Part shown: one piece after another, positions 1 to 64,000 of the stretch
Layout: each line of letters starts with the position of its first letter
How positions within the stretch are numbered: position 1 is the stretch's first letter
From: Pseudomonas sp. B20(2017)
GTDB taxonomy: Bacteria > Pseudomonadota > Gammaproteobacteria > Pseudomonadales > Pseudomonadaceae
NCBI RefSeq assembly: GCF_002113125.1
Contig: NZ_NEJP01000001.1
Span: forward strand, 1-64,000
Direction of reading: 5' to 3'
Length of the DNA stretch: 64,000 nucleotides
Program-made: the position numbers and the translations under genes
Notes under the pieces: model-generated
Databases searched by the model: none
What the model was told of the DNA's origin: nothing
What the model saw: only the letters and a program-made list of their open reading frames with translations

Positions 1-2607
1 GCGTTCGGCGGTGATCTGGCCGTAGGCGCTGTAGGACCAGGCGCGGGTGGCTCCGGTAGGCAGCGTCGTCTGGATCAGCCGGCCAACGGCGTCCCAGGCG
101 TGGCGGGTGACCGCACCATGTTCGTCCTGAACCGTCGTCCGCCGCCCTAAAGCGTCGTAGGAAAACTTCCGAACCCCACCGTCCGGCAAGCTCTCCTCGA
201 CCAACTGGCCCAGGCCGTTCCAGACGAACACATGGCGACCGGAATCCGGATAACGGACCGACAGCAACCGCCCCTGCGCGTCGTAGTGGTAATGGGTGAC
301 GTGGCCGTCCGGATCGACTGCTTCGGTGATATCACCCTGCGCATTACGCCGGTACGTCCACACCGCATCGCCACGTGAACGACTGTGCAGGAAACCGTTG
401 CGGTACTCGTAGGACGTCGGCGCATCGTCCGGCGGAATCAGCGCAATCAGCCGTCCGGCGTCGTCATAGCGGTACTCGGTGACTGCCCCCAGCGCATCCT
501 GCTCGGCGACCAGCCGGCCCTGCGCGTCATAGGCCTTGAGCTGTTCACCACCGTCGGCGGCGACCTGACTCACCAGCCGCGCCGTGTCATCGTGGACGTA
601 GGTTTCCTCAGTCCCATCGACGTAATGCACCGTGACGCTGCCGGCGTCATCCCAGACGTAGCGCGTGTCCATCTGCGAAAACGAGGCCCAGTGCCGCACG
701 CAGCACGCCGCTTTTCCGGCACGCTCCCACTCCCAGAAGAAACTCGCGCCGCCGGCCAGTTGCCGTTGCAGGATGACGTGCTGGTCGTCGTAGTCGTAAC
801 GCTCGCTTTCACCGACCGCGTTGGTCGCCTCGATCAGTCGATGACGGGCATCAAAGCGGTAACTGGCCAGCGTCTGCTCGGTACGCCAGGCAGACTCCCG
901 AAAAACCTGATAATCGACCGCGACCAGATGCGCCCGCTCATAGCGCAGCAACAAGGAACGACCAGCGCCGTTATCCAGGCGCTGAATCCGGTCGGAAAGA
1001 TCCCGATGCACCGTCAGACGATTGCCGTAGGCATCGCTAACCGCAGTCAGACGCCCAGCCCGAAAGTGATAAAACCGCGCCGCGTCCCCCGCCAGCGCAA
1101 CAATCAACTCCTCCGGCTCATCCCCGAGAAAGATCGCCGCCCGCGACAGGCTGTTGTGAACGGCCGGTCGCTCGACATTCGGCAACGGAAACCGCGTCCG
1201 CCGGTTCTCGTGGTCAACCCAGACCACCGAAGCGCCATCAACCTCCAGCCGATGCGCCAGCGAATGGCTCCAGCCAAACCCCAACCCGACATCAATCTCG
1301 GCTGCACTGCTGCGATACAACCGGCTGAACTCGAACGGCAGCAGCCCATCGAGCACACCGTCGGTCAGCGTCAACAACTCTTCGCCAGTGACCATCGACA
1401 CCGGACAGCCATTGGTGCAGGTCAGCGGTGCACAATCGGCGCTGTCACCGTTGGGGTTCTTCGCCTGATCCGGCGTGTCGTCGTGGTGCTCATCCTTTTT
1501 CAAGGAAGCATTACGCCGGGCATCCCAGCGCAGTTGCATGCGACCCTTTTTCACCCCGGCAGCGATGCCCCGTGCGGCGACGGCTTTGTATTGGTTCATG
1601 TAGCCGATGAAGGTGCTAACGATGCCGAACATCGCCTTCACCAGTCGCGCCACCGCCGACAGCAACTGAGCGCCACGCTCCGCCAGACGCAAGGTCAGAT
1701 ACGCAATCCCCGCCCCGGCGCCGACAAAGGTCAGCACAACGCCGATCAACACATCGATCAGCAACTGCACCACCACCATCGATACCGCTTCGGCAGTTTT
1801 CCCGGCAATTTCATTGGGTGGCAGCATCTCCAGCCAGAGGCTGGCAGTACGCAGCAACAAACACAGCGCCGCCTCGTCACTGACCAGTAACTGAAGCTTC
1901 TCCATCATTTCAGGCGCTGTTTCTGCCAGCGCGATCAGCTGTGCAGCGCCACTGCCCAACCGCTCGGCAAACTTTCCGGGATCCTGGAGAATCTCCGACA
2001 GCAACCCGATGCTGTCCCACACCCCCTCGATCGCCGCCCAGCTCCCGGCCAGCATGCCGTTCCCGGCCGCAGTGACCACCGACTGCGACCACTGCGGCTT
2101 GAAACCCTGCCACTCGCTGCGTAGCCAGCCATCCAGCTGCCGGGTCAGGCCATCGTAGGACTCGAACAGCGCATCAACCTGCTTCTCGCTGGCCTCGCCT
2201 TGCACCACCACCCGATAAAATTTGCCCGCTTCACCGGTGAACACCCCTTTGCCCTGAGCATCGAGGGTGACCGACTTGACTGCACCGCCCTCCACCGCCA
2301 CCACATCGACAACGATGTCGCCCAATGGAATGTCGTACGCCGACTCGAACTTGCTCTCGATCTCCATCGGCCCGCTTTCCGGGCATTGCACGACTGCAGA
2401 AGAGAAGCGGTTGTCGTCAATCGCGACTGCCGTACTGTGTTCGCCGAAACGGATGATCCGCTCCATCCCCATTAGCGAAGGCAGATCGGCCGCATGACTG
2501 ACGCCGTCTGCCGAGCGACTGAGCCAGTGCTTCAGCTGTTTGCGATAGAGATCGAGGGTGCGGGGAAAGCTGTCGAGTTCTTGCTCGATGCGGGTGACGG
2601 CATCCAT
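1..2607 (-). CDS. Rhs/YD-repeat polymorphic toxin protein, N-terminal part (3' end outside window)
   Basis: The minus strand is open for 869 codons from an ATG at 2607 to the left edge, so the C-terminal core, variable toxin and any immunity gene are missing. An alpha-helical N-terminal region with a hydrophobic stretch at about residues 279-305 is followed near residue 400 by NGCPVSMVTGEELL, the signature seen just before the Rhs barrel in pseudomonad Rhs proteins. From about residue 620 the sequence runs into tyrosine/aspartate YD repeats such as YDAQGRL, YDDAGRL and YDALGRR. By family these are toxins encapsulated in a shell and exported, often by type VI secretion. No secretion genes are visible here. 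The ATG overlaps the stop of a short upstream ORF (TGATG), so translation is probably coupled. Toxin type cannot be told. Confidence 0.9.
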   Translation of the reverse strand, partial: MDAVTRIEQELDSFPRTLDLYRKQLKHWLSRSADGVSHAADLPSLMGMERIIRFGEHSTAVAIDDNRFSSAVVQCPESGPMEIESKFESAYDIPLGDIVVDVVAVEGGAVKSVTLDAQGKGVFTGEAGKFYRVVVQGEASEKQVDALFESYDGLTRQLDGWLRSEWQGFKPQWSQSVVTAAGNGMLAGSWAAIEGVWDSIGLLSEILQDPGKFAERLGSGAAQLIALAETAPEMMEKLQLLVSDEAALCLLLRTASLWLEMLPPNEIAGKTAEAVSMVVVQLLIDVLIGVVLTFVGAGAGIAYLTLRLAERGAQLLSAVARLVKAMFGIVSTFIGYMNQYKAVAARGIAAGVKKGRMQLRWDARRNASLKKDEHHDDTPDQAKNPNGDSADCAPLTCTNGCPVSMVTGEELLTLTDGVLDGLLPFEFSRLYRSSAAEIDVGLGFGWSHSLAHRLEVDGASVVWVDHENRRTRFPLPNVERPAVHNSLSRAAIFLGDEPEELIVALAGDAARFYHFRAGRLTAVSDAYGNRLTVHRDLSDRIQRLDNGAGRSLLLRYERAHLVAVDYQVFRESAWRTEQTLASYRFDARHRLIEATNAVGESERYDYDDQHVILQRQLAGGASFFWEWERAGKAACCVRHWASFSQMDTRYVWDDAGSVTVHYVDGTEETYVHDDTARLVSQVAADGGEQLKAYDAQGRLVAEQDALGAVTEYRYDDAGRLIALIPPDDAPTSYEYRNGFLHSRSRGDAVWTYRRNAQGDITEAVDPDGHVTHYHYDAQGRLLSVRYPDSGRHVFVWNGLGQLVEESLPDGGVRKFSYDALGRRTTVQDEHGAVTRHAWDAVGRLIQTTLPTGATRAWSYSAYGQITAER

Positions 2608-2654
2608 CAGCGCATTTCCATGCGCATGGCGAAACGAAAAACCGGGTCGAACAT
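2607..2654 (-). CDS. 15-codon leader ORF coupled to the rhs gene
   Basis: ATG at 2654 has a good ribosome site (GAGGG, 7-base spacing), whereas the rhs ATG has only a weak GGAA. The predicted peptide is MFDPVFRFAMRMEMR and its TGA overlaps the rhs ATG as TGATG. This looks like a translational-coupling leader. Alternatively, the true rhs N-terminus could begin here if a frameshift were present. The call is inferred from signals only; no homology is recognised. Confidence 0.4.
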   Translation of the reverse strand: MFDPVFRFAMRMEMR

Positions 2655-2778
2655 ATGCGTTCCCTCGCGCAAAAATCAGGCGAGGGACTTTGCGGGGGAT
2701 CAAACAGAAAAGAAGTCAGGCGAGTAGGCGGAGGATGTAGGAGAAGTCTGCAAATGATCGTTATAAAACGGCAGACGC

Positions 2779-2812
2779 AAAAACGGGGCGAGAGGTTTCC
2801 CCCTCGCCCCGC
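2779..2812 (-). terminator. Rho-independent terminator of the Sel1-repeat gene
   Basis: The arms GGGGCGAG (2785-2792) and CTCGCCCC (2803-2810) form a GC-rich hairpin. On the minus strand it is followed by TTTTTGCG. It lies 20 bases past the stop of the Sel1 gene and isolates that operon from rhs. Confidence 0.85.
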
Positions 2813-2832
2813 TCACGGAACACTGGATTTGT

Positions 2833-3240
2833 TTACCGAGAAGAATCCCGGCCGGCCAGCTCTTTCAACTTGAGCTCGGCCAACGGATGTCCAGCCTTGG
2901 CCGCCATGGTCCACCAGTGAGCAGCTTCCGAAGGATCTGGAGCCTTGCTCGGCGTACCTGCAAGACTGATGACGCCGACTTGATACGCCGCCTTGCCATC
3001 CCCGGCCAGCGCCGCCAGCCGCAGCAACCGGACACCTTCTTCACGCGCACCCAGGCCAACCCCGCGAAACGTCAGGATGTGCCCGTAGAAGCTTTGCGCG
3101 CCGACGTCGCCCAGGTTGGCCATGCGCGCAAACTGCCCTTCGAGCCAGCGCCAGCCGCGGGGCTGACGGACGAACCACGACCAGTGAAACAGCCTACGGG
3201 CGAGCCAGTAACTTGCCCGCGCCTTGAGTCGTAAAAACAC
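2833..3240 (-). CDS. Sel1-like repeat protein
   Basis: 135 residues starting with GTG directly after the TGA of the preceding gene (zero gap). The ribosome site GGAGG sits 5 bases before the GTG, inside the upstream coding end. The N-terminus is basic and aromatic (LARRLFHWSWFVRQPRGWRWLEG), followed by helical repeats with Sel1 consensus features (GVRLLRLAALAGDGKAAYQVG, AAHWWTMAAKAGHPLAELKL). Such repeats are protein-interaction scaffolds. No signal peptide is evident. It is third in an XRE regulator/unknown/Sel1 operon, ended by a strong terminator. Function unknown. Confidence 0.8.
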   Translation of the reverse strand: MFLRLKARASYWLARRLFHWSWFVRQPRGWRWLEGQFARMANLGDVGAQSFYGHILTFRGVGLGAREEGVRLLRLAALAGDGKAAYQVGVISLAGTPSKAPDPSEAAHWWTMAAKAGHPLAELKLKELAGRDSSR

Positions 3241-3612
3241 TCAGGCCTCCGCCGACTCCGGGTACTCGTACTCAAACACCCGCACCACTTCCGAGGCATG
3301 CCAGGAGGCGGCGGCGACACCGTCGGACGGCCCGGAAAAACGTCCCAGACGCTCGACACACTCAAAGAAACCGGTGCGTGGCAGGCGACTGGCACCCTGG
3401 CTGATCACCAGCGAGCTGCGCAACGGTTGTTCGGCTTTCGCGTCCAGTGCCGCGAGATGCTCCAGTGCAGCAGTCAATGTCTGCATGGCCGGCGTAGGCA
3501 GTTGCAAACGTTCGAGCAAGGCTCGATAAGTCAAAAGATGGCGCTGCCTGCGCGCCTGATCCAGCTCCCCCAGCAATCCGTCCCAATGTTGACGACTGAT
3601 GCGTACGCTCAC
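3241..3612 (-). CDS. Conserved hypothetical protein
   Basis: I choose the GTG at 3612 (123 residues) because GGAGGG lies 7 bases upstream and the GTGA overlaps the TGA of the upstream regulator gene; an ATG 15 bases earlier has no ribosome site. The protein is soluble-looking: basic and helical at first (ISRQHWDGLLGELDQARRQRHLLTYRALLERL), with an acidic aromatic end (VVRVFEYEYPESAEA). I do not recognise a domain. Tight coupling on both sides says it works with the XRE and Sel1 proteins. Confidence 0.7.
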   Translation of the reverse strand: MSVRISRQHWDGLLGELDQARRQRHLLTYRALLERLQLPTPAMQTLTAALEHLAALDAKAEQPLRSSLVISQGASRLPRTGFFECVERLGRFSGPSDGVAAASWHASEVVRVFEYEYPESAEA

Positions 3613-3950
3613 GATTGTTCCCTCCACCCTGGCACCGTCAACTCCCAGGCCAGGCTGCGGCGAATCGCGGCGTCGGGCAGACGCTCGCCACTTTCGATCA
3701 TGGCCAGGTAAGACGGGCTGATGCCTACCGTGCGGGCGAGCGCCTCGATGGCGATGCCCTTCCCTTCGCGCAAACTGCGTAACTGATCCAGACCTGGAAG
3801 AATCGGGTCCGGGGTTGCCGCAAGCGGCGCTGGAGCCGGTTGCGACGGTGCTTCGTTAATGCCTGCTGCTTTCAGTAGAGCCTGATACTGAGCCCATGGC
3901 AGAACCGCATATTCGGGTTCGCCATCGCGTGCAATTATCTGAATATCCAT
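3609..3950 (-). CDS. XRE-family helix-turn-helix regulator
   Basis: 113 residues from ATG 3950 (GGGG 5 bases upstream); an in-frame ATG 24 bases earlier is less likely. Residues 1-30 (MDIQIIARDGEPEYAVLPWA) resemble the small beta-rich N-terminal module of some antitoxin-type regulators. After a Pro/Ala linker, residues about 60-105 form an HTH_3 domain (LREGKGIAIEALARTVGISPSYLAMIESGERLP). It heads a three-gene operon whose next start overlaps its stop (GTGA). Probably autoregulatory; no partner toxin is recognisable. Confidence 0.8.
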   Translation of the reverse strand: MDIQIIARDGEPEYAVLPWAQYQALLKAAGINEAPSQPAPAPLAATPDPILPGLDQLRSLREGKGIAIEALARTVGISPSYLAMIESGERLPDAAIRRSLAWELTVPGWREQS

Positions 3951-4064
3951 GACTACCCCGTAGGACAACAACACTTAGCGAGTCGGCACTTTTCCCTAGA
4001 AGTGTAATCCTAACAGCGGCCAAGGTCGTGGGGGGTATCTATCTGAATAAGAGGCTGTCGCAAT

Positions 4065-4520
4065 TCAGGACTTTTTTGGGCCCTGAAGCTGAAGTTGCTC
4101 GGGGGTATCGGGCAGGCGCTCGACCACTCTGAGCTTTTCCGGCGCCTGGCGCTGACGCCACAGGCGGAAGGCATTCAGTTCATCGTCGAGGGTTTTCATC
4201 AGCCAGGCGAGGACGGCGATGTCGTCGAGCATGCCGAACATGGGAATGAAATCCGGGATGGCGTCCACCGGACTGAGGAAATACATCAGACCGGCCACTA
4301 CCGAAACGATCGCCTTGGCGCTGATCGCGCGGTACTCGCCGCGCCAGTACGCCAGACACAACGCCTGCAACAGACGCAGATCGTCCTTCAGTTTGCCGAG
4401 ACGATTGCCTTGGGCGGCGCCTTTGCTGGCCACGGCGAACAACAAGGTCGGCAAGCGGCCTCGCGCCAGCAATCGTCCGGCCAGAGGAAGGAATCGGGCG
4501 AAATTCCACGGCGCTTTCAT
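4065..4520 (-). CDS. YkvA-family (DUF1232) membrane protein
   Basis: 151 residues. The DUF1232 signature is clear: YFLSPVDAIPDFIPMFGMLDDIAVLAWLM at about residues 79-107, a hydrophobic hairpin preceded by YRAISAKAIVSVVAGL. The N-terminus is basic (FLPLAGRLLARGRLPTLL). Family members are small membrane proteins of unknown biochemical role. Ribosome site GGGAGAAATAA before ATG 4520. The leader region carries a DnaA-box palindrome 21-43 bases upstream of the start. Confidence 0.85.
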   Translation of the reverse strand: MKAPWNFARFLPLAGRLLARGRLPTLLFAVASKGAAQGNRLGKLKDDLRLLQALCLAYWRGEYRAISAKAIVSVVAGLMYFLSPVDAIPDFIPMFGMLDDIAVLAWLMKTLDDELNAFRLWRQRQAPEKLRVVERLPDTPEQLQLQGPKKS

Positions 4521-4540
4521 TTATTTCTCCCGTTGAAATG

Positions 4541-4671
4541 TTATCCACACAAATTGTGGATAACCTTGTGAACAGAGCTGCATTTCAGCGCTGAGAGCCC
4601 CGTTTCATAAGGGCTGCGCTCAGATCGGGCGTTTTTTACTCACATAAAAAATCCCAATATTTCATTGACTT
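4541..4671. promoter_or_regulatory. DnaA-box palindrome module, copy A
   Basis: TTATCCACA (4541-4549) faces TGTGGATAA (4555-4563), two consensus DnaA boxes in inverted orientation. About 44 bases on is a near-palindrome AGCCCC...GGGCT (4596-4615). Then come two A/T tracts (4632-4650) and TTCATTGACTT (4661-4671). The same parts in the same order and spacing recur at 23219-23348. It lies upstream of the YkvA-type gene. DnaA binding is inferred. Confidence 0.65.
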
Positions 4672-4765
4672 GGCGGCTCCGGGCGTCTAGCACGGGCAAC
4701 CTTAAAGTCTAGGACTGCCATGACCGGCATCGGTTCGGTCTGTTTACGCTGACCATCGTCCAGAT

Positions 4766-4800
4766 GCAACAACGCCCCGCATAAGCGAGGCGTTGTTGTT
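4766..4800 (-). terminator. Probable terminator downstream of the FKBP gene
   Basis: GCAACAACGCC (4766-4776) pairs with GGCGTTGTTG (4789-4798), 15 bases past the FKBP stop. There is no long T run on either strand, so termination strength is uncertain. Confidence 0.55.
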
Positions 4801-4814
4801 GAAACCGGCGCAGA

Positions 4815-5531
4815 TTACTTGGCGGCGGCGTCTTCTTTGGCTGGATCCTTGATACCCAGCAGTTCCAGGTCGAAAACCAGAACCGAGTTGGCCGGGATTG
4901 CCGGGCTTGGCGATTGTGCGCCGTAAGCCAGATCGCTAGGGATATACAGCTTGTACTTCTCGCCAACGTGCATCAGTTGCAGACCTTCGACCCAACCCGG
5001 GATCACACCGCTGACCGGCAGATCGATCGGGCTGCCGCGCTCGACGGAGCTGTCGAAAACGGTGCCGTTGGTCAGCTTGCCGGTGTAGTGAACGGTCACG
5101 ACATCGGTAGGCTTAGGCTGTGGCCCGTCGGCTTTCTTGACCACTTCATACTGCAGACCGGAAGCGGTGGTAGTCACGCCAGCCTTCTTGCCGTTTTCTT
5201 CGAGGAATTTCTTGCCGGCGGCTGCCGACTCTTCGCTCATCTTGGCCATGCGCTCTTCGGCACGCTTTTGCAGTGCGGCGAAGGCTTCAACCAGTTCTTC
5301 ATCTTTCAGCTTCTGTTCTTTCTTGCCGACGGCATCTTCGATGCCCTGAGCTACCGCTTTGGAGTCCAGGTCATCCATGCCTTCCTGAGCAAGGCTCTTG
5401 CCCATGTTCAGGCCGATACCGTAGGAAGCTTTTTGCGCCGGGGTTTTCAGCTCTACGCTGGTCTGCGAATCACAACCCGCGAGGACCAGGCTAACCAGGG
5501 CAACCGCCGCCGCCAACCGATGCTGTTTCAT
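4815..5531 (-). CDS. FKBP-type peptidyl-prolyl isomerase lipoprotein
   Basis: 238 residues from ATG 5531 (AAGGAAATAGC upstream); a longer reading to 5615 lacks a ribosome site. A lipoprotein signal ends LVLAGC, giving lipid-Cys20. Residues about 30-125 are the helical FKBP_N dimerisation domain (KASYGIGLNMGKSL). The C-terminal FKBP_C domain has VTVHYTGKLTNGTVFDSS, the active-site aromatics and VIPGWVEGL, as in FkpA/FklB/Mip proteins. Family role: prolyl isomerisation and chaperoning of envelope proteins. Single gene. Confidence 0.92.
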   Translation of the reverse strand: MKQHRLAAAVALVSLVLAGCDSQTSVELKTPAQKASYGIGLNMGKSLAQEGMDDLDSKAVAQGIEDAVGKKEQKLKDEELVEAFAALQKRAEERMAKMSEESAAAGKKFLEENGKKAGVTTTASGLQYEVVKKADGPQPKPTDVVTVHYTGKLTNGTVFDSSVERGSPIDLPVSGVIPGWVEGLQLMHVGEKYKLYIPSDLAYGAQSPSPAIPANSVLVFDLELLGIKDPAKEDAAAK

Positions 5532-5792
5532 GCTATTTCCTTGTTCATGCGCCGAAAGGGCAATCGAGTAAAGCCGCGAGCTTATCAGGCCGCCACGACC
5601 AATGGCTACCGGCATGAGAGCAGGAATCTTCCGATAAGTTCAGGGATTAAAAAGCATTTGGCGAAAGGCACGATGAAGCTTCTGTCATCTTTCGCCGACG
5701 CTGTTTGATGCCGCTTCCCACAACACTTGGCGTAATGGCCACTTGCCGCACACGGCTTGGCTCAGGCATAACAGCGCAACAACTCGACAAGG

Positions 5793-7610
5793 ATGTTTAT
5801 CTTGCGCCTCTTATACCGTGGTTTGACGCTGATCGTGGTGCTGCTGGGACTGGTTCTGGCGGTGGTTCTTTACTATGTCGCCAATCCGAGATTGCCCTTC
5901 CCTGCGCCCGCAAAACAGGTGCATTACCTGAACCAGTGGACTGAGCAAGAGCGCCAGACCTACTACTTCACCCCGCAGGGGACTCAGGTCAAAGGCCTTC
6001 GTTACGAATGGTTTCAGGCGCTGGAGCTGCCGTTCTCGCAGCAACGCTTTGCCTCCCCGGAATATCTCGCACGCTTCGGCTTTCTGATCGATCCGCAGCA
6101 GAAAGCCACGCCGGACAACCCGGGCAATCTGCCGGTAGGTTTCGCCCGGCATCAAAATCCCGGCAGCGCCGAGCAATATCTCGACATCACCTGTGCGGCC
6201 TGCCACACCGGCGAACTGCACTTCAATGGCCAGGCAGTACGCATCGACGGGGGCTCGGCTCAGCATGTGTTGCCTTCCAGCGTTCCTACATTGCGCGGCG
6301 GCAGTTTCGGACAGGCATTGGTCGCCAGTCTCACCTCGACTTACTACAACCCGTGGAAATTCGAGCGCTTCGCCCGGCACGTGCTGGGCAACGACTACGA
6401 TGCACGCCACGAACAACTGCGCAAAGACTTCAAAAACTCACTGAACACCTTCATCAAAGTGGCCTGGAACGATACTCACCGTGGCCTCTACCCCACCGAA
6501 GAAGGCCCCGGCCGCACTGATGCCTTCGGCCGTATCGCCAACGCGACCTTCGGTGATGCGATCTCCCCAAGCAACTATCGCGTCGCCAACGCCCCGGTGG
6601 ATTACCCGCAGCTGTGGGATATGTGGACCTTCGACTGGGTGCAGTGGAACGGTTCGGCGCAGCAGCCGATGGCACGCAATATCGGCGAGGCCTTGGGCGT
6701 CGGCGCCACTCTGAATTTCTTCGACGCCAACGGCCAGCCTCTGCAAGGCGATGAGCGCTATGCCTCCAGCGTTCGTGTGCGTGATCTGCACAAGATCGAA
6801 GAAACCCTGCAAAAACTGCGACCGCCGGCATGGCCTGAAGAGGTGCTAGGCGTCGTCGACAAACCCTTGGCAGCCAAGGGGCGAGCCCTGTTCGCCGAGA
6901 ATTGTGCCGGATGCCACGTCCCGCGTCAGACCCAGGAAGGCGAGCGCTGGGTGCAACACCTGCACATGCTCCCGGTGGATGTCATCGGCACCGACCCGAA
7001 TGCCGCCAACAACATTGCCAATCACCGCTTCGACCTGAGCGCCCTGCAATGGAACCCGGCAGAGCTTGAACAAATGGACGTGAAGTTGCACCCCAAACCC
7101 AAGGAACCGCTGGACCTCAGCCAGCTGTCAGTGGCCAAGGGACTGGCTTACGTCACCGCCTTCGTAGAAAACCGTGCGTACCGTGAAGCGGGCGTCACCG
7201 CTGCCGAGAAACCACAGCTCGACGGCTTTGGCCTGCCGATCGGCGTTCGCGAAAAAGTCGCGTACAAGGCGCGTCCGCTTGCCGGCGTATGGGCCACGGC
7301 CCCTTTCCTGCACAACGGCTCGGTGCCGAGCCTTTATCAGTTGCTGTCGCCTCAGGACGAGCGCGCCACCACCTTCTATAAGGGCACCTTCGAATACGAC
7401 CCGCGCCATCTGGGCTACCGCACCGAAGCCTTCACCAATGGTTTCCTGTTCGACACCCGCATCACTGGCAACCACAACAGCGGCCACGAATTCCGCGCCG
7501 GCGAACGCGGCAACGGCGTCATCGGCCGACTGCTGCTGCCTGAAGAACGCTGGGCGCTGCTCGAATACCTGAAAGTGCTGGGCGGCCCACTGGAGGCGCA
7601 ATTACCATGA
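5793..7610 (+). CDS. Membrane-anchored di-haem cytochrome c (peroxidase/RoxA-like)
   Basis: About 605 residues. One N-terminal transmembrane segment (about residues 7-27) places the rest in the periplasm. Two c-type haem sites are visible, CAACH at 134-138 and CAGCH at 371-375, each in its own lobe. The length and the second-lobe text (GVWATAPFLHNGSVPSLYQLL) fit the large MauG/CcpA/RoxA di-haem superfamily. AAGGA lies 8 bases before an in-frame TTG at 5802, so the real start may be TTG 5802 rather than ATG 5793. Its TGA overlaps the ATG of the catalase-fold gene (ATGA). Substrate unknown: peroxide, or oxygenation of an organic substrate. Confidence 0.85.
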   Translation: MFILRLLYRGLTLIVVLLGLVLAVVLYYVANPRLPFPAPAKQVHYLNQWTEQERQTYYFTPQGTQVKGLRYEWFQALELPFSQQRFASPEYLARFGFLIDPQQKATPDNPGNLPVGFARHQNPGSAEQYLDITCAACHTGELHFNGQAVRIDGGSAQHVLPSSVPTLRGGSFGQALVASLTSTYYNPWKFERFARHVLGNDYDARHEQLRKDFKNSLNTFIKVAWNDTHRGLYPTEEGPGRTDAFGRIANATFGDAISPSNYRVANAPVDYPQLWDMWTFDWVQWNGSAQQPMARNIGEALGVGATLNFFDANGQPLQGDERYASSVRVRDLHKIEETLQKLRPPAWPEEVLGVVDKPLAAKGRALFAENCAGCHVPRQTQEGERWVQHLHMLPVDVIGTDPNAANNIANHRFDLSALQWNPAELEQMDVKLHPKPKEPLDLSQLSVAKGLAYVTAFVENRAYREAGVTAAEKPQLDGFGLPIGVREKVAYKARPLAGVWATAPFLHNGSVPSLYQLLSPQDERATTFYKGTFEYDPRHLGYRTEAFTNGFLFDTRITGNHNSGHEFRAGERGNGVIGRLLLPEERWALLEYLKVLGGPLEAQLP

Positions 7611-8773
7611 TCTTCAATTCCTTCAAAAAACCGTCGATGCTGGCGCGGTTCTGGCTCTGGCTGGGACGGTTACTGGGCAAAACCCTGTTGATCCTGCTGG
7701 TGATCGGTCTGATCGGCTGGGCTCTGACCACCGCGTGGTTCGCCTGGCAGCACCGTGGTCCGGTGTCGGCGCTGGAGAAGATTCCGGACGGCGAAGCCGC
7801 CATGACCCAGGACGTGATTCAGACCGCCGTGCGCATCGTCGATCAGCACCGTGAAAGCACCCGCTACCTGCGCGATGCTCATGCCAAGGCCCATGGCTGC
7901 GTGAAGGCCGACGTGCAGGTGTTGCCGGATCTGGCTCAGGAATTGCGCCAGGGCGTCTTCAGCGAACCGGGCAAGCTGTGGAAAGCGACGATGCGCCTGT
8001 CCAACGGCAACGCCTATCCGCAGTTCGACAGCATCCGCGATGCCCGGGGCATGGCGCTCAAATTGCTCGATGTGCCGGGCAAGCAGTTGCTGGGCGACCG
8101 TCAGGGTCTGCACGAGCAGGATTTTGTGATGTTCAGTCATCCGAATTTCTTTGTCAGCGATGTCGCCGAGTATCGTCAGAATGTGGCGGCGCAGGCTGAC
8201 GGCAAAAAGGTTATGGCATTTTTCCCGGGATGGGATCCGCGCAGCTGGCAGATCCGGCATCTGTTCATTGCACTGGCGACCCTGTCGCCACCGCCGGACA
8301 GCCCGACACGCACGACATATTTCTCGGTATCGCCCTACAAGTTCGGCGAGGCCAATGCCAAGTTCCGGGTGATGCCGGATCCAGAGCGCTGCCCCGCTTA
8401 CACCTTGCCGAAACAGAACCAGGATCTGCCGAACTTCCTGCGCAACGCGCTGAATCAACAGCTGTCCACCGATCGGATTCCGGCGTGTTTCGTGTTGCAG
8501 ATCCAGCGGCAGGACGCAAACAAGTACATGCCGATCGAGGACACCAGCATCGAATGGCGCGAACAGGACAGCCCATTTGAAACCGTGGCTCGGATCACCC
8601 TGCCCCCGCAGGACTTCGACACCCCGGCGCTGAACCTGCAATGCGACAACCTGTCGTTCAATCCCTGGTTCGGCATCGAAGCCCATCGCCCGATTGGCGG
8701 GATCAACCGGTTGCGTAAAGCGGTGTATGAAGCGGTCAGCGATTACCGCCACAGTCGCAACTCGGCGCAATAG
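7607..8773 (+). CDS. Membrane-anchored catalase-fold haem protein
   Basis: 388 residues, overlapping the di-haem gene by 4 bases. Transmembrane helix at about 23-45, then a shortened catalase core: RDAHAKAHG carries the probable distal His (His92 or His96), and RKAVY (Arg370/Tyr374) matches the R-x-x-x-Y proximal haem-ligand pattern. It lacks the long arms of normal catalases and resembles the compact SrpA-like/catalase-related group, which may act as peroxidase or on organic peroxides. Export by an uncleaved anchor is inferred. Coupling to a di-haem cytochrome suggests a joint periplasmic redox function. A terminator follows. Confidence 0.82.
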   Translation: MIFNSFKKPSMLARFWLWLGRLLGKTLLILLVIGLIGWALTTAWFAWQHRGPVSALEKIPDGEAAMTQDVIQTAVRIVDQHRESTRYLRDAHAKAHGCVKADVQVLPDLAQELRQGVFSEPGKLWKATMRLSNGNAYPQFDSIRDARGMALKLLDVPGKQLLGDRQGLHEQDFVMFSHPNFFVSDVAEYRQNVAAQADGKKVMAFFPGWDPRSWQIRHLFIALATLSPPPDSPTRTTYFSVSPYKFGEANAKFRVMPDPERCPAYTLPKQNQDLPNFLRNALNQQLSTDRIPACFVLQIQRQDANKYMPIEDTSIEWREQDSPFETVARITLPPQDFDTPALNLQCDNLSFNPWFGIEAHRPIGGINRLRKAVYEAVSDYRHSRNSAQ

Positions 8774-8787
8774 CAGCGCCAGAAACG

Positions 8788-8818
8788 AAAAAAAGCGACC
8801 GTCAAAGGTCGCTTTCTC
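8788..8818 (+). terminator. Terminator of the di-haem/catalase operon
   Basis: AAAGCGACC (8792-8800) and GGTCGCTTT (8807-8815) form a stem ending in TTTCT, 15-45 bases after the stop. Confidence 0.8.
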
Positions 8819-8854
8819 ATGTTCAGGCCCGGCAAAAGCCAAATCCCGGACAGC

Positions 8855-8881
8855 AAAAAGCCCGCACTAGGCGGGCTTTCT
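8855..8881 (-). terminator. Terminator of the first tRNA pair
   Basis: AAAGCCCGC / GCGGGCTTT with a 5-base loop. On the minus strand it ends in TTTTTGC, about 40 bases beyond tRNA-Asp copy 1. Confidence 0.8.
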
Positions 8882-8919
8882 GTGGTGATCTGGCGTTCAG
8901 TGTTCCAGATTACCGAATA

Positions 8920-8996
8920 TGGCGCAGCGGACGGGACTCGAACCCGCGACCCCCGGCGTGACAGGCCGGTATTCTAACCGACTGAACTACCGCTGC
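8920..8996 (-). tRNA. tRNA-Asp (GTC), copy 1
   Basis: 77 bases including encoded CCA. Acceptor GCAGCGG pairs with CCGCTGC, the discriminator is G, the anticodon arm reads CCGGCCTGTCACGCCGG (anticodon GTC) and the T-arm contains GGGTTCGAGTCCC. Second in a Val-Asp transcript. Confidence 0.97.
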
Positions 8997-9015
8997 GCGA
9001 AACGCTTGAAACGAA

Positions 9016-9091
9016 TGGTGGGTGATGACGGGATCGAACCGCCGACATTCTGCTTGTAAGGCAGACGCTCTCCCAGCTGAGCTAATCACCC
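9016..9091 (-). tRNA. tRNA-Val (TAC), copy 1
   Basis: 76 bases including CCA. Acceptor GGGTGAT/ATCACCC; anticodon loop CTTACAA within TCTGC/GCAGA (anticodon TAC); T-arm GCGGTTCGATCCCGT. A CATAAT -10-like hexamer lies upstream at about 9113-9118. Confidence 0.97.
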
Positions 9092-9214
9092 TTCGCTTCG
9101 TTACGGGGCGCATTATGCCACAGATTTTCGTAATGTGTTGATTTAATTGAAGTTTTTATCAAAAAAATCCGAAAACCGGTGAAACGACACATCCCGCATA
9201 TACAACTCGAGGCA

Positions 9215-9243
9215 GAAAAAAACCCGCCTTGGCGGGTTTTTCC
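9215..9243 (-). terminator. Terminator of the second tRNA pair
   Basis: AAAAACCCGCC-TT-GGCGGGTTTTT. On the minus strand it has a long T run and sits 40 bases beyond tRNA-Asp copy 2. Confidence 0.88.
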
Positions 9244-9281
9244 GTGGTGACCTGGCGTTCAGTGTTCCAGGTTACCGAATA

Positions 9282-9358
9282 TGGCGCAGCGGACGGGACT
9301 CGAACCCGCGACCCCCGGCGTGACAGGCCGGTATTCTAACCGACTGAACTACCGCTGC
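9282..9358 (-). tRNA. tRNA-Asp (GTC), copy 2
   Basis: The 77-base tRNA matches copy 1, offset by 362 bases. Flanks differ by a few bases, so this is a real tandem copy. Confidence 0.97.
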
Positions 9359-9377
9359 GCTAAACACTTGAAACGAA

Positions 9378-9453
9378 TGGTGGGTGATGACGGGATCGAA
9401 CCGCCGACATTCTGCTTGTAAGGCAGACGCTCTCCCAGCTGAGCTAATCACCC
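9378..9453 (-). tRNA. tRNA-Val (TAC), copy 2
   Basis: The 76-base tRNA matches copy 1. A near-consensus sigma-70 promoter lies just upstream and reads into it on the minus strand. Confidence 0.97.
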
Positions 9454-9473
9454 TTCGCTTCGGTGTGGCGCGC

Positions 9474-9502
9474 ATTCTACGGAGCGACCCAACCTCTGGC
9501 AA
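9474..9502 (-). promoter_or_regulatory. Sigma-70 promoter of tRNA pair 2
   Basis: On the minus strand, TTGCCA (9502-9497), a 17-base spacer, then TAGAAT (9479-9474), followed by a GC-rich discriminator (GCGCGCC) typical of stringently controlled stable-RNA promoters. Confidence 0.75.
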
Positions 9503-9612
9503 GCACTTTTTTAATTAATTTTCTTAGCCCTTCCAAAGGCTTAGAGAAGGGTTGGCCTATGACCCGGCGAAGACAATAATGCCCCCCTTTGTATAAAGGA
9601 GAGACTCACCCC

Positions 9613-10533
9613 ATGTGGTTCAAAAACCTGCTTATCTATCGCCTGACCCAAGACCTGCCTGTCGATGCCGAGGCGCTGGAAACTGCACTGACCACCAAAC
9701 TGGCGCGTCCATGTGCAAGCCAGGAGTTGACCACCTACGGTTTCGTCGCGCCGTTCGGCAAGGGCGAAGATGCTCCACTAGTGCACGTCAGCGGTGACTT
9801 CCTGCTGATCTCCGCCCGTAAAGAAGAACGCATCCTGCCGGGCAGCGTCGTGCGTGACGCGGTCAAGGAGAAGGTCGAAGAGATCGAAGCCGAGCAGATG
9901 CGCAAGGTCTATAAGAAGGAACGCGATCAGATCAAGGATGAAATCATCCAGGCATTCCTGCCGCGCGCCTTCATCCGCCGCTCGTCGACCTTCGCCGCCA
10001 TCGCGCCGAAACAGGGCCTGATCCTGGTCAACTCGGCCAGCCCGAAACGCGCCGAAGACCTGCTCTCCACGCTGCGTGAAGTGATCGGCACCCTGCCGGT
10101 TCGCCCGCTGACCGTGAAAACCGCGCCGACCGCCGTAATGACCGAATGGGTCACCACCCAGCAAGCCGCCCCGGACTTCTTCGTCCTGGACGAGTGCGAA
10201 CTGCGCGACACCCACGAAGACGGCGGCATCGTACGTTGCAAGCGACAGGACCTGACCAGCGAAGAAATCCAGCTGCACCTGAGCACCGGCAAGGTGGTGA
10301 CTCAACTGTCGCTGGCCTGGCAGGACAAACTGTCGTTCATGCTCGACGACAAGATGACCGTCAAGCGCCTGAAATTCGAAGATCTGTTGCAGGATCAGGC
10401 GGAACAGGACGGCGGCGACGAAGCCCTCGGCCAACTGGACGCCAGCTTCACCCTGATGATGCTGACGTTCGGCGACTTCCTGCCGGCGCTGGTTGAAGCA
10501 CTGGGCGGCGAAGAGACTCCGCAGGGCATCTAA
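9613..10533 (+). CDS. rdgC: Recombination-associated protein RdgC
   Basis: 306 residues from ATG 9613, chosen over an ATG 24 bases upstream because AAGGAG precedes it and the product then begins [11 protein letters not shown], the conserved RdgC start. The family is a nucleoid-associated ring-shaped DNA-binding dimer that limits RecA loading. Visible family text: ATYGF-like [26 protein letters not shown], and the C-terminal [21 protein letters not shown] segment. Monocistronic, followed by a REPIN. Confidence 0.96.
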
Positions 10534-10553
10534 ATTCTACCGAGTGAAAAACT

Positions 10554-10642
10554 GTGGGAGCGAGCCTGCTCGCGATAGGGCCATTGCACTCAACATTTTT
10601 TGTCGACTGTAACGCCGCCATCGCGAGCAGGCTCGCTCCCAC
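10554..10642. repeat. REPIN (inverted REP pair), GAGCCTGCTCGC subtype
   Basis: GTGGGAGCGAGCCTGCTCGCGAT (part at 10554-10576) is answered by its reverse complement at 10620-10642, with a spacer of about 43 bases. Each arm is itself palindromic at its core. It lies between rdgC and the BASS transporter gene. Confidence 0.9.
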
Positions 10643-10681
10643 ATTGGTTTCTGCGGTTCTATTGATAATAAGGAACAGGCC

Positions 10682-11647
10682 ATGCGCGCACTGGCTGCAC
10701 TGAGTCGTTTTGTCGGCAACACCTTCGCTTACTGGGTTCTGATTTTCGCGGTGATCGCGTTCCTGCAACCGGCCTGGTTCCTCGGCCTCAAAGGCGCGAT
10801 CGTGCCGCTGCTCGGGCTGGTGATGTTCGGCATGGGCCTGACCCTCAAACTCGACGACTTCGCCGCCGTCGCCCGCCATCCGTGGCGTGTGGCGCTGGGC
10901 GTGGTCGCGCATTTCGTGATCATGCCGGGGATGGCATGGCTGCTGTGCCAGATCTTTCATCTGCCACCGGAAATTGCCGTCGGCGTGATTCTGGTCGGTT
11001 GCTGCCCGAGCGGCACCTCATCGAACGTCATGACCTGGCTGGCCCGTGGCGACCTGGCGCTGTCGGTGGCCATCGCCGCCGTTACCACCCTCCTCGCCCC
11101 GCTGCTGACGCCCACGCTGATCTGGCTGCTGGCTTCGGCGTGGTTGCCGGTTTCGTTCATGGAGTTGTTCTGGTCGATCCTGCAAGTGGTACTGCTGCCA
11201 ATCGTCCTCGGCGTGGTCGCGCAACGTGTGCTCGGTGACAAGGTCCGCCACGCGGTGGAAGTGTTGCCGCTGGTGTCAGTGGTCAGCATCGTGATCATCG
11301 TTACCGCCGTGGTTGCCGCCAGCCAGGCGAAGATCGCCGAATCCGGCCTGCTGATCATGGCCGTAGTGATGCTGCACAACAGCTTCGGTTATCTGCTGGG
11401 TTATTTCACCGGACGCCTGTTCGGCCTGCCGCTGCCTCAGCGCAAATCTCTGGCGCTGGAAGTCGGCATGCAGAACTCAGGGTTGGGGGCTGCGCTGGCC
11501 AGTGCGCACTTCTCGCCGCTGGCGGCGGTGCCGAGCGCGCTTTTCAGTGTGTGGCACAACATTTCCGGGGCGCTGCTTTCGACGTACTTCCGACGGATGA
11601 GCGAAAAAGAAGACCGTGAAACGTTGGCGCAACAGGCGGCCGACTGA
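10682..11647 (+). CDS. Bile acid:sodium symporter (BASS) family transporter
   Basis: 321 residues, nine to ten hydrophobic helices. Two crossover motifs of the BASS/ASBT fold are clear: GCCPSGTSSNVMTWLARGD (about residues 109-127) and EVGMQNSGLGAALA (about 260-273). Bacterial relatives move organic anions such as pantoate or keto acids rather than bile salts; the substrate cannot be read here. AAGGAACAGGCC precedes ATG 10682. Inner membrane, single gene. Confidence 0.88.
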   Translation: MRALAALSRFVGNTFAYWVLIFAVIAFLQPAWFLGLKGAIVPLLGLVMFGMGLTLKLDDFAAVARHPWRVALGVVAHFVIMPGMAWLLCQIFHLPPEIAVGVILVGCCPSGTSSNVMTWLARGDLALSVAIAAVTTLLAPLLTPTLIWLLASAWLPVSFMELFWSILQVVLLPIVLGVVAQRVLGDKVRHAVEVLPLVSVVSIVIIVTAVVAASQAKIAESGLLIMAVVMLHNSFGYLLGYFTGRLFGLPLPQRKSLALEVGMQNSGLGAALASAHFSPLAAVPSALFSVWHNISGALLSTYFRRMSEKEDRETLAQQAAD

Positions 11648-11689
11648 TCCCGGATCAAGGCGCGGCGCGCAATTTTAGGTAGTATGTGC

Positions 11690-11748
11690 GCCACGCGGGG
11701 ACGACCCTGCGGCTCAATCGAGTTTTCAATCTGGGGACGGCCCCGTCT
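11690..11748 (+). promoter_or_regulatory. Guanidine-II riboswitch (mini-ykkC)
   Basis: Two short hairpins with ACGR loops: GGG-ACGA-CCC around 11698-11707 and GGGG-ACGG-CCCC at 11733-11744, separated by about 25 bases and followed within 15 bases by the ribosome site GGAGG. This is the mini-ykkC architecture. It lies directly before an SMR exporter, the classic target. Free guanidinium is expected to expose the ribosome site. Confidence 0.88.
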
Positions 11749-11765
11749 ATCGATGGAGGTCTTTC

Positions 11766-12080
11766 ATGTCCTGGATCATTCTGTTTTTCGCCGGCCTGTT
11801 CGAAGTCGGCTGGGCCGTCGGTCTTAAATACACTGATGGTTTCACCCGTCCGCTTCCGACCGTTCTCACCGTCGCCGCCATGGCGGTCAGCCTTGGCCTG
11901 CTCGGGCTGGCAATGAAGGAATTGCCGCTGGGCACGGCCTATGCGATCTGGACGGGAGTCGGCGCCGTGGGCACGGTGATTGCCGGGATCATCCTGTTTG
12001 GCGAATCGATGGCGTTGATTCGCCTGGCCAGCGTTGCACTGATCATCACCGGATTGATCGGGCTCAAGGTCAGCGCTTAA
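11766..12080 (+). CDS. sugE: SMR-family guanidinium exporter SugE/Gdx
   Basis: 104 residues, four transmembrane helices. SMR signatures: [24 protein letters not shown] with the membrane-embedded Glu13, and [25 protein letters not shown]. The sequence is of the SugE/Gdx rather than EmrE type, and the guanidine-II riboswitch upstream supports proton-coupled guanidinium export by an antiparallel dimer in the inner membrane. GGAGG lies 6 bases before the ATG. A REPIN follows the stop. Confidence 0.95.
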
Positions 12081-12091
12081 GCCACTGCCTC

Positions 12092-12181
12092 ATCGCGGGC
12101 AAGCCCGCTCCCACAGGTTTCCGGGTGTACACAAAATCCATGTTCACTGGAGATCCTGTGGGAGCCGGGCTTGCCCGCGAT
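12092..12181. repeat. REPIN, GGGCTTGCCCGC subtype
   Basis: ATCGCGGGCAAGCCCGCTCC starts at 12092 and its inverted partner ends at 12181. The right arm has one extra C (GAGCCGGGC) compared with the other copies. It lies between sugE and the convergent acyltransferase gene. Confidence 0.88.
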
Positions 12182-12201
12182 GAGGCCGGCACAGCCAATG
12201 A

Positions 12202-14076
12202 TTATCTGACTGTCCCGCGCAATTCCCCGACCAACGCCTGCAACTCCGCTGGCTGCGCCGCTTCAACGGCTACCGGCGAACCCGCCACCAGCGTCACTCG
12301 CGACCACAACCGGTGAAAGAAACCTTTATCGGGATCGCGACTGAAGAAACTCCCCCACAACCCCTGCAACGCCAGCGGAATCACCGGCACCGGCGTCTCT
12401 TCGAGAATCCGCGTCAGACCGCCCTTGAACTCGTTGATCTCGCCATCGGCGGTCAACTTGCCTTCAGGGAAGATGCAGACCAACTCTCCTTCCTTCAGAT
12501 ACCGGGCAATCCGGGTGAAGGCCTTTTCGTAGATCTGAATGTCTTCCTGACGTCCGGCGATAGGAATGGCCCCTGCCGTGCGAAAGATAAAGTTCAACAC
12601 TGGCAGGTTGTAGATCTTGTAGTACATGACAAAGCGAATCGGCCGACGCACCGCGCCACCGATCAGCAACGCGTCGACGAACGACACGTGGTTGCACACC
12701 AGCAACGCCGCGCCCTCGTCGGGAATCGCCTCAAGGTTGCGATGCTCGACGCGGTACATGGAATGGCTGAGCAGCCAGATCATGAAACGCATGCTGAACT
12801 CGGGGACGATCTTGAAGATGTAGGCGTTGACGCCGATGTTCAGCAGCGAAACCACCAGGAACAACTGCGGAATCGACAGCTTGACCACGCTCAGCAACAC
12901 GATGGTGACAATCGCCGAAATCACCATGAACAGCGCGTTGAGAATGTTGTTGGCGGCAATTACCCGCGCCCGTTCGTTCTCGGCGGTGCGCGACTGGATC
13001 AGCGCGTACAGCGGCACGATGTAGAAACCGCCGAAGATCCCGAGACCCAGCACATCGATCAACACCGCCCAGGCATGGCCAAAACCGAGCACTTCGGTCC
13101 AGCTATGGCCAACAGCGCTTTCTGGAGTTCCACCGGAATGCCACCACAGCAACAGCCCGAAAACGGTCAGACCGAACGAGCCAAACGGCACCAGGCCGAT
13201 CTCGACTTTGCGCCCGGAAAGCTTTTCGCACAGCATCGAGCCCAGCGCGATACCGACCGAAAACACCGTCAGAATCAGGGTGACCACGGTTTCGTCGCCG
13301 TGCATCCACTCCTTGGCGTAAGCCGGGATCTGCGTCAGATAAATCGCCCCGACGAACCAGAACCACGAGTTGCCGACAATCGAACGCGACACCGCTGGCG
13401 TCTGCCCCAGGCCGAGTTTCAAGGTCGCCCACGACTGACTGAAGATGTTCCAGTTCAGGCGCATTTCAGGGGTCGCCGCTGCGGCGCGAGGAATGCTGCG
13501 ACTAGCCAGATAACCCAGCACGGCGATGCCGACAATCGCGGCGGACACCACCGGCGCGTAATTGGCCGACGACATCATCACCCCGGCGCCGATGGTCCCG
13601 GCCAAAATCGCCAGGAACGTGCCCATTTCCACCAATCCGTTACCGCCGACCAGCTCATCCTCGCGCAGCGCCTGCGGCAGGATCGAATACTTCACCGGCC
13701 CGAACAGTGCCGAGTGCGTGCCCATGGCAAACAGTGCCACCAGCATCAGCGACAGGTGATCGAACAGGAAGCCGACGGATCCCACGGCCATGATGGCGAT
13801 TTCTGCCAGTTTGATCAGACGGATCAACGCATCCTTGGCGAATTTTTCCCCGAACTGCCCGGCCAGCGCCGAAAACAGGAAGAACGGCAGAATAAACAGC
13901 AGCGCGCACAGGTTGACCCAGATCGAGCGGTCACCTTCGATGGTCAGCCGATAGAGAATGGCGAGGATCAGCGACTGCTTGAACACGTTGTCGTTGAACG
14001 CACCCAGCGACTGGGTGATGAAGAACGGCAGGAAGCGCCGAGTGCGCAGCAGGTTGAACTGTGAGGGGTGACTCAT
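12202..14076 (-). CDS. MFS lysophospholipid transporter fused to PlsC acyltransferase (LplT-Aas-like)
   Basis: 624 residues from ATG 14076; the product begins MSHPSQFNLLRTRRFLPFF as in the family. Residues about 10-410 are a 12-helix MFS unit of LplT type (FITQSLGAFNDNVFKQSL). The C-terminal third is a PlsC-type acyltransferase with the H-x4-D motif NHVSFVD (His about 463) and FPEGKLT (about 533). Unlike enteric Aas there is no acyl-ACP synthetase domain within the ORF. Likely role: flipping lysophospholipid inward and re-acylating it at the inner membrane. Confidence 0.9.
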   Translation of the reverse strand: MSHPSQFNLLRTRRFLPFFITQSLGAFNDNVFKQSLILAILYRLTIEGDRSIWVNLCALLFILPFFLFSALAGQFGEKFAKDALIRLIKLAEIAIMAVGSVGFLFDHLSLMLVALFAMGTHSALFGPVKYSILPQALREDELVGGNGLVEMGTFLAILAGTIGAGVMMSSANYAPVVSAAIVGIAVLGYLASRSIPRAAAATPEMRLNWNIFSQSWATLKLGLGQTPAVSRSIVGNSWFWFVGAIYLTQIPAYAKEWMHGDETVVTLILTVFSVGIALGSMLCEKLSGRKVEIGLVPFGSFGLTVFGLLLWWHSGGTPESAVGHSWTEVLGFGHAWAVLIDVLGLGIFGGFYIVPLYALIQSRTAENERARVIAANNILNALFMVISAIVTIVLLSVVKLSIPQLFLVVSLLNIGVNAYIFKIVPEFSMRFMIWLLSHSMYRVEHRNLEAIPDEGAALLVCNHVSFVDALLIGGAVRRPIRFVMYYKIYNLPVLNFIFRTAGAIPIAGRQEDIQIYEKAFTRIARYLKEGELVCIFPEGKLTADGEINEFKGGLTRILEETPVPVIPLALQGLWGSFFSRDPDKGFFHRLWSRVTLVAGSPVAVEAAQPAELQALVGELRGTVR

Positions 14077-14187
14077 CTTCCGTGTGACCCTGTTGTTTTT
14101 TGGAAAGAGAAGGTAGCGAGTGGCCCGGCTACACTTATAAGAATCTCGAACCGCGATCCAGGCCACACATTACCTAATCTTTGCAGG

Positions 14188-15342
14188 TTATTTCTTCAAA
14201 CCTGCAATGCACGGTGAAACAAACAGCTCGCCGCGCCAGGCGCCTTGCAATGTGCGCTTGCCGACGATCAGCCACATCACCGCCAGCAACGTCACCAGCC
14301 CACAACCGGCCACGCTGAAGAATGTCAGGTTCAATGTGCTGCCGAGTTTCAAGGTCGCCAGCGAATACACGCCCAACGGGAAGGTAAATCCCCACCAGCC
14401 AAGGTTGAACGGGATGCCGTCGCGCAGGTAACGCACGGTGATCAGCAGCGCCATCAACATCCACCACAGACCGAAGCCCCACAGCGTGATCCCGGCTATC
14501 AGGCCCAGGCCCGAAGCCATTTCGCCGAGGCCTGGCAGGCCGTTGGCCGCGAAGATCGCCGGGGCATCGCCGCCCAGCAGCAACATGCCCAGGGCGCCGG
14601 TGCCGATCGGCCCCAAGGCCAGCCAACTCGAGGCCGCCATGTTTTCGTGGGGCAGCTTGTGCAGGGCCATGCGCAGCAACAGGATGGTCAGAATGCTGAA
14701 CGCCACCGGCAGGGAAAATGCCCAGAGCACGTAACTGGTCACCAGCACCACCAATTGCGAGTGGGCATCGGCCAGATGCGGCGCCAGCAGTCCACCGCTG
14801 GCCGCCGCCACTTCTGCGGCAACCACCGGCAGCAGCCAGACGGCGGTCATCTGATCGATGCTGTGCTCCTGACGGGTAAACATCATGTAGGGGATCAACA
14901 CACCGCAGGCCAGCGACATCGCCACGTCCAGCCACCACAGCACTTCCGCAAAATGAATGACGCCCTCGCCCCAGCGTGGCAGACCGAACAGCAGAAAGCC
15001 GTTGATGATGGTCGCCAGGCCCATGGGAATGGTGCCGAAGAACATCGAAACCGTGGAGTGCCCGAAGATCCGCCGCGCCTCGTCGAAGAACAGAATCCAG
15101 CGGGCGGCGTAGGCAGCGGTAAACAGCACGAACAACAGAATGTTGAACAGCCACAGCCCTTCGGCCACGGCGGGCAATCCGGGAATGGACACCGGCAATT
15201 GCGCCAGCGCCAACGCCAGCACGCCGGTGCCCATGGTCGCAGCGAACCAGTTCGGGGTGAATTGGCGGATTACTTCACGCGGATGCTGAAGCTGGCTGAA
15301 TGGCTTGATGCCGGGTTTGGCGCTGTTGGGGCAAATCATCAT
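14188..15342 (-). CDS. TDT-family (TehA/SLAC1-like) transporter
   Basis: 384 residues with ten hydrophobic helices of the tellurite-resistance/dicarboxylate (TDT) family: FTPNWFAATMGTGVLALAL near the N-terminus, WILFFDEARRIFGHSTVSMFFGTIPMG, and the C-terminal GWWGFTFPLGVYSLATLKLG. Relatives are anion channels or exporters (TehA, Mae1, sulphite pump Ssu1). Two tandem ATGs follow AGGAG; the second (15339) has the better spacing. A cupin gene lies upstream on the same strand. Substrate not readable. Confidence 0.88.
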   Translation of the reverse strand: MMICPNSAKPGIKPFSQLQHPREVIRQFTPNWFAATMGTGVLALALAQLPVSIPGLPAVAEGLWLFNILLFVLFTAAYAARWILFFDEARRIFGHSTVSMFFGTIPMGLATIINGFLLFGLPRWGEGVIHFAEVLWWLDVAMSLACGVLIPYMMFTRQEHSIDQMTAVWLLPVVAAEVAAASGGLLAPHLADAHSQLVVLVTSYVLWAFSLPVAFSILTILLLRMALHKLPHENMAASSWLALGPIGTGALGMLLLGGDAPAIFAANGLPGLGEMASGLGLIAGITLWGFGLWWMLMALLITVRYLRDGIPFNLGWWGFTFPLGVYSLATLKLGSTLNLTFFSVAGCGLVTLLAVMWLIVGKRTLQGAWRGELFVSPCIAGLKK

Positions 15343-15444
15343 GAACTCCTGTCCTCAGGTGAGGTTGAGTTCATGGTAGAACCGAATCGAATATCTATAT
15401 AACGGGTAATATCTCTAACTATTATCTGTTTTACTGATATTAAA

Positions 15445-15756
15445 TCAGACGCTGCCTTCGGTTTCGATCACCAGAATCCGAGCCGCACCCTGCGGATGAG
15501 CGACGTGTTCAGTACCAATGGACGCGTAAAAGATGTCCCCGACATCAAGCTGCACCTGCTTTTCCTCGCCCTCTTCGCGATAGTGCATGAGCACCTGACC
15601 GTCGAGTACCACAAACACTTCTTCACCGTCATTGACGTGCCATTTGTAGGGCTGATCGGTCCAGTGCAGACGCGTGGTGATGCCGTTCATGTTGGCGATG
15701 TCGAGTGCGCCCCAGGCGCGCTCGGCGGTGAAGGTCTTGCTGCGGATAATCTTCAT
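15445..15756 (-). CDS. Single-domain cupin protein
   Basis: 103 residues. Cupin motif 1 is partly kept as WHVNDGEEVFVVLDGQVLMHY (His-x-Asn-x-Glu-Glu...), and motif 2 is in GDIFYASIGTEHVAHPQG, giving potential metal-binding His/Glu residues. Small stand-alone cupins are often isomerases or dioxygenase-like; the substrate is unknown. It lies about 100 bases upstream of the TDT transporter and could be cotranscribed. Confidence 0.85.
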   Translation of the reverse strand: MKIIRSKTFTAERAWGALDIANMNGITTRLHWTDQPYKWHVNDGEEVFVVLDGQVLMHYREEGEEKQVQLDVGDIFYASIGTEHVAHPQGAARILVIETEGSV

Positions 15757-15809
15757 GCGTCGATCCGTGAGAAGAAGGGGCTGGCCAAGGCTAACCGAAT
15801 CCAGAGGTG

Positions 15810-16997
15810 TTATGGAGTGCTGCAGGTCTTCACCGCTTGCGCGCGGAAACTCATCAGCAGCGCACCGACCGCCAGCACAATCAGCACCGCGCCATACACG
15901 TCGGTGGTGGCCAGCAGGCCCGCGCTATGGGTGAAATGCCCGGCCAGCAACGCCGGCAGGCAGAACGCCAGGTAACTCAACACATAGAACGCCGACATCA
16001 ACCCGGCGCGCTCATGAGGCAATGCCAACGGCACCAGGCTGCGCACCGCACCGAGAAAACCGGAGCCAAAGCCACACCCGGCCACCAACGTGCCGAAGAA
16101 AAACAACGACAGACTGGCGCTGTGCACGCCCAACAGAACCAACACGATACCGGCCGGCAACAAGCTCGCCCCAATTTGCAGCGCCCGGGAAGCAGGACGA
16201 TTGCGCAAAGTGAAGATCATCAACGCACCGGTCACGGTCAGCGCTGCCACAGTCGCGCCGCCGATCAGGTTGGAAGTGGAGCCAGTGGCCGTGCGCACCA
16301 GCGATGGGGCCAGCGAGGCATAGAAACCACCGAGCGCCCAAGTCGCGGTGTTCAGCGGCAAGACTCGCCACAGCGTCGAACGCGCCTGCACCGGCACATG
16401 CAGGGTCGGCCGCAGCGAGGCCCATGCCCCGGCCTGCGGCGAGACGCTTTCCGGCAGGCGCCAGACATAAATCCCCTGCAACACAAATAGCGCGAGCAGC
16501 AACCAATAGGTCAACTGCAACGGTGCCGGAGCGAACTCGGCCAACAAGCCGCAGCCCATGCCGCCCAACGCCATGCCCAGCAGCGGAGCAACGCTGTTGA
16601 TCAACGGCCCTTGCTGGCGATCAGTGTCCAGCAGCGTCGCACTCAACACGGCGGTGGCCATGCCGGTGGCGAAGCCTTGCAGCACACGCGCGCCGATCAG
16701 CCAGCCCACGCTGTCGGCATAGATGAACAGCAGCATCGCCAGCGCATTGAGCGTCACGGCAGTGAAGATCACCGGTTTGCGTCCCAGGTGATCCGACAGC
16801 GACCCGACTGTCAGCAACGCGGCCAGCAGACTCAGCGCGTAGACGCCGAAAATCAGGGTCAGCACCGCTGCCGAAAAATGCAGCCGATCCTGATACAGGT
16901 GATACAACGGCGTCGGCGCAGTGGAAGCGGCGAGAAAACTCAGTAAGGTGATCGCCAGAAACCACAGGCTGGATCGGTTGGAAGCAAGGCTGGTCAT
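15810..16997 (-). CDS. MFS efflux transporter
   Basis: 395 residues, 12 helices. The start ATG 16997 is preceded by GGAG; a TTG extension to 17012 runs into the palindromic operator and is unlikely. MFS loop motif GSLSDHLGRKPVI (about residues 70-82) and APTPLYHLYQ at the first helix are typical of drug/metabolite exporters. It is divergent from a TetR regulator with a perfect 16-base palindrome between them, so TetR control is inferred. Substrate unknown. Confidence 0.88.
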   Translation of the reverse strand: MTSLASNRSSLWFLAITLLSFLAASTAPTPLYHLYQDRLHFSAAVLTLIFGVYALSLLAALLTVGSLSDHLGRKPVIFTAVTLNALAMLLFIYADSVGWLIGARVLQGFATGMATAVLSATLLDTDRQQGPLINSVAPLLGMALGGMGCGLLAEFAPAPLQLTYWLLLALFVLQGIYVWRLPESVSPQAGAWASLRPTLHVPVQARSTLWRVLPLNTATWALGGFYASLAPSLVRTATGSTSNLIGGATVAALTVTGALMIFTLRNRPASRALQIGASLLPAGIVLVLLGVHSASLSLFFFGTLVAGCGFGSGFLGAVRSLVPLALPHERAGLMSAFYVLSYLAFCLPALLAGHFTHSAGLLATTDVYGAVLIVLAVGALLMSFRAQAVKTCSTP

Positions 16998-17000
16998 GGG

Positions 17001-17041
17001 CACACTCCGCAAAAGCTAATTTTTTGCTTTTGCGGAGTGTG
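17001..17041. promoter_or_regulatory. Perfect 16-base inverted repeat, probable TetR operator
   Basis: CACACTCCGCAAAAGC (17001-17016) and its exact reverse complement (17026-17041) are separated by 9 bases, in the 91-base gap between divergent mfs and tetR genes. It covers the leader of the MFS gene. Confidence 0.75.
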
Positions 17042-17088
17042 CTCTCGGCTTGCGCTTAAAGCAAATTCTTTGTGTTAAGGTCTGCCGC

Positions 17089-17631
17089 ATGGCTATTAAA
17101 GAAGGTTTACGCCCGGGCGGTCGCAGTGCCCGGGTGCAGGAGTCGATTCACTCGGCAGTCCGCGCGCTTCTGCAAGAACAGGAGCGCTCGACGGTGACCG
17201 TCCCGCAAATCGCGGCGCGCGCCGGGGTGACGCCGTCGACGATTTATCGACGCTGGGGAGATCTGGCGGCCTTGCTCGCGGACGTCGCCCTCGCCCGCAT
17301 GCGCCCCGACAGCGAGCCGGCAGAAACCGGCAGCCTGCGCAGCGATATCCGCGCATGGGCCGAACAATATCTCGACGAAATGAGTTCTGAACCCGGGCGC
17401 AACATGATGCGCGATGTGCAGGCAAGCGCGACGCCGGGGTATTGCGTGACGATCATCGGTGCGCAATTGCAGACCATCATCGAGCGCCACCCAGAGGAAA
17501 CGGCGCCCAGCGTGGATCGGCTGATCAATCTGGTGGTGTCCCCGATGGTGTTCCGCATTCTGTTCTCGGCGGCGCCGCTGGAAGTCGAAGAACTGCACCG
17601 CCTGATCGACATCGCGCTCAAACCAGACTGA
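17089..17631 (+). CDS. TetR-family transcriptional regulator
   Basis: 180 residues from ATG 17089 (TAAGG upstream); an upstream in-frame ATG at 17050 would add basic residues and lacks a ribosome site. HTH at about residues 35-65: VTVPQIAARAGVTPSTIYRRWGDLAALLADV. The C-terminal ligand domain (GYCVTIIGAQLQTIIER...VFRILFSAAPL) resembles the TetR_C group of efflux regulators. Divergent from the MFS gene, with a long palindrome between. Confidence 0.92.
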   Translation: MAIKEGLRPGGRSARVQESIHSAVRALLQEQERSTVTVPQIAARAGVTPSTIYRRWGDLAALLADVALARMRPDSEPAETGSLRSDIRAWAEQYLDEMSSEPGRNMMRDVQASATPGYCVTIIGAQLQTIIERHPEETAPSVDRLINLVVSPMVFRILFSAAPLEVEELHRLIDIALKPD

Positions 17632-17724
17632 CCACAGAACTGCCCGGTTCCGTGAGTGCGACACCCCGCCGCGCCACGACCTTGGTCGACACTGACTAAC
17701 TGTCGCGCCCGTGCGAGACTGTCT

Positions 17725-17751
17725 GACCGGGCGCAAGTCCGGTCGTTTTCT
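17725..17751 (+). terminator. Terminator between tetR and the sensor kinase
   Basis: GACCGG (17725-17730) and CCGGTC (17739-17744) form a stem followed by GTTTTCT. It ends the tetR transcript 15 bases before the kinase start, or acts as a leader attenuator for the kinase. Confidence 0.65.
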
Positions 17752-17765
17752 GTCGGGAGTGTTCC

Positions 17766-20700
17766 ATGTCGTTGTCCACCGGGCTGATCGCCGCCGTCGC
17801 CCTGGCCTATATGGCCATCATGTTCGCCATCGCCTTCTACGGCGACCGTCGCAGCACACCGCTGCCGCCACGGGTGCGTGCCTGGGTGTACAGCCTGTCG
17901 CTGGCGGTCTATTGCACCAGCTGGACGTTCTTCGGCGCGGTCGGCCAGGCTGCCGAACAACTCTGGTCATTTCTGCCGATTTACCTGGGGCCGATCCTGC
18001 TGCTGCTCGGTGCGCCGTGGGTGCTGCAGAAAATGGTGATGATCAGCAAACAGGAGAACATCACCTCCATCGCCGACTTCATTGCCGCCCGTTACGGCAA
18101 ATCCCAATCGCTGGCGGTGGTCGTCGCGTTGATCTGTCTGGTCGGCGTTCTGCCCTATATCGCCTTGCAACTCAAAGGCATCGTCCTCGGCGTGAACCTG
18201 CTGATCGGTGCCGGTGCCGATGCCATGGGCACCCGCGCCCAGGACACGGCCCTGATCGTGTCGCTGGTGCTGGCGCTGTTCACCATCGTTTTCGGCACAC
18301 GCAACCTCGATGCTACGGAGCACCACCGGGGCATGGTGCTGGCGATCGCATTCGAGTCACTGGTGAAACTGTTCGCCTTCCTTGCCGTCGGCGCCTTCGT
18401 GACGTATGGCCTGTATGACGGCTTCGACGACCTGTTCAATCAGGCGATGCTCGCCCCGCGCCTTGAGGAATACTGGAAAGAAACCATCAACTGGCCGTCA
18501 ATGGTCGTGCAGACCGGCGTGGCGATGATGGCGATCATCTGCCTGCCCCGGCAGTTCCACGTAACGGTGGTCGAGAACATCGACCCGCAGGATCTGCGTC
18601 TGGCCAAGTGGGTGTTCCCCGCCTATCTCGCACTGGCCGCGTTGTTTGTAGTCCCGATCGCCCTGGCCGGTCAGATGATGCTGCCCAGCTCGGTCATCCC
18701 CGACTCCTTCGTTATCAGCCTTCCATTGGCCCAGGCCCACCCGGCGCTGGCAATGCTGGCGTTTATCGGCGGCGCATCAGCGGCCACCGGTATGGTGATC
18801 GTGGCGAGTGTGGCGCTGTCGACCATGGTCTCCAACGACATGCTGTTGCCGTGGCTGCTGCGCCGCAACAACGCCGAACGCCCGTTCGAAGTGTTCCGTC
18901 AGTGGATGCTCTCGGTGCGTCGGGTCAGCATCGTCGTGATTCTGTTGCTGGCTTACGTCAGCTACCGCTTGCTCGGCTCGACCGCGAGCCTGGCGACCAT
19001 TGGCCAGATCGCTTTCGCCGCCGTGACTCAACTGGCCCCGGCGATGCTCGGCGCGCTGTACTGGAAACAGGCCAACCGCCGCGGCGTGTTCGCCGGTCTC
19101 GCCGCCGGCACGTTCCTGTGGTTCTACACCCTGATCCTGCCGATCGCTGCGCGCAGCCTCGGCTGGTCGCTGGACAGTTTCCCCGGCCTCGCCTGGCTGC
19201 ACAGCAACCCGCTGAACCTGCCGATCACCCCGCTGACCCAAGGCGTGGTGCTGTCGTTGGCGGGCAACTTCACGTTGTTTGCCTGGGTCTCTGTGCTGTC
19301 GCGCACCCGGGTGTCGGAGCACTGGCAAGCCGGACGCTTTATCGGTCAGGAAATCAGCGCACGGCCGAGCGCACGCTCGATGTTGGCAGTGCAAATCGAT
19401 GATTTGCTGCAACTGGCCGCGCGCTTTGTCGGTGAAGAACGTGCGCGGCAAAGCTTCATCCGCTTCGCCTATCGCCAGGGCAAAGGCTTCAATCCGAATC
19501 AGAACGCCGACGGCGAATGGATCGCCCACACCGAGCGATTGCTGGCGGGTGTTCTCGGCGCCTCTTCGACGCGAGCTGTAGTAAAGGCCGCCATCGAAGG
19601 TCGGGAAATGCAGCTGGAAGACGTCGTCCGGATCGCCGACGAAGCGTCGGAAGTGTTGCAGTTCAACCGCGCGCTGCTGCAAGGCGCCATCGAAAACATT
19701 ACCCAAGGCATCAGCGTGGTCGACCAGTCGCTGAAACTGGTGGCCTGGAATCGTCGCTATCTGGAGCTGTTCAACTATCCGGACGGCTTGATCAGCGTCG
19801 GCCGACCGATTGCCGACATCATTCGCCACAACGCCGAGCGCGGCTTGTGCGGCCCCGGTGAAGCGGAAGTCCACGTCGCCCGGCGCCTGCACTGGATGCG
19901 TCAGGGGCGCGCCCACACCTCCGAGCGACTGTTCCCCAACGGCCGGGTGATCGAACTGATTGGCAACCCGATGCCCGGCGGCGGTTTCGTCATGAGTTTC
20001 ACCGACATCACCGCGTTCCGCGAAGCCGAGCAGGCTTTGACCGAGGCCAACGAAGGGCTGGAGCAACGGGTCAGCGAACGGACTCAGGAACTGTCGCAAC
20101 TCAACGTCGCGCTGACGGAAGCCAAGGGCAATGCGGAGGCGGCCAACCAATCGAAAACCCGCTTCCTCGCAGCGGTCAGCCACGACCTGATGCAACCGTT
20201 GAACGCGGCACGGCTATTCTCCGCCGCCCTCTCCCATCAGGAAGACGGCCTGAGCGCCGAGGCGCAGAAACTGGTGCAGCATCTGGACAGTTCGCTGCGT
20301 TCGGCCGAAGACCTGATCAGCGACCTGCTGGACATTTCCCGCCTGGAAAACGGCAAGATCAACCCGGATCGCAAGCCGTTCGCGGTCAATGAGCTGTTCG
20401 ATATTCTCGGCGCGGAGTTCAAGGCACTGGCCCAGGAACAGGGCTTGAGCTTCCGGGTACGCGGAAGTCAGTTGCGCATCGACAGCGACATCAAGCTGCT
20501 GCGGCGGATCCTGCAGAACTTCCTCACCAACGCGTTCCGCTACGCAAAAGGCCCGGTGCTGCTGGGCGTGCGTCGACGAAAAGGCGAAATCTGTCTGGAA
20601 GTGTGGGATCGCGGGCCGGGGATTCCGGAGGACAAACAGCAAGTGATCTTCGAGGAATTCAAACGCCTCGACAGCCACCAGACCCGCGCCGAAAAAGGCC

Positions 20701-21236
20701 TGGGCCTGGGTCTGGCGATCGCCGATGGGCTGTGCCGCGTGCTCGGCCATACCTTGCGCGTGCGCTCATGGCCGGGGCGCGGCAGCGTGTTCAGTGTCCG
20801 CGTGCCGTTGGCCAAAGCGCAGACCGTGCAGCCGCCACCGGCGATGGAAATCAATGGCAAGTTGCACAGCGGCGCGCAGGTACTGTGCATCGACAACGAA
20901 GACAGCATTCTGATCGGCATGAACAGTTTGCTCACGCGCTGGGGCTGTCAGGTCTGGACGGCGCGCAACCGCGAAGAATGCGCGGCGCTGCTCGACGACG
21001 GCGTGCGCCCACAATTGGCATTGGTCGACTATCACCTGGATCACGGCGAAACCGGCACCGATCTGATGGCCTGGTTGCGCACAAGACTGGGCGAACCGGT
21101 GCCCGGCGTAGTGATCAGCGCCGACGGGCATCCGGAAACCGTGGCCCAGGTGCATGCAGCGGGCTTGGATTACCTGGCCAAACCGGTGAAGCCGGCGGCG
21201 TTGCGGGCGTTGTTGAGTCGCTATTTGCCGCTCTAG
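17766..21236 (+). CDS. SSS-PAS hybrid sensor histidine kinase (CbrA/ErcS-like architecture)
   Basis: 1156 residues. The first ~520 residues are a multi-helix sodium:solute symporter (SSS/PutP-like) domain, then a PAS domain (about 641-755, ENITQGISVVDQSLKLVAWN), a coiled coil, a HisKA box with SHDLMQPLNAARL (phospho-His about 805), HATPase_c (NAFRYAKG about 918, DRGPGIPED about 950, GLGLGLAIADGL about 980) and a C-terminal receiver (CIDNED, phospho-Asp in LVDYHLDH about 1086). The transporter domain may sense or move a nutrient. No partner response regulator is adjacent. GGGAG lies before the ATG. Confidence 0.92.
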   Translation: MSLSTGLIAAVALAYMAIMFAIAFYGDRRSTPLPPRVRAWVYSLSLAVYCTSWTFFGAVGQAAEQLWSFLPIYLGPILLLLGAPWVLQKMVMISKQENITSIADFIAARYGKSQSLAVVVALICLVGVLPYIALQLKGIVLGVNLLIGAGADAMGTRAQDTALIVSLVLALFTIVFGTRNLDATEHHRGMVLAIAFESLVKLFAFLAVGAFVTYGLYDGFDDLFNQAMLAPRLEEYWKETINWPSMVVQTGVAMMAIICLPRQFHVTVVENIDPQDLRLAKWVFPAYLALAALFVVPIALAGQMMLPSSVIPDSFVISLPLAQAHPALAMLAFIGGASAATGMVIVASVALSTMVSNDMLLPWLLRRNNAERPFEVFRQWMLSVRRVSIVVILLLAYVSYRLLGSTASLATIGQIAFAAVTQLAPAMLGALYWKQANRRGVFAGLAAGTFLWFYTLILPIAARSLGWSLDSFPGLAWLHSNPLNLPITPLTQGVVLSLAGNFTLFAWVSVLSRTRVSEHWQAGRFIGQEISARPSARSMLAVQIDDLLQLAARFVGEERARQSFIRFAYRQGKGFNPNQNADGEWIAHTERLLAGVLGASSTRAVVKAAIEGREMQLEDVVRIADEASEVLQFNRALLQGAIENITQGISVVDQSLKLVAWNRRYLELFNYPDGLISVGRPIADIIRHNAERGLCGPGEAEVHVARRLHWMRQGRAHTSERLFPNGRVIELIGNPMPGGGFVMSFTDITAFREAEQALTEANEGLEQRVSERTQELSQLNVALTEAKGNAEAANQSKTRFLAAVSHDLMQPLNAARLFSAALSHQEDGLSAEAQKLVQHLDSSLRSAEDLISDLLDISRLENGKINPDRKPFAVNELFDILGAEFKALAQEQGLSFRVRGSQLRIDSDIKLLRRILQNFLTNAFRYAKGPVLLGVRRRKGEICLEVWDRGPGIPEDKQQVIFEEFKRLDSHQTRAEKGLGLGLAIADGLCRVLGHTLRVRSWPGRGSVFSVRVPLAKAQTVQPPPAMEINGKLHSGAQVLCIDNEDSILIGMNSLLTRWGCQVWTARNREECAALLDDGVRPQLALVDYHLDHGETGTDLMAWLRTRLGEPVPGVVISADGHPETVAQVHAAGLDYLAKPVKPAALRALLSRYLPL

Positions 21237-21245
21237 CAGAGCGGC
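21227..21245. terminator. Shared hairpin at convergent stops
   Basis: GCCGCTC-TAGCA-GAGCGGC contains the TAG stops of both the sensor kinase (+) and rmuC (-), which overlap. No T run follows, so it may act as a mutual RNA 3' end or a weak terminator. Confidence 0.5.
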
Positions 21246-22726
21246 TTATATTCAGGCAGTTCGACCAAGCCGTCGGCGTCGGTCATCGCGCGTTCCAGCA
21301 GATCCGCCGGCAGGCTTTTGCTGGCCCGCGCGCCGAGCAACTTGAGCTGTTCGCTGCGGCTGACCAGATTGCCGCGCCCTTCCGTCAGCTTGTTGCGCGC
21401 CGCGCTGTAAGCCTTGTCCAGTTGCTGCAAGCGATTGCCGACTTCGTCCAGATCCTGAATGAACAACACGAACTTGTCGTACAGCCAGCCGGCGCGCTCG
21501 GCAATTTCCCGGGCGTTCTGGCTCTGGCGCTCCTGCTTCCACAGGCTGTCGATGACCCGCAGGGTGGCGAGCAAAGTCGTCGGACTGACGATCACGATGT
21601 TACGGTCAAAAGCCTCCTGAAACAGCGCCGGCTCGGCTTGCAACGCGGCGGAAAACGCCGCTTCGATGGGCACGAACAGCAAGACGAAATCGAGGCTGTG
21701 CAGGCCCTCCAGCCGCTTGTAATCCTTGCCGGCCAGGCCTTTGACGTGGCTGCGCAGGGACAGCACGTGCTGCTTCATGGCGATCTGGCCGATGGCGTCG
21801 TCGTCCGCCGCCACGTACTGCTGATACGCCGTAAGGCTGACCTTGGAGTCGACTACCACCTGCTTGTCGCCCGGCAGATAAATGATCACGTCCGGCTGGA
21901 AACGCTCGCCGTCCGGGCCTTTTAGATTGACCTGGGTCTGGTACTCGCGGCCCTTCTCCAGCCCGGCATGCTCAAGCACGCGCTCGAGAATCAGCTCGCC
22001 CCAGTTGCCCTGGGTTTTCTGGCCTTTCAGAGCGCGGGTCAGGTTGGTCGCTTCATCACTGAGGCGCAGGTTCAGTTGTTGCAGACGCTCCAGTTCCTTG
22101 GCCAGCGAGAAGCGCTCGCGGGCTTCGGCCTGATAGCTTTCCTCGACACGTTTTTCGAACGACTGGATGCGCTCCTTCAACGGGTCGAGCAGCTGGCCGA
22201 GGCGTTGCTGGCTGGTTTCAGCGAAGCGTTGTTCGCGTTCATCGAAGATCTTGCCGGCCAGTTCGGCGAACTGGGCGCGCAGTTCGTCGCGGGAACCTTG
22301 CAGGTCATCCAGGCGTTGTTGATGGCTTTCCTGTTGCTCGCGTAGTTCGGCATTCAACGACGCCGCCTGGGCGTCCAGGCGCCGTAATTCGGCTTCCTTA
22401 TTGGCGCGTTCGATGTTCCAGGCGTGGGCGGCGTCACGGGCGTCGTCGCGCTCGATCTGCAACAGCTCGACTTCCCGGCGCGCGGCCGCGAGATCTGCTT
22501 GTTTGGAGGCATTGGCCTGGCCGAGGTCGGCGATTTCATCGCGACTGGCTTCGAGCTGTGCAGTAAGGCCGTCCTGGGCCATCTGCGCCATGGCCAGCCG
22601 CTCCTCGAGCAATGCGACTTCAGACTGGTTCTGACTGGCCCGACGTTGCAGTTGCCAGGCCAGTGCCAGCAGCGGCACCGCCGCGCCTGCCAGCCCCAGC
22701 AAGATGCTGGTCAAGTCCATCGCCAT
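21233..22726 (-). CDS. rmuC: DNA recombination protein RmuC
   Basis: 497 residues: one N-terminal membrane helix (about 6-25), a long coiled coil (about 30-210, rich in E/Q/A heptads), then the RmuC core (about 215-450) with NWGELILERVLEHAGL, QPDVIIYLPGDKQVVVDSKVSL and the nuclease-like (PD-(D/E)XK-type) residues therein. The family limits inversions at short inverted repeats; its exact reaction is unsettled. Its stop overlaps that of the convergent kinase gene. Confidence 0.95.
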   Translation of the reverse strand: MAMDLTSILLGLAGAAVPLLALAWQLQRRASQNQSEVALLEERLAMAQMAQDGLTAQLEASRDEIADLGQANASKQADLAAARREVELLQIERDDARDAAHAWNIERANKEAELRRLDAQAASLNAELREQQESHQQRLDDLQGSRDELRAQFAELAGKIFDEREQRFAETSQQRLGQLLDPLKERIQSFEKRVEESYQAEARERFSLAKELERLQQLNLRLSDEATNLTRALKGQKTQGNWGELILERVLEHAGLEKGREYQTQVNLKGPDGERFQPDVIIYLPGDKQVVVDSKVSLTAYQQYVAADDDAIGQIAMKQHVLSLRSHVKGLAGKDYKRLEGLHSLDFVLLFVPIEAAFSAALQAEPALFQEAFDRNIVIVSPTTLLATLRVIDSLWKQERQSQNAREIAERAGWLYDKFVLFIQDLDEVGNRLQQLDKAYSAARNKLTEGRGNLVSRSEQLKLLGARASKSLPADLLERAMTDADGLVELPEYKPLC

Positions 22727-22787
22727 AGTGACTCCCGCCGATCCGATAAAGCCTGAAGGTTAACCAAGGCGCCAAGTCTTGGACAGC

Positions 22788-23111
22788 TCAGTCTTCGATC
22801 AGGCCGAGTTCCTGTTGCGCGCGTCGGTCACCGGCGCGGGCGGCCTGGCGCAGCAGGTCCTGGCCGATCCGGCGATCCCGGGCATTGCCGCACTCGCGGC
22901 ACATCAACTGACCGAGACGACTTTGCGCGGCGACCACCCCTTCCCGGGCCGGTTGCTTGAGCAGGCGGCCGGCGAGATGCTTGGCATTCTGGCTGTCGCC
23001 CAGACGCGGGCTGTCCAGCAGCCATTCGGCCACGCGCACGGAAAATCGCTTGGGAGCGGTAACACGAGGGGGTTGGGAGGTAACAGATTCTGGAGCTGAA
23101 CGAAACTTCAT
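22788..23111 (-). CDS. Small Sel1-repeat protein
   Basis: 107 residues from ATG 23111. A basic N-terminus (APKRFSVRVAEWLLDSPRL) precedes two Sel1-like helical pairs (NAKHLAGRLLKQPAREGVVAAQSRLGQLM and RIGQDLLRQAARAGDRRAQQELGLI) with a Cys pair (CRECGN) between them. No signal peptide. It is a distant analogue of the Sel1 gene at 2833-3240, and both lie near one of the two DnaA-box modules. Function unknown. Confidence 0.75.
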   Translation of the reverse strand: MKFRSAPESVTSQPPRVTAPKRFSVRVAEWLLDSPRLGDSQNAKHLAGRLLKQPAREGVVAAQSRLGQLMCRECGNARDRRIGQDLLRQAARAGDRRAQQELGLIED

Positions 23112-24065
23112 AAAGCACTGTGGGACAGATCGGAAGGCGCGCCACTCTACTCTTTTTTTCGCACAGGTAAAGTCGAAAAAAACCCGGCACGCCCGTGCTA
23201 GAGCAAGCGCTCGGGACAATCCACAGAAGCTGTGGATAACTCAGTGGACAACCGCCCTCCAGTCGCCGCAAAGCCTTATGGAATGGGGCTCGCAGTCAAA
23301 CTGACGATTTTTTCACCAGTTAAAAAAAGCGATGTTTTTCATTGACTTAAACTTTCGATGCAGGCAGCCATCGGAGTCAGGATCGTTATGACAGCGCCGT
23401 TACAGTCTGCGCAACTAATGTGCACAAGTACCTGTTACGCGGTTATATCGATGCGCCTTTTCGGGTCGTTTTGGCATTCAGGCTGGGGACAAGCCCCTGC
23501 GCCGAGCTTCAGCGCCGGCCATGTCGTGGCGACCGACGGTCATGATGTGAGCCAGATCGGGGCAGACGCTGGGCCTGGGTAATGTCCCCCGGAATTTTTT
23601 TGATCAGCGGGTTTGCCTTCCCGGGATCGTTCCGTTAGTATCCGCAGCGTTAGTACCAAGCTGAAAGTCAATTCCGGTCGAACACACCCCACGGTCAGCC
23701 TTCTTTCACAGAAGCCGCCACCGACAAAAGCGGGAGCGACCCCTCGATGGTTTCCAGGTAAATCTTGCGACAACACAGCCTTTGAATCGAATGCAAAGGG
23801 TGTTGCGAAGACCACTTACTCTGACCGAACCAACCTGCAAATTGATCAGGATCTTCACCCCGGGCCCAGAACCTCTGCCCTCGATGTGTTGCCTGTCCTC
23901 CTAAGTACCTACCTGCCAGCCCAAGCGCGCCCACTTTTATAGCGCTCGAACTGGCTGCCTTGTTCCAGTCGGGTTCTTCGTTCGACCAATGGTGGTTGAC
24001 GTTACTGGAACGTTTTAACGTTGCACGGTTCTTATCCGTGTCATTTGTAGGAACACCTAATAACT
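23112..24065. other. 950-base intergenic region without a convincing gene
   Basis: Besides the DnaA-box module at 23219-23348, I find no credible coding frame: ORFs of 74 and 109 codons lack ribosome sites and look non-proteinaceous. The base composition is closer to intergenic than to the GC3-biased neighbours. A long leader for the small gene at 24066, or a structured RNA, is possible; no known RNA family is recognised. Confidence 0.5.
23219..23348. promoter_or_regulatory. DnaA-box palindrome module, copy B
   Basis: ATCCACAG-AAG-CTGTGGATAA (23219-23239), then a near-palindrome AGCCTT...GGGGCT (23272-23290), A/T tracts (23307-23340) and TTCATTGACTT (23338-23348). Order and spacing match copy A at 4541-4671 to about one base. 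It lies upstream of the small Sel1 gene. Confidence 0.65.
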
Positions 24066-24290
24066 ATGTCGACTCAAATCCAGACTCAGGATGCCATTCG
24101 CACCCTAACCAACGCTTTTGCTCCAATGAACTGCCTGATCATGGCCGCTCGCAAAGGCTGCTTCAGCTTCACCGTGGTCAATGAACACGGGATCGCCCGC
24201 CACAGCGAGCGTCTGTACCCCGATCAATACTCCAGCGCCGAACCGCTGCAGGCCGTGATTGATCGCACCCGTCAGGCATTGATCGCCTGA
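24066..24290 (+). CDS. Small conserved hypothetical protein
   Basis: 74 residues starting MSTQIQTQDAIRTLTNAF. The core MNCLIMAARKGCFSFTVVNEHGIARHSERLYP suggests a compact alpha/beta fold; there is no membrane segment or signal. AGGAA lies 12 bases upstream, a somewhat long spacing. Codon use fits a real gene and a strong terminator follows 24 bases after the stop. It may have a long leader. Family not recognised. Confidence 0.7.
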   Translation: MSTQIQTQDAIRTLTNAFAPMNCLIMAARKGCFSFTVVNEHGIARHSERLYPDQYSSAEPLQAVIDRTRQALIA

Positions 24291-24313
24291 GAGGCCGAAA
24301 TGGCTGCAAAAGC

Positions 24314-24344
24314 AAAAGCCCCGCTTAAAACGCGGGGCTTTTTA
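24314..24344 (+). terminator. Terminator of the 74-residue gene
   Basis: AAAAGCCCCGC / GCGGGGCTTTTT with a 7-base loop and a T run. Confidence 0.92.
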
Positions 24345-24544
24345 TTGCCCGATGTTTCGCTTTTGCGACTTTCCACTTAAGCACCAACTGATATAACGGT
24401 TATAACGCCCCGCCGGAAATATTTTAAAAACAGGCCTTTACGTCGCGAATATGACACTACACTTCAACTCAAGCGGCGTGATCCGCTTCCGGCGGGCCTG
24501 ATTCGATCCACAGCTGCCAAGCTCCCCTTCAGGTCTCGCCGCCC

Positions 24545-24552
24545 AATAACAA
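24545..24552 (+). promoter_or_regulatory. CA motif (Hfq/Crc-type) before the 24567 gene
   Basis: AATAACAA fits the AAnAAnAA pattern bound by Hfq with Crc in pseudomonads, and sits just upstream of the ribosome site GAGGG. Inferred catabolite-repression target. Confidence 0.4.
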
Positions 24553-24566
24553 GATCCGAGGGTTTT

Positions 24567-25049
24567 ATGGGTATCGCTGCCAGCGAACTGTGCCGCCATG
24601 TGATCCGTCCCACGCTGATTTATCTGGGACGTCACTGCGCCACCGCCGAATCCCTGTTGCTGGGCATCGCCGCCAGCCAGTCCGCCCTCGGTTCCGCCCT
24701 GCATGACCGCCGTGGCCACGGCCTGTACCGGATTGCCGAACACCGTCACCAGGCGCTCTGGGATCATTACCTGGCACTGGATCCCGAACGCGCCAGCCTG
24801 GTTCGCGGCCTCGCAAGCCAGCATGCCTTCCTCAGCGGCCCGCACCTCGAACTGACCGTCAACCTGCGTTACGCCACGGCCATTGCCTGGCTGCTGGTCG
24901 AAGAACAAAACCCCGTCCTCCCCGAGTCGGATGATCTGCTGGGCATGGCGCGCATCTGGCGTCAGACCTTCCAGCCTCAAGGTCGTCTGCGCGATTTCAC
25001 CCGCGCCTGGCAAACCTGTGTTTCACCGCTGAATCAGGTCGCTTGCTGA
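24567..25049 (+). CDS. Hypothetical protein upstream of fadL
   Basis: 160 residues, ATG preceded by GAGGGTTTT. Helical, soluble-looking: HVIRPTLIYLGRHCATAESLLLGIAASQSALGSALHDRRGHGLYRIAEHRHQALWDHYLA, then LTVNLRYATAIAWLLVEEQNPVLPESDDLLGMARIWRQTF. No signal peptide or known catalytic motif. A CA motif lies in the leader and fadL follows 146 bases later on the same strand. I do not recognise the family. Confidence 0.7.
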   Translation: MGIAASELCRHVIRPTLIYLGRHCATAESLLLGIAASQSALGSALHDRRGHGLYRIAEHRHQALWDHYLALDPERASLVRGLASQHAFLSGPHLELTVNLRYATAIAWLLVEEQNPVLPESDDLLGMARIWRQTFQPQGRLRDFTRAWQTCVSPLNQVAC

Positions 25050-25195
25050 TCCGCCGGTTTCGCAACATCGTCCAACGAGTAGCGAATCTGGTCGGATTGT
25101 CCTACAAAACCGCTCTAACTCAAGGCATACGGCCTATAGCGCTAGGACGAAAATGTTGGTAATTTTCGCCCCGGTGATCACCAGGAGTTCTAATA

Positions 25196-26467
25196 ATGAA
25201 AAAAGTCATGCTCAAAACCACCCTTAGCCTTGCCGTAACCGTGGCATCCACCCAGATCTTCGCAGCTGGCTTTGCCATCAACGAACACAGCATCAGCGGG
25301 ATGGGGACTGGGTACGCCGGGCGATCTTCTTCTGCCGACGACGCAAGCACTGTTTATGGCAACCCTGCCGGCATGTCGCGCATCACGCGCGAACAAGTCA
25401 CTGGCGGTGTTGCATTCCTCGACGCAAAAACCGATATCAGCGACGCCAGCTCCAGCCCGAACGGCGGCAGCAACAAAGGCGACATGGTGCCCTTCACCTC
25501 CGTACCTATGGGCTACTACGTCAAGCCGATCGACGAGCATTGGGCATTCGGCCTGGGTGTGTACGTCCCCTTCGGCCTGATCACCGACTATGAAAACGGC
25601 TTCGCCGGCCGTTACTTCGGCAGCAAGTCCGAAGTCAAGGTCATTACCTTCCAGCCGACTGTCAGCTACAAATTCAACGACGTGGTGTCGATCGGTTTCG
25701 GTCCGACCATCAACCGCATCGACGGCTCGCTGGAATCCAACCTGTCGATCACTCAGGCTGCGCCGGACGGCAAGGTCAAGATCAAGGGTGACGACACCGC
25801 ACTGGGCTACAACATCGGCGTGCTGGTACAGGCTACCGACACCACTCGCCTGGGTCTGACCTACCACTCGAAAGTCGACTACAAGCTCGAAGGCAACACC
25901 AAGGTCAACTACGGCGTACTCGGCGCGATCGGCCTGGGTGCGAACCAGAAGTACGACGCTTCGCTGAAGATCACCACGCCTGAATCCGTGGACCTCTCGG
26001 TCACTCAGGCGATCAACGATCGCTGGAACGTCTACGCCGGTACCACCTGGACCCGCTGGAGCCAGCTGGAAAAGATCACCGTCAAGAACTCCGGTGTACA
26101 GCCTCTGCTGGCTGGCCAGTTCGGCGAGATCACCGAAGAGCAGAACTGGCATGACACCTGGGCTTACGCCATCGGTACGTCCTACCAGCTGAACAAGGAA
26201 TGGGTACTGCGTACCGGTCTGACGTTCGACCAGGCGCCGACCAACAACGTCGACCGTTCGCCACGCATCCCGACCGGCGACCGGACCATCTTCAGCATCG
26301 GTGCCGGCTGGAGCCCGACCGAAGACCTGACCATCGACGTTGCCTACTCGTACCTGAAGGAAGAGAAGGTCAACATCCGCAACGAAAACGATCGTGGCCA
26401 GAGCTACAACTCGCAGTACGAAAACTCGGCAAACGGCTTCGGTGTCGGCGCAACCTACCGCTTCTGA
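25196..26467 (+). CDS. fadL: Outer-membrane long-chain fatty acid transporter FadL (OmpP1 family)
   Basis: 423 residues. Signal peptide MKKVMLKTTLSLAVTVASTQIFA, then the FadL hatch start AGFAINEHSISGMGTGYAG and DDASTVYGNPAGMSRI, the family signature. The remainder is a 14-strand barrel pattern ending in a C-terminal aromatic residue (GVGATYRF). Carries hydrophobic compounds such as long-chain fatty acids across the outer membrane. AGGAG is 8 bases before ATG 25196; the leader has a hairpin-forming repeat at 25148-25168. Confidence 0.95.
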   Translation: MKKVMLKTTLSLAVTVASTQIFAAGFAINEHSISGMGTGYAGRSSSADDASTVYGNPAGMSRITREQVTGGVAFLDAKTDISDASSSPNGGSNKGDMVPFTSVPMGYYVKPIDEHWAFGLGVYVPFGLITDYENGFAGRYFGSKSEVKVITFQPTVSYKFNDVVSIGFGPTINRIDGSLESNLSITQAAPDGKVKIKGDDTALGYNIGVLVQATDTTRLGLTYHSKVDYKLEGNTKVNYGVLGAIGLGANQKYDASLKITTPESVDLSVTQAINDRWNVYAGTTWTRWSQLEKITVKNSGVQPLLAGQFGEITEEQNWHDTWAYAIGTSYQLNKEWVLRTGLTFDQAPTNNVDRSPRIPTGDRTIFSIGAGWSPTEDLTIDVAYSYLKEEKVNIRNENDRGQSYNSQYENSANGFGVGATYRF

Positions 26468-26510
26468 TGCTGTACGGCGAGGCTGATCTCTTTAGCGTTT
26501 GAGGCCTCGT

Positions 26511-26557
26511 CCACTAAAAAGCCCCGCTCTCTTCACAGAGGCGGGGCTTTTTAGTGG
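26511..26557. terminator. Bidirectional terminator between fadL and glutathione peroxidase
   Basis: CCACTAAAAAGCCCCGC (26511-26527) is matched by GCGGGGCTTTTTAGTGG (26541-26557), giving a 17-bp stem with A and T tracts on both sides, so it can end both convergent transcripts. Confidence 0.92.
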
Positions 26558-26564
26558 GCGTCGA

Positions 26565-27125
26565 TCAGGGTTTCAGCGGCTGGGAGGCAATGGCTTTTTC
26601 AATGGCTGCCAGAAATTCCGGATCATCCGGCTTGGTCAGGCTGGAGAAGTTGGCAATGACCTTGCCCTGACGGTCGATGACGTATTTGTAGAAATTCCAC
26701 TTCGGCGCGCTGCTCTGTCTGGCCAGCACCTGGAACAGGTGGGTGGCATCGTCGCCCCGCACCTTCTGTGGCTCGGTCATGGTGAACGTCACGCCGTAGT
26801 TGGCGTAACAGACCTTGGCGGTCTCGGCGCTGTCCTTGGATTCCTGCTTGAAGTCATTGGAGGGCACGCCGAGCATTTCCAGGCCCTGGGCCTTGTAGCG
26901 CTGATTGAGCGCTTCGAGCCCCTCGAACTGCGGCGCGAAACCACAGAAGCTAGCCGTGTTGATCACCACCAGCGGTTTGTCGGCGTAGCGCTGACACAGG
27001 TCGATGGATTCCTTGGCCCGCAACTTGGGCAACGAACCTTGCAACAGATCCGGACAGTCCGCGGCCTGGGCCAGTCCGGTCAACGCCATCAGCAACGCGG
27101 GAACAGCACACCAGCGCTTGAGCAT
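26565..27125 (-). CDS. Periplasmic glutathione peroxidase-like thiol peroxidase
   Basis: 186 residues from ATG 27125, chosen because AAGGA lies 8 bases upstream. Signal peptide about 1-21 ([11 protein letters not shown]). The peroxidatic Cys61 sits in [15 protein letters not shown]; the Trp/Asn partner is in PKWNFYKYV. It has Cys rather than selenocysteine. With an exported location, the reductant is more likely thioredoxin-like than glutathione. Single gene, convergent with fadL. Confidence 0.92.
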
Positions 27126-27180
27126 GTCGGGCATCCTTGAGCAATCGTCAGACCTCGACGTTACTCGCCCTCCCGCCGAT

Positions 27181-27303
27181 CTAGCAAGCACCCATGCCCA
27201 ACTGCATCAGCGCCAGCCCGCCCTGATGCCAGCCCCACCACACCAGCGCCAGCAACGCGGCGCCGAGTGCGGTGATGACGATCTGCGGCCAGTAACGGTT
27301 CAT
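27181..27303 (-). CDS. 40-residue single-pass membrane microprotein
   Basis: [25 protein letters not shown]... with one hydrophobic helix (about 8-24) and a glycine-rich tail ending GMGAC. The ATG at 27303 overlaps the TGA of the MFS gene (ATGA), so it is translationally coupled and third in the marR-mfs operon. Too short for usual ORF cut-offs. Perhaps a transporter-associated subunit; function unknown. Confidence 0.65.
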
Positions 27304-28508
27304 GCAGCGCTCGCACGCGGTTGCAGGCGCTCGACCGGACGCTCGCGCACTGGCCAGTTCAGCGCGGCCGCCAGCAGACTCAAGAGAATCGCCACTTGCC
27401 AGATCAAGTCATAACTCCCGGTCCGGTCGTACACCACCCCGCCCAGCCAGCCGCCAAGAAACGAACCCAACTGATGGAACAGGAACACGATACCGCCGAG
27501 CATGGACAGGTTTCGCACACCAAACAAGGTCGCCACCGTACCGTTGGTCAACGGCACCGTCGACAGCCACAGGAAACCCATGGCCATGCCGAACAGATAG
27601 GCCGAGGTCGTCGTCACCGGCAGCCACAGGAACAGCACGATCACCACGGCGCGCAACAGGTACAACCCGGTCAACAGGCGCGGTTTGGACATCCTCCCAC
27701 CGAGCCAACCGGCGGTGTAAGTACCGAAGATGTTGAACAGGCCGATCAACGCCAGCACCGTGGTGCCGACGCTGGCCGGCAGATGCTGATCGACCAGATA
27801 CGCCGGCAGGTGCACGCCGATGAACACCACCTGAAATCCGCAGACGAAAAAGCCGAACGCCAGCAGCCAGAACCCGGAGTGCGAGCACGCCTCACGCAGG
27901 GCTTCGGACAGGGTTTGTTCATGGCCGAGCACCGGCAGCGGCTTGTCCTTGAGCATGCTCACCAGCGGCACGATCAGCGCCACCAGCAGGCCTAGTACCA
28001 ACAACGCCGCCGACCAGCCGAGCCAGCCAATCAACCCGAGGGTGCCCGGCAGCATGGCGAACTGGCCGAAAGACCCGGCGGCGCTGGCGATGCCCATGCC
28101 CATGCTGCGTTTCTCCGGCGGCACAGCACGGCCGACCACCCCGAGGATCACCGAGAACGAGGTGCCGGACAGCCCGATGCCGATCAGCAAACCGGCGCTC
28201 AGGGACAGACCCAGCGCCGTTTCCGACAGGCCCATGAACACCAGGCCCAAGGCGTACAGCACACCGCCGATCAGCACCACTTTTGCCGCGCCGAAGCGGT
28301 CGGCCAATGCGCCGGTAAACGGTTGTGCCAGACCCCAGATCAGGTTCTGCAAGGCGATGGCGAAGGCGAACACCTCACGGCCCCAGCCAAACTGGGCACT
28401 CATCGGCGACAGAAACAGCCCGAAACCGTGCCGCACACCCAATGACAACGCCAGAATCAGCGCACTCCCCAGCAACACCCAACCGCACGTACGCCACATC
28501 GAACTCAT
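27300..28508 (-). CDS. MFS transporter (monocarboxylate/oxalate-type)
   Basis: 402 residues, 12 helices: LSLGVRHGFGLFLSPMSAQFGWGREVFAFA at the N-terminus and ALADRFGAAKVVLIGG (loop 2-3 motif). The sequence style matches the OFA/MCT-like MFS group. It sits in one operon with a MarR regulator upstream and a coupled microprotein downstream. A CGGGTATATACCCG palindrome lies 17-30 bases before its start, suggesting its own repressible promoter. Substrate unknown. Confidence 0.88.
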   Translation of the reverse strand: MSSMWRTCGWVLLGSALILALSLGVRHGFGLFLSPMSAQFGWGREVFAFAIALQNLIWGLAQPFTGALADRFGAAKVVLIGGVLYALGLVFMGLSETALGLSLSAGLLIGIGLSGTSFSVILGVVGRAVPPEKRSMGMGIASAAGSFGQFAMLPGTLGLIGWLGWSAALLVLGLLVALIVPLVSMLKDKPLPVLGHEQTLSEALREACSHSGFWLLAFGFFVCGFQVVFIGVHLPAYLVDQHLPASVGTTVLALIGLFNIFGTYTAGWLGGRMSKPRLLTGLYLLRAVVIVLFLWLPVTTTSAYLFGMAMGFLWLSTVPLTNGTVATLFGVRNLSMLGGIVFLFHQLGSFLGGWLGGVVYDRTGSYDLIWQVAILLSLLAAALNWPVRERPVERLQPRASAA

Positions 28509-28524
28509 TGTTATTCTCCAGTCA

Positions 28525-28538
28525 CGGGTATATACCCG
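28525..28538. promoter_or_regulatory. Palindromic operator (MarR site 1)
   Basis: Perfect palindrome CGGGTATATACCCG between the marR stop and the mfs start. A near-identical site lies before marR. Confidence 0.75.
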
Positions 28539-28561
28539 CTTAGATTCGGAAAAACCGGCCC

Positions 28562-28966
28562 TCAGGCCAGTTCATCCAACAGCCGCAGCAAGGTTTCACG
28601 CTTCTCGGCACCCAGTCGGTCGATCAACCGCTGTTGCGCCGCTTCCCAGGCCGGCAGGGCCGCTGCCAGGCGTTGCGCACCGGTTTCGGTGAGCCGGACG
28701 ATGCGGTTGCGCATGTCTTCACCCTCGGCCAGCGCCACCAGCCCCTCGCCTTCCAGCACCCGCAGGTTGCGCCCGAGGGTGCTGCGATCCAGGCCCATGG
28801 CCTCGGCCAGTTCGGAAATGCTCGGCTGATCCAACCGCTGCAGATTGCACAGCAAAGAATACTGGGCAACGTTGATCCCGAAGCCGTCGAGAGCGCCGTC
28901 GTAATGCCTGCTGACGCCACGGGCGGCGCGACGCAGGTTGGTGCACAAACACTGAGAAGGAAGCAT
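28562..28966 (-). CDS. MarR-family transcriptional regulator
   Basis: 134 residues. Winged-helix core: YSLLCNLQRLDQPSISELAEAMGLDRSTLGRNLRVLEGEGLVALAEG (about residues 36-82). The N-terminal QCLCTNLRRAARGVSRHYD carries Cys6 and Cys8, a pattern seen in redox- or phenolic-sensing MarR proteins; redox sensing is only inferred. The operator copy at 28971-28984 overlaps its ribosome-binding region, implying autorepression together with control of the MFS gene. Confidence 0.9.
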   Translation of the reverse strand: MLPSQCLCTNLRRAARGVSRHYDGALDGFGINVAQYSLLCNLQRLDQPSISELAEAMGLDRSTLGRNLRVLEGEGLVALAEGEDMRNRIVRLTETGAQRLAAALPAWEAAQQRLIDRLGAEKRETLLRLLDELA

Positions 28967-28970
28967 GATG

Positions 28971-28984
28971 CGTGTATATACCCG
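28971..28984. promoter_or_regulatory. Palindromic operator (MarR site 2)
   Basis: CGTGTATATACCCG, differing from site 1 at one position, 5 bases upstream of the marR ATG. Confidence 0.7.
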
Positions 28985-29022
28985 CGACTGTGTTAAATCA
29001 AGTTACAGATCAACGTTACTTA

Positions 29023-29754
29023 TCAAAACAAGGCCAGCCCGACCAGCACTGACATCTCCAGCAATTCCAGCAACGCACCGGCCGTATCACCGGTGGTTCC
29101 GCCCAGTCGCCGCACCATCAGATGCCGTAGCCAGATGAACACGACGGCCACCAGCAGCAACGCAACGACCGCGTTGAACCCAGCGATGACCACACACGCC
29201 GCTGCACTCACTGCCAGCACCTGCCAACCCGTTTTGCGTGGCAGATGATCGGCCAGCGCCTGCCCCAATCCACCGGCCCGGACATAGGTTGTGGTGAGGA
29301 ACAACGCGAGCAGCGCCGCACGCCCGATCAGCGGCACGATGATCAACGCCATGCCCTGCTGTTGTTCGATCAAGGCCAGCAACGCGGCGAACTTGAGCAG
29401 CAACACCAGCACCAGCGTCACCACCGCGATCGGCCCGCTGCGCGGATCCTTCATGATCGTCAGCGTGCGCTCGCGATCACCGAAGCCACCGAGCCACGCA
29501 TCGGCGCTATCCGCCAGCCCATCGAGGTGCAACGCGCCACTGAGCAGCACCCACACCGTCAGCAACAGCGCGGCATGCAACAGCAATGGCGCGCCAGCCA
29601 GCGCAATGTTCAGCGCCCAGAGAATCACACCGAACAGCAAGCCCACCAGCGGATAAAACAGCAGCGACCGACCGAGCTGTTCAGGCGCCGGCATGCCCGG
29701 CAGACGAATCGGCAGGCTGCTGAGAAATTGCAGGGCGATCCACAGAGGCAGCAT
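29023..29754 (-). CDS. cobS: Adenosylcobinamide-GDP ribazoletransferase (cobalamin synthase)
   Basis: 243 residues, polytopic inner-membrane enzyme. LHLDGLADSADAWLGG (about residues 75-90) contains the metal-binding DGLxD motif of CobS/CobV; GRAALLALFLTTTYVR follows. Joins adenosylcobinamide-GDP and alpha-ribazole(-phosphate), the last assembly step. One base separates it from the cobC phosphatase stop. It is last in the operon. Confidence 0.95.
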   Translation of the reverse strand: MLPLWIALQFLSSLPIRLPGMPAPEQLGRSLLFYPLVGLLFGVILWALNIALAGAPLLLHAALLLTVWVLLSGALHLDGLADSADAWLGGFGDRERTLTIMKDPRSGPIAVVTLVLVLLLKFAALLALIEQQQGMALIIVPLIGRAALLALFLTTTYVRAGGLGQALADHLPRKTGWQVLAVSAAACVVIAGFNAVVALLLVAVVFIWLRHLMVRRLGGTTGDTAGALLELLEMSVLVGLALF

Positions 29755-29755
29755 G

Positions 29756-30331
29756 TCAGCCCACTTCCTTGAGGGAGCCGTCGGCTTCGACGATCAGCGA
29801 AAAAAGCGCGCCATGAGCGACTTCGACATTGAGCAGTTGTTCACGGGGCAAACTACGGGCCTGCGCCAGCAGCAGACGCATGACGCCGCCATGACTGACC
29901 AGCAACACCCGCTCGCCGGCGTGTGCCGCGTGCAGTCGTATCACCGCCGCCAACACCCGCGCAGAGAAATCGCTGACCGGCTCACCCTGCGGCGGGGTAA
30001 ACCCATACGGATCAGCCCAGAACAAACCCAGCGCTTCGGCATCGGTTTCCATCAACGCCGCCGCACTCTGCCCTTCCCAGGCACCGAAATGCAGCTCCTG
30101 CAGATGTTTGTCCAGAGATACCGGCAGATCCCGCTGCGCGCTCAACTCCTCAGCGAATCGCGCGCAACGCTGCAAGGGCGAGCTGACCAGCCGATCCCAC
30201 GGCCCTTTCCCGATCACCGCTTCGCGCATTTGCGCCCAGCCTTTTTCGGTCAGCGCATCGTCAAGACTGCCGCGCAGGCCGCCGCCGAGTTCGGTTTCAC
30301 CGTGGCGCAGGAGGTCCAGACGCAAAGTCAT
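29756..30331 (-). CDS. cobC: Alpha-ribazole phosphatase (histidine phosphatase family)
   Basis: 191 residues. The catalytic [14 protein letters not shown] at the N-terminus gives phospho-His10, and [12 protein letters not shown] supplies the second His. Family role: removes the phosphate from alpha-ribazole-5'-phosphate or from cobalamin-5'-phosphate. ATG overlaps the cobT stop (ATGA). Confidence 0.93.
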
Positions 30332-31383
30332 GCCGGGCGATCCGCCACCGCCGCTTCGGCGAAGGTCGCCATCTGCCCGTGCAGGTCGCAGGCCAGACGC
30401 AACAACGGGACAGCCAGCGCCGCACCACTGCCCTCGCCCAGACGCAGGCCCAGTTCGAGCAACGGCTCCGCGCCAAGGGTTTCCAGCACATGGCGATGGC
30501 CCGGCTCAGCACCGCGATGACCAAACAGCAGCCATTCACGGCAGGCCGGATTCAGGCGTACCGCCACCAACGCGGCGACCGTGCAGATGAAACCGTCCAC
30601 CAGCACCGCCACACCTTCCTGAGCACACGCCAGATACGCGCCAACCAACGCTGCAATCTCGAAGCCGCCGAGATTGAACAGGGTCTGCAACGCATCACCG
30701 CGCTGTGCCGCATGCAGTGCCAGCGCCCGCTCGATTACCTGCGCCTTGTGGCTGACGCCTTCGGCATTCAGCCCGGTGCCGGGGCCGGTCAGATGCGCCA
30801 CCGGGCAATCCAGCAGCGCACAGGCCAGCGCACTGGCAGCGGTGGTGTTGCCGATGCCCATTTCGCCGCCGATGAACAATTGCGCGCCCGCCGCTTTCGC
30901 GCGCAGCGCACTGTCGCGACCGCCCTGCAAGGCGAGTTCGCCTTGGGCCTGAGTCATCGCAGGGCCCTTGGCGAAATTCGCCGTGCCCGGGCCGATGTTC
31001 AGGTGGCGCACGCCCGGCAGGTTCAAGGACGGGGTCACGGTGCCCAGATCCACCACTTCCAGCTGCGCGCCGAGTTGCCGCGCCAGCACGCTGATCGCCG
31101 CGCCGCCGCTGACGAAATTCAGCAGCATCTGCCCGGTGACCTCCTGCGGAAACGCAGAAACGCCTTCGGCGACAACGCCATGGTCACCAGCAAAAATCGC
31201 GATCCAGACCTGATCGAGATTCGGCTTGATCCGGCCCTGCAATCCGGCCAGTTGCACCGCCACCGATTCGAGCTGCCCGAGGGAGCCGGCGGGTTTGGTC
31301 AATTGCTGTTGACGCGCCGCGGCGTTTTCAACGGCGTCCGTATCCACTGGTTTGCACGGGTTCAGCCACCAGGCTTGAGTCAT
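30328..31383 (-). CDS. cobT: Nicotinate-nucleotide--dimethylbenzimidazole phosphoribosyltransferase
   Basis: 351 residues from ATG 31383 (the frame is open upstream to 31470 but inside cobU). [11 protein letters not shown] near the N-terminus, [16 protein letters not shown], and [13 protein letters not shown] carrying the catalytic Glu are diagnostic. It activates DMB, made by BluB of the same operon, as alpha-ribazole phosphate. Overlaps cobU and cobC by 4 bases each. Confidence 0.96.
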
Positions 31384-31901
31384 AACGCAGGTCCTTTCAG
31401 AGTCAGGGGCAGGCCGGCGACCGTCAGGACGACTCGCTGACAACGCTCGGCCAGAGCTTGATGCAGCCAACCGGCTTCATCGACATAGCGGCGAGTCAAT
31501 TCGCCCAGCGGCACGACACCCATTCCGGTCTCGTTGCTGACAAAAATGATTTCACCCGGCAGCGACGCCAGGCATTCGAGCAAGGCTTCGCGTTCGGCGG
31601 CGAGGCGTTCGGTGTCTTCGAGCATCAGTAGATTGGTCAGCCACAGAGTCAGGCAATCCACCAGCAGGCAGCGCTCGGGGCCGGCGTTTTCGCGCAGCAC
31701 ACGGGCCAGTTCCAGCGGCTCTTCGATCAACGCCCATTCGGCAGGACGACGAGCGCGATGATGGGCGACGCGCTCATTCATCTCACCATCCAGTGGTTGG
31801 CTGGTGGCGATGTAAGTTACGGCCAGCGCGCTGTCAGTGGCGAGTTTTTCGGCCAGGCGACTTTTGCCGGAGCGGGCGCCGCCGAGGATCAACTGGAGCA
31901 T
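31380..31901 (-). CDS. cobU: Adenosylcobinamide kinase / cobinamide-phosphate guanylyltransferase
   Basis: 173 residues from ATG 31901. N-terminal [14 protein letters not shown] is the P-loop; HRARRPAEW contains the guanylated-His region; [14 protein letters not shown] is the Walker-B-like segment. Dual kinase and GMP-transfer enzyme (CobU/CobP). The in-frame extension to 31964 is REPIN sequence and is not coding. A REPIN separates it from cobQ. Confidence 0.95.
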
Positions 31902-31940
31902 GGAGGCATCCTGAAAGATATTCGTTGAGACAACTGACCT

Positions 31941-32033
31941 CTTCGCGGGCAAGCCCGCTCCCACAATGGCTGTCGGCCGGACATGGCGTTTGAGTACACC
32001 TCAGCGCCCTGTGGGAGCGGGCTTGCCCGCGAA
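31941..32033. repeat. REPIN between cobU and cobQ, GGGCTTGCCCGC subtype
   Basis: CTTCGCGGGCAAGCCCGCTC begins at 31941; the inverted partner GTGGGAGCGGGCTTGCCCGC starts at 32011. The right arm overlaps the last codons of cobQ (stop at 32001-32003). Confidence 0.9.
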
Positions 32034-33503
32034 GAGGCCATCACATCCGGCCTGGATACCACAGAGTTCACACAACAGATCGGTATCCAGATGCTTCTCC
32101 ACCAGATCCGCCAGCCGCTCGATATCGCGTTCGCGCAGGCCGTGGTAATCCACCTCCTGCACATCGTTCAGACCGGCCCAGCGCAACAGCGCGGCACTGG
32201 CTGCCGGCGATTCGAACAAGCCATGCAGGTAAGTGCCGAAAATCTGCCCGTCGAGACTTTGCGCGCCGTCGCAACGGCCGTCGTCCAGACGCACAGCCGC
32301 ATTTTCCAGCGCCGCTCCCGTCGTCACGCCGGCATGAATTTCATAGCCGCTGACCTCGGCATCTTCCAGCGCCAGACGCCCGCGCACATTGCGCAATTGC
32401 TTTTCGGCTTCGAGCTGCGTTTCAAACGCCAACAAACCCAGACCGGCGCTGGAACCCGGCGCGCCTTCAAGGCCCAGCGGATCGTGCACCTGCTCGCCGA
32501 GCATTTGCAGACCGCCGCAGATCCCGAGCAACTTGCCGCCATAGCGCAGGTGACGGCGGATGGCGGTTTCCCAGCCATTGGCGCGCAGATACGCCAGGTC
32601 GCTGCGCACGCTTTTCGAGCCCGGCAGGATGATCAAGTCGGCCGGCGGAATCGCTTGCCCCGGCCCGATGAATTGCAGATCCACCTGCGGATGCAGGCGC
32701 AACGGATCGAAATCGGTGTGGTTGCTGATGCGCGGCAGTACCGGCACCACCACTTTCAGGACTTGCTCGACCTTGTCAGTCTGACGCTGGTCGATGCCGT
32801 CCTCGGCTTCCAAATGCAGGTCCATCACGTACGGCAGCACGCCCACCACCGGTTTGCCGGTGCGTTGCTCCAGCCAGTCGAGGCCCGGTTGCAGCAAGGC
32901 GATGTCGCCGCGAAAACGGTTGATGATGAAGCCTTTGACCCGCGCCTGTTCGCTCGGTGACAGCAGTTCCAGCGTGCCTACCAGATGGGCGAAGACGCCG
33001 CCGCGATTGATGTCGGCGATCAGCAGCACCGGGCAATCCACCGCTTCGGCAAAGCCCATGTTAGCGATGTCGCCGGCACGCAGATTGATCTCTGCCGGCG
33101 AGCCTGCGCCTTCGACCATCACCAGCGGATACGCGGCGCTCAAGCGCTCATGGGAAGCGAGTACGGCCTGCATGGCGATGGCTTTGTAATCGTGATAGGC
33201 GACAGCGTTCATGCTGGTGACCGCGCGGCCATGAATGATGACCTGGGCGCCGGTGTCGCTGTTGGGCTTGAGCAGCACCGGGTTCATGTCGGTGTGCGGT
33301 TCGAGGAACGCCGCCTGGGCCTGCACCGCTTGCGCGCGGCCGATCTCGCCGCCGTCGGCAGTCACCGCGCTGTTGAGCGCCATGTTCTGCGGCTTGAACG
33401 GCACCACGGCAACGCCCTGACGGGTTGCCCAGCGGCACAGCGCCGTCACCAGCGTGCTTTTGCCGGCATCGGAGGTGGTGCCCTGCACCATCAATGTGGT
33501 CAT
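32001..33503 (-). CDS. cobQ: Cobyric acid synthase
   Basis: 500 residues from ATG 33503. [25 protein letters not shown] is the ATP-binding start; [13 protein letters not shown] holds the glutaminase Cys and a C-terminal His segment follows ([10 protein letters not shown]). Amidates side chains b, d, e and g of adenosylcobyrinate a,c-diamide. The last dozen residues ([12 protein letters not shown]) are encoded by REPIN sequence after the expected end (ELCGI), an unusual acquired tail. Start overlaps cobD (ATGA). Confidence 0.96.
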
Positions 33504-34507
33504 GCGGTTTTTTCCTTGGAGCAATGCTTGGCGAATGCTTGCAGGGCTTGCTCAAGGCGCGCTTCGTCGGCGGCATCGGCGGGCAGCCCGAAACGCAGGC
33601 TGCTGTTGTGCGCGAAGAGGCGTAGAAGAATGCCGCGTCGGGCCATGAATTCGTGCAACGCAGCGGCCTGTTCGGTGATCAGCCACTGAAACAGCGCGCA
33701 GCCGCCCTGCGGTTTGAAGCCGTGACGCTCGAGCAACGCAGCCAGCCGCTCGCTGGCCTCGTCGCTACGGATGCGCTGACGCGTGTGGCCTTCGGTATCG
33801 CGCAGACAGGCTTGACCCAACACGCGGGTCGGCCCGCTGACTGCCCATGGCCCGACCTGTTCGGCCAGCAACCGGAGCAACTTGCGCTCGGCCAGCACGA
33901 ACCCCAGCCGCACACCGGCCAGACCGAAAAACTTGCCGAACGAACGCAGCACGATCAATCCCACTTGATGCGCATGCGGGGCGAGACTCAGCTGCGGTGT
34001 GTTGTCCATGAACGCTTCGTCGACCACCAGCCAGCCGCCGCGTTGGGCCAGCCGCGCGTGCCAGTCGAGCAGGCGCGCCGGGGTCAGGTTCAGGCCGGTT
34101 GGATTGTTCGGGTTAACCACCACCAGCACGTCGAGGCTGTCGAGAAAGAAATCGACTTCCTGCTCCAGCACTTCACGGACGATATAGCCGCTGCGCCGCC
34201 AGGCTTCGGCATGCTCGGCATAACACGGCGACAGCACGCCGACCTTGCCGGCCCGGCGCAAACGCGGCAGCAACTGGATGGCCATCTGCGAACCGGCTAC
34301 CGGCAGCACTTGCGCGGCGCCGTAGTAGTCGCACGCGGCCTGCTCCAGACCGTCATCGTTTTCCGGCAAGCGCGCCCACGCCCGCAACGGAATCTCCGGG
34401 ACCGGAAACGGCCATGGCGCGAGGCCGGTGGACAGGTCGAGCCAGTCTTCTTCCGCGATACCGTATTCGAGCGCCGCCCTGCGCAGCCGGCCACCGTGCT
34501 CAAGCAT
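33500..34507 (-). CDS. cobD: Threonine-phosphate decarboxylase (PLP enzyme)
   Basis: 335 residues, class I/II aminotransferase fold. [13 protein letters not shown] and VVDEAFMD are PLP-site motifs; the Schiff-base Lys is in [17 protein letters not shown]. Makes (R)-1-amino-2-propanol phosphate for the nucleotide loop. Called CobC in the P. denitrificans scheme. It overlaps the cbiB end by 8 bases and the cobQ start by 4. Confidence 0.94.
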
Positions 34508-35408
34508 AGAATTCAGCCCCCACGCAGAGAATCAGCAGCCATAACCATACCCCGCGCTGGACCAATTGCCAGCCGCGATCAATGGAATCGGCATCCGCCG
34601 GCGCGCCCTCGCCCAGTTGCGGGCGCTCGTGCAGCTCGCCGTGGTAAATCGCCGGGCCACCCAGCTCGACGCCCAGCGCACCCGCACCGGCAGCCATCAC
34701 CGGGCCGGCGTTCGGGCTGTCCCATTTCGGCGCTTGGGTGCGCCAGCATTTCAGCGCAAGTCGGGTTTTGCCCAGCAGCGCGTAGGTCAACGCCACCAGC
34801 CGCGCAGGAATGTAGTTGAGGACGTCGTCGATTTTTGCCGCCGCCCAGCCGAAACGCTCGAAGCGTTCGTTGCGATAGCCCCACATCGCGTCGAGCGTAT
34901 TGCTCAGGCGATAGAGCACCACGCCCGGCGCACCAGCCACGGCAAACCAGAACAGCGCGGCGAATACGGCATCGCTGCCGTTCTCCAGTACCGATTCGGT
35001 GGCGGCGCGGGCGACGGCGGTGCTGTCCAGCTCATCGGTCTGACGGCTGACCAGATACCCCACACGCTTGCGTGCCTCTTCCAGATCATCGGCGCGCAGG
35101 GCCTTGGCCACCGGCTCGACGTGCTCACCCAGGCTGCGCATGCCGAGGGCGCAATACAGCGCAAGAATCTCGACGATCCAGCCCACGTAAGGCGCCCAGG
35201 AAAACGCCGTGGCCAGCAGGGTCAGCGGCAGCACCGCAATCACCCACGCGGTGACGCCATGGCTGCGCCAGCCGCGACCAGCGCTATTGAAACGTTGCTC
35301 GATGCGCCCGGCGAAATTGCCGAACGCCACCAGCGGATGCCAGCGTTTCGGTTCACCCAGCAGCGCATCCAGCGCAACCGCGGCGACACTCAACAACGCC
35401 ACACTCAT
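34500..35408 (-). CDS. cbiB: Adenosylcobinamide-phosphate synthase
   Basis: 302 residues from ATG 35408 (GGGGAG upstream). Membrane protein of the CbiB/CobD family: [19 protein letters not shown] near the N-terminus, the conserved [20 protein letters not shown], and [10 protein letters not shown]. Attaches aminopropanol (phosphate) to adenosylcobyric acid. Start overlaps the bluB stop (ATGA). The other common name, cobD, clashes with the next gene. Confidence 0.94.
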
Positions 35409-36055
35409 TGACTCACTCCCCAAAAATTTTCATACAGCAGCTCATTCAGCGGACGCGCCTGCGCCCACCCTTCGAGTACCAGCATCGGCGCCGGATAGAA
35501 TTCCTTGACCGGCCCCAGGCAAAGCACCGCCAGCGGCTTGGCCCCGGCTGGCAGTTTCAGCAGGTCGGCCAGCGCCCGCGGTTCGAACAGCGACACCCAG
35601 CCCATGCCCAGGCCTTCGGCACGCGCCGCCAACCACAGGTTCTGGATCGCGCAGGACAGCGACGCCATGTCCATTTCCGGCAGCGTACGGCGACCGAAAA
35701 TGTGTCGCTCGCGATCGTCCATCAACGCCGCAACCAGCACTTCCGCGCAGTCGTTGATGCCTTCGACCTTGAGCTTCATGAATTCGTCACTGCGCTCGCC
35801 GAGGGCTTCGGCGGTGCGCACACGTTCTTCTTCAACCAGGTTCTGGATCTGGCCACGCAAGGTGCGATCGCTGATACGGATGAAGCGCCATGGCTGCATC
35901 AGGCCGACGCTCGGCGCCTGATGCGCGGCTTCAAGCAATCGGCGCAACAGCTCAGGCTCGACCGCGCCACCGCTGAAGTGGCGCATGTCGCGACGTTCGG
36001 CGATGGCGCGGTAGACCGCTTCGCGCTCGGCGTCAGTGAAGGCGTTGTCGCTCAT
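35405..36055 (-). CDS. bluB: 5,6-dimethylbenzimidazole synthase (flavin destructase)
   Basis: 216 residues, nitroreductase-like flavoprotein. [32 protein letters not shown] and [17 protein letters not shown] are BluB hallmarks. It breaks FMNH2 with oxygen to give DMB, the lower ligand, so the pathway is aerobic and self-sufficient for DMB. Overlaps cobB and cbiB by 4 bases each. Confidence 0.95.
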
Positions 36056-37347
36056 GGCACCAACAGCGCGGCAATCGCCGACGGATTCGACGGGAAATAG
36101 AAATGCACGTATGAGGCGGTCATCCGTCCTTCCCGGTAAACCGCTTCCGCGCCGCGCCCGCCATTGGGGCTGTGGCCACGGGCAATTGGCGTCAGTTCGG
36201 TGGTAGTCAAGGAATGGTGGTAGGTGTGGCCGCGCAGCAGGCCTTCCGGCAAGTCGACCTCTTGCAGCGCCAGCGCGGCGAGGCGCTTTTGCATCACGGC
36301 GTCGCCACTCAACAGGCCGACCAAATCAGCGCGGGTGCCTTCGACATCGGTCAGCGAGTCGAGCAGATAAAGCATGCCGCCACATTCGGCGAGCAGCGGT
36401 TTGCCGGCCGCATGATGCGCGCGGATCGCTTTGAGCATGTCGGCGTTCTGCGACAAGGCAACGTGGTGCAATTCCGGATATCCGCCGGGCAGGTACAGGC
36501 TGTCGGCGTCGGGCAATTGCGTATCGCGGATCGGCGAGAAGAAACTCAACTCGGCGCCCATCGCCCGCAGCAGATCGAGACTGGCGCCGTAGGTAAAGGC
36601 GAAGGCTTCGTCGCGGGCGACGGCGATTCGCACGCCTTCGAGCAGCCTTTCGGTCTTGCCGATTTCAGGCGCGGCGAATTCCACGGCCGGTGGCAGCGCT
36701 ACCTCGCAAGTGCCGGCCAGCGCTTCGGCGGCGGCATCAAGGCGCACGTCCAGGTCATTGAGTTCGCTGGCCTGCACCAGACCGAGATGGCGGCTCGGCA
36801 GTTCGATCCCGGTTTCCCGGGACAACGCGCCGTACCAGCGCAGGCCTTCGGTGAGGCTGCCTTCGAGCAATTGTGCATGGCGCACGGTGCCGACACGGTT
36901 GGCCAGCACGCCAGCGAACGGCAGATCCGGCTGATAGCGCGCCAGCCCCAGAGCCAGCGCGCCGAAGGTCTGAGCCATGGCCGTGCCGTCGATCACACCG
37001 AGTACCGGCACGCCGAAATGCCGGGCCAGATCGGCACTCGACGGCGTGCCGTCGAACAAACCCATCACGCCTTCGATCAGGATCAGATCGGCTTCGGCGG
37101 CGGCTTCCCACAACAGGCGACGACTTTCTTGCTCGCCGACCATCCACATGTCCAGTTGATAGACCGGCGCACCGCTGGCGCGCTCGAGGATCATCGGGTC
37201 GAGAAAGTCCGGACCGCACTTGAATACGCGAACCTTGCGCCCCTGATTGCGATGCAGACGGGCCAGCGCAGCGGTGACGGTGGTCTTGCCCTGGCCGGAA
37301 GCCGGGGCGGCGATCAGAACCGCCGGGCAGTGACGTGGTTGATTCAA
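36052..37347 (-). CDS. cobB: Cobyrinate a,c-diamide synthase
   Basis: 431 residues. N-terminal PAVLIAAPASGQGKTTVTAAL P-loop; LIEGVMGLFDG; glutaminase domain with LLAECGGMLYLLDSL (nucleophile Cys) and a C-terminal His in ASYVHFYFPSNP. Two-step ATP- and glutamine-dependent amidation of cobyrinate. Stop overlaps bluB ATG; start overlaps the cobO stop. Confidence 0.95.
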   Translation of the reverse strand: MNQPRHCPAVLIAAPASGQGKTTVTAALARLHRNQGRKVRVFKCGPDFLDPMILERASGAPVYQLDMWMVGEQESRRLLWEAAAEADLILIEGVMGLFDGTPSSADLARHFGVPVLGVIDGTAMAQTFGALALGLARYQPDLPFAGVLANRVGTVRHAQLLEGSLTEGLRWYGALSRETGIELPSRHLGLVQASELNDLDVRLDAAAEALAGTCEVALPPAVEFAAPEIGKTERLLEGVRIAVARDEAFAFTYGASLDLLRAMGAELSFFSPIRDTQLPDADSLYLPGGYPELHHVALSQNADMLKAIRAHHAAGKPLLAECGGMLYLLDSLTDVEGTRADLVGLLSGDAVMQKRLAALALQEVDLPEGLLRGHTYHHSLTTTELTPIARGHSPNGGRGAEAVYREGRMTASYVHFYFPSNPSAIAALLVP

Positions 37348-37955
37348 AGTTCGACGCCTTTCTGCGCTTTGATGCCGGCCTGGAAGGCGTGCTTGATCAT
37401 GCCCATTTCGGTGACGGTGTCGCCCATCTCGATCATTTCCGGTTTGGCAGCGCGACCGGTGACGATCACATGCTGCATCGGCGGACGCGCCTGCAGATCG
37501 CTGAGCACCTGATCCAGATCGAGGTAACCGTGCTTGAGCGCGATGTTCAGTTCATCGAGCACCACCAGACCGATCGACGGATCGCGCAGCAGTTCGCGGG
37601 AGACTTCCCATGCAGCCTCGGCGGCGGCAATGTCGCGCTGGCGATCCTGGGTTTCCCAGGTGAAGCCCTCGCCCATCACATGAAAACGCACTTGCTCGGG
37701 GAAGCGGCGGAAGAACAGTTCCTCACCGGTGCTGTTGCGGCCCTTGATGAACTGCACCACGCCGCACTGCATGCCGTGGCCCATGGCGCGGGCGAGCATG
37801 CCGAATGCCGAGCTGCTTTTGCCTTTGCCGTTGCCGGTCAGCACCAGCACCAGGCCGCATTCGTCTGGCGAATTGGCGATGCGTTCGTCGATCACGGCTT
37901 TTTTGCGCTGCATGCGCGCCAGGTGGCGCTCGTCGCGTTCGGGGGAATCAGTCAT
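37344..37955 (-). CDS. cobO: Cob(I)yrinic acid a,c-diamide adenosyltransferase
   Basis: 203 residues from ATG 37955. GLVLVLTGNGKGKSSSAFGM is the reversed-polarity P-loop of CobA/CobO; VVLDELNIALKHGYLD and HVIVTGRAAKPEMIE are conserved. Adds the adenosyl group to the cobalt. It is the first gene after the cobalamin riboswitch; a longer in-frame start at 38033 would run into the riboswitch region and is rejected. Confidence 0.95.
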   Translation of the reverse strand: MTDSPERDERHLARMQRKKAVIDERIANSPDECGLVLVLTGNGKGKSSSAFGMLARAMGHGMQCGVVQFIKGRNSTGEELFFRRFPEQVRFHVMGEGFTWETQDRQRDIAAAEAAWEVSRELLRDPSIGLVVLDELNIALKHGYLDLDQVLSDLQARPPMQHVIVTGRAAKPEMIEMGDTVTEMGMIKHAFQAGIKAQKGVEL

Positions 37956-38044
37956 GGGGGAGAGCTCTCCGTTGAGGCTGGATAACGGCGGGCAGGCACA
38001 AGAATAGACGGCAACAAGCCTGGCATCGCCCACCGTGATGCCGC

Positions 38045-38250
38045 TGGATGGATCAGGCCGGTCTCCGGGCTCATGAGCGGCTGGTGCCTGGCTGCGCGCC
38101 TTCCCGCTTTACGCAGTGGCATCAGACGCAGCTTTTACTCATTTACCGTTGCGGGGGCAGCGCCGGGATCGTGAGGGTTCATCGCTTGAAGACCCGCCTC
38201 ACCGGCTTCCCTGTTTCACTCTGTCGACATGCGCCACAGAGCACCTGAAA
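38045..38250 (-). promoter_or_regulatory. Cobalamin (B12) riboswitch
   Basis: On the minus strand the order is right for a class-I cobalamin aptamer: an upstream GGTGCTC stem start (about 38230), GAAACAGGGAAGCCGGTGA (about 38200-38218), the B12 box GCTGCCCCCGCAACGGTAA (about 38145-38165), and GGAGACCGGCC near 38055. It lies 90 bases before cobO, so adenosylcobalamin is expected to switch the whole operon off. Confidence 0.95.
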
Positions 38251-38410
38251 CAAGCCGCGAAGGTTAGAGGGTTGGGGGTGGAGCGTCAATTGAAGAGGGA
38301 CTTGTGCGGCGAATAACTGCCGCCGATCAATTAACTGACGCCAATGTTGTGCCACACTGTCATGAGTGATATCAAAGGGCCATGCTTTTTGACTGCAGAG
38401 AGCACATCAC

Positions 38411-38418
38411 AATAACAA
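38411..38418 (+). promoter_or_regulatory. CA motif (Hfq/Crc-type) at the 38430 gene
   Basis: AATAACAA directly abuts the ribosome site GGGAG, the usual position for Hfq/Crc translational repression. Inferred. Confidence 0.45.
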
Positions 38419-38429
38419 GGGAGAGCACC

Positions 38430-39014
38430 ATGCAAGGCATGATCATCAGCAATCCGCGGCTGGAATTCCTGCGCCCGGTGCTGGAACGCTGGTTTGACTG
38501 TATCGACCGCTACAACGCCGTGCGCGGCGACAATGACACACCTTATTGGCACGACGAAAAAGCCAACCTCGGCCTGCTGTCGGCCGCTGCATGGATGGCC
38601 GAACTGGTCACCCTGCGCGACACCGCCACCCGCAAGCAAAACGAAGAAGGCGAGCGCAATGCTCGCGCCGACCTGTTTATTGCTGGCGCCGAAGATCGCG
38701 CCTTCATCCAGGCCACCCAACGCTGGCCGCGCGTCACCAACCTGAATCTGACGCAGGCTTTGGTGGATATCACCAGCGACGCCAAGCGCATCAGCTACGC
38801 CAGCGACCTGAAACTCGGCTGCCTGTTCGTCGCCCCACAAAAAGCCCAGCACAGCGCCAGCCCGGAAGAATTGCAGGACATGGTCGATGACCTGCAAAAG
38901 GAACACACCTGCGCCGTCGCCTGGTACTTTCCCTACGCCTACCGCAAATTGCGCAGCGAAGCCGGCAACTATCACCCCGGCATTGCCGTGCTGTTCAAGG
39001 AAGCCCGCGGCTGA
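38430..39014 (+). CDS. Conserved hypothetical protein
   Basis: 194 residues from ATG 38430 (GGGAG 7 bases upstream; the longer frame to 38382 lacks one). Soluble, acidic/aromatic: LEFLRPVLERWFDCIDRYNAVRGDNDTPYWHDEKANLGLLSAAAWMAELVTL, later CAVAWYFPYAYRKLRSEAGNYHPGIAVLF. No signal, membrane helix or known motif that I recognise. A CA motif suggests carbon-source control. Single gene. Confidence 0.75.
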   Translation: MQGMIISNPRLEFLRPVLERWFDCIDRYNAVRGDNDTPYWHDEKANLGLLSAAAWMAELVTLRDTATRKQNEEGERNARADLFIAGAEDRAFIQATQRWPRVTNLNLTQALVDITSDAKRISYASDLKLGCLFVAPQKAQHSASPEELQDMVDDLQKEHTCAVAWYFPYAYRKLRSEAGNYHPGIAVLFKEARG

Positions 39015-39079
39015 GGGTTGAACCATCGGGCTTGTGCGCTTCTCTATGACTAAGAATGCATTCATAGGGAAGATCAGCA

Positions 39080-40393
39080 ATGCGCAAGCCCCAGCTCGTT
39101 TTCGTCATCGTGCTCGCCGGAGGGCTCGCCGCCTGTGGTGAATCCTCCAGCCTGCAAGTCTCCGACGGCACTGGCCCGTCACCGAAACTGCCCGAACCGA
39201 ACAAGACCCTGATTCCGACGGTGAACATCGCCCCGGCCATCGGCTGGCCGGCCGGCGCGAAACCGACGGCAGCGGCAGGTACTCAGGTGGCAGCCTTCGC
39301 CGAAAATCTCGATCATCCGCGTTGGCTGTATGTACTGCCCAATGGCGACGTGCTGGTGGCGGAAACCAACGCCCCGCCCAAACCCGACGACAGCAAGGGC
39401 ATTCGCGGCTGGGTGATGAAAAAAGTCATGGGCCGCGCGGGTGCCGGCGTACCGAGCCCGAACCGCATCACCCTGCTGCGCGATGCCGATCATGATGGCG
39501 TGGCCGAGACCCGCACGGTGTTCCTGCAGAACCTCAACTCGCCGTTCGGCATGACCCTGGTCGGTAACGATCTGTACGTCGCCGATACGGATCGCCTGCT
39601 GCGCTTCAACTACGAACCCGGCGCAACCGAAATCAAGAGCCAGCCGATCAAGGTCGTGGACTTGCCGGGCGGCACACTCAACCATCACTGGACCAAGAAC
39701 GTCATCGCCAGCAAGGACGGCAGCAAGCTGTACGTCACCGTCGGTTCGAACAGCAACGTCGGCGAAAACGGCCTCGATCAGGAAGAAGGTCGCGCGGCGA
39801 TCTGGGAAGTGGACCGCGCCACCGGCAATCACCGGATCTTCGCCTCGGGCATCCGCAATCCCAACGGCCTGGCCTGGGAGCCACAAACCGGCGCGCTGTG
39901 GACAGCCGTCAACGAGCGCGACGAAATTGGCAGCGATCTGGTGCCGGACTACATCACTTCGGTCAAGGACGGTGGCTTCTACGGCTGGCCGTTCAGCTAC
40001 TATGGCCAACACATCGACGTGCGCGTGGAACCACAGCGCCCGGACATGGTGGCCAAGGCCATCGCCCCCGACTACGCCGTCGGCCCGCACACCGCGTCAC
40101 TGGGCCTGACCTTCGCCGAAGGCAATCGCCTGCCGGCGCAGTTCAAGGAAGGCGCATTCATTGGCCAGCACGGCTCGTGGAACCGCAAGCCGCACAGTGG
40201 CTACAAGGTGATTTTCGTACCGTTCACCGCTGGCAAGCCGAGCGGAACGCCAGTAGACGTGTTGACAGGTTTCCTCGACAAGGACGAGAACGCTTTGGGT
40301 CGCCCGGTGGGCGTGGTGATCGACCAGCAAGGTGGATTGCTGGTGGCGGACGATGTGGGTAACAAGGTGTGGCGGGTGTCAGCGACCCGCTAA
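39080..40393 (+). CDS. PQQ-dependent sugar dehydrogenase-like lipoprotein (sorbosone dehydrogenase family)
   Basis: 437 residues. Lipoprotein signal with LAAC (lipid-Cys19). A six-bladed propeller of the soluble aldose/sorbosone dehydrogenase family: [73 protein letters not shown]. The His and Arg/Asn residues at blade bases are those used for PQQ and calcium. Probable periplasmic aldose or aldehyde oxidation; substrate unknown. A strong terminator follows. Confidence 0.88.
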
Positions 40394-40408
40394 TGTATTG
40401 CAGGCATT

Positions 40409-40447
40409 AAAAAACCCGTGGGAGCCATTCAACTCCCACGGGTTTTT
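40409..40447. terminator. Bidirectional terminator
   Basis: AAAAACCCGTGGGAG / CTCCCACGGGTTTTT with an 8-base loop, between the convergent dehydrogenase and NlpC/P60 genes. Confidence 0.92.
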
Positions 40448-40458
40448 CTGTATCCGGG

Positions 40459-40995
40459 TTACGGGTTATGCGCCAGGTGCTCCGGCTGCAGAACGCGTTT
40501 GGCGCTCAGGTAGGCTTTTTGCCAATACGCCTTCGACAGACTGTCCAGTTTCACCGTACCGCCGGTAGCCGGCGCATGAACGAAGCGCCCTTCCCCGACG
40601 TAGATCCCCGCATGACTGACCTGAGAGCCGCCATTGGTGGCGAAGAAGATCAGGTCGCCAGTCTGCAGCCCTTCCTTGCCGACATTTGGCGCCTGCATGA
40701 CGATCATCTCGCGGGTCGAACGCGGCAGGCTGATGCCGGCGGCATCGCGGTAGACAAACCCGATCAGGCCACTGCAATCGAAACCTGAATCCGGCGTATT
40801 GCCGCCCCAGCGATAAGGCGTGCCCACCAGCCCGAGCGCGCGGAACAGCACGTCTTCTGCAGCGGGAGAAAAGGCCTGGGAGGATCCGAACACGATCGGA
40901 GCTCGAACCACCGGCGCAGGCGGCGGAGTGCGGCTGGCGCAGGCGCTGAGCAGCGCTGCGAAGAACATCAGGGCAAAGCGGGCCGACATCGTCAT
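40459..40995 (-). CDS. NlpC/P60 (C40) peptidoglycan endopeptidase lipoprotein 1
   Basis: 178 residues. Lipoprotein signal ending LLSAC. The NlpC/P60 domain covers about residues 45-165: GTPYRWGGNTPDSGFDCSG (catalytic Cys in FDCSG), VSHAGIYVG (catalytic His) and VHAPATGG (third polar residue). Likely cuts stem-peptide bonds in the periplasm. A paralogue lies directly upstream on the same strand, separated by a terminator, so the two are independent transcripts. Confidence 0.92.
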   Translation of the reverse strand: MTMSARFALMFFAALLSACASRTPPPAPVVRAPIVFGSSQAFSPAAEDVLFRALGLVGTPYRWGGNTPDSGFDCSGLIGFVYRDAAGISLPRSTREMIVMQAPNVGKEGLQTGDLIFFATNGGSQVSHAGIYVGEGRFVHAPATGGTVKLDSLSKAYWQKAYLSAKRVLQPEHLAHNP

Positions 40996-41047
40996 ATGCA
41001 GAACATCCTGATCTGGCTGAGGCTTTGACTGCCGATTCGACAGAAAA

Positions 41048-41080
41048 CAAAACCGCCTGCGTTGGGACGCAGGCGGTTTG
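41048..41080 (-). terminator. Terminator between the two NlpC/P60 genes
   Basis: AAACCGCCTGCGT / ACGCAGGCGGTTT, 13-bp stem with a 4-base loop; on the minus strand it ends TTTTGTTTTC. Confidence 0.85.
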
Positions 41081-41182
41081 CCATCAATATAGATCAGGAT
41101 TCTAGCGGCTACGCGGCAAACTTCAAGTAAGACTTTAACTTCACCTTGTAAAGTTTAAGTCTATTGCCTCTGAAAGGCCGCT

Positions 41183-41206
41183 TTGTCGCCACGAGCGTGG
41201 CGACAA
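41183..41206 (-). terminator. Perfect hairpin after NlpC/P60 gene 2
   Basis: TTGTCGCCACG-AG-CGTGGCGACAA, 11-bp arms, starting 9 bases after the stop. There is no T run, so it may be a stabilising 3' hairpin rather than a terminator. Confidence 0.5.
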
Positions 41207-41214
41207 TCGAGTGA

Positions 41215-41835
41215 TTACTTGCGAGCGGTTACCACGGTTGGAGCGTTCGCCAAAGCACGTTTGGCTTCGATGAAGGTCTTGCTCCAGTAGCTGTCGCCCA
41301 GGCTGTCGATGCGAACACCGCCGCTGCGACGAGAGCTGGAATGGATGAACTGGTTGTCGCCCAGGTAGATCCCGGCGTGGCTTACACGACCGCGACGACC
41401 ATTGGTGGCGAAGAACAGCAGGTCGCCCGGCTCGAGGTTGCTGCGCGAAACCAGCGGCGCATCAACGTTGATCATTTCGCGGGTGGAGCGCGGCAGGTTC
41501 ATGCCGGCTTCTTCGCGGAACAGGTAGCCGATGAAACCGCTGCAATCGAAACCGGCTTCAGAGGTACCGCCGAAACGGTAACGGGTACCGATCAGGGACA
41601 TGCCGCGTTCGAGGATGCTGTCAGCCAGAACCGGAAGCTGGTAAGGCTTCTTGCCGTTGAAGTCGGCGAGTTCTTTTTCGGTGTCCAGCTCTTCCTGGTA
41701 AATAACGGAAGACTGGGCGGTGGCAGAATTTTTAGCCTGTTGTTGCTGCTCTTGATTAACAGGTGAATGAGCAGCGCAACCGAACAACAGGGTGACGAGT
41801 GCGAGAGGCACGAGGGGTGCGAAGCGCTTTAGCAT
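41215..41835 (-). CDS. NlpC/P60 (C40) peptidoglycan endopeptidase lipoprotein 2
   Basis: 206 residues from ATG 41835, chosen because the product then begins with a lipoprotein signal (MLKRFAPLVPLALVTLLFGC). A Gln-rich linker follows, then the C40 domain with GTRYRFGGTSEAGFDCSG (Cys), VSHAGIYLG (His) and FIHSSSRRSGG. Close paralogue of the adjacent gene; shares PRSTREMI and DLLFFATNG-type text. No strong ribosome site is seen. Confidence 0.9.
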   Translation of the reverse strand: MLKRFAPLVPLALVTLLFGCAAHSPVNQEQQQQAKNSATAQSSVIYQEELDTEKELADFNGKKPYQLPVLADSILERGMSLIGTRYRFGGTSEAGFDCSGFIGYLFREEAGMNLPRSTREMINVDAPLVSRSNLEPGDLLFFATNGRRGRVSHAGIYLGDNQFIHSSSRRSGGVRIDSLGDSYWSKTFIEAKRALANAPTVVTARK

Positions 41836-42049
41836 GGGCACGACCGTGGCTGATAGTTGTAAAGAAGCCGAGACTATGCCCGCTATCAGCCTCATTTGCA
41901 AATTCAATCGATCTTTTTGTGACTTCCCGGTTTCTCGTTAACATCTAAGCGCTTAAGCCTATTTGAATCGAGACGCGGCCTGTGCAACCCACAGGAAAGC
42001 GGGTTTTCTGGCGCCTGAAATATGCCGAAACCGGCTGAAAGCCCCGGTT

Positions 42050-42754
42050 TTACCAGCCCAGGGTTTCTTTCAGGAAGGGAATGGTCAGCTTGCGCTGAGC
42101 CTGCAAAGAGGCCTGGTCGAGCTGCTCCAGCAGATCGAAAAGCGCGCTCATGCTGCGGGTACCGCGAGTCAAAATAAAATGCCCGACTTCGTCGGTCAGG
42201 TGCAGACCACGACGGGACGCGCGCAATTGCAGGGCACGCAATTTGTCTTCATCGGAGAGAGGACGCATCTGGAAGATCAGCGCCAGGGTCAGGCGCGATT
42301 TCAGGTCGGCGAGTTTGATCGGCAGTTCACGCGGCGAAGTGGACGCCGCAATCAGCAGACGTCGGCCGCTGTCACGCAGACGGTTGAACAGATGAAACAT
42401 CGCCTCTTCCCAGTCCGCCTTGCCAGCTATCACCTGCAAGTCATCCAGGCAGACCAGTTCGTACTGTTCGAGGTTGTCGAGAATTTCAACGCCGCGATCC
42501 ATCAACTCGGCCAGCGGCAGGTACACCGCCGGCTCACCCATCTGTTCGAAGCGCAGGCACGCGGCCTGCAACAGATGCGTACGCCCTACCCCGTGCTTGC
42601 CCCACAAATAGATCAGGCTTTCGGTCCAGCCGGCGTCGGCTTCGCATAGACGCTCGACATAGCCGAGTGCAGCGGCATTGGCGCCTGGGTAGTAGTTGAT
42701 GAAGGTGGCGTCGTCACGCAGACGCACACCTAGGGGCAGCTGAATCGGTTTCAT
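42050..42754 (-). CDS. hda: DnaA regulatory inactivator Hda
   Basis: 234 residues, DnaA-like AAA+ domain only. LYLWGKHGVGRTHLLQAA is the degenerate P-loop, LVCLDDLQVIAG Walker B, and QLPLGVRLRDDATFINYYPGAN the N-terminus with the beta-clamp-binding QLPLGV (residues 5-10). Stimulates ATP hydrolysis on DnaA after initiation. Downstream of perM on the minus strand, 210 bases apart. Confidence 0.95.
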   Translation of the reverse strand: MKPIQLPLGVRLRDDATFINYYPGANAAALGYVERLCEADAGWTESLIYLWGKHGVGRTHLLQAACLRFEQMGEPAVYLPLAELMDRGVEILDNLEQYELVCLDDLQVIAGKADWEEAMFHLFNRLRDSGRRLLIAASTSPRELPIKLADLKSRLTLALIFQMRPLSDEDKLRALQLRASRRGLHLTDEVGHFILTRGTRSMSALFDLLEQLDQASLQAQRKLTIPFLKETLGW

Positions 42755-42964
42755 GCTGACTGAACAGTTCCCAAGGAACCGTTAGTGGCCTCTGTGTAAA
42801 GTGAGCGAAGTTTATACCCGTGAAGCGGAGCGCACAATGCGACAGACCCCAAGCAAAATCAAAGGTTTGCGTTAACGTGCTGGTTTTATGACAGTTTCTT
42901 TGGCGCCATGGCCTGCATGAGACGGGCCAACCCGGCGATCCACCGGGCAGCCCGCGCGTCACGA

Positions 42965-44038
42965 TTACAACTCCGGCTCATCTATCCCGCTATAGATATC
43001 GGAATCCTTGTACAGATCGTGGACGTGTCGCACCAGCACCATGATCACCGCCGCCACCGGCAACGCCAGCAGCACACCGGTGAAGCCGAACAACTCGCCA
43101 CCGGCCAGAATCGCGAAGATCACCGCCACCGGGTGCAGACCGATCCGGTCTCCCACCAGCAAAGGCGTCAGCACCATGCCCTCCAGCGCCTGACCGACCA
43201 TGAACACCGCCACGATGCCGATCATTGGATACAGATCGCCACCGAACTGGAACAACCCGGCAATCAACGCCGCACCAATACCGATCACGAACCCCATATA
43301 CGGCACGATCGCCGCCAGCCCCGCAATCAGACCGATCAACAGGCCCAGTTCCAGACCGACAATCATCAGGCCCGCCGCGTAGATAACGCCCAGCGCCAGC
43401 ATCACCAGCAACTGCCCGCGAACGAACGCGCCGAGCACCTCGTGACATTCCCCCGCCAGCGCCACCACGCGCTCTTCGCGATCACGCGGCAGCAGACTGC
43501 GGATCTTGGCCATCATCACGTCCCAGTCACGCAGCAGGTAAAAGCTCACCACCGGGATCAGCACCAGATTCGCCAGCCAGCCGATCAGTGCCAGGCTCGA
43601 GGCCGTCGCCTGACTCAGCACCACACCGACGATATCCGTGGTCTGGCCCATGTGTTCGCTGATCGCGGCCTTGACCTTGTCGAACTTCCAGAAGCCGTCC
43701 GACAACCCCAGCTTAGATTGCGCCCATGGCACGGCGGTGTGCTGCAACCAGTCGAGCATTTGCGGGGCCAGTTCATACAGCCGTACTAATTGCTTGGCGA
43801 GCATCGGCACCAGCACCAGCAACAATGCGGTGACGATCAGGGTGAACAAGGCGAACACCGCGATCACACCCCAGGTGCGGGATAGCCCCAGCCGTTCCAG
43901 ACGATCGACGAGCGGATCGAACAGATACGCGAGCAGCAGCGCCACCAGAAACGGCGTGAGGATCGGATGCAGCAACCAGACAAACGCGCAAAGCAGGAGC
44001 ACCCCACCGAGCCAGAACCAACGCCGCGTATCGGCCAT
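42965..44038 (-). CDS. AI-2E/PerM-family transporter
   Basis: 357 residues from ATG 44038 (GGAG 6 bases upstream). Eight or so helices: LHPILTPFLVALLLAYLFDPLVDRLERLGLSRTWGVIAVF at the start and the family signature PYMGFVIGIGAALIAGLFQFG / VGDRIGLHPVAVIFAILAGGELFGFTGVLLALPVAA near the end. Family members export autoinducer-2 or Na+; the precise substrate here is unknown. Confidence 0.92.
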   Translation of the reverse strand: MADTRRWFWLGGVLLLCAFVWLLHPILTPFLVALLLAYLFDPLVDRLERLGLSRTWGVIAVFALFTLIVTALLLVLVPMLAKQLVRLYELAPQMLDWLQHTAVPWAQSKLGLSDGFWKFDKVKAAISEHMGQTTDIVGVVLSQATASSLALIGWLANLVLIPVVSFYLLRDWDVMMAKIRSLLPRDREERVVALAGECHEVLGAFVRGQLLVMLALGVIYAAGLMIVGLELGLLIGLIAGLAAIVPYMGFVIGIGAALIAGLFQFGGDLYPMIGIVAVFMVGQALEGMVLTPLLVGDRIGLHPVAVIFAILAGGELFGFTGVLLALPVAAVIMVLVRHVHDLYKDSDIYSGIDEPEL

Positions 44039-44073
44039 GTAACACTCCATTGCTTATATATAAGAAAGAAAAC

Positions 44074-45132
44074 CTACCAGCGGAACCGCAAAGACGGCGC
44101 CACCGGTGTCGGCGTCGGCGCAACGACTGCCGGTGCCCCGGCGACCGCAGGTTGCGGCGCAGCCACCGGAGCGGACGCCTCGGCCGGCAGTTCCTGCAAC
44201 TTCGCCAGCGACAACTGCGCTCGCAACTGATCGGCGCTGCCATTGACCCGATACAGAATGCGATCGGCATCGACACTCTGCAGACGCACGCCGAACGGTT
44301 CGAGTAACCGCAGCAGCGCCGCGTAGTGCTCCAGATTCATGCCCTGGACTTCCAGGGTCTGCTGGCCGGACGCGCCCGGTTTGGCAACAAAGCGTGGCGC
44401 CAACCGTTCAGTCACCGCCAGCATCACCGCATCGGCCACGGCGGCCTGATCCGCGCCCTGCGCATTCCCCGCCTCTTTTTTGTCGCCCAGCCACAATTGC
44501 CATTTGGCCTGCCATTGCCCGCCTTCTTCGCGGGCATGCACGGCGAGCAAAGCGTCAGCGTTGTAGCGCTCGGAAGCGTTGCGCAACGGCGCCGGGTCGG
44601 TTCCCTCGAGCGCCGGCGCCGTGGCGACCAATTGCTCGCTCAAGTCCGCCAACGGCAGGCGCAGCGGCAACCCACGGTGCTGGGCAGCGCGGCGCAACGG
44701 TGCGGCACTGGTCTGTCCGTCGCCCACCAGGCTCGAACCCTCGGTCGAATCGTTCAGCCACCAGCTCAGGATCGAGGGCCGGTTGCCCCCCCACAGCGCC
44801 AGCCCGGCACGGCGCAACGCCTGTTCGGTGGTTCCCGGATCGAAATCGACTTTCAACACTTCCGGCGGCCCGGCATCGAAACCGAACTGGCTGATGATCT
44901 GCTGCGGATCCTTGCGAACCGGCGCCAGGCCCGGGTTCTGCGGGGCTTTCGGGTCGCCGGTCAGGCGCAGCACCAGCGTATCCAGCGCAGCCTGGGTCGC
45001 GCGATCGCGCTCCTCTGGCGACTGGCCAGTGACCGGTTCGCGCACCTGATAAAGACCTTTGAGATTTTCGGCCTGGCTCGCCAGGCTGATCAGAGACAAG
45101 CCACCTACTAACAGCAGTTTACAAAAACGCAT
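44074..45132 (-). CDS. DUF2066 domain-containing secreted protein
   Basis: 352 residues from ATG 45132, giving a signal peptide (MRFCKLLLVGGLSLISLASQA). The body has DRATQAALDTLVLRLTGDP and FDPGTTEQALRRAGLALWGGNRPSILSWWL, typical DUF2066 text, and a Pro/Ala-rich C-terminus. Found between perM and purM in pseudomonads. Periplasmic; function unknown. Divergent from purM with a 376-base gap. Confidence 0.88.
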   Translation of the reverse strand: MRFCKLLLVGGLSLISLASQAENLKGLYQVREPVTGQSPEERDRATQAALDTLVLRLTGDPKAPQNPGLAPVRKDPQQIISQFGFDAGPPEVLKVDFDPGTTEQALRRAGLALWGGNRPSILSWWLNDSTEGSSLVGDGQTSAAPLRRAAQHRGLPLRLPLADLSEQLVATAPALEGTDPAPLRNASERYNADALLAVHAREEGGQWQAKWQLWLGDKKEAGNAQGADQAAVADAVMLAVTERLAPRFVAKPGASGQQTLEVQGMNLEHYAALLRLLEPFGVRLQSVDADRILYRVNGSADQLRAQLSLAKLQELPAEASAPVAAPQPAVAGAPAVVAPTPTPVAPSLRFRW

Positions 45133-45508
45133 GGAGAATTCCCGTCGACAAGAGCGGCTGGAACAGGCCGCGTGCACCGTTGTGGCAAGCCTGTGACCAC
45201 AGGCCATCGCAAAACATTCACACGCGGTCGGTAAGTTTTTGCACAGTCCTAACGATAGACGGTTCCTTATACAGGCACCCGTGATGTCGCCCACAGCGTC
45301 AATTGCAAAATTTTTTCCACCGATATGCCCCTGCCCGTCGGCGTGAGGATGGCCGCTGCCCCTCAAGCCTGATAAAATCGCGCGCCTTCGCAGACCGGCA
45401 ACAGCCGGGCACCCCGAACTTCGCGTGAGGCAATCGCCCCTGTCGGATTCGGCGTTCCCGCTGAACTCGGTCGTTACCCCTGAATCCCCTCCCCTAAAGG
45501 CCTGGATC
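45133..45508. promoter_or_regulatory. Divergent intergenic region of the DUF2066 and purM genes
   Basis: 376 bases without a gene. A -10-like TAAAAT at 45373-45378 precedes purM by about 130 bases. I see no clear purine repressor palindrome. Nothing else is recognisable. Confidence 0.4.
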
Positions 45509-46567
45509 ATGAGCAAGCAACCCTCCCTGAGCTACAAGGACGCCGGTGTAGACATCGACGCCGGTGAAGCATTGGTCGAACGCATCAAGAGCGTCGCCAA
45601 GCGCACTGCGCGCCCGGAAGTCATGGGCGGCCTGGGCGGTTTCGGCGCCCTCTGCGAGATCCCGGCCGGTTACAAGCAACCGGTGCTGGTTTCCGGTACT
45701 GACGGCGTCGGCACCAAGCTGCGCCTGGCGCTGAACCTGAACAAGCACGACAGCATCGGCCAGGACCTGGTCGCCATGTGCGTCAACGATCTGGTGGTGT
45801 GCGGCGCCGAGCCGCTGTTCTTCCTCGACTACTACGCCACCGGCAAGCTGAACGTCGACGTGGCCGCCACCGTGGTCACCGGTATCGGTGCAGGCTGCGA
45901 ACTGGCTGGCTGCTCGCTGGTCGGCGGCGAAACCGCTGAAATGCCTGGCATGTACGAAGGCGAAGACTACGATCTGGCCGGCTTCTGCGTCGGCGTCGTG
46001 GAAAAAGCCGAAATCATCGACGGCTCGAAAGTCGCCACCGGTGATGCCCTGATCGCCCTGCCATCGTCCGGCCCGCACTCCAACGGCTACTCGCTGATCC
46101 GCAAGATCATCGAAGTGTCCGGTGCCGACATCGAAACCGTTCAGCTCGACGGCAAGCCGCTGACCGAACTGCTGATGGCCCCGACCCGCATCTACGTGAA
46201 GCCGCTGCTCAAGCTGATCAAGGAAACCGGCGCGGTCAAAGCCATGGCCCACATCACCGGTGGCGGTCTGCTCGACAACATCCCGCGCGTTCTGCCAAAA
46301 GGCGCTCAGGCCGTGGTTGACGTGGCCAGCTGGAACCGCCCGGCCGTCTTCGACTGGCTGCAAGAGAAAGGCAACGTTGACGAAACCGAGATGCACCGCG
46401 TGCTGAACTGCGGCGTGGGCATGGTCATCTGCGTGGCTCAGGAGCACGTTGAAGTTGCCCTGAACACCCTGCGTGATGCCGGCGAACAGCCTTGGGTCAT
46501 CGGCCAGATCGGTGTCGCCGCCGAAGGCGCTGCCCAGGTCGAGCTGAAAAACCTCAAGGCTCACTAA
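45509..46567 (+). CDS. purM: Phosphoribosylformylglycinamidine cyclo-ligase
   Basis: 352 residues from ATG 45509 ([19 protein letters not shown]). [15 protein letters not shown] is the conserved ATP/Mg glycine-rich DGVGTK motif; [11 protein letters not shown] and [16 protein letters not shown] are further family marks. Forms AIR in purine synthesis. TAATG overlap with purN gives coupled translation. Confidence 0.97.
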
Positions 46568-47217
46568 TGCCTAATACCTGTGATGTCGTGGTGCTGTTGT
46601 CCGGCACCGGCAGTAACTTGCAGGCCCTGATCGACAGCACGCGGACCGGCGACAGCCCGGTCCGCATCGCTGCGGTGATTTCCAACCGCGCCGACGCCTA
46701 TGGCCTGCAACGCGCCAGTGACGCGGGGATCGCCACCCGCTCGCTGGATCACAAGGGATTCGAGGGCCGCGAGGCCTTCGATACCGCCCTGATCGAACTG
46801 ATCGACGAATTCAACCCCAAACTCGTGGTACTGGCCGGCTTCATGCGCATTCTCAGCGCTGACTTCGTCCGTCACTACCAGGGTCGCCTGCTCAACATCC
46901 ACCCGTCGCTGCTACCCAAATACAAAGGGTTACACACGCATCAGCGCGCACTGGAAGCCGGCGACGCCGAACACGGCTGCTCCGTGCACTTCGTCACCGA
47001 GGAACTCGATGGCGGACCACTGGTCGTACAGGCAGTAATACCGGTAGAGTTGCACGATTCGCCGCAAAGTCTGGCGCAACGGGTTCACGTTCAGGAACAC
47101 CTGATCTACCCGATGGCCGTACGCTGGTTCGCCGAAGGACGGCTGAGCCTCGGCGAGCAAGGTGCTTTACTGGATGGCCAGTTACTTGGGGCCAGCGGTC
47201 ACTTGATTCGAAACTAG
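46567..47217 (+). CDS. purN: Phosphoribosylglycinamide formyltransferase
   Basis: 216 residues. VLLSGTGSNLQALID substrate loop, LAGFMRILSADFV, and the catalytic NIHPSLLPKYKGLHTHQRAL (Asn, His) plus VTEELDGGPLV (Asp). 10-formyl-THF-dependent GAR formylation. ATG overlaps the purM TAA. Confidence 0.97.
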   Translation: MPNTCDVVVLLSGTGSNLQALIDSTRTGDSPVRIAAVISNRADAYGLQRASDAGIATRSLDHKGFEGREAFDTALIELIDEFNPKLVVLAGFMRILSADFVRHYQGRLLNIHPSLLPKYKGLHTHQRALEAGDAEHGCSVHFVTEELDGGPLVVQAVIPVELHDSPQSLAQRVHVQEHLIYPMAVRWFAEGRLSLGEQGALLDGQLLGASGHLIRN

Positions 47218-47225
47218 GAGATTTT

Positions 47226-47939
47226 ATGCGTCGCGCCCTGCTCTTCGCTTGCGCTCTGCTCGCCCTGCCCTTCGCGCAGGCGGCAGACCTTCAACCGTTC
47301 TCCGCCAGCTACACCGCCGACTGGAAACAGCTGCCCATGAGCGGCACCGCCGAGCGCAGCCTGACCAAACAGGCCAACGGCGTCTGGAAGCTCAGCTTCA
47401 AGGCCTCGATGATGATTGCCAGCCTGTCCGAGGAAAGCACCCTGACCCTGGACAAGGACACCCTGCTGCCACAGTCCTACCACTTCGAACGCGGTGGCCT
47501 GGGCAAGGCGAAAAAGGCTGATCTGGACTTCGATTGGGCCAACAAGCTGGTGACCGGCACTGACCGCGGCGACGCGGTGAAAATCCCGCTCAACCGCGGC
47601 ATGGTCGACAAATCCACCTATCAACTGGCGCTGCAGCATGATGTGGCCGCCGGCAAGAAAAGCATGAGCTATCAGGTGGTCGATGATGGCGAAGTCGATA
47701 CCTACGACTTCCGCGTGCTGGGTTCGGAGAAAGTCGAAACCAAGGCCGGCCAGATCGATGCGATCAAGGTCGAGCGCGTTCGCGATCCGACACAAAGCAA
47801 GCGCATCACCGTCCTGTGGTTCGCCAAGGACTGGGATTACCTGCTGGTTCGCCTGCAACAGGTCGAAACCGACGGCAAGGAGTACAACATCATGCTCCTG
47901 GACGGCACGGTCAACGGCAAGACAGTCAAAGGCAGCTGA
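47226..47939 (+). CDS. DUF3108 periplasmic protein
   Basis: 237 residues. TAGGAG before the ATG and 8 bases after purN. Signal peptide MRRALLFACALLALPFAQA. Beta-rich body with FSASYTADWKQLPMSGTAERSL and TYDFRVLGSEKVETKAGQIDAIKVER, typical of DUF3108. Likely cotranscribed with purMN and ends at a strong terminator. Function unknown. Confidence 0.88.
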   Translation: MRRALLFACALLALPFAQAADLQPFSASYTADWKQLPMSGTAERSLTKQANGVWKLSFKASMMIASLSEESTLTLDKDTLLPQSYHFERGGLGKAKKADLDFDWANKLVTGTDRGDAVKIPLNRGMVDKSTYQLALQHDVAAGKKSMSYQVVDDGEVDTYDFRVLGSEKVETKAGQIDAIKVERVRDPTQSKRITVLWFAKDWDYLLVRLQQVETDGKEYNIMLLDGTVNGKTVKGS

Positions 47940-47953
47940 TCCGTCGCAAAATC

Positions 47954-47984
47954 AAAAAGCCCCGCAAATGCGGGGCTTTTTTTC
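47954..47984 (+). terminator. Terminator of the purM-purN-DUF3108 operon
   Basis: AAAAGCCCCGC / GCGGGGCTTTTTTT, short loop, strong T run. Confidence 0.93.
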
Positions 47985-48000
47985 GCCTGTCGAACGGTGA

Positions 48001-49626
48001 TCAAACCGAGAACTTGGCGACCATGCTGTTCAGGTCCACCGCCAGCCGCGACAGCTCCTGACTCGCGGCGCTGGTCTGATTGGCCCCCGCCGAGGTCTGC
48101 ATCGCCAGGTCACGGATGTTCATCAGGTTGCGATCAACCTCCCGCGCCACGGCCGCCTGCTCTTCCGACGCACTGGCGATCACCAGATTGCGCTCGTTGA
48201 TCAAGGTGAATGCCGAAGCAATTTCCTCCAGCGCCACCCCAGCGGCTTTCGCCAGCTCCAGGGTCGAGCGTGCCCGGACGTTGCTCTGCTGCATCGAACT
48301 GACCGCCGAATCGGTGCCCTGCTGGATGCCGCCGATCATCTGCTCGATCTCCTGCGTCGACTGCTGAGTGCGATGGGCCAGCGCCCGCACTTCGTCCGCC
48401 ACCACCGCAAAACCCCGCCCGGCATCCCCCGCCCGCGCAGCCTCGATCGCCGCATTCAATGCCAGCAGGTTGGTCTGCTCGGCAATCGAGCGAATCACAT
48501 CCAGCACCTTGCTGATGCTGTAGACCTTCTGCGCCAGCTCCTCTACCTGCGCCGCATTCGCCGTGACATCGTCCGCCAGCAACTCGATGGACGACACGGT
48601 CTGCTGGACCTGCTCGCGACCATGCTGGGCAATGCGATCAGACTCACGGGAAGCCTCGGAAGTCGCGACGGCATTGCTCGCCACCTCTTCCACGGCGGCG
48701 GTCATCTGATTGACCGCCGTGGCCGCCTGTTCTATTTCCAGACTCTGCTGATGCAGCCCCCGCGTCGCGTCCTCGGTGACGCAGCTCAACTCTTCCGAGG
48801 CCGAGGCCAGTTGACTGGAGGACTCCGAGATTCGGCGGATGGTGTCGCGCAGATTGTGCTGCATGCTCTTGAGCGCGTGCAGCAGCCGCGCCGGTTCGTC
48901 CTTGCCGGAAATGCTGATATCGCCGGTCAGATCGCCGCCGGCCACCACTTCCGCCACATTGAGCGATTGCGACAGCGGCAGCACGATGCTGCGGGTCAGC
49001 AACAACGCCAGCGCGATGGTAATCAGCGCGGTAATGCCGATCATCACCCCGACCCACACCCGCGAATTAGTGAACACCAGCCGTGCCGCCTCGGTTGCGA
49101 GGTTGGCGTTGTGCTTGTTCAGTTCGACCAGTTCACGCAGGCTCACCGCAATTTCGTCCGCCAGCGGGCTCATCTGCCCGTTGAGAATGGCGGCCGCCTC
49201 CTCCACTCGTCCCTGAGCGGATAACGCCATCACCTGCGCCTGAAGCTCCAGGTACTTGTGTTCGGCAACCTTGAAGCGGTCGAACAACGCGCGCTCTTCG
49301 GGCAATACGATCAGGATGTCGTAACGTTGCTGGGCTTCGCTCAGCACACCGCGCAGATCATTGAGCTTGGCCACGTTCTGCTCCAGCGCCTGCGGATCGC
49401 GATTGAGCAACAGGCGCATGGTCAGCGCGCGCAGGCGCAACATGTCCTGGCTCATCTCGCCCACCGCCATCACGCTGGGCAGCCAGTTATTGTCGACCTC
49501 GTCGGACTGCGCGCGCATGTTCGACATCTGCAGCAGGGCAAACGCCCCAAGGGCAAACACCATCAGCGCCAGCACGCCAAAACCCAGCCCGGCCCGGGGC
49601 GCAATATTGAGACTACGGATACTCAT
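48001..49626 (-). CDS. Methyl-accepting chemotaxis protein (4-helix-bundle sensor)
   Basis: 541 residues from ATG 49626 (AAGGA upstream). Membrane helices at about 12-32 and 192-212 flank a periplasmic four-helix-bundle ligand domain. HAMP follows (about 213-265), then the signalling domain with the tip [19 protein letters not shown] and methylation helices. The C-terminus lacks a clear CheR-tethering pentapeptide. Ligand unknown. Single gene. Confidence 0.95.
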
Positions 49627-49756
49627 TGCTCTGGTTCCTTCCAAAAGCGCTGCATCAACCCTGCAGCTGGTTGCTCTAGAAGGTATCGGCCCTTTGGAAA
49701 ATTGCGTAAGACCAAAACGTGATATCAAAAGGCCTTGATACTTCGAACCTGGCGCA

Positions 49757-50788
49757 TTAACGATTCAGCGCGGGTTTGCCGGACTTGAGCGCTGTTCGCG
49801 GCAAGATCGCCAGGAAGTTGTCCCGTGCGACTTTTTTCGCGACAACCTCGGGCAAGGCATCGAGAAACGGCTTGAAGCCGTGGATTTCCTTGCCGAGCTT
49901 GTTGAATCGCCCGACCACGTCCGAACCGATCATGAAACGATCCGGATGGCGCTCCACCAGTTGCACCCACTCCGCTCGCGGCTGACCCTTTTCGTCCAGC
50001 AGATAAGGCGTCAACAGGCTCCACGACAGATCAATGAACAGGTTCGGGTACGCCTCCAGCATTCGCGTCAGGGTCGGCAGCAGAAAATCCAGCTGCGTCT
50101 GATGACGATGGATTTCGGCACTGGTGCCGGCATGGGCCCAGATAAACCGGGTGTGCGGATGATTACGCAGCGGCTCTTCGATTTCCTTCAGATACAGCGG
50201 ATTCTTCTCACGCTTGGAGGTGATGTTGGAATGCAGCATCACCGGCAGATCGTTTTCTGCGGCCAGGTGATAGATGCGGGTCATGGCTTCGTTGTTGGCG
50301 CGTGGCGTATCGCCGGAGGTCAGTGCGGTGAGGTCGTCGTGACGGGTGAAGACTTCGCCGATGCCCTGCCACAAGCCGGGATACAGATCGAGCATGCGCT
50401 GGATGTGCGCGGCGGAGTTCTTGTCGTTGGGGTTGAAGCCTGAAAGAAACGGGTGAAAGTAGTGGCGTTGCTCCGGCGTGAGCTTCTGCACCGCGTCGGC
50501 GACGATCACGTCAGTCGCGCTGTACCAATAGGCATCGGCGTCATCGCCTGCGTAATAACGCGGGCGTTTCGGCTCGTCTTCGTGCCATTTCTTCGCCACG
50601 GGAATGCCGGAAATCATCACGTGCTCGATGGAGTTTTCCTTCATGGCCGTCAGTAATTTCGGCATGCCAGCGGTTTCCTGGAAAAAATCCACGTAATGCA
50701 GGTGCGCATCACTGTAGGTGTAATCCCGGGCACTGGCGGCGCCGGTGAAAACCATCAGGACGACAAGGCTCAAACGAAACACGGACAC
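49757..50788 (-). CDS. Exported amidohydrolase-2 family hydrolase
   Basis: 343 residues from GTG 50788, chosen because GGAG lies 7 bases upstream and a signal peptide results ([19 protein letters not shown]); ATGs at 50794 and 50812 are less well placed. Metal-site motifs: DAHLHYVDF (HxH), MLHSN, WAHAG and IGSDVVGRF (Asp), giving a TIM-barrel amidohydrolase. The substrate is unknown; relatives include decarboxylases and lactonases. Confidence 0.85.
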
Positions 50789-50941
50789 AAGCATTCTCCG
50801 GCAGACAGGCATAGCCTAGACCCTTGCCGGGCAACGAGGGTTCACCCGGCAAGAAAGTGGAACGCGCCTGTGTGGGAAATGCTCTATACCTGCAAGGTCT
50901 TTTTTGATCGAATCCCTTTTCCTACAGCTTGCGAGGTTCAC

Positions 50942-51358
50942 ATGACCGTTACCGTCAATACCGTGTCCGCCGAAGGTTTTCGCCACACTGTTCAGATCGA
51001 TGAGCATGAGCTGTTTACAGACGTCCCGACGACTGCCGGCGGCGAAGGCTCGGCTCCGGAACCGCACGATTACTTCGACGCAGCCCTCGGCGCCTGCAAG
51101 GCCCTGACCCTGAAGCTGTACGCGAAGAAAAAGGACATCCCGCTGACTGGCGTCGGCGTTGAGGTCAAACGCGACAACAGCCAGGAACAGAAAGGCAAAT
51201 ACGCCCTGCACGTGACCCTCACCCTCAAGGGCGTGCTCACCGATGCCCAGCGCGAAGAGCTGCTGCGTGTTGCCGACCGCTGCCCGATCCACAAGCTGAT
51301 GACCACCAGCGAAGTCACCATCGAAACCCACGCCCCGGTCGGCTTCGACAGCCAGTAA
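50942..51358 (+). CDS. OsmC/Ohr-family peroxiredoxin-like protein
   Basis: 138 residues from ATG 50942. The two reactive Cys are in ALGACKALTLKLYA (Cys about 58) and ADRCPIHKLM (Cys about 121), the pattern of OsmC/Ohr hydroperoxidases. Reduces organic hydroperoxides in the cytoplasm. Closer to the YhfA/OsmC-like group than Ohr. Followed by a pirin gene. Confidence 0.9.
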   Translation: MTVTVNTVSAEGFRHTVQIDEHELFTDVPTTAGGEGSAPEPHDYFDAALGACKALTLKLYAKKKDIPLTGVGVEVKRDNSQEQKGKYALHVTLTLKGVLTDAQREELLRVADRCPIHKLMTTSEVTIETHAPVGFDSQ

Positions 51359-51419
51359 TCACCCCGACGACGCCGGCGGGTTATGCTCCACGCATCACCC
51401 GCTCAGCCTGGAATGGACC

Positions 51420-52310
51420 ATGGACACCCAACCCCTGATCATCCGCCCGCGCGCCGAAGACGTCGAAGGCCAGCCGATTTTGCGCCCGCTGCCGTCAGCC
51501 AAATGCCGCAGCGTCGGGCCTTTCGTGTTTTTCGACCACATGCTCGAAACGGTTTATCCGGCGGGCAAAGGCATGAATATCCGACAGCACCCGCACATCG
51601 GCCTGTCGACCCTCACGTATTTGTTCGAAGGACAGATCCAGCACAAAGACAGCCTGGGTTCGGATCAAGTGGTCAGTGCCGGCGATGTCAGCTGGATGAC
51701 GGCCGGCACGGCGATCGCTCACGTCGAGCGCACACCCGAACCGCTCTGGGAACAAAGCTTCAAGATGCACGGCCTGCAAATCTGGCTCGCCTCGCCCAAG
51801 GATCACGAACAAGGCCCGGGGCATTACAGCCACCACCCGGCCTCGACCTTGCCGGTCAGCGATAACCTCGGCGTGCAGATCCGCATGATCGCCGGGTCAG
51901 GCTTTTGCCTGGAATCACCGGTGCCGGTGCTTTCTCCTACGCTCTATGCCGAACTGAAGATGCAAACCGCGACCACACTGCTGATCCCGACCGAGCATGA
52001 AGAGCGGGCGCTGTACGTGTTGAGTGGTGATGTGCAGCTGAATGGCGAAGCGGTCGAACCCCATGCGCTGGTGGTGTTGCCGGCCGGGGAAGAAATGAGC
52101 CTGTTTGCCGAGAGCGACAGTCACGCAGTGTTGTTCGGTGGTACGCCACTGGATGGGCCACGGCGAATCAACTGGAATTTTGTCGCGAGCGATCCGGCGG
52201 CGATCGATGAGGCGCGGCGCAAGTGGGCGGCCGGGGACTGGCCGACGGTGCCGGGGGAAGTCGAGCGGATTGAACTGCCTAAATCGCGCAGCGAGCCGAC
52301 ACCGCTATAA
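51420..52310 (+). CDS. Pirin-family bicupin protein
   Basis: 296 residues. The N-terminal cupin has the metal ligands in HPHIGLSTLTYLFEGQIQHKDSLG and WMTAGTAIAHVERTPEP (His-x-His, His, Glu). C-terminal pirin_C includes ALYVLSGDVQLNGEAVEPHALVVLPAGEE. Relatives are quercetinase-like dioxygenases or redox regulators. Separate from, but near, the OsmC gene; terminator downstream. Confidence 0.92.
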   Translation: MDTQPLIIRPRAEDVEGQPILRPLPSAKCRSVGPFVFFDHMLETVYPAGKGMNIRQHPHIGLSTLTYLFEGQIQHKDSLGSDQVVSAGDVSWMTAGTAIAHVERTPEPLWEQSFKMHGLQIWLASPKDHEQGPGHYSHHPASTLPVSDNLGVQIRMIAGSGFCLESPVPVLSPTLYAELKMQTATTLLIPTEHEERALYVLSGDVQLNGEAVEPHALVVLPAGEEMSLFAESDSHAVLFGGTPLDGPRRINWNFVASDPAAIDEARRKWAAGDWPTVPGEVERIELPKSRSEPTPL

Positions 52311-52316
52311 ACGAAT

Positions 52317-52344
52317 ACTCCCACGCCAGGCGTGGGAGTGTTTT
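52317..52344 (+). terminator. Terminator after the pirin gene
   Basis: ACTCCCACGCC-AG-GCGTGGGAGT followed by GTTTT, 7 bases past the stop. Confidence 0.8.
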
Positions 52345-52352
52345 CAGCCGAT

Positions 52353-53081
52353 TCAGCCCTTGAACACTTCTTCCAGCAAGTCATGCATCGACTTGAACGC
52401 CCGCGCTGCGGTCTTCGCGTCGTACATCATCTTGCCCGGCACATTGGCGTGCGGATCGGTGAACGAGTGCACCGCGCCGCCGTAGCTCAGCAACTGCCAG
52501 TCCACACCTGCCGCGTTCATCTCTTCTTCGAAGGCCGGCAACTGCTCTTTCGGCACCAATGGATCGGAAGCACCGTGCAGCACCAGCACCGAGCCTTTAA
52601 TGTTCTTCGCGTCCGCCGGGTTCGGTGAATCCAGCGTGCCGTGGAACGACACCGCCGCTTTCACTGCCGCACCGGTGCGGGCCAGATCCAGCGCACAGCA
52701 GCCGCCGAAGCAGAAACCGAATACCGCCAGTTTCGAGGTATCGACCGCCGCCTCGCCCTGCTTCTGTAATTGTTCGAACGCGGCCTGCATACGCTTGCGC
52801 AGCAGCGCGCGGTCATTCTTCAGCGGCATCATTGCCGCACCGGCCTGATCGGCATTCTGCGGACGCACGGCCTGGCCGTACACGTCAGCGATCAGTACCA
52901 CATAACCCTTGGCCGCCACCGATTTGGCGATCTCTTCAGCGCCAGCGCTGACACCCATCCAGTTCGGCGCCATCAACAGACCCGGACGCGCGCCTTTGTG
53001 CTCGGCGTCGAACGCCAGGCGACCTTCATAAGGCTGGCCGTCAATCTGATAGACCACGGAACGTACAGTGACTTGGCTCAT
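52353..53081 (-). CDS. Dienelactone hydrolase family protein
   Basis: 242 residues, alpha/beta hydrolase with the DLH-type triad: Cys in VFGFCFGGCCALDLAR, Asp in LHGASDPLVP, His in GGAVHSFTDP. Cytoplasmic, no signal. Often used on lactones or small esters; the substrate is unknown. Convergent with the pirin gene, upstream of htpG's terminator. Confidence 0.92.
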   Translation of the reverse strand: MSQVTVRSVVYQIDGQPYEGRLAFDAEHKGARPGLLMAPNWMGVSAGAEEIAKSVAAKGYVVLIADVYGQAVRPQNADQAGAAMMPLKNDRALLRKRMQAAFEQLQKQGEAAVDTSKLAVFGFCFGGCCALDLARTGAAVKAAVSFHGTLDSPNPADAKNIKGSVLVLHGASDPLVPKEQLPAFEEEMNAAGVDWQLLSYGGAVHSFTDPHANVPGKMMYDAKTAARAFKSMHDLLEEVFKG

Positions 53082-53112
53082 TTCTGACTCCTGAATTGTT
53101 GAACACCAGAAT

Positions 53113-53140
53113 GAAAAAACCCGCCGAAGCGGGTTTTTCT
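53113..53140 (-). terminator. Terminator of htpG
   Basis: AAAAACCCGC / GCGGGTTTTT with a 4-base loop, 10 bases past the htpG stop; T run on both strands. Confidence 0.9.
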
Positions 53141-53149
53141 ACAGCTTGA

Positions 53150-55054
53150 TCAAGCGGACAGTTCAACCAGCAGCTTGTTCAGACGGCTCACGTAAGCGGC
53201 CGGGTCTTTCAAGCTGTCGCCAGCCGCCAGCGCGGCCTGGTCGAAGAGGATGTGCGACAAGTCGCTGAAGCGATCGTCGCTGGCCTCGTTGTCGAGCTTC
53301 TCGATCAGCGGGTGGCTCGGGTTGAATTCGAAGATCGGCTTCGAATCCGGCACCTTCTGCCCGCTGGCCTCGAGGATCTGACGCATTTGCAGACCCAGGT
53401 CCTGCTCACCGATGGCCAGAATGGCCGGCGAGTCGGTCAGGCGATGGGAAACCCGGACTTCGGCAACGGAGTCGCCCAGTGCGGTTTTCAGACGCTCGAC
53501 CAGACCTTCTTTCGACTTGGCGACTTCTTCTGCGGCCTTCTTGTCCTCTTCCGAGTCCAGGTTGCCCAGGTCCAGATCACCACGGGCGACGTCGACAAAG
53601 TTCTTGCCGTCGAATTCGCTGAGGTAGCTCATCAGCCACTCGTCGATGCGGTCGGTCAGCAGCAGCACTTCGATGCCTTTCTTGCGGAAGACTTCCAGGT
53701 GCGGGCTGTTCTTGACCTGCGCGTAGGTTTCGCCGGTGAGGTAGTAGATCTTGTCCTGACCTTCCTTGGCACGCGCCAGGTACTCGGCCAGACCGACGAT
53801 CTGCTCGCCATCGGTGCCATTGGTCGATGCGAAACGCAGCAGACCGGCAATTTTTTCCTTGTTGGCGAAATCTTCTGCCGGGCCTTCTTTCATGACCTGA
53901 CCGAAGTTTTTCCAGAAGCCCTTGTATTGCTCAGGCTCGTTCTTCGCCAGTTTCTCCAGCATGTCCAGCACGCGCTTGGTCAGCGCCGACTTCATCGAGT
54001 CGATGATCGGGTCTTTCTGCAGGATTTCCCGCGACACGTTCAGCGACAGGTCGTTGGAATCGACCACACCCTTGATGAAACGCAGGTACAGCGGCAGGAA
54101 CGACTCGGCCTGATCCATCACAAACACGCGCTGAACGTACAGCTTCAGGCCTTTCGGCGCTTCACGCTGGTACAGATCGAACGGTGCGCGGGCCGGCACG
54201 TACAGCAGCGAGCTGTACTCGAGCTTGCCTTCGACCTTGTTGTGGCTCCACGACAGCGGATTTTCGAAGTCGTGGGCGATGTGTTTGTAGAACTCCTGGT
54301 ATTCCTCGTCCTTCACTTCAGTGCGAGGACGGGTCCACAGGGCGCTGGCGCGGTTGACGGTTTCCCACTCAACCTCTGGCTTCTCTTCGCCTTCGGCAGC
54401 GGCCACTTCTTTCGGCAGCTCGATCGGCAGCGCGATGTGGTCGGAGTACTTCTTGATGATGTTGCGCAGACGCCAGCCATCGGCGAATTCGTCTTCACCT
54501 TTTTTCAGATGCAGGACGATGCGGGTGCCGCGTTCTGGTTTGTCGATGGTGGCGACTTCGAATTCGCCCTCGCCTTTCGACGACCAGTGCACGCCTTCGC
54601 TGGCAGCAGTGCCGGCGCGACGGCTGTACACGTCAACTTTGTCAGCGACGATGAAGGCCGAGTAGAAACCCACACCGAACTGACCGATCAGGTGCGAATC
54701 CTTCTTCTGATCGCCGGACAGGTTTTTCATGAAATCGGCAGTGCCGGATTTGGCGATGGTACCCAGGTGGGTGATCACATCGTCACGGTTCATGCCGATG
54801 CCGTTGTCTTCGAGGGTGACGGTCTTGGCGTCCTTGTCGAAGCTCACACGGATTTTCAGTTCATCGCCACCTTCGAGCAACTCAGGCTTGGCCAGGGCTT
54901 CGAAGCGCAATTTGTCGACGGCGTCAGAGGCGTTCGAGATCAATTCGCGAAGGAAGATTTCCTTGTTGGAATACAGCGAATGGATCATGAGGTGCAGCAG
55001 TTGCTTCACCTCGGTCTGGAAGCCCAGGGTTTCCTTTTGAGTTTCCACACTCAT
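53150..55054 (-). CDS. htpG: Chaperone protein HtpG (Hsp90)
   Basis: 634 residues from ATG 55054, the usual length and start ([20 protein letters not shown]); an ATG two codons earlier is better spaced from GGAG and could also be used. GHKL ATPase motifs: [39 protein letters not shown]. Middle domain [10 protein letters not shown]. Single gene. Confidence 0.98.
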
Positions 55055-55135
55055 GGTCATCAAACTCCAATCAGATGGCATTGGCCGCGACCTTGCTGGT
55101 CGGCGGCGGGTTGTTCTGTGAGGTGGGGGCGTGCT

Positions 55136-55588
55136 TCAGGATTTCAAGGGCTCATCGATTTTGAAGTGCGCGCGAGCGGTGGCAATCGGTTCGCTTTCGG
55201 TGCTTTGCCAGGCCGTGACTGCGACGTTGGCCACCCGCCGGCCCTGACGACAGACCTGACACCGGGCCCAGGTATCACGAAACTGCCCGGCCCGCAGGTA
55301 ATCGAGGGAAAAATCGATAATCTTCGGCACGCCCGGCGCGCCGGTAAAAATCAGCAGATACAGAGCGGCGGACAGCTCCATGAACCCGGCAATCACCCCG
55401 CCGTGGATCGCCGGCAATAAAGGGTTACCAATGTTGTCCTTGTTCGCCGGCAGCTTGAACAGCAAGTCATCCCCGACTCGCGAACACTCGACGCCGATGA
55501 GTCCGGCGTAGGGGATCAGTTTCAGCAGCGGCGCGTAGTCACCCTTCTCGTGCGCTTCTTGCAGCTGCTGCTTGAAATCATCGCTCAT
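55136..55588 (-). CDS. PaaI-type hotdog thioesterase 2
   Basis: 150 residues. Hotdog-fold motif GNPLLPAIHGGVIAGFMELSAALYL with the His-Gly-Gly turn; IDFSLDYLRAGQFRDTWARCQV follows. Probable acyl-CoA thioesterase. ATG overlaps the stop of the preceding paralogue (ATGA), so the two probably form a functional pair. Confidence 0.88.
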   Translation of the reverse strand: MSDDFKQQLQEAHEKGDYAPLLKLIPYAGLIGVECSRVGDDLLFKLPANKDNIGNPLLPAIHGGVIAGFMELSAALYLLIFTGAPGVPKIIDFSLDYLRAGQFRDTWARCQVCRQGRRVANVAVTAWQSTESEPIATARAHFKIDEPLKS

Positions 55589-56061
55589 CGTTTTTCTCCC
55601 TTGATCGCGCCACCAAAGCCTTTGGTGCCTTTAAGGCCTTTGCCCATGCGCATGAAGGTGCCGACGACGTGGGCAATCGGCTGCTCGGGATCGTCCTGAT
55701 AGGCAAAGCCGCGAGCGAAGATCACATCGGTGGTGACTCGATAACATTGGGCGAAGCCATACACGTCTTTATGCGGCTCGGCGGCGTGCATGTAGTCGAT
55801 GCGCAGATCGAGGGTCGGGCAGACTTCAAATTCCGGCAGGACGCACAGGGTCGACATGCCGCACGCGGTGTCCATCAGCGACGTGATGGCCCCACCGTGG
55901 ACCACGCCGGTCAGCGGATTGCCAACGATTTGCGCACTGTACGGCAGCACCACGGTCAGGCCTTCGCTACTTGCGCTGTGCACCTTCAATCCCAGCACCT
56001 GACAGTGGCGCAAGGCCGAGAGAAACCGTGTCGCACGCTCAAAAACGGGGTTTTCGGCCAT
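55585..56061 (-). CDS. PaaI-type hotdog thioesterase 1
   Basis: 158 residues from ATG 56061; the longer frame to 56121 lacks a ribosome site. GNPLTGVVHGGAITSLMDTACGMST is the catalytic loop-helix with Asp, and DLRIDYMHAAEPHKDVYGFAQC the strand region. Coupled to a second PaaI-like gene. Substrate acyl-CoA unknown. Confidence 0.9.
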   Translation of the reverse strand: MAENPVFERATRFLSALRHCQVLGLKVHSASSEGLTVVLPYSAQIVGNPLTGVVHGGAITSLMDTACGMSTLCVLPEFEVCPTLDLRIDYMHAAEPHKDVYGFAQCYRVTTDVIFARGFAYQDDPEQPIAHVVGTFMRMGKGLKGTKGFGGAIKGEKR

Positions 56062-56219
56062 TTGATAATTACTCTTGTTAGTGGCTATTTCCGGTATTAA
56101 GGAACGGACCAAAAGTTCCACAAGAAAACAAACTTATATATCTGTGAGAAATGAGGAACTTAACCCTTGGGCTTGAGCTCTTAAGGCCAGTAGTTATTTT
56201 CCATAAGGAGAAACACCCC

Positions 56220-56456
56220 ATGCGTAAGACTTTAGCTATTGCCTTGATGTTGACCGCTTCCCTCGGTCTCGCTGCCTGCGATAAAAAATCCGAGGACAAA
56301 GCTCAAGATGCCAACCAACATGCTGAACAAGCTCAGCAAAAAATGAATGAAGCTCAGGATAAAGTGAACGACGCGGCGAAAGAAAACGCCGAAGCCGCCA
56401 AAGATCAGGCCGAATCGAACGCTGCAGCTGCAGACGAAGCTGCCAAGAAGCAATAA
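56220..56456 (+). CDS. Small Lpp/OprI-like lipoprotein
   Basis: 78 residues from ATG 56220 (AAGGAG 10 bases upstream). Signal ending SLGLAAC (lipid-Cys20). The mature part is an Ala/Lys/Glu/Gln-rich heptad coiled coil (QHAEQAQQKMNEAQDKVNDAAKENAEAAKDQAE), like Lpp and OprI but longer and without the usual terminal Arg-Lys. Likely an outer-membrane-anchored trimeric rod. The bidirectional terminator follows. Confidence 0.85.
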   Translation: MRKTLAIALMLTASLGLAACDKKSEDKAQDANQHAEQAQQKMNEAQDKVNDAAKENAEAAKDQAESNAAAADEAAKKQ

Positions 56457-56470
56457 GCCGCTTCTCGATG

Positions 56471-56509
56471 GCAAAAAAGAAAACCCGCCAAGTGCGGGTT
56501 TTCTTTTGC
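56471..56509. terminator. Bidirectional terminator after the lipoprotein gene
   Basis: GCAAAAAAGAAAACCCGC matched by GCGGGTTTTCTTTTGC. It serves the lipoprotein on + and the MAPEG gene on -. Confidence 0.9.
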
Positions 56510-56533
56510 CTGTGATTTTGTGCCGATGCCGTC

Positions 56534-56935
56534 TTAGAGCAAGACAGTTCTAAAAGTCGGACTAATCATCAGCAACAATGAACACACTAAGCCGACCAGC
56601 CAGACCAGACTGCGCAGCGTGGGAATATCCGCCAGATAAAACCACAGATAGAGAATTCGTGAGATCACGAAGATGATCGCCAATGTATCGATCAGCCACC
56701 CCGCCGTCTGCGTGGTATGCGCCATCAGCACGCCAACGGCAAACAGGATGAAGGCTTCGATGCTGTTCTGATGTGCCGCCAGCGCCCGCGCTCCGTAACC
56801 GGTGAGCTGTGCCTGCTGCTGACGCGGCAAGTGGTTGTTGTAGCCACCCTGCTCTTTCATGGCCTTGCCGACCGGCATCCGCGCCACATAGATCAACAAT
56901 GCACTGATAAACACACACCAGAACGGAATACTCAT
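56534..56935 (-). CDS. MAPEG-family membrane protein
   Basis: 133 residues, four helices. Features of membrane-associated eicosanoid/glutathione proteins: GYGARALAAHQNSIEAFILFAVGVLMAH (the conserved Arg/His/Asn-Glu region) and SRILYLWFYLADIPTLRSLVW. ATG shares one base with the DUF599 stop (TGATG). The glutathione-transferase role is inferred from the family. Confidence 0.88.
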   Translation of the reverse strand: MSIPFWCVFISALLIYVARMPVGKAMKEQGGYNNHLPRQQQAQLTGYGARALAAHQNSIEAFILFAVGVLMAHTTQTAGWLIDTLAIIFVISRILYLWFYLADIPTLRSLVWLVGLVCSLLLMISPTFRTVLL

Positions 56936-57672
56936 CAAGCAGCCTCTTTGTTCGCTTCGGGCAATGGCGCCTCTGTAGGGGTATAGACCATTACATCGAG
57001 CACGTCGGAATGAAACTCCCGGCGATACAACACCAGCACCACGCCGGCGCTCATCAACATGAACAGCCACGGGCTGACGAACCACGCCAGCATGCTCATC
57101 CCGAAGTAGTAGGAACGCAGACCAAAGTTGAACTGGTTGGCCGCCATCGAAATCACTCGAGCCGCCCGCGAGGCGAACGCCTTGCGCTCCTGCTCGGACA
57201 CTTGTCGCTCACCGATCATCGGGGCCGAGCCGACCAGAATGGCGGCGAAGTTGTATTGGCGCATGCACCAACTGAACGTGAAGAAGGCATACACAAACAC
57301 CAGCGCCAGACACAGCAGCTTGATCTCCGACATGCCCTGCGAAGCCTGTTGCACCATTGGAATATCCGCCAGCAACGACACTGCGCGCTCGGACGCGCCA
57401 AGCACAGTCAGGATGCCCGCCAGGATAATCAGCGTGCTGGAGGCGAAGAACGAGGCGTTGCGTTCAAGGTTGCCGATCACGCTGGCGTCGGCGATACGGT
57501 TGTCACGCAGCAGCATGCGGCGCATCCAGTCTTCGCGGTACAGGTGCAGCACGCTGGCCAGGCACGCGGTGTCACGGCCCTTCCAGGTGGCATAACGGGT
57601 GTAACCGCCCCAGCAGATGACAAACCAGAGCGCGGCCAGCAGATGGATCAGGTTGGCTTGGATGAACGACAT
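56935..57672 (-). CDS. DUF599 membrane protein
   Basis: 245 residues from ATG 57672. N-terminal helix SFIQANLIHLLAALWFVICWGGYTRYA, then REDWMRRMLLRDNRIADASVIGNLERNASFFASSTLIILAG, the DUF599 core, and further helices near LCLALVFVYAFFTF and SMLAWFVSPWLFMLMS. Coupled to MAPEG. A REPIN lies upstream. Function unknown. Confidence 0.88.
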   Translation of the reverse strand: MSFIQANLIHLLAALWFVICWGGYTRYATWKGRDTACLASVLHLYREDWMRRMLLRDNRIADASVIGNLERNASFFASSTLIILAGILTVLGASERAVSLLADIPMVQQASQGMSEIKLLCLALVFVYAFFTFSWCMRQYNFAAILVGSAPMIGERQVSEQERKAFASRAARVISMAANQFNFGLRSYYFGMSMLAWFVSPWLFMLMSAGVVLVLYRREFHSDVLDVMVYTPTEAPLPEANKEAA

Positions 57673-57702
57673 GCAATTCCCTGTGGAGTATGAGCGCGGG
57701 AC

Positions 57703-57790
57703 TGTGGGAGCGAGCTTGCTCGCGATGACGCCGGCACATTCTGAATAGATGTGACAGATGCACCGCCATCGCGAGCAGGCTCGCTCCCAC
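57703..57790. repeat. REPIN, GAGC(C/T)TGCTCGC subtype
   Basis: GTGGGAGCGAGCTTGCTCGC begins at 57703; the reverse-complement partner, with CAGGCTCGC, ends at 57790. The two arms differ by one base (C/T), unlike the copy at 10554. Confidence 0.9.
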
Positions 57791-57848
57791 CTGAAAGCTT
57801 CGCTTGCTTCGACGCTGAAACACGGGAAAAGACACTGCCTGAAGCCCA

Positions 57849-57885
57849 TAAAAAATGCCCCGTATCGATTGATACGGGGCATTTC
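57849..57885 (-). terminator. Terminator of brnQ
   Basis: AAATGCCCCGTATC / GATACGGGGCATTT; on the minus strand the stem is followed by a TTTTTT run, about 40 bases past the brnQ stop. Confidence 0.88.
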
Positions 57886-57926
57886 TGTTTAATCGCTCGG
57901 GAGCCGCTTGTGGCGGCCCGGCAATC

Positions 57927-59240
57927 TTAGGCGAGTGCTTCGGCGCGCTTGCCCAGCAGGCGGTCGCAAACCACAGCAACCACCAGGGTCATCACGCACG
58001 GCACCAGCCACGCCAGACCTTGCTCGCTCAGCGGCAGGTGGGCCAGTTGCGATGGCATCCAGTCAGCCAGACCGGCGCCTTTCAACGCATCGATGGTGCC
58101 GAACACGAACGACACCAGCATCACCGGGCCCATGATACGGCTCTGCTCATGCCAGAACGCAGCGCAGAAGCTCAGGGCCACCAGCACGATGCACGGCGGG
58201 TAGATCGCGGTCAGTACCGGGATCGAGAACGCGATCAGCTTGGTCAGACCCAGGTTGGACACCAGCAGCGAGAACGCCGCCAGGATGATCACCAGGGTCT
58301 TGTACGACAGCGGCAGTACGCGGCTGAAGTATTCGGCACAGGCGCAGGTCAGGCCAACCGCCGTCACCAGGCAAGCCAGGGAAATCAGCACGGCAAGGAA
58401 GCCACTGCCCAGCGAACCGAAGGTGTGTTGCACGTAAGCGTGCAGCACCGCGGCGCCGTTGGTCGCGCCCGCCGCCACTTCATGGCTGCCGGAACCCAGA
58501 CGAAACAGGCTGACGTACACCAGCGCCAGACCGACACCGGCAATCAGCCCGGCAATGATCGCGTAACGGGTGATCAGTGCCGGCGACTCGACGCCACGGG
58601 AGCGGATCGCGTTGACGATGACGATACCGAACACCAGCGCGCCGAGGGTATCCATGGTCAGGTAACCATTGATGAAACCTTGGGAGAACGGTGCCGCAAC
58701 GTATTCCGGCGTAGCCACGCCGATGTCACCGGCCGGCAGTGCAAATGCGGCGATGCCGAGCACAGCCAAAGCGATGATCTTCAGTGGCGCGAGGAAACGA
58801 CCGACGGTGTCCAGCAGACGCCCAGGGTAGAGCGAAATGAAGAACACCAGCAGGAAATACACCGAGCTGTAGAGGAACAGTGCCAACGGGCTCTCGCCGG
58901 TCAACGGCGCCAGACCCACTTCAAAAGAAACGGTCGCGGTACGCGGGGTGGCGAACAACGGGCCGACCGCGAGATAGCAAGCGGCAGCCAGTACGCCGCC
59001 GGCGATCTTGCCGATCGGGCTGCTCAGGGCGTCCATTGCGCCACCGACCTTGGCCAGTGCAACCACGGTGACCACTGGCAGACCGACCGCCGTGATCAGG
59101 AAGCCCAGCGCCGCCATCCAGACGTTTGGCCCGGACTGCAAACCGACGATAGGCGGGAAGATGATGTTGCCGGCCCCGACGAACAGGGCGAATGTCATAA
59201 AGCCAAGTGCCAGGATGTCCTGACCTTTCAAAACTTTCAT
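57927..59240 (-). CDS. brnQ: Branched-chain amino acid transporter BrnQ
   Basis: 437 residues, 12 helices. The LIVCS-family start [30 protein letters not shown] is diagnostic, as is [18 protein letters not shown] near the middle. Sodium-coupled uptake of Leu/Ile/Val. ATG 59240 with TAAGGAAAT-like context. Divergent from an orphan + terminator at 59433. Confidence 0.95.
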
Positions 59241-59432
59241 TAAGGAAATACCACACTACTGAATCGGAATTTAGAGGGGGATTTCCCTGTGGGGTTAGGG
59301 AAATGCTGTCAATCCGTATAAGACTGACCCGTTTAGCGCGTTGCATGCCTTGTGGGCGGCAGACGCAAAAATGGCTGCTAGCCTAACGAATTTGCCTGAC
59401 AAACGCACTGTTAGAGGGCGAACTATCCGATA

Positions 59433-59458
59433 CGCGACGTTTCTGTGTCGCGTTTTTG
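59433..59458 (+). terminator. Orphan + strand terminator (possible small RNA end)
   Basis: CGCGAC-GTTTCTGT-GTCGCG-TTTTT: a well-formed intrinsic terminator. No + strand ORF lies upstream, so it may end a small RNA of up to about 150 bases starting near 59320 (a weak TATAAG is at 59317-59322). Confidence 0.6.
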
Positions 59459-59512
59459 CATGTTATTGGGTGAGTGCTTATAAATTGCCATCGTCCACCC
59501 GAACGCCAGAAA

Positions 59513-59544
59513 CGACAAAGGCCACCCGAAGGCGGCCTTTGTTG
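59513..59544 (-). terminator. Terminator of the suc operon
   Basis: AAAGGCC...GGCCTTT hairpin 27 bases past the sucD stop; the minus-strand T run is short. Confidence 0.65.
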
Positions 59545-59569
59545 CTGGAGCAGAGAAGTCAGCCGAAGC

Positions 59570-60454
59570 TTACTTCTTCACTTCCCAGCCAGTCAGCTCG
59601 GCCAGGGCCTTGCCGATGTCTGCCAGCGAACGCACGGTTTTCACGCCTGCGTCTTGCAGAGCAGCGAATTTCTCGTCTGCAGTGCCTTTGCCGCCGGAGA
59701 TGATTGCGCCAGCATGGCCCATGCGCTTGCCCGGAGGAGCAGTCACACCAGCGATGTAGGAAACAACCGGCTTGGTCACGTTGGCCTTGATATAGGCAGC
59801 CGCTTCTTCTTCAGCCGAACCGCCGATCTCGCCGATCATGACGATCGCTTCGGTCTTCGGGTCTTCCTGGAACAGCTTCAGGATGTCGATGAAGTTCGAA
59901 CCCGGAATCGGGTCACCACCGATGCCGACGCAAGTCGACTGACCGAAACCGGCGTCAGTAGTCTGCTTGACAGCTTCGTAGGTCAGGGTGCCGGAACGGG
60001 AAACGATACCGACCTTGCCTGGCAAGTGAATGTGACCTGGCATGATGCCGATCTTGCATTCGCCTGGGGTGATCACGCCTGGGCAGTTAGGGCCGATCAG
60101 GGTAACACCCAGCTCGTCGCACTTAACTTTAGCGTCCAGCATGTCCAGGGTAGGAATGCCTTCGGTGATGCAGACGATCAGCTTGATGCCGCCGAAAGCA
60201 GCTTCCAGGATCGAGTCCTTGCAGAAAGGAGCCGGAACGTAGATTACGCTGGCGGTGGCGCCAGTGGCTTCTACAGCTTCTTTCACGGTGTTGAACACAG
60301 GCAGGTTCAGGTGAGTGGTGCCACCTTTGCCTGGAGTCACGCCGCCAACCATTTTGGTGCCGTAGGCAATGGCTTGTTCGGAGTGGAAAGTACCCTGCGC
60401 ACCGGTGAAGCCCTGGCAGATTACTTTGGTGTCTTTATTGATCAGGACGCTCAT
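59570..60454 (-). CDS. sucD: Succinyl-CoA synthetase alpha subunit
   Basis: 294 residues. CoA-binding [19 protein letters not shown], Rossmann part [13 protein letters not shown], and the phospho-His247 in [11 protein letters not shown]. Forms an alpha-beta complex with SucC for substrate-level phosphorylation in the TCA cycle. TAATG overlap with sucC. Confidence 0.98.
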
Positions 60455-61620
60455 TACTTGCCCTCCGCAGCTTTAACGACTTGTTGAGCAGCGTCGGTCA
60501 GGCTGGTAGCAGCGATGATGTTCAAACCGCTTTCTGCCAGTACTTTAGCGCCCAGTTCAGCGTTGTTGCCTTCAAGACGAACAACAACCGGGATTTTCAC
60601 GCCGACTTCTTTCACTGCACCGATGATGCCTTCGGCAATCATGTCGCAACGAACGATGCCGCCGAAGATGTTAACCAGTACTGCAGCGACGTTGCTGTCG
60701 GACAGAATGATTTTGAAAGCTTCGGTTACGCGTTCTTTGGTAGCACCACCACCTACGTCGAGGAAGTTGGCTGGCTTGCCGCCGTGCAGGTTGACGATGT
60801 CCATGGTACCCATGGCCAGGCCGGCACCGTTCACCATGCAGCCGATGTTGCCTTCCAGCGCTACGTAGTTCAGTTCGAACTTGGCAGCGTGCGCTTCGCG
60901 CGGATCGTCCTGCGACGGATCGTGGAAAGTCTTCAGCTTAGGCTGACGGTACATTGCGTTGGCGTCGATGTTGATCTTGGCGTCCAGGCAGTGCAGATCG
61001 CCGTCAGCCTTGATCACCAGCGGGTTCACTTCCAGCAGAGCCAGGTCGTGATCCTTGAACAGCTTGGCCAGACCTACGAAGATCTTGGCGAACTGAGCAA
61101 CCTGCTTGCCTTCCAGACCCAGCTGGAATGCCAGCTCGCGACCCTGGAATGGCTGAGCGCCAACCAGTGGATCGATAGTGGCTTTCAGAATTTTTTCTGG
61201 AGTGTCGTGAGCGATTTTCTCGATGTCCACGCCACCTTCGGTGGAAGCCATGAACACGATGCGACGGCTCGAACGGTCAACGACAGCGCCCAGGTACAGC
61301 TCTTTAGCGATATCAGTGCACGATTCAACCAGGATCTTGGTGACTGGCTGGCCGTTGGCGTCAGTCTGGTAAGTCACCAGACGCTTGCCCAGCCACTGCT
61401 GTGCGAAGGCTTTGGCGTCTTCTTTGCTGCGAACCAGCTTGACGCCGCCTGCTTTACCGCGACCACCGGCGTGAACCTGGGCTTTGACAACCCACTCGTT
61501 GCCGCCGATTTTGTCGCAAGCTTCTGCTGCTGCTTCCGGGGTGTCTACTGCGAAACCAGTGGAAACTGGCAGGCCGTATTCAGCGAACAGCTGCTTACCC
61601 TGATACTCGTGAAGATTCAT
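60454..61620 (-). CDS. sucC: Succinyl-CoA synthetase beta subunit
   Basis: 388 residues. [22 protein letters not shown]-grasp domain with [19 protein letters not shown], and [12 protein letters not shown] near the C-terminus. ATP/GTP specificity not readable. It is 199 bases downstream of lpdG with strong hairpins between. Confidence 0.98.
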
Positions 61621-61697
61621 GCTTTTTACCGTCTTCGTTAGGTACTGCGCATTCGGCGCTGCGCTCTTTATGAGTGCCGCGCCACCTGTGACTGCTG

Positions 61698-61785
61698 CTT
61701 GCGTAGCCTTTCCGGATACCCGGTGCAGCTACGCAAGGCTGCGTCCAGCGGACATTCCGCGGTGAGTCTTGCACGCAAGGCTCAC
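61698..61785. repeat. Two inverted repeats between lpdG and sucC
   Basis: CTTGCGTAGC (61698-61707) pairs with GCTACGCAAG (61728-61737); GTGAGTCTTGC pairs with GCAAGGCTCAC (61762-61785, one wobble). They could stabilise or separate the lpdG and sucCD parts of the message. Confidence 0.6.
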
Positions 61786-61819
61786 GACGGGCCGTACCGC
61801 CGTGGTTTCTTATTGTGTC

Positions 61820-63256
<1,437 letters not shown>

Positions 63257-63278
63257 TCAAAAAATCCTCTTTAGCGAA

Positions 63279-63333
63279 AAGCTTCAAGCCGCGCGCTGCA
63301 AGCCAGGCTGCGTTTTCCCGCAGCTTGAAGCTT
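63279..63333. repeat. Palindromic repeat with AAGCTTCAAGC arms
   Basis: AAGCTTCAAGC (63279-63289) is the exact reverse complement of GCTTGAAGCTT (63323-63333), with an inner GCTGCG/CGCAGC stem. It is unlike the GTGGGAGC REPs and lies between lpdG and sucB. Confidence 0.7.
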
Positions 63334-63353
63334 GCAGCACGCGACTGCTTCTA

Positions 63354-64000
63354 TCAGATATCCAGCAACAGACGAGCCGGATCTTCCAGCAGGTTCTTGA
63401 TGGTCACCAGGAAGGTTACAGCTTCTTTGCCATCGATCAGACGGTGATCGTAGGACAGTGCCAGGTACATCATCGGACGGATCACGACCTGACCGTTGAT
63501 GGCCATCGGACGCTGGATGATGTTGTGCATGCCCAGAATCGCTGCCTGCGGCGGGTTGACGATCGGGGTCGACATCATCGAACCGAAGGTACCACCGTTG
63601 GTGATGGTGAAGGTACCGCCGGTCATTTCGTCCATCGACAGTTTGCCGTCACGGGCTTTCTTGCCGAAGGTGGCGATGCCGCCTTCGATTTCAGCCAGGC
63701 TCATGTGTTCGGCGTTACGCAGAACCGGAACTACCAGGCCACGGTCGCTGGAAACAGCGACGCCGATGTCGGCATAACCGTGGTAAACGATGTCGTTGCC
63801 GTCGATCGAAGCGTTGACTGCCGGGAAGCGTTTCAGCGCTTCGGTGGCAGCCTTCACGAAGAACGACATGAAGCCCAGGCGCACGCCGTTGTGGGACTTC
63901 TCGAACAGGTCCTTGTACTTCGAACGCAGGGCCATGACTTCAGTCATGTCGACTTCGTTGAAAGTGGTCAGCATTGCCATGTTCGATTGAGCTTCAACCA
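63354..64000 (-). CDS. sucB: Dihydrolipoyllysine-residue succinyltransferase E2 (partial, 5' end outside window)
   Basis: The frame is open to the right edge; 215 C-terminal codons are visible. The catalytic-domain text [50 protein letters not shown] and [16 protein letters not shown] (active-site His and Asp) are diagnostic. Lipoyl and E3-binding domains lie outside. It heads the visible end of the operon sucA-sucB-lpdG-sucC-sucD. Confidence 0.97.

What the first reader, a model, noticed from the sequence alone, without database searches (positions are those of the whole stretch)
4541..4671. Twice-occurring DnaA-box module with fixed internal spacing
Two inverted DnaA boxes, then a 20-base near-palindrome 44 bases on, then A/T tracts, then TTCATTGACTT about 109 bases from the box centre. 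The same elements with the same spacing occur at 23219-23348, 18.7 kb away, both upstream of minus-strand genes. Such matched spacing is hard to get by chance and suggests a functional module: a DnaA-binding or DnaA-titrating site, or a DnaA-controlled promoter. hda at 42050-42754 shows the DnaA system is in the region.
Basis: partly seen in the sequence, partly recalled or inferred. Interest (0 to 1): 0.7.

Follow-up and report, generated by a model that had tools for sequence, protein, structure and literature searches.

The report
Paired DnaA-reactivating DARS sites in Pseudomonas
Two matching stretches of non-coding DNA look like DARS sites, the places where E. coli recharges its replication starter protein DnaA, and their layout recurs across Pseudomonas and many other proteobacteria.

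Summary
Each module is a three-box DnaA cluster: box I, 5 bp, inverted box II, 3 bp, box III. This is the spacing and orientation that define the core of E. coli DARS1 and DARS2, where ADP-DnaA is recharged to ATP-DnaA. A core profile gives two strong hits in the 6.14-Mb genome, both here. DNA similarity finds module 1 in 93 of 99 Pseudomonas genomes and module 2 in 99 of 99, own genome included. A profile from Pseudomonas cores hits 215 of 276 genomes of the class. 'A/T tracts plus TTCATTGACTT' lies where 58 of 108 divergent non-Pseudomonas cores carry an IHF consensus with at most one mismatch (+118..122; controls average 0.5). An exact Fis consensus sits at +85..87 in 34 of 108 (controls 0.35). 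The layout is core, Fis-like, IHF-like; E. coli DARS2 is reported as core, IHF, Fis. The promoter reading is weak: distance to the next gene varies from 20 to 77 bp. Protein binding and ADP release were not tested. My paper searches showed no report of DARS in Pseudomonas, but the founding 2009 paper is not held.

The parts
4541..4549 (+). module 1, DnaA box I (TTATCCACA)
   Evidence: same register as E. coli DARS1 box I
4555..4563 (-). module 1, DnaA box II (TTATCCACA on minus), 5 bp from box I
4567..4575 (-). module 1, DnaA box III (CTGTTCACA on minus), 3 bp from box II
   Evidence: conserved in the genus
4596..4615 (.). module 1, 20-bp near-palindrome; weakly conserved, role unknown
4627..4641 (.). 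module 1, Fis-like site at +86 (GGGCGTTTTTTACTC, one mismatch to GnnYAnnnnnTRnnC)
4646..4651 (+). module 1, A-tract upstream of the IHF-like site
4660..4672 (+). module 1, IHF-like site at +119 (TTTCATTGACTTG, two mismatches to WATCAANNNNTTR)
23217..23225 (+). module 2, DnaA box I (CAATCCACA, degenerate)
23231..23239 (-). module 2, DnaA box II (TTATCCACA on minus)
23243..23251 (-). module 2, DnaA box III (TTGTCCACT on minus)
23271..23290 (.). module 2, 20-bp near-palindrome; weakly conserved
23303..23317 (.). module 2, Fis-like site at +86 (GACGATTTTTTCACC, two mismatches; weak on its own)
23322..23328 (+). module 2, A-tract upstream of the IHF-like site
23337..23349 (+). module 2, IHF-like site at +120 (TTTCATTGACTTA, two mismatches)

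Best explanation
Each module is a DARS (DnaA-reactivating sequence). ADP-DnaA binds boxes I, II and III; the head-to-head pair on boxes I and II loosens the bound ADP; apo-DnaA leaves, picks up ATP and becomes competent to start replication at oriC. Bending by Fis at about +86 and by IHF at about +120 would fold the flank back onto the core and gate the reaction by growth phase and cell cycle. Shown here: the core anatomy, its rarity in the genome, its conservation in the genus and class, and the fixed positions of the Fis and IHF consensus across divergent cores. Inferred from E. coli work: ADP release, protein binding, gating and the effect on initiation timing.
For: Core spacing and orientation are identical to E. 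coli DARS1 (L106:1108-1142) and DARS2 (L107:1636-1670). The DARS2 place was fixed by the deletion primers printed in PMC4585315. The DARS definition (same box spacing in both, box I opposite to II and III) is in PMC5742627. A profile from 30 Pseudomonas cores gave two strong hits in the own genome, found E. coli DARS1 at 25.4 bits, E 8.9e-7, in a search of 16 loci, and hit 215 of 276 genomes of the class and 99 of 99 Pseudomonas, own genome included in both counts. With both gaps left free over 150 combinations, 70 of the 86 matches in 140 genomes had gaps (8,3). In 108 non-Pseudomonas cores: IHF consensus with at most one mismatch at +118..122 in 58 (43 control windows: mean 0.47, max 2); exact Fis consensus at +85..87 in 34 (mean 0.35, max 3). 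Five divergent Pseudomonas module-1 copies have a perfect IHF consensus at +120 or +121. The sites lie mid-arm between oriC and terminus, median 0.58 and 0.56 of an arm. An IHF alpha gene over the family cut-off is present in the genome; fis was not searched for.
Against: No binding or ADP-release data. In the window both IHF-like sites have two mismatches. The module-2 Fis-like site has two, a level reached by a mean of 25.7 of 108 cores in control windows, so it is weak alone. TTTCATTGACTTR is nearly invariant in module 2, tighter than IHF usually needs, so another protein may read it. The profile did not list the canonical E. coli DARS2 core: in L107 it hit only the second core (12.2 and 8.7 bits) and two weak places at 1847-1861. 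That second core, L107:1952, may lie in the part of DARS2 reported dispensable (I do not know the exact boundaries), so spacing alone need not mean function. Only 58 of 140 genomes had any match to the strict pattern, and 61 of 276 had no profile hit. 24 of 108 cores have neither Fis nor IHF at one mismatch. Six of 99 Pseudomonas genomes gave no module-1 match. In 9 of 46 module-1 rows (one a reverse reading) no IHF-like match with at most two mismatches lies at +118..121.
Confidence: 0.8

Rival explanations
1. DnaA titration or datA-like site: the boxes hold DnaA or help hydrolyse its ATP, lowering active DnaA.
For: DnaA boxes plus an IHF site also describe datA (PMC5742627, passages).
Against: The E. 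coli stretch fetched for datA (L108, glyV-queG) has no match to the three-box pattern, even the loose form; the profile reaches 14.6 bits there. Titration does not need fixed core, Fis and IHF spacing.
Confidence: 0.1
2. DnaA-controlled promoter of the neighbouring minus-strand gene, or of a plus-strand transcript reading TTGACT as a -35 box.
For: Module 1 lies about 21 bp from the start codon of a DUF1232 gene that is its neighbour in all 17 divergent relatives looked at; TTGACT resembles a -35 hexamer.
Against: Distance to that gene varies from 20 to 77 bp over 45 loci while internal spacing mostly holds. At module 2 the small next gene was not found in 5 of 20 loci. In many of the more distant genomes the module-2 match ends near 23350, right at the TTGACTT. 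No Rfam hit there.
Confidence: 0.06
3. DARS core is real, but the distal site is read by a factor other than IHF or Fis (for example a Pseudomonas H-NS-like protein).
For: Near-invariance of TTTCATTGACTTR in module 2 and two mismatches to the IHF consensus.
Against: Same register as clear IHF consensus in other proteobacteria and in five divergent Pseudomonas module-1 copies.
Confidence: 0.15

Closest known systems
E. coli DARS1 (bioD side)
   Same: Three-box core with identical spacing and orientation. In 5 of 7 other loci that also hold a bioD relative within about 3 kb, the core has an IHF consensus with at most one mismatch at +121 (Kosakonia L113, Citrobacter L114, Erwinia L159, Photorhabdus L174, Kluyvera L202; not L165, L205).
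   Different: E. coli DARS1 itself has only a two-mismatch IHF-like site at +121 and no Fis consensus at +85..87; it works in vitro without helpers (PMC5742627).
E. coli DARS2 (rppH-mutH)
   Same: Same core spacing; IHF and Fis sites at set distances.
   Different: IHF consensus at +93 and +109 (my assignment, from the reported 3-bp gap) with Fis reported beyond it; here Fis-like at +86 comes first and IHF-like at +119/+120 second.
E. coli datA
   Same: DnaA boxes plus an IHF site.
   Different: No three-box DARS pattern in the stretch L108.
Vibrio cholerae crtS
   Same: Compared with DARS2 in print as an initiator-remodelling site (PMC6139311, passage).
   Different: Binds RctB and Lrp; not tested here.

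Membership tests
DARS | Three DnaA boxes, box I opposite to II and III, same spacing as DARS1/DARS2 | tested here: met
   I-5-II-3-III in both modules, DARS1 and DARS2; definition from PMC5742627. Module 2 box I has two mismatches.
DARS | Intergenic, between oriC and terminus | tested here: met
   Module 2 mid-arm in 25 of 27 Pseudomonas chromosomes used; exceptions G029 (0.06) and G014 (0.81); five of the 32 genomes were left out because not in one contig. The position in the window's own genome (33 contigs) was not determined.
DARS | Promotes ADP release from DnaA | not testable with these tools
   needs purified proteins
DARS | Loss delays initiation | not testable with these tools
   needs deletion strains
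DARS2 type | IHF and Fis sites at set distance from the core | tested here: inconclusive
   IHF-like sites with two mismatches and Fis-like sites with one and two in the window; clear consensus in relatives
DARS2 type | Order core - IHF - Fis | tested here: not met
   Order here is core - Fis-like - IHF-like
datA | datA box arrangement around an IHF site | not tested
   Only the converse was tested: the DARS pattern is absent from the datA stretch L108
DnaA-controlled promoter | Fixed distance to a conserved start | tested here: not met
   20 to 77 bp over 45 module-1 loci

The most novel reading that the evidence does not exclude
DARS is an ancestral proteobacterial device with one blueprint (DnaA core at 0-34, Fis at +86, IHF at +120). 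Many lineages keep it, Pseudomonas carries two full copies, and the E. coli DARS2 layout used as the textbook case is a derived rearrangement.
Probability: 0.5. Interest if true: 0.75.

Novelty: new variant of a known kind. Interest (0 to 1): 0.62.

Why it matters
DnaA reactivation has been worked out mainly in E. coli. A fixed layout seen from sequence alone across many families makes it testable in Pseudomonas and elsewhere whether initiation timing rests on the same switch. It also suggests which parts of the E. coli sites are general.

Tried and rejected
Plasmid search with module 1: no match. Rfam at gathering thresholds: seven hits in the window, none at the modules. Promoter, datA and titration readings were tested or weighed and ranked low (see rivals). 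I first took the E. coli core at L107:1952 for DARS2; the primers in PMC4585315 showed that the published core is at L107:1636. My script labels 'mfd' (17766-21236) and 'gap' (21233-22726) were wrong: Pfam gives a hybrid histidine kinase and RmuC. The E. coli genome could not be searched whole, so E. coli was tested on three fetched stretches only.

Limits of counts: the profile was built from 30 cores that I picked (both window cores and 28 of the divergent loci; L082 and L100, without a pattern match, and several others were left out). 25 Pseudomonas loci were dropped for the count of 108. The flank counts also show smaller piles: over all 133, forward IHF at +140..149 (9) and reverse IHF at +100..109 (8) and -30 (7); in the 108, reverse +100..109 (7) and -30 (7), reverse +50..59 and +350..359 (5 each), forward +60..69 (5). 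With two mismatches allowed, reverse IHF at +118..122 is 12 of 108 (control mean 3.3, max 8). With one mismatch, Fis matches also pile up inside the core itself; exact ones peak only at +85/+86. Copy numbers per Pseudomonas genome (73 with two, 24 with three, 2 with one) were counted by eye; some third hits may be reverse readings of near-palindromic cores. Eight chromosome lengths were rounded, and E. coli oriC was placed from memory.

Papers: PMC4245941 (passages, sections 3 and 12), PMC8682772 (passages, section 16), PMC5742627 (passages, section 20), PMC4585315, PMC10380432, PMC12371093, PMC6139311, PMC8203912 (passages); the rest in search listings only. Fujimitsu 2009 and Sugiyama 2019 are not held. 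That no DARS report for Pseudomonas was seen rests on listings 14, 41, 42, 65, 66, 67 and 78, and on zero uses of the word Pseudomonas in the main text of five DARS papers; the 35 papers were not opened one by one.

Full report
What is there. At 4541-4575 and 23217-23251 lie three DnaA boxes in the order I (+), 5 bp, II (-), 3 bp, III (-). About 50 bp further come a T-run with a Fis-like sequence (+86), an A-tract, and TTTCATTGACTTR at +119 and +120. In the 6.14-Mb genome the three-box pattern with gaps (8,3) occurs only at these two places. A profile built from 30 Pseudomonas cores, both window cores among them, scores 51.6 and 43.5 bits here and at most 18.8 elsewhere. TTTCATTGACTTR occurs exactly only at these two places; 12 more have one mismatch.

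Genus. Of 99 Pseudomonas genomes, own genome included, 93 had a match to module 1 and 99 to module 2 by DNA similarity at E <= 0.001; some of these cover little more than the core. 99 of 99 had a core hit at E <= 1e-5: two in 73, three in 24, one in 2 by my count of the table. Of 24 pattern-scan loci titled Pseudomonas (one of them titled Pantoea), 18 match one of the modules, the best being P. crudilactis at 90% over 501 bases. In alignments the boxes, the T-run with its flanks and, in module 2, TTTCATTGACTTR stand out, and in many of the more distant genomes the module-2 match ends near 23350. All 49 module-2 loci have their best IHF-like match, two mismatches, at +119 to +121. For module 1, 46 loci gave 46 rows (L100 none, L092 twice): 37 have a match with at most two mismatches at +118 to +121, and 9 do not; four have a perfect IHF consensus at +120 and one (L101) at +121; 43 match the Fis consensus at +86 with at most one mismatch. 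These loci are related, so the counts show conservation and are not independent trials.

Identity. E. coli DARS1 and DARS2 share a three-box core with the same spacing, box I opposite to II and III (PMC5742627 section 20). I fetched both, placed the DARS2 core by the deletion primers printed in PMC4585315, and found the same I-5-II-3-III register. The two IHF sites of DARS2, described as 3 bp apart (PMC4245941), fit consensus hits at +93 (reverse) and +109 (forward). The datA stretch has no such core. Caveat: the Pseudomonas profile finds DARS1 (25.4 bits) but did not list the canonical DARS2 core.

Wider distribution. The profile hits 215 of 276 genomes of the window's class at E <= 0.001. 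With both gaps left free, 58 of 140 genomes had a match; 70 of the 86 matches had gaps (8,3), and eight had (8,1), five of them second readings of the same place. The pattern read backwards gave 2 matches.

Layout. I took 133 thinned cores with 300 bp on one side and 400 on the other. A forward IHF consensus piles up at +118 to +122, far above every other position; smaller piles exist and are listed under limits. Leaving out Pseudomonas, where the idea came from, 58 of 108 cores have it with at most one mismatch (43 control windows: mean 0.47, max 2) and 25 of 108 without mismatch (mean 0.02, max 1). A Fis consensus lies at +85 to +87 in 34 of 108 without mismatch (mean 0.35, max 3) and in 57 with at most one (mean 4.0, max 10). 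31 of 108 have both with at most one mismatch; 24 have neither. The reverse IHF orientation is at 1 of 108 there with one mismatch allowed. The common plan is core, Fis, IHF, whereas E. coli DARS2 is reported as core, IHF, Fis. In 5 of 7 other loci holding both a core and a bioD relative, the IHF site lies at +121 with at most one mismatch (L113, L114, L159, L174, L202); in L165 the best is at +111, and L205 has two mismatches.

Position. With dnaA as the marker for oriC, module 1 lies at a median 0.58 of an arm in 24 chromosomes and module 2 at 0.56 in 27. In 19 of 24 both lie on the same arm, 15-26 kb apart in 16 of these. In five they lie on opposite arms, four at 0.47-0.62 on either side and one (G014) nearer the terminus. 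G029 (0.05/0.06) and G014 (0.87/0.81) are exceptions. Symmetric inversions around oriC would produce this for any gene, so it is only supporting evidence.

Mechanism (inferred from E. coli). ADP-DnaA on the head-to-head boxes I and II releases ADP and leaves as apo-DnaA to bind ATP (PMC8682772 and PMC5742627, passages). IHF and Fis bound at set distances stimulate this at DARS2 (PMC4245941, passages). None of it was tested in Pseudomonas here.

Doubts. The window's own IHF-like sites each have two mismatches and its module-2 Fis-like site has two. Module 2's distal sequence is more rigid than IHF needs. A second E. coli core of the same spacing may lie in the part of DARS2 reported dispensable. 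That many proteobacteria have DARS-like sequences is in print (PMC10380432, passage), and conserved spacing of DARS2 core, IHF and Fis in E. coli-proximal species is too (PMC5742627). So the new parts are the Pseudomonas pair and the core-Fis-IHF plan, as far as my searches of the held library show.

Noticed in passing
L107:1952-2083 (E. coli rppH-mutH): A second core with DARS spacing and a one-mismatch IHF consensus at +119, 316 bp from the published DARS2 core. The same next to mutH or rppH, IHF at +118/+119 with one mismatch, in Siccibacter L173, Klebsiella L214, Pectobacterium L197, Symbiopectobacterium L181 and Proteus L130; weaker in Enterobacter L220 and Superficieibacter L221 (two mismatches), and at +107 in Shewanella L125.
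   Followed up: partly
L103, L104, L105: A further core-like locus in some Pseudomonas species, at another place, with an A/T-rich IHF-like stretch about 120 bp away; only L105 matches the strict three-box pattern.
   Followed up: partly
window 8920-9453: Tandem duplication of a tRNA-Asp/tRNA-Val pair.
   Followed up: no
window 38039-38263 (-), 11693-11745 (+), 61622-61692 (-): Cobalamin riboswitch, guanidine-II riboswitch and sucC RNA motif.
   Followed up: no
L168: Four DARS-like cores about 300 bp apart in an Alcaligenaceae bin.
   Followed up: no
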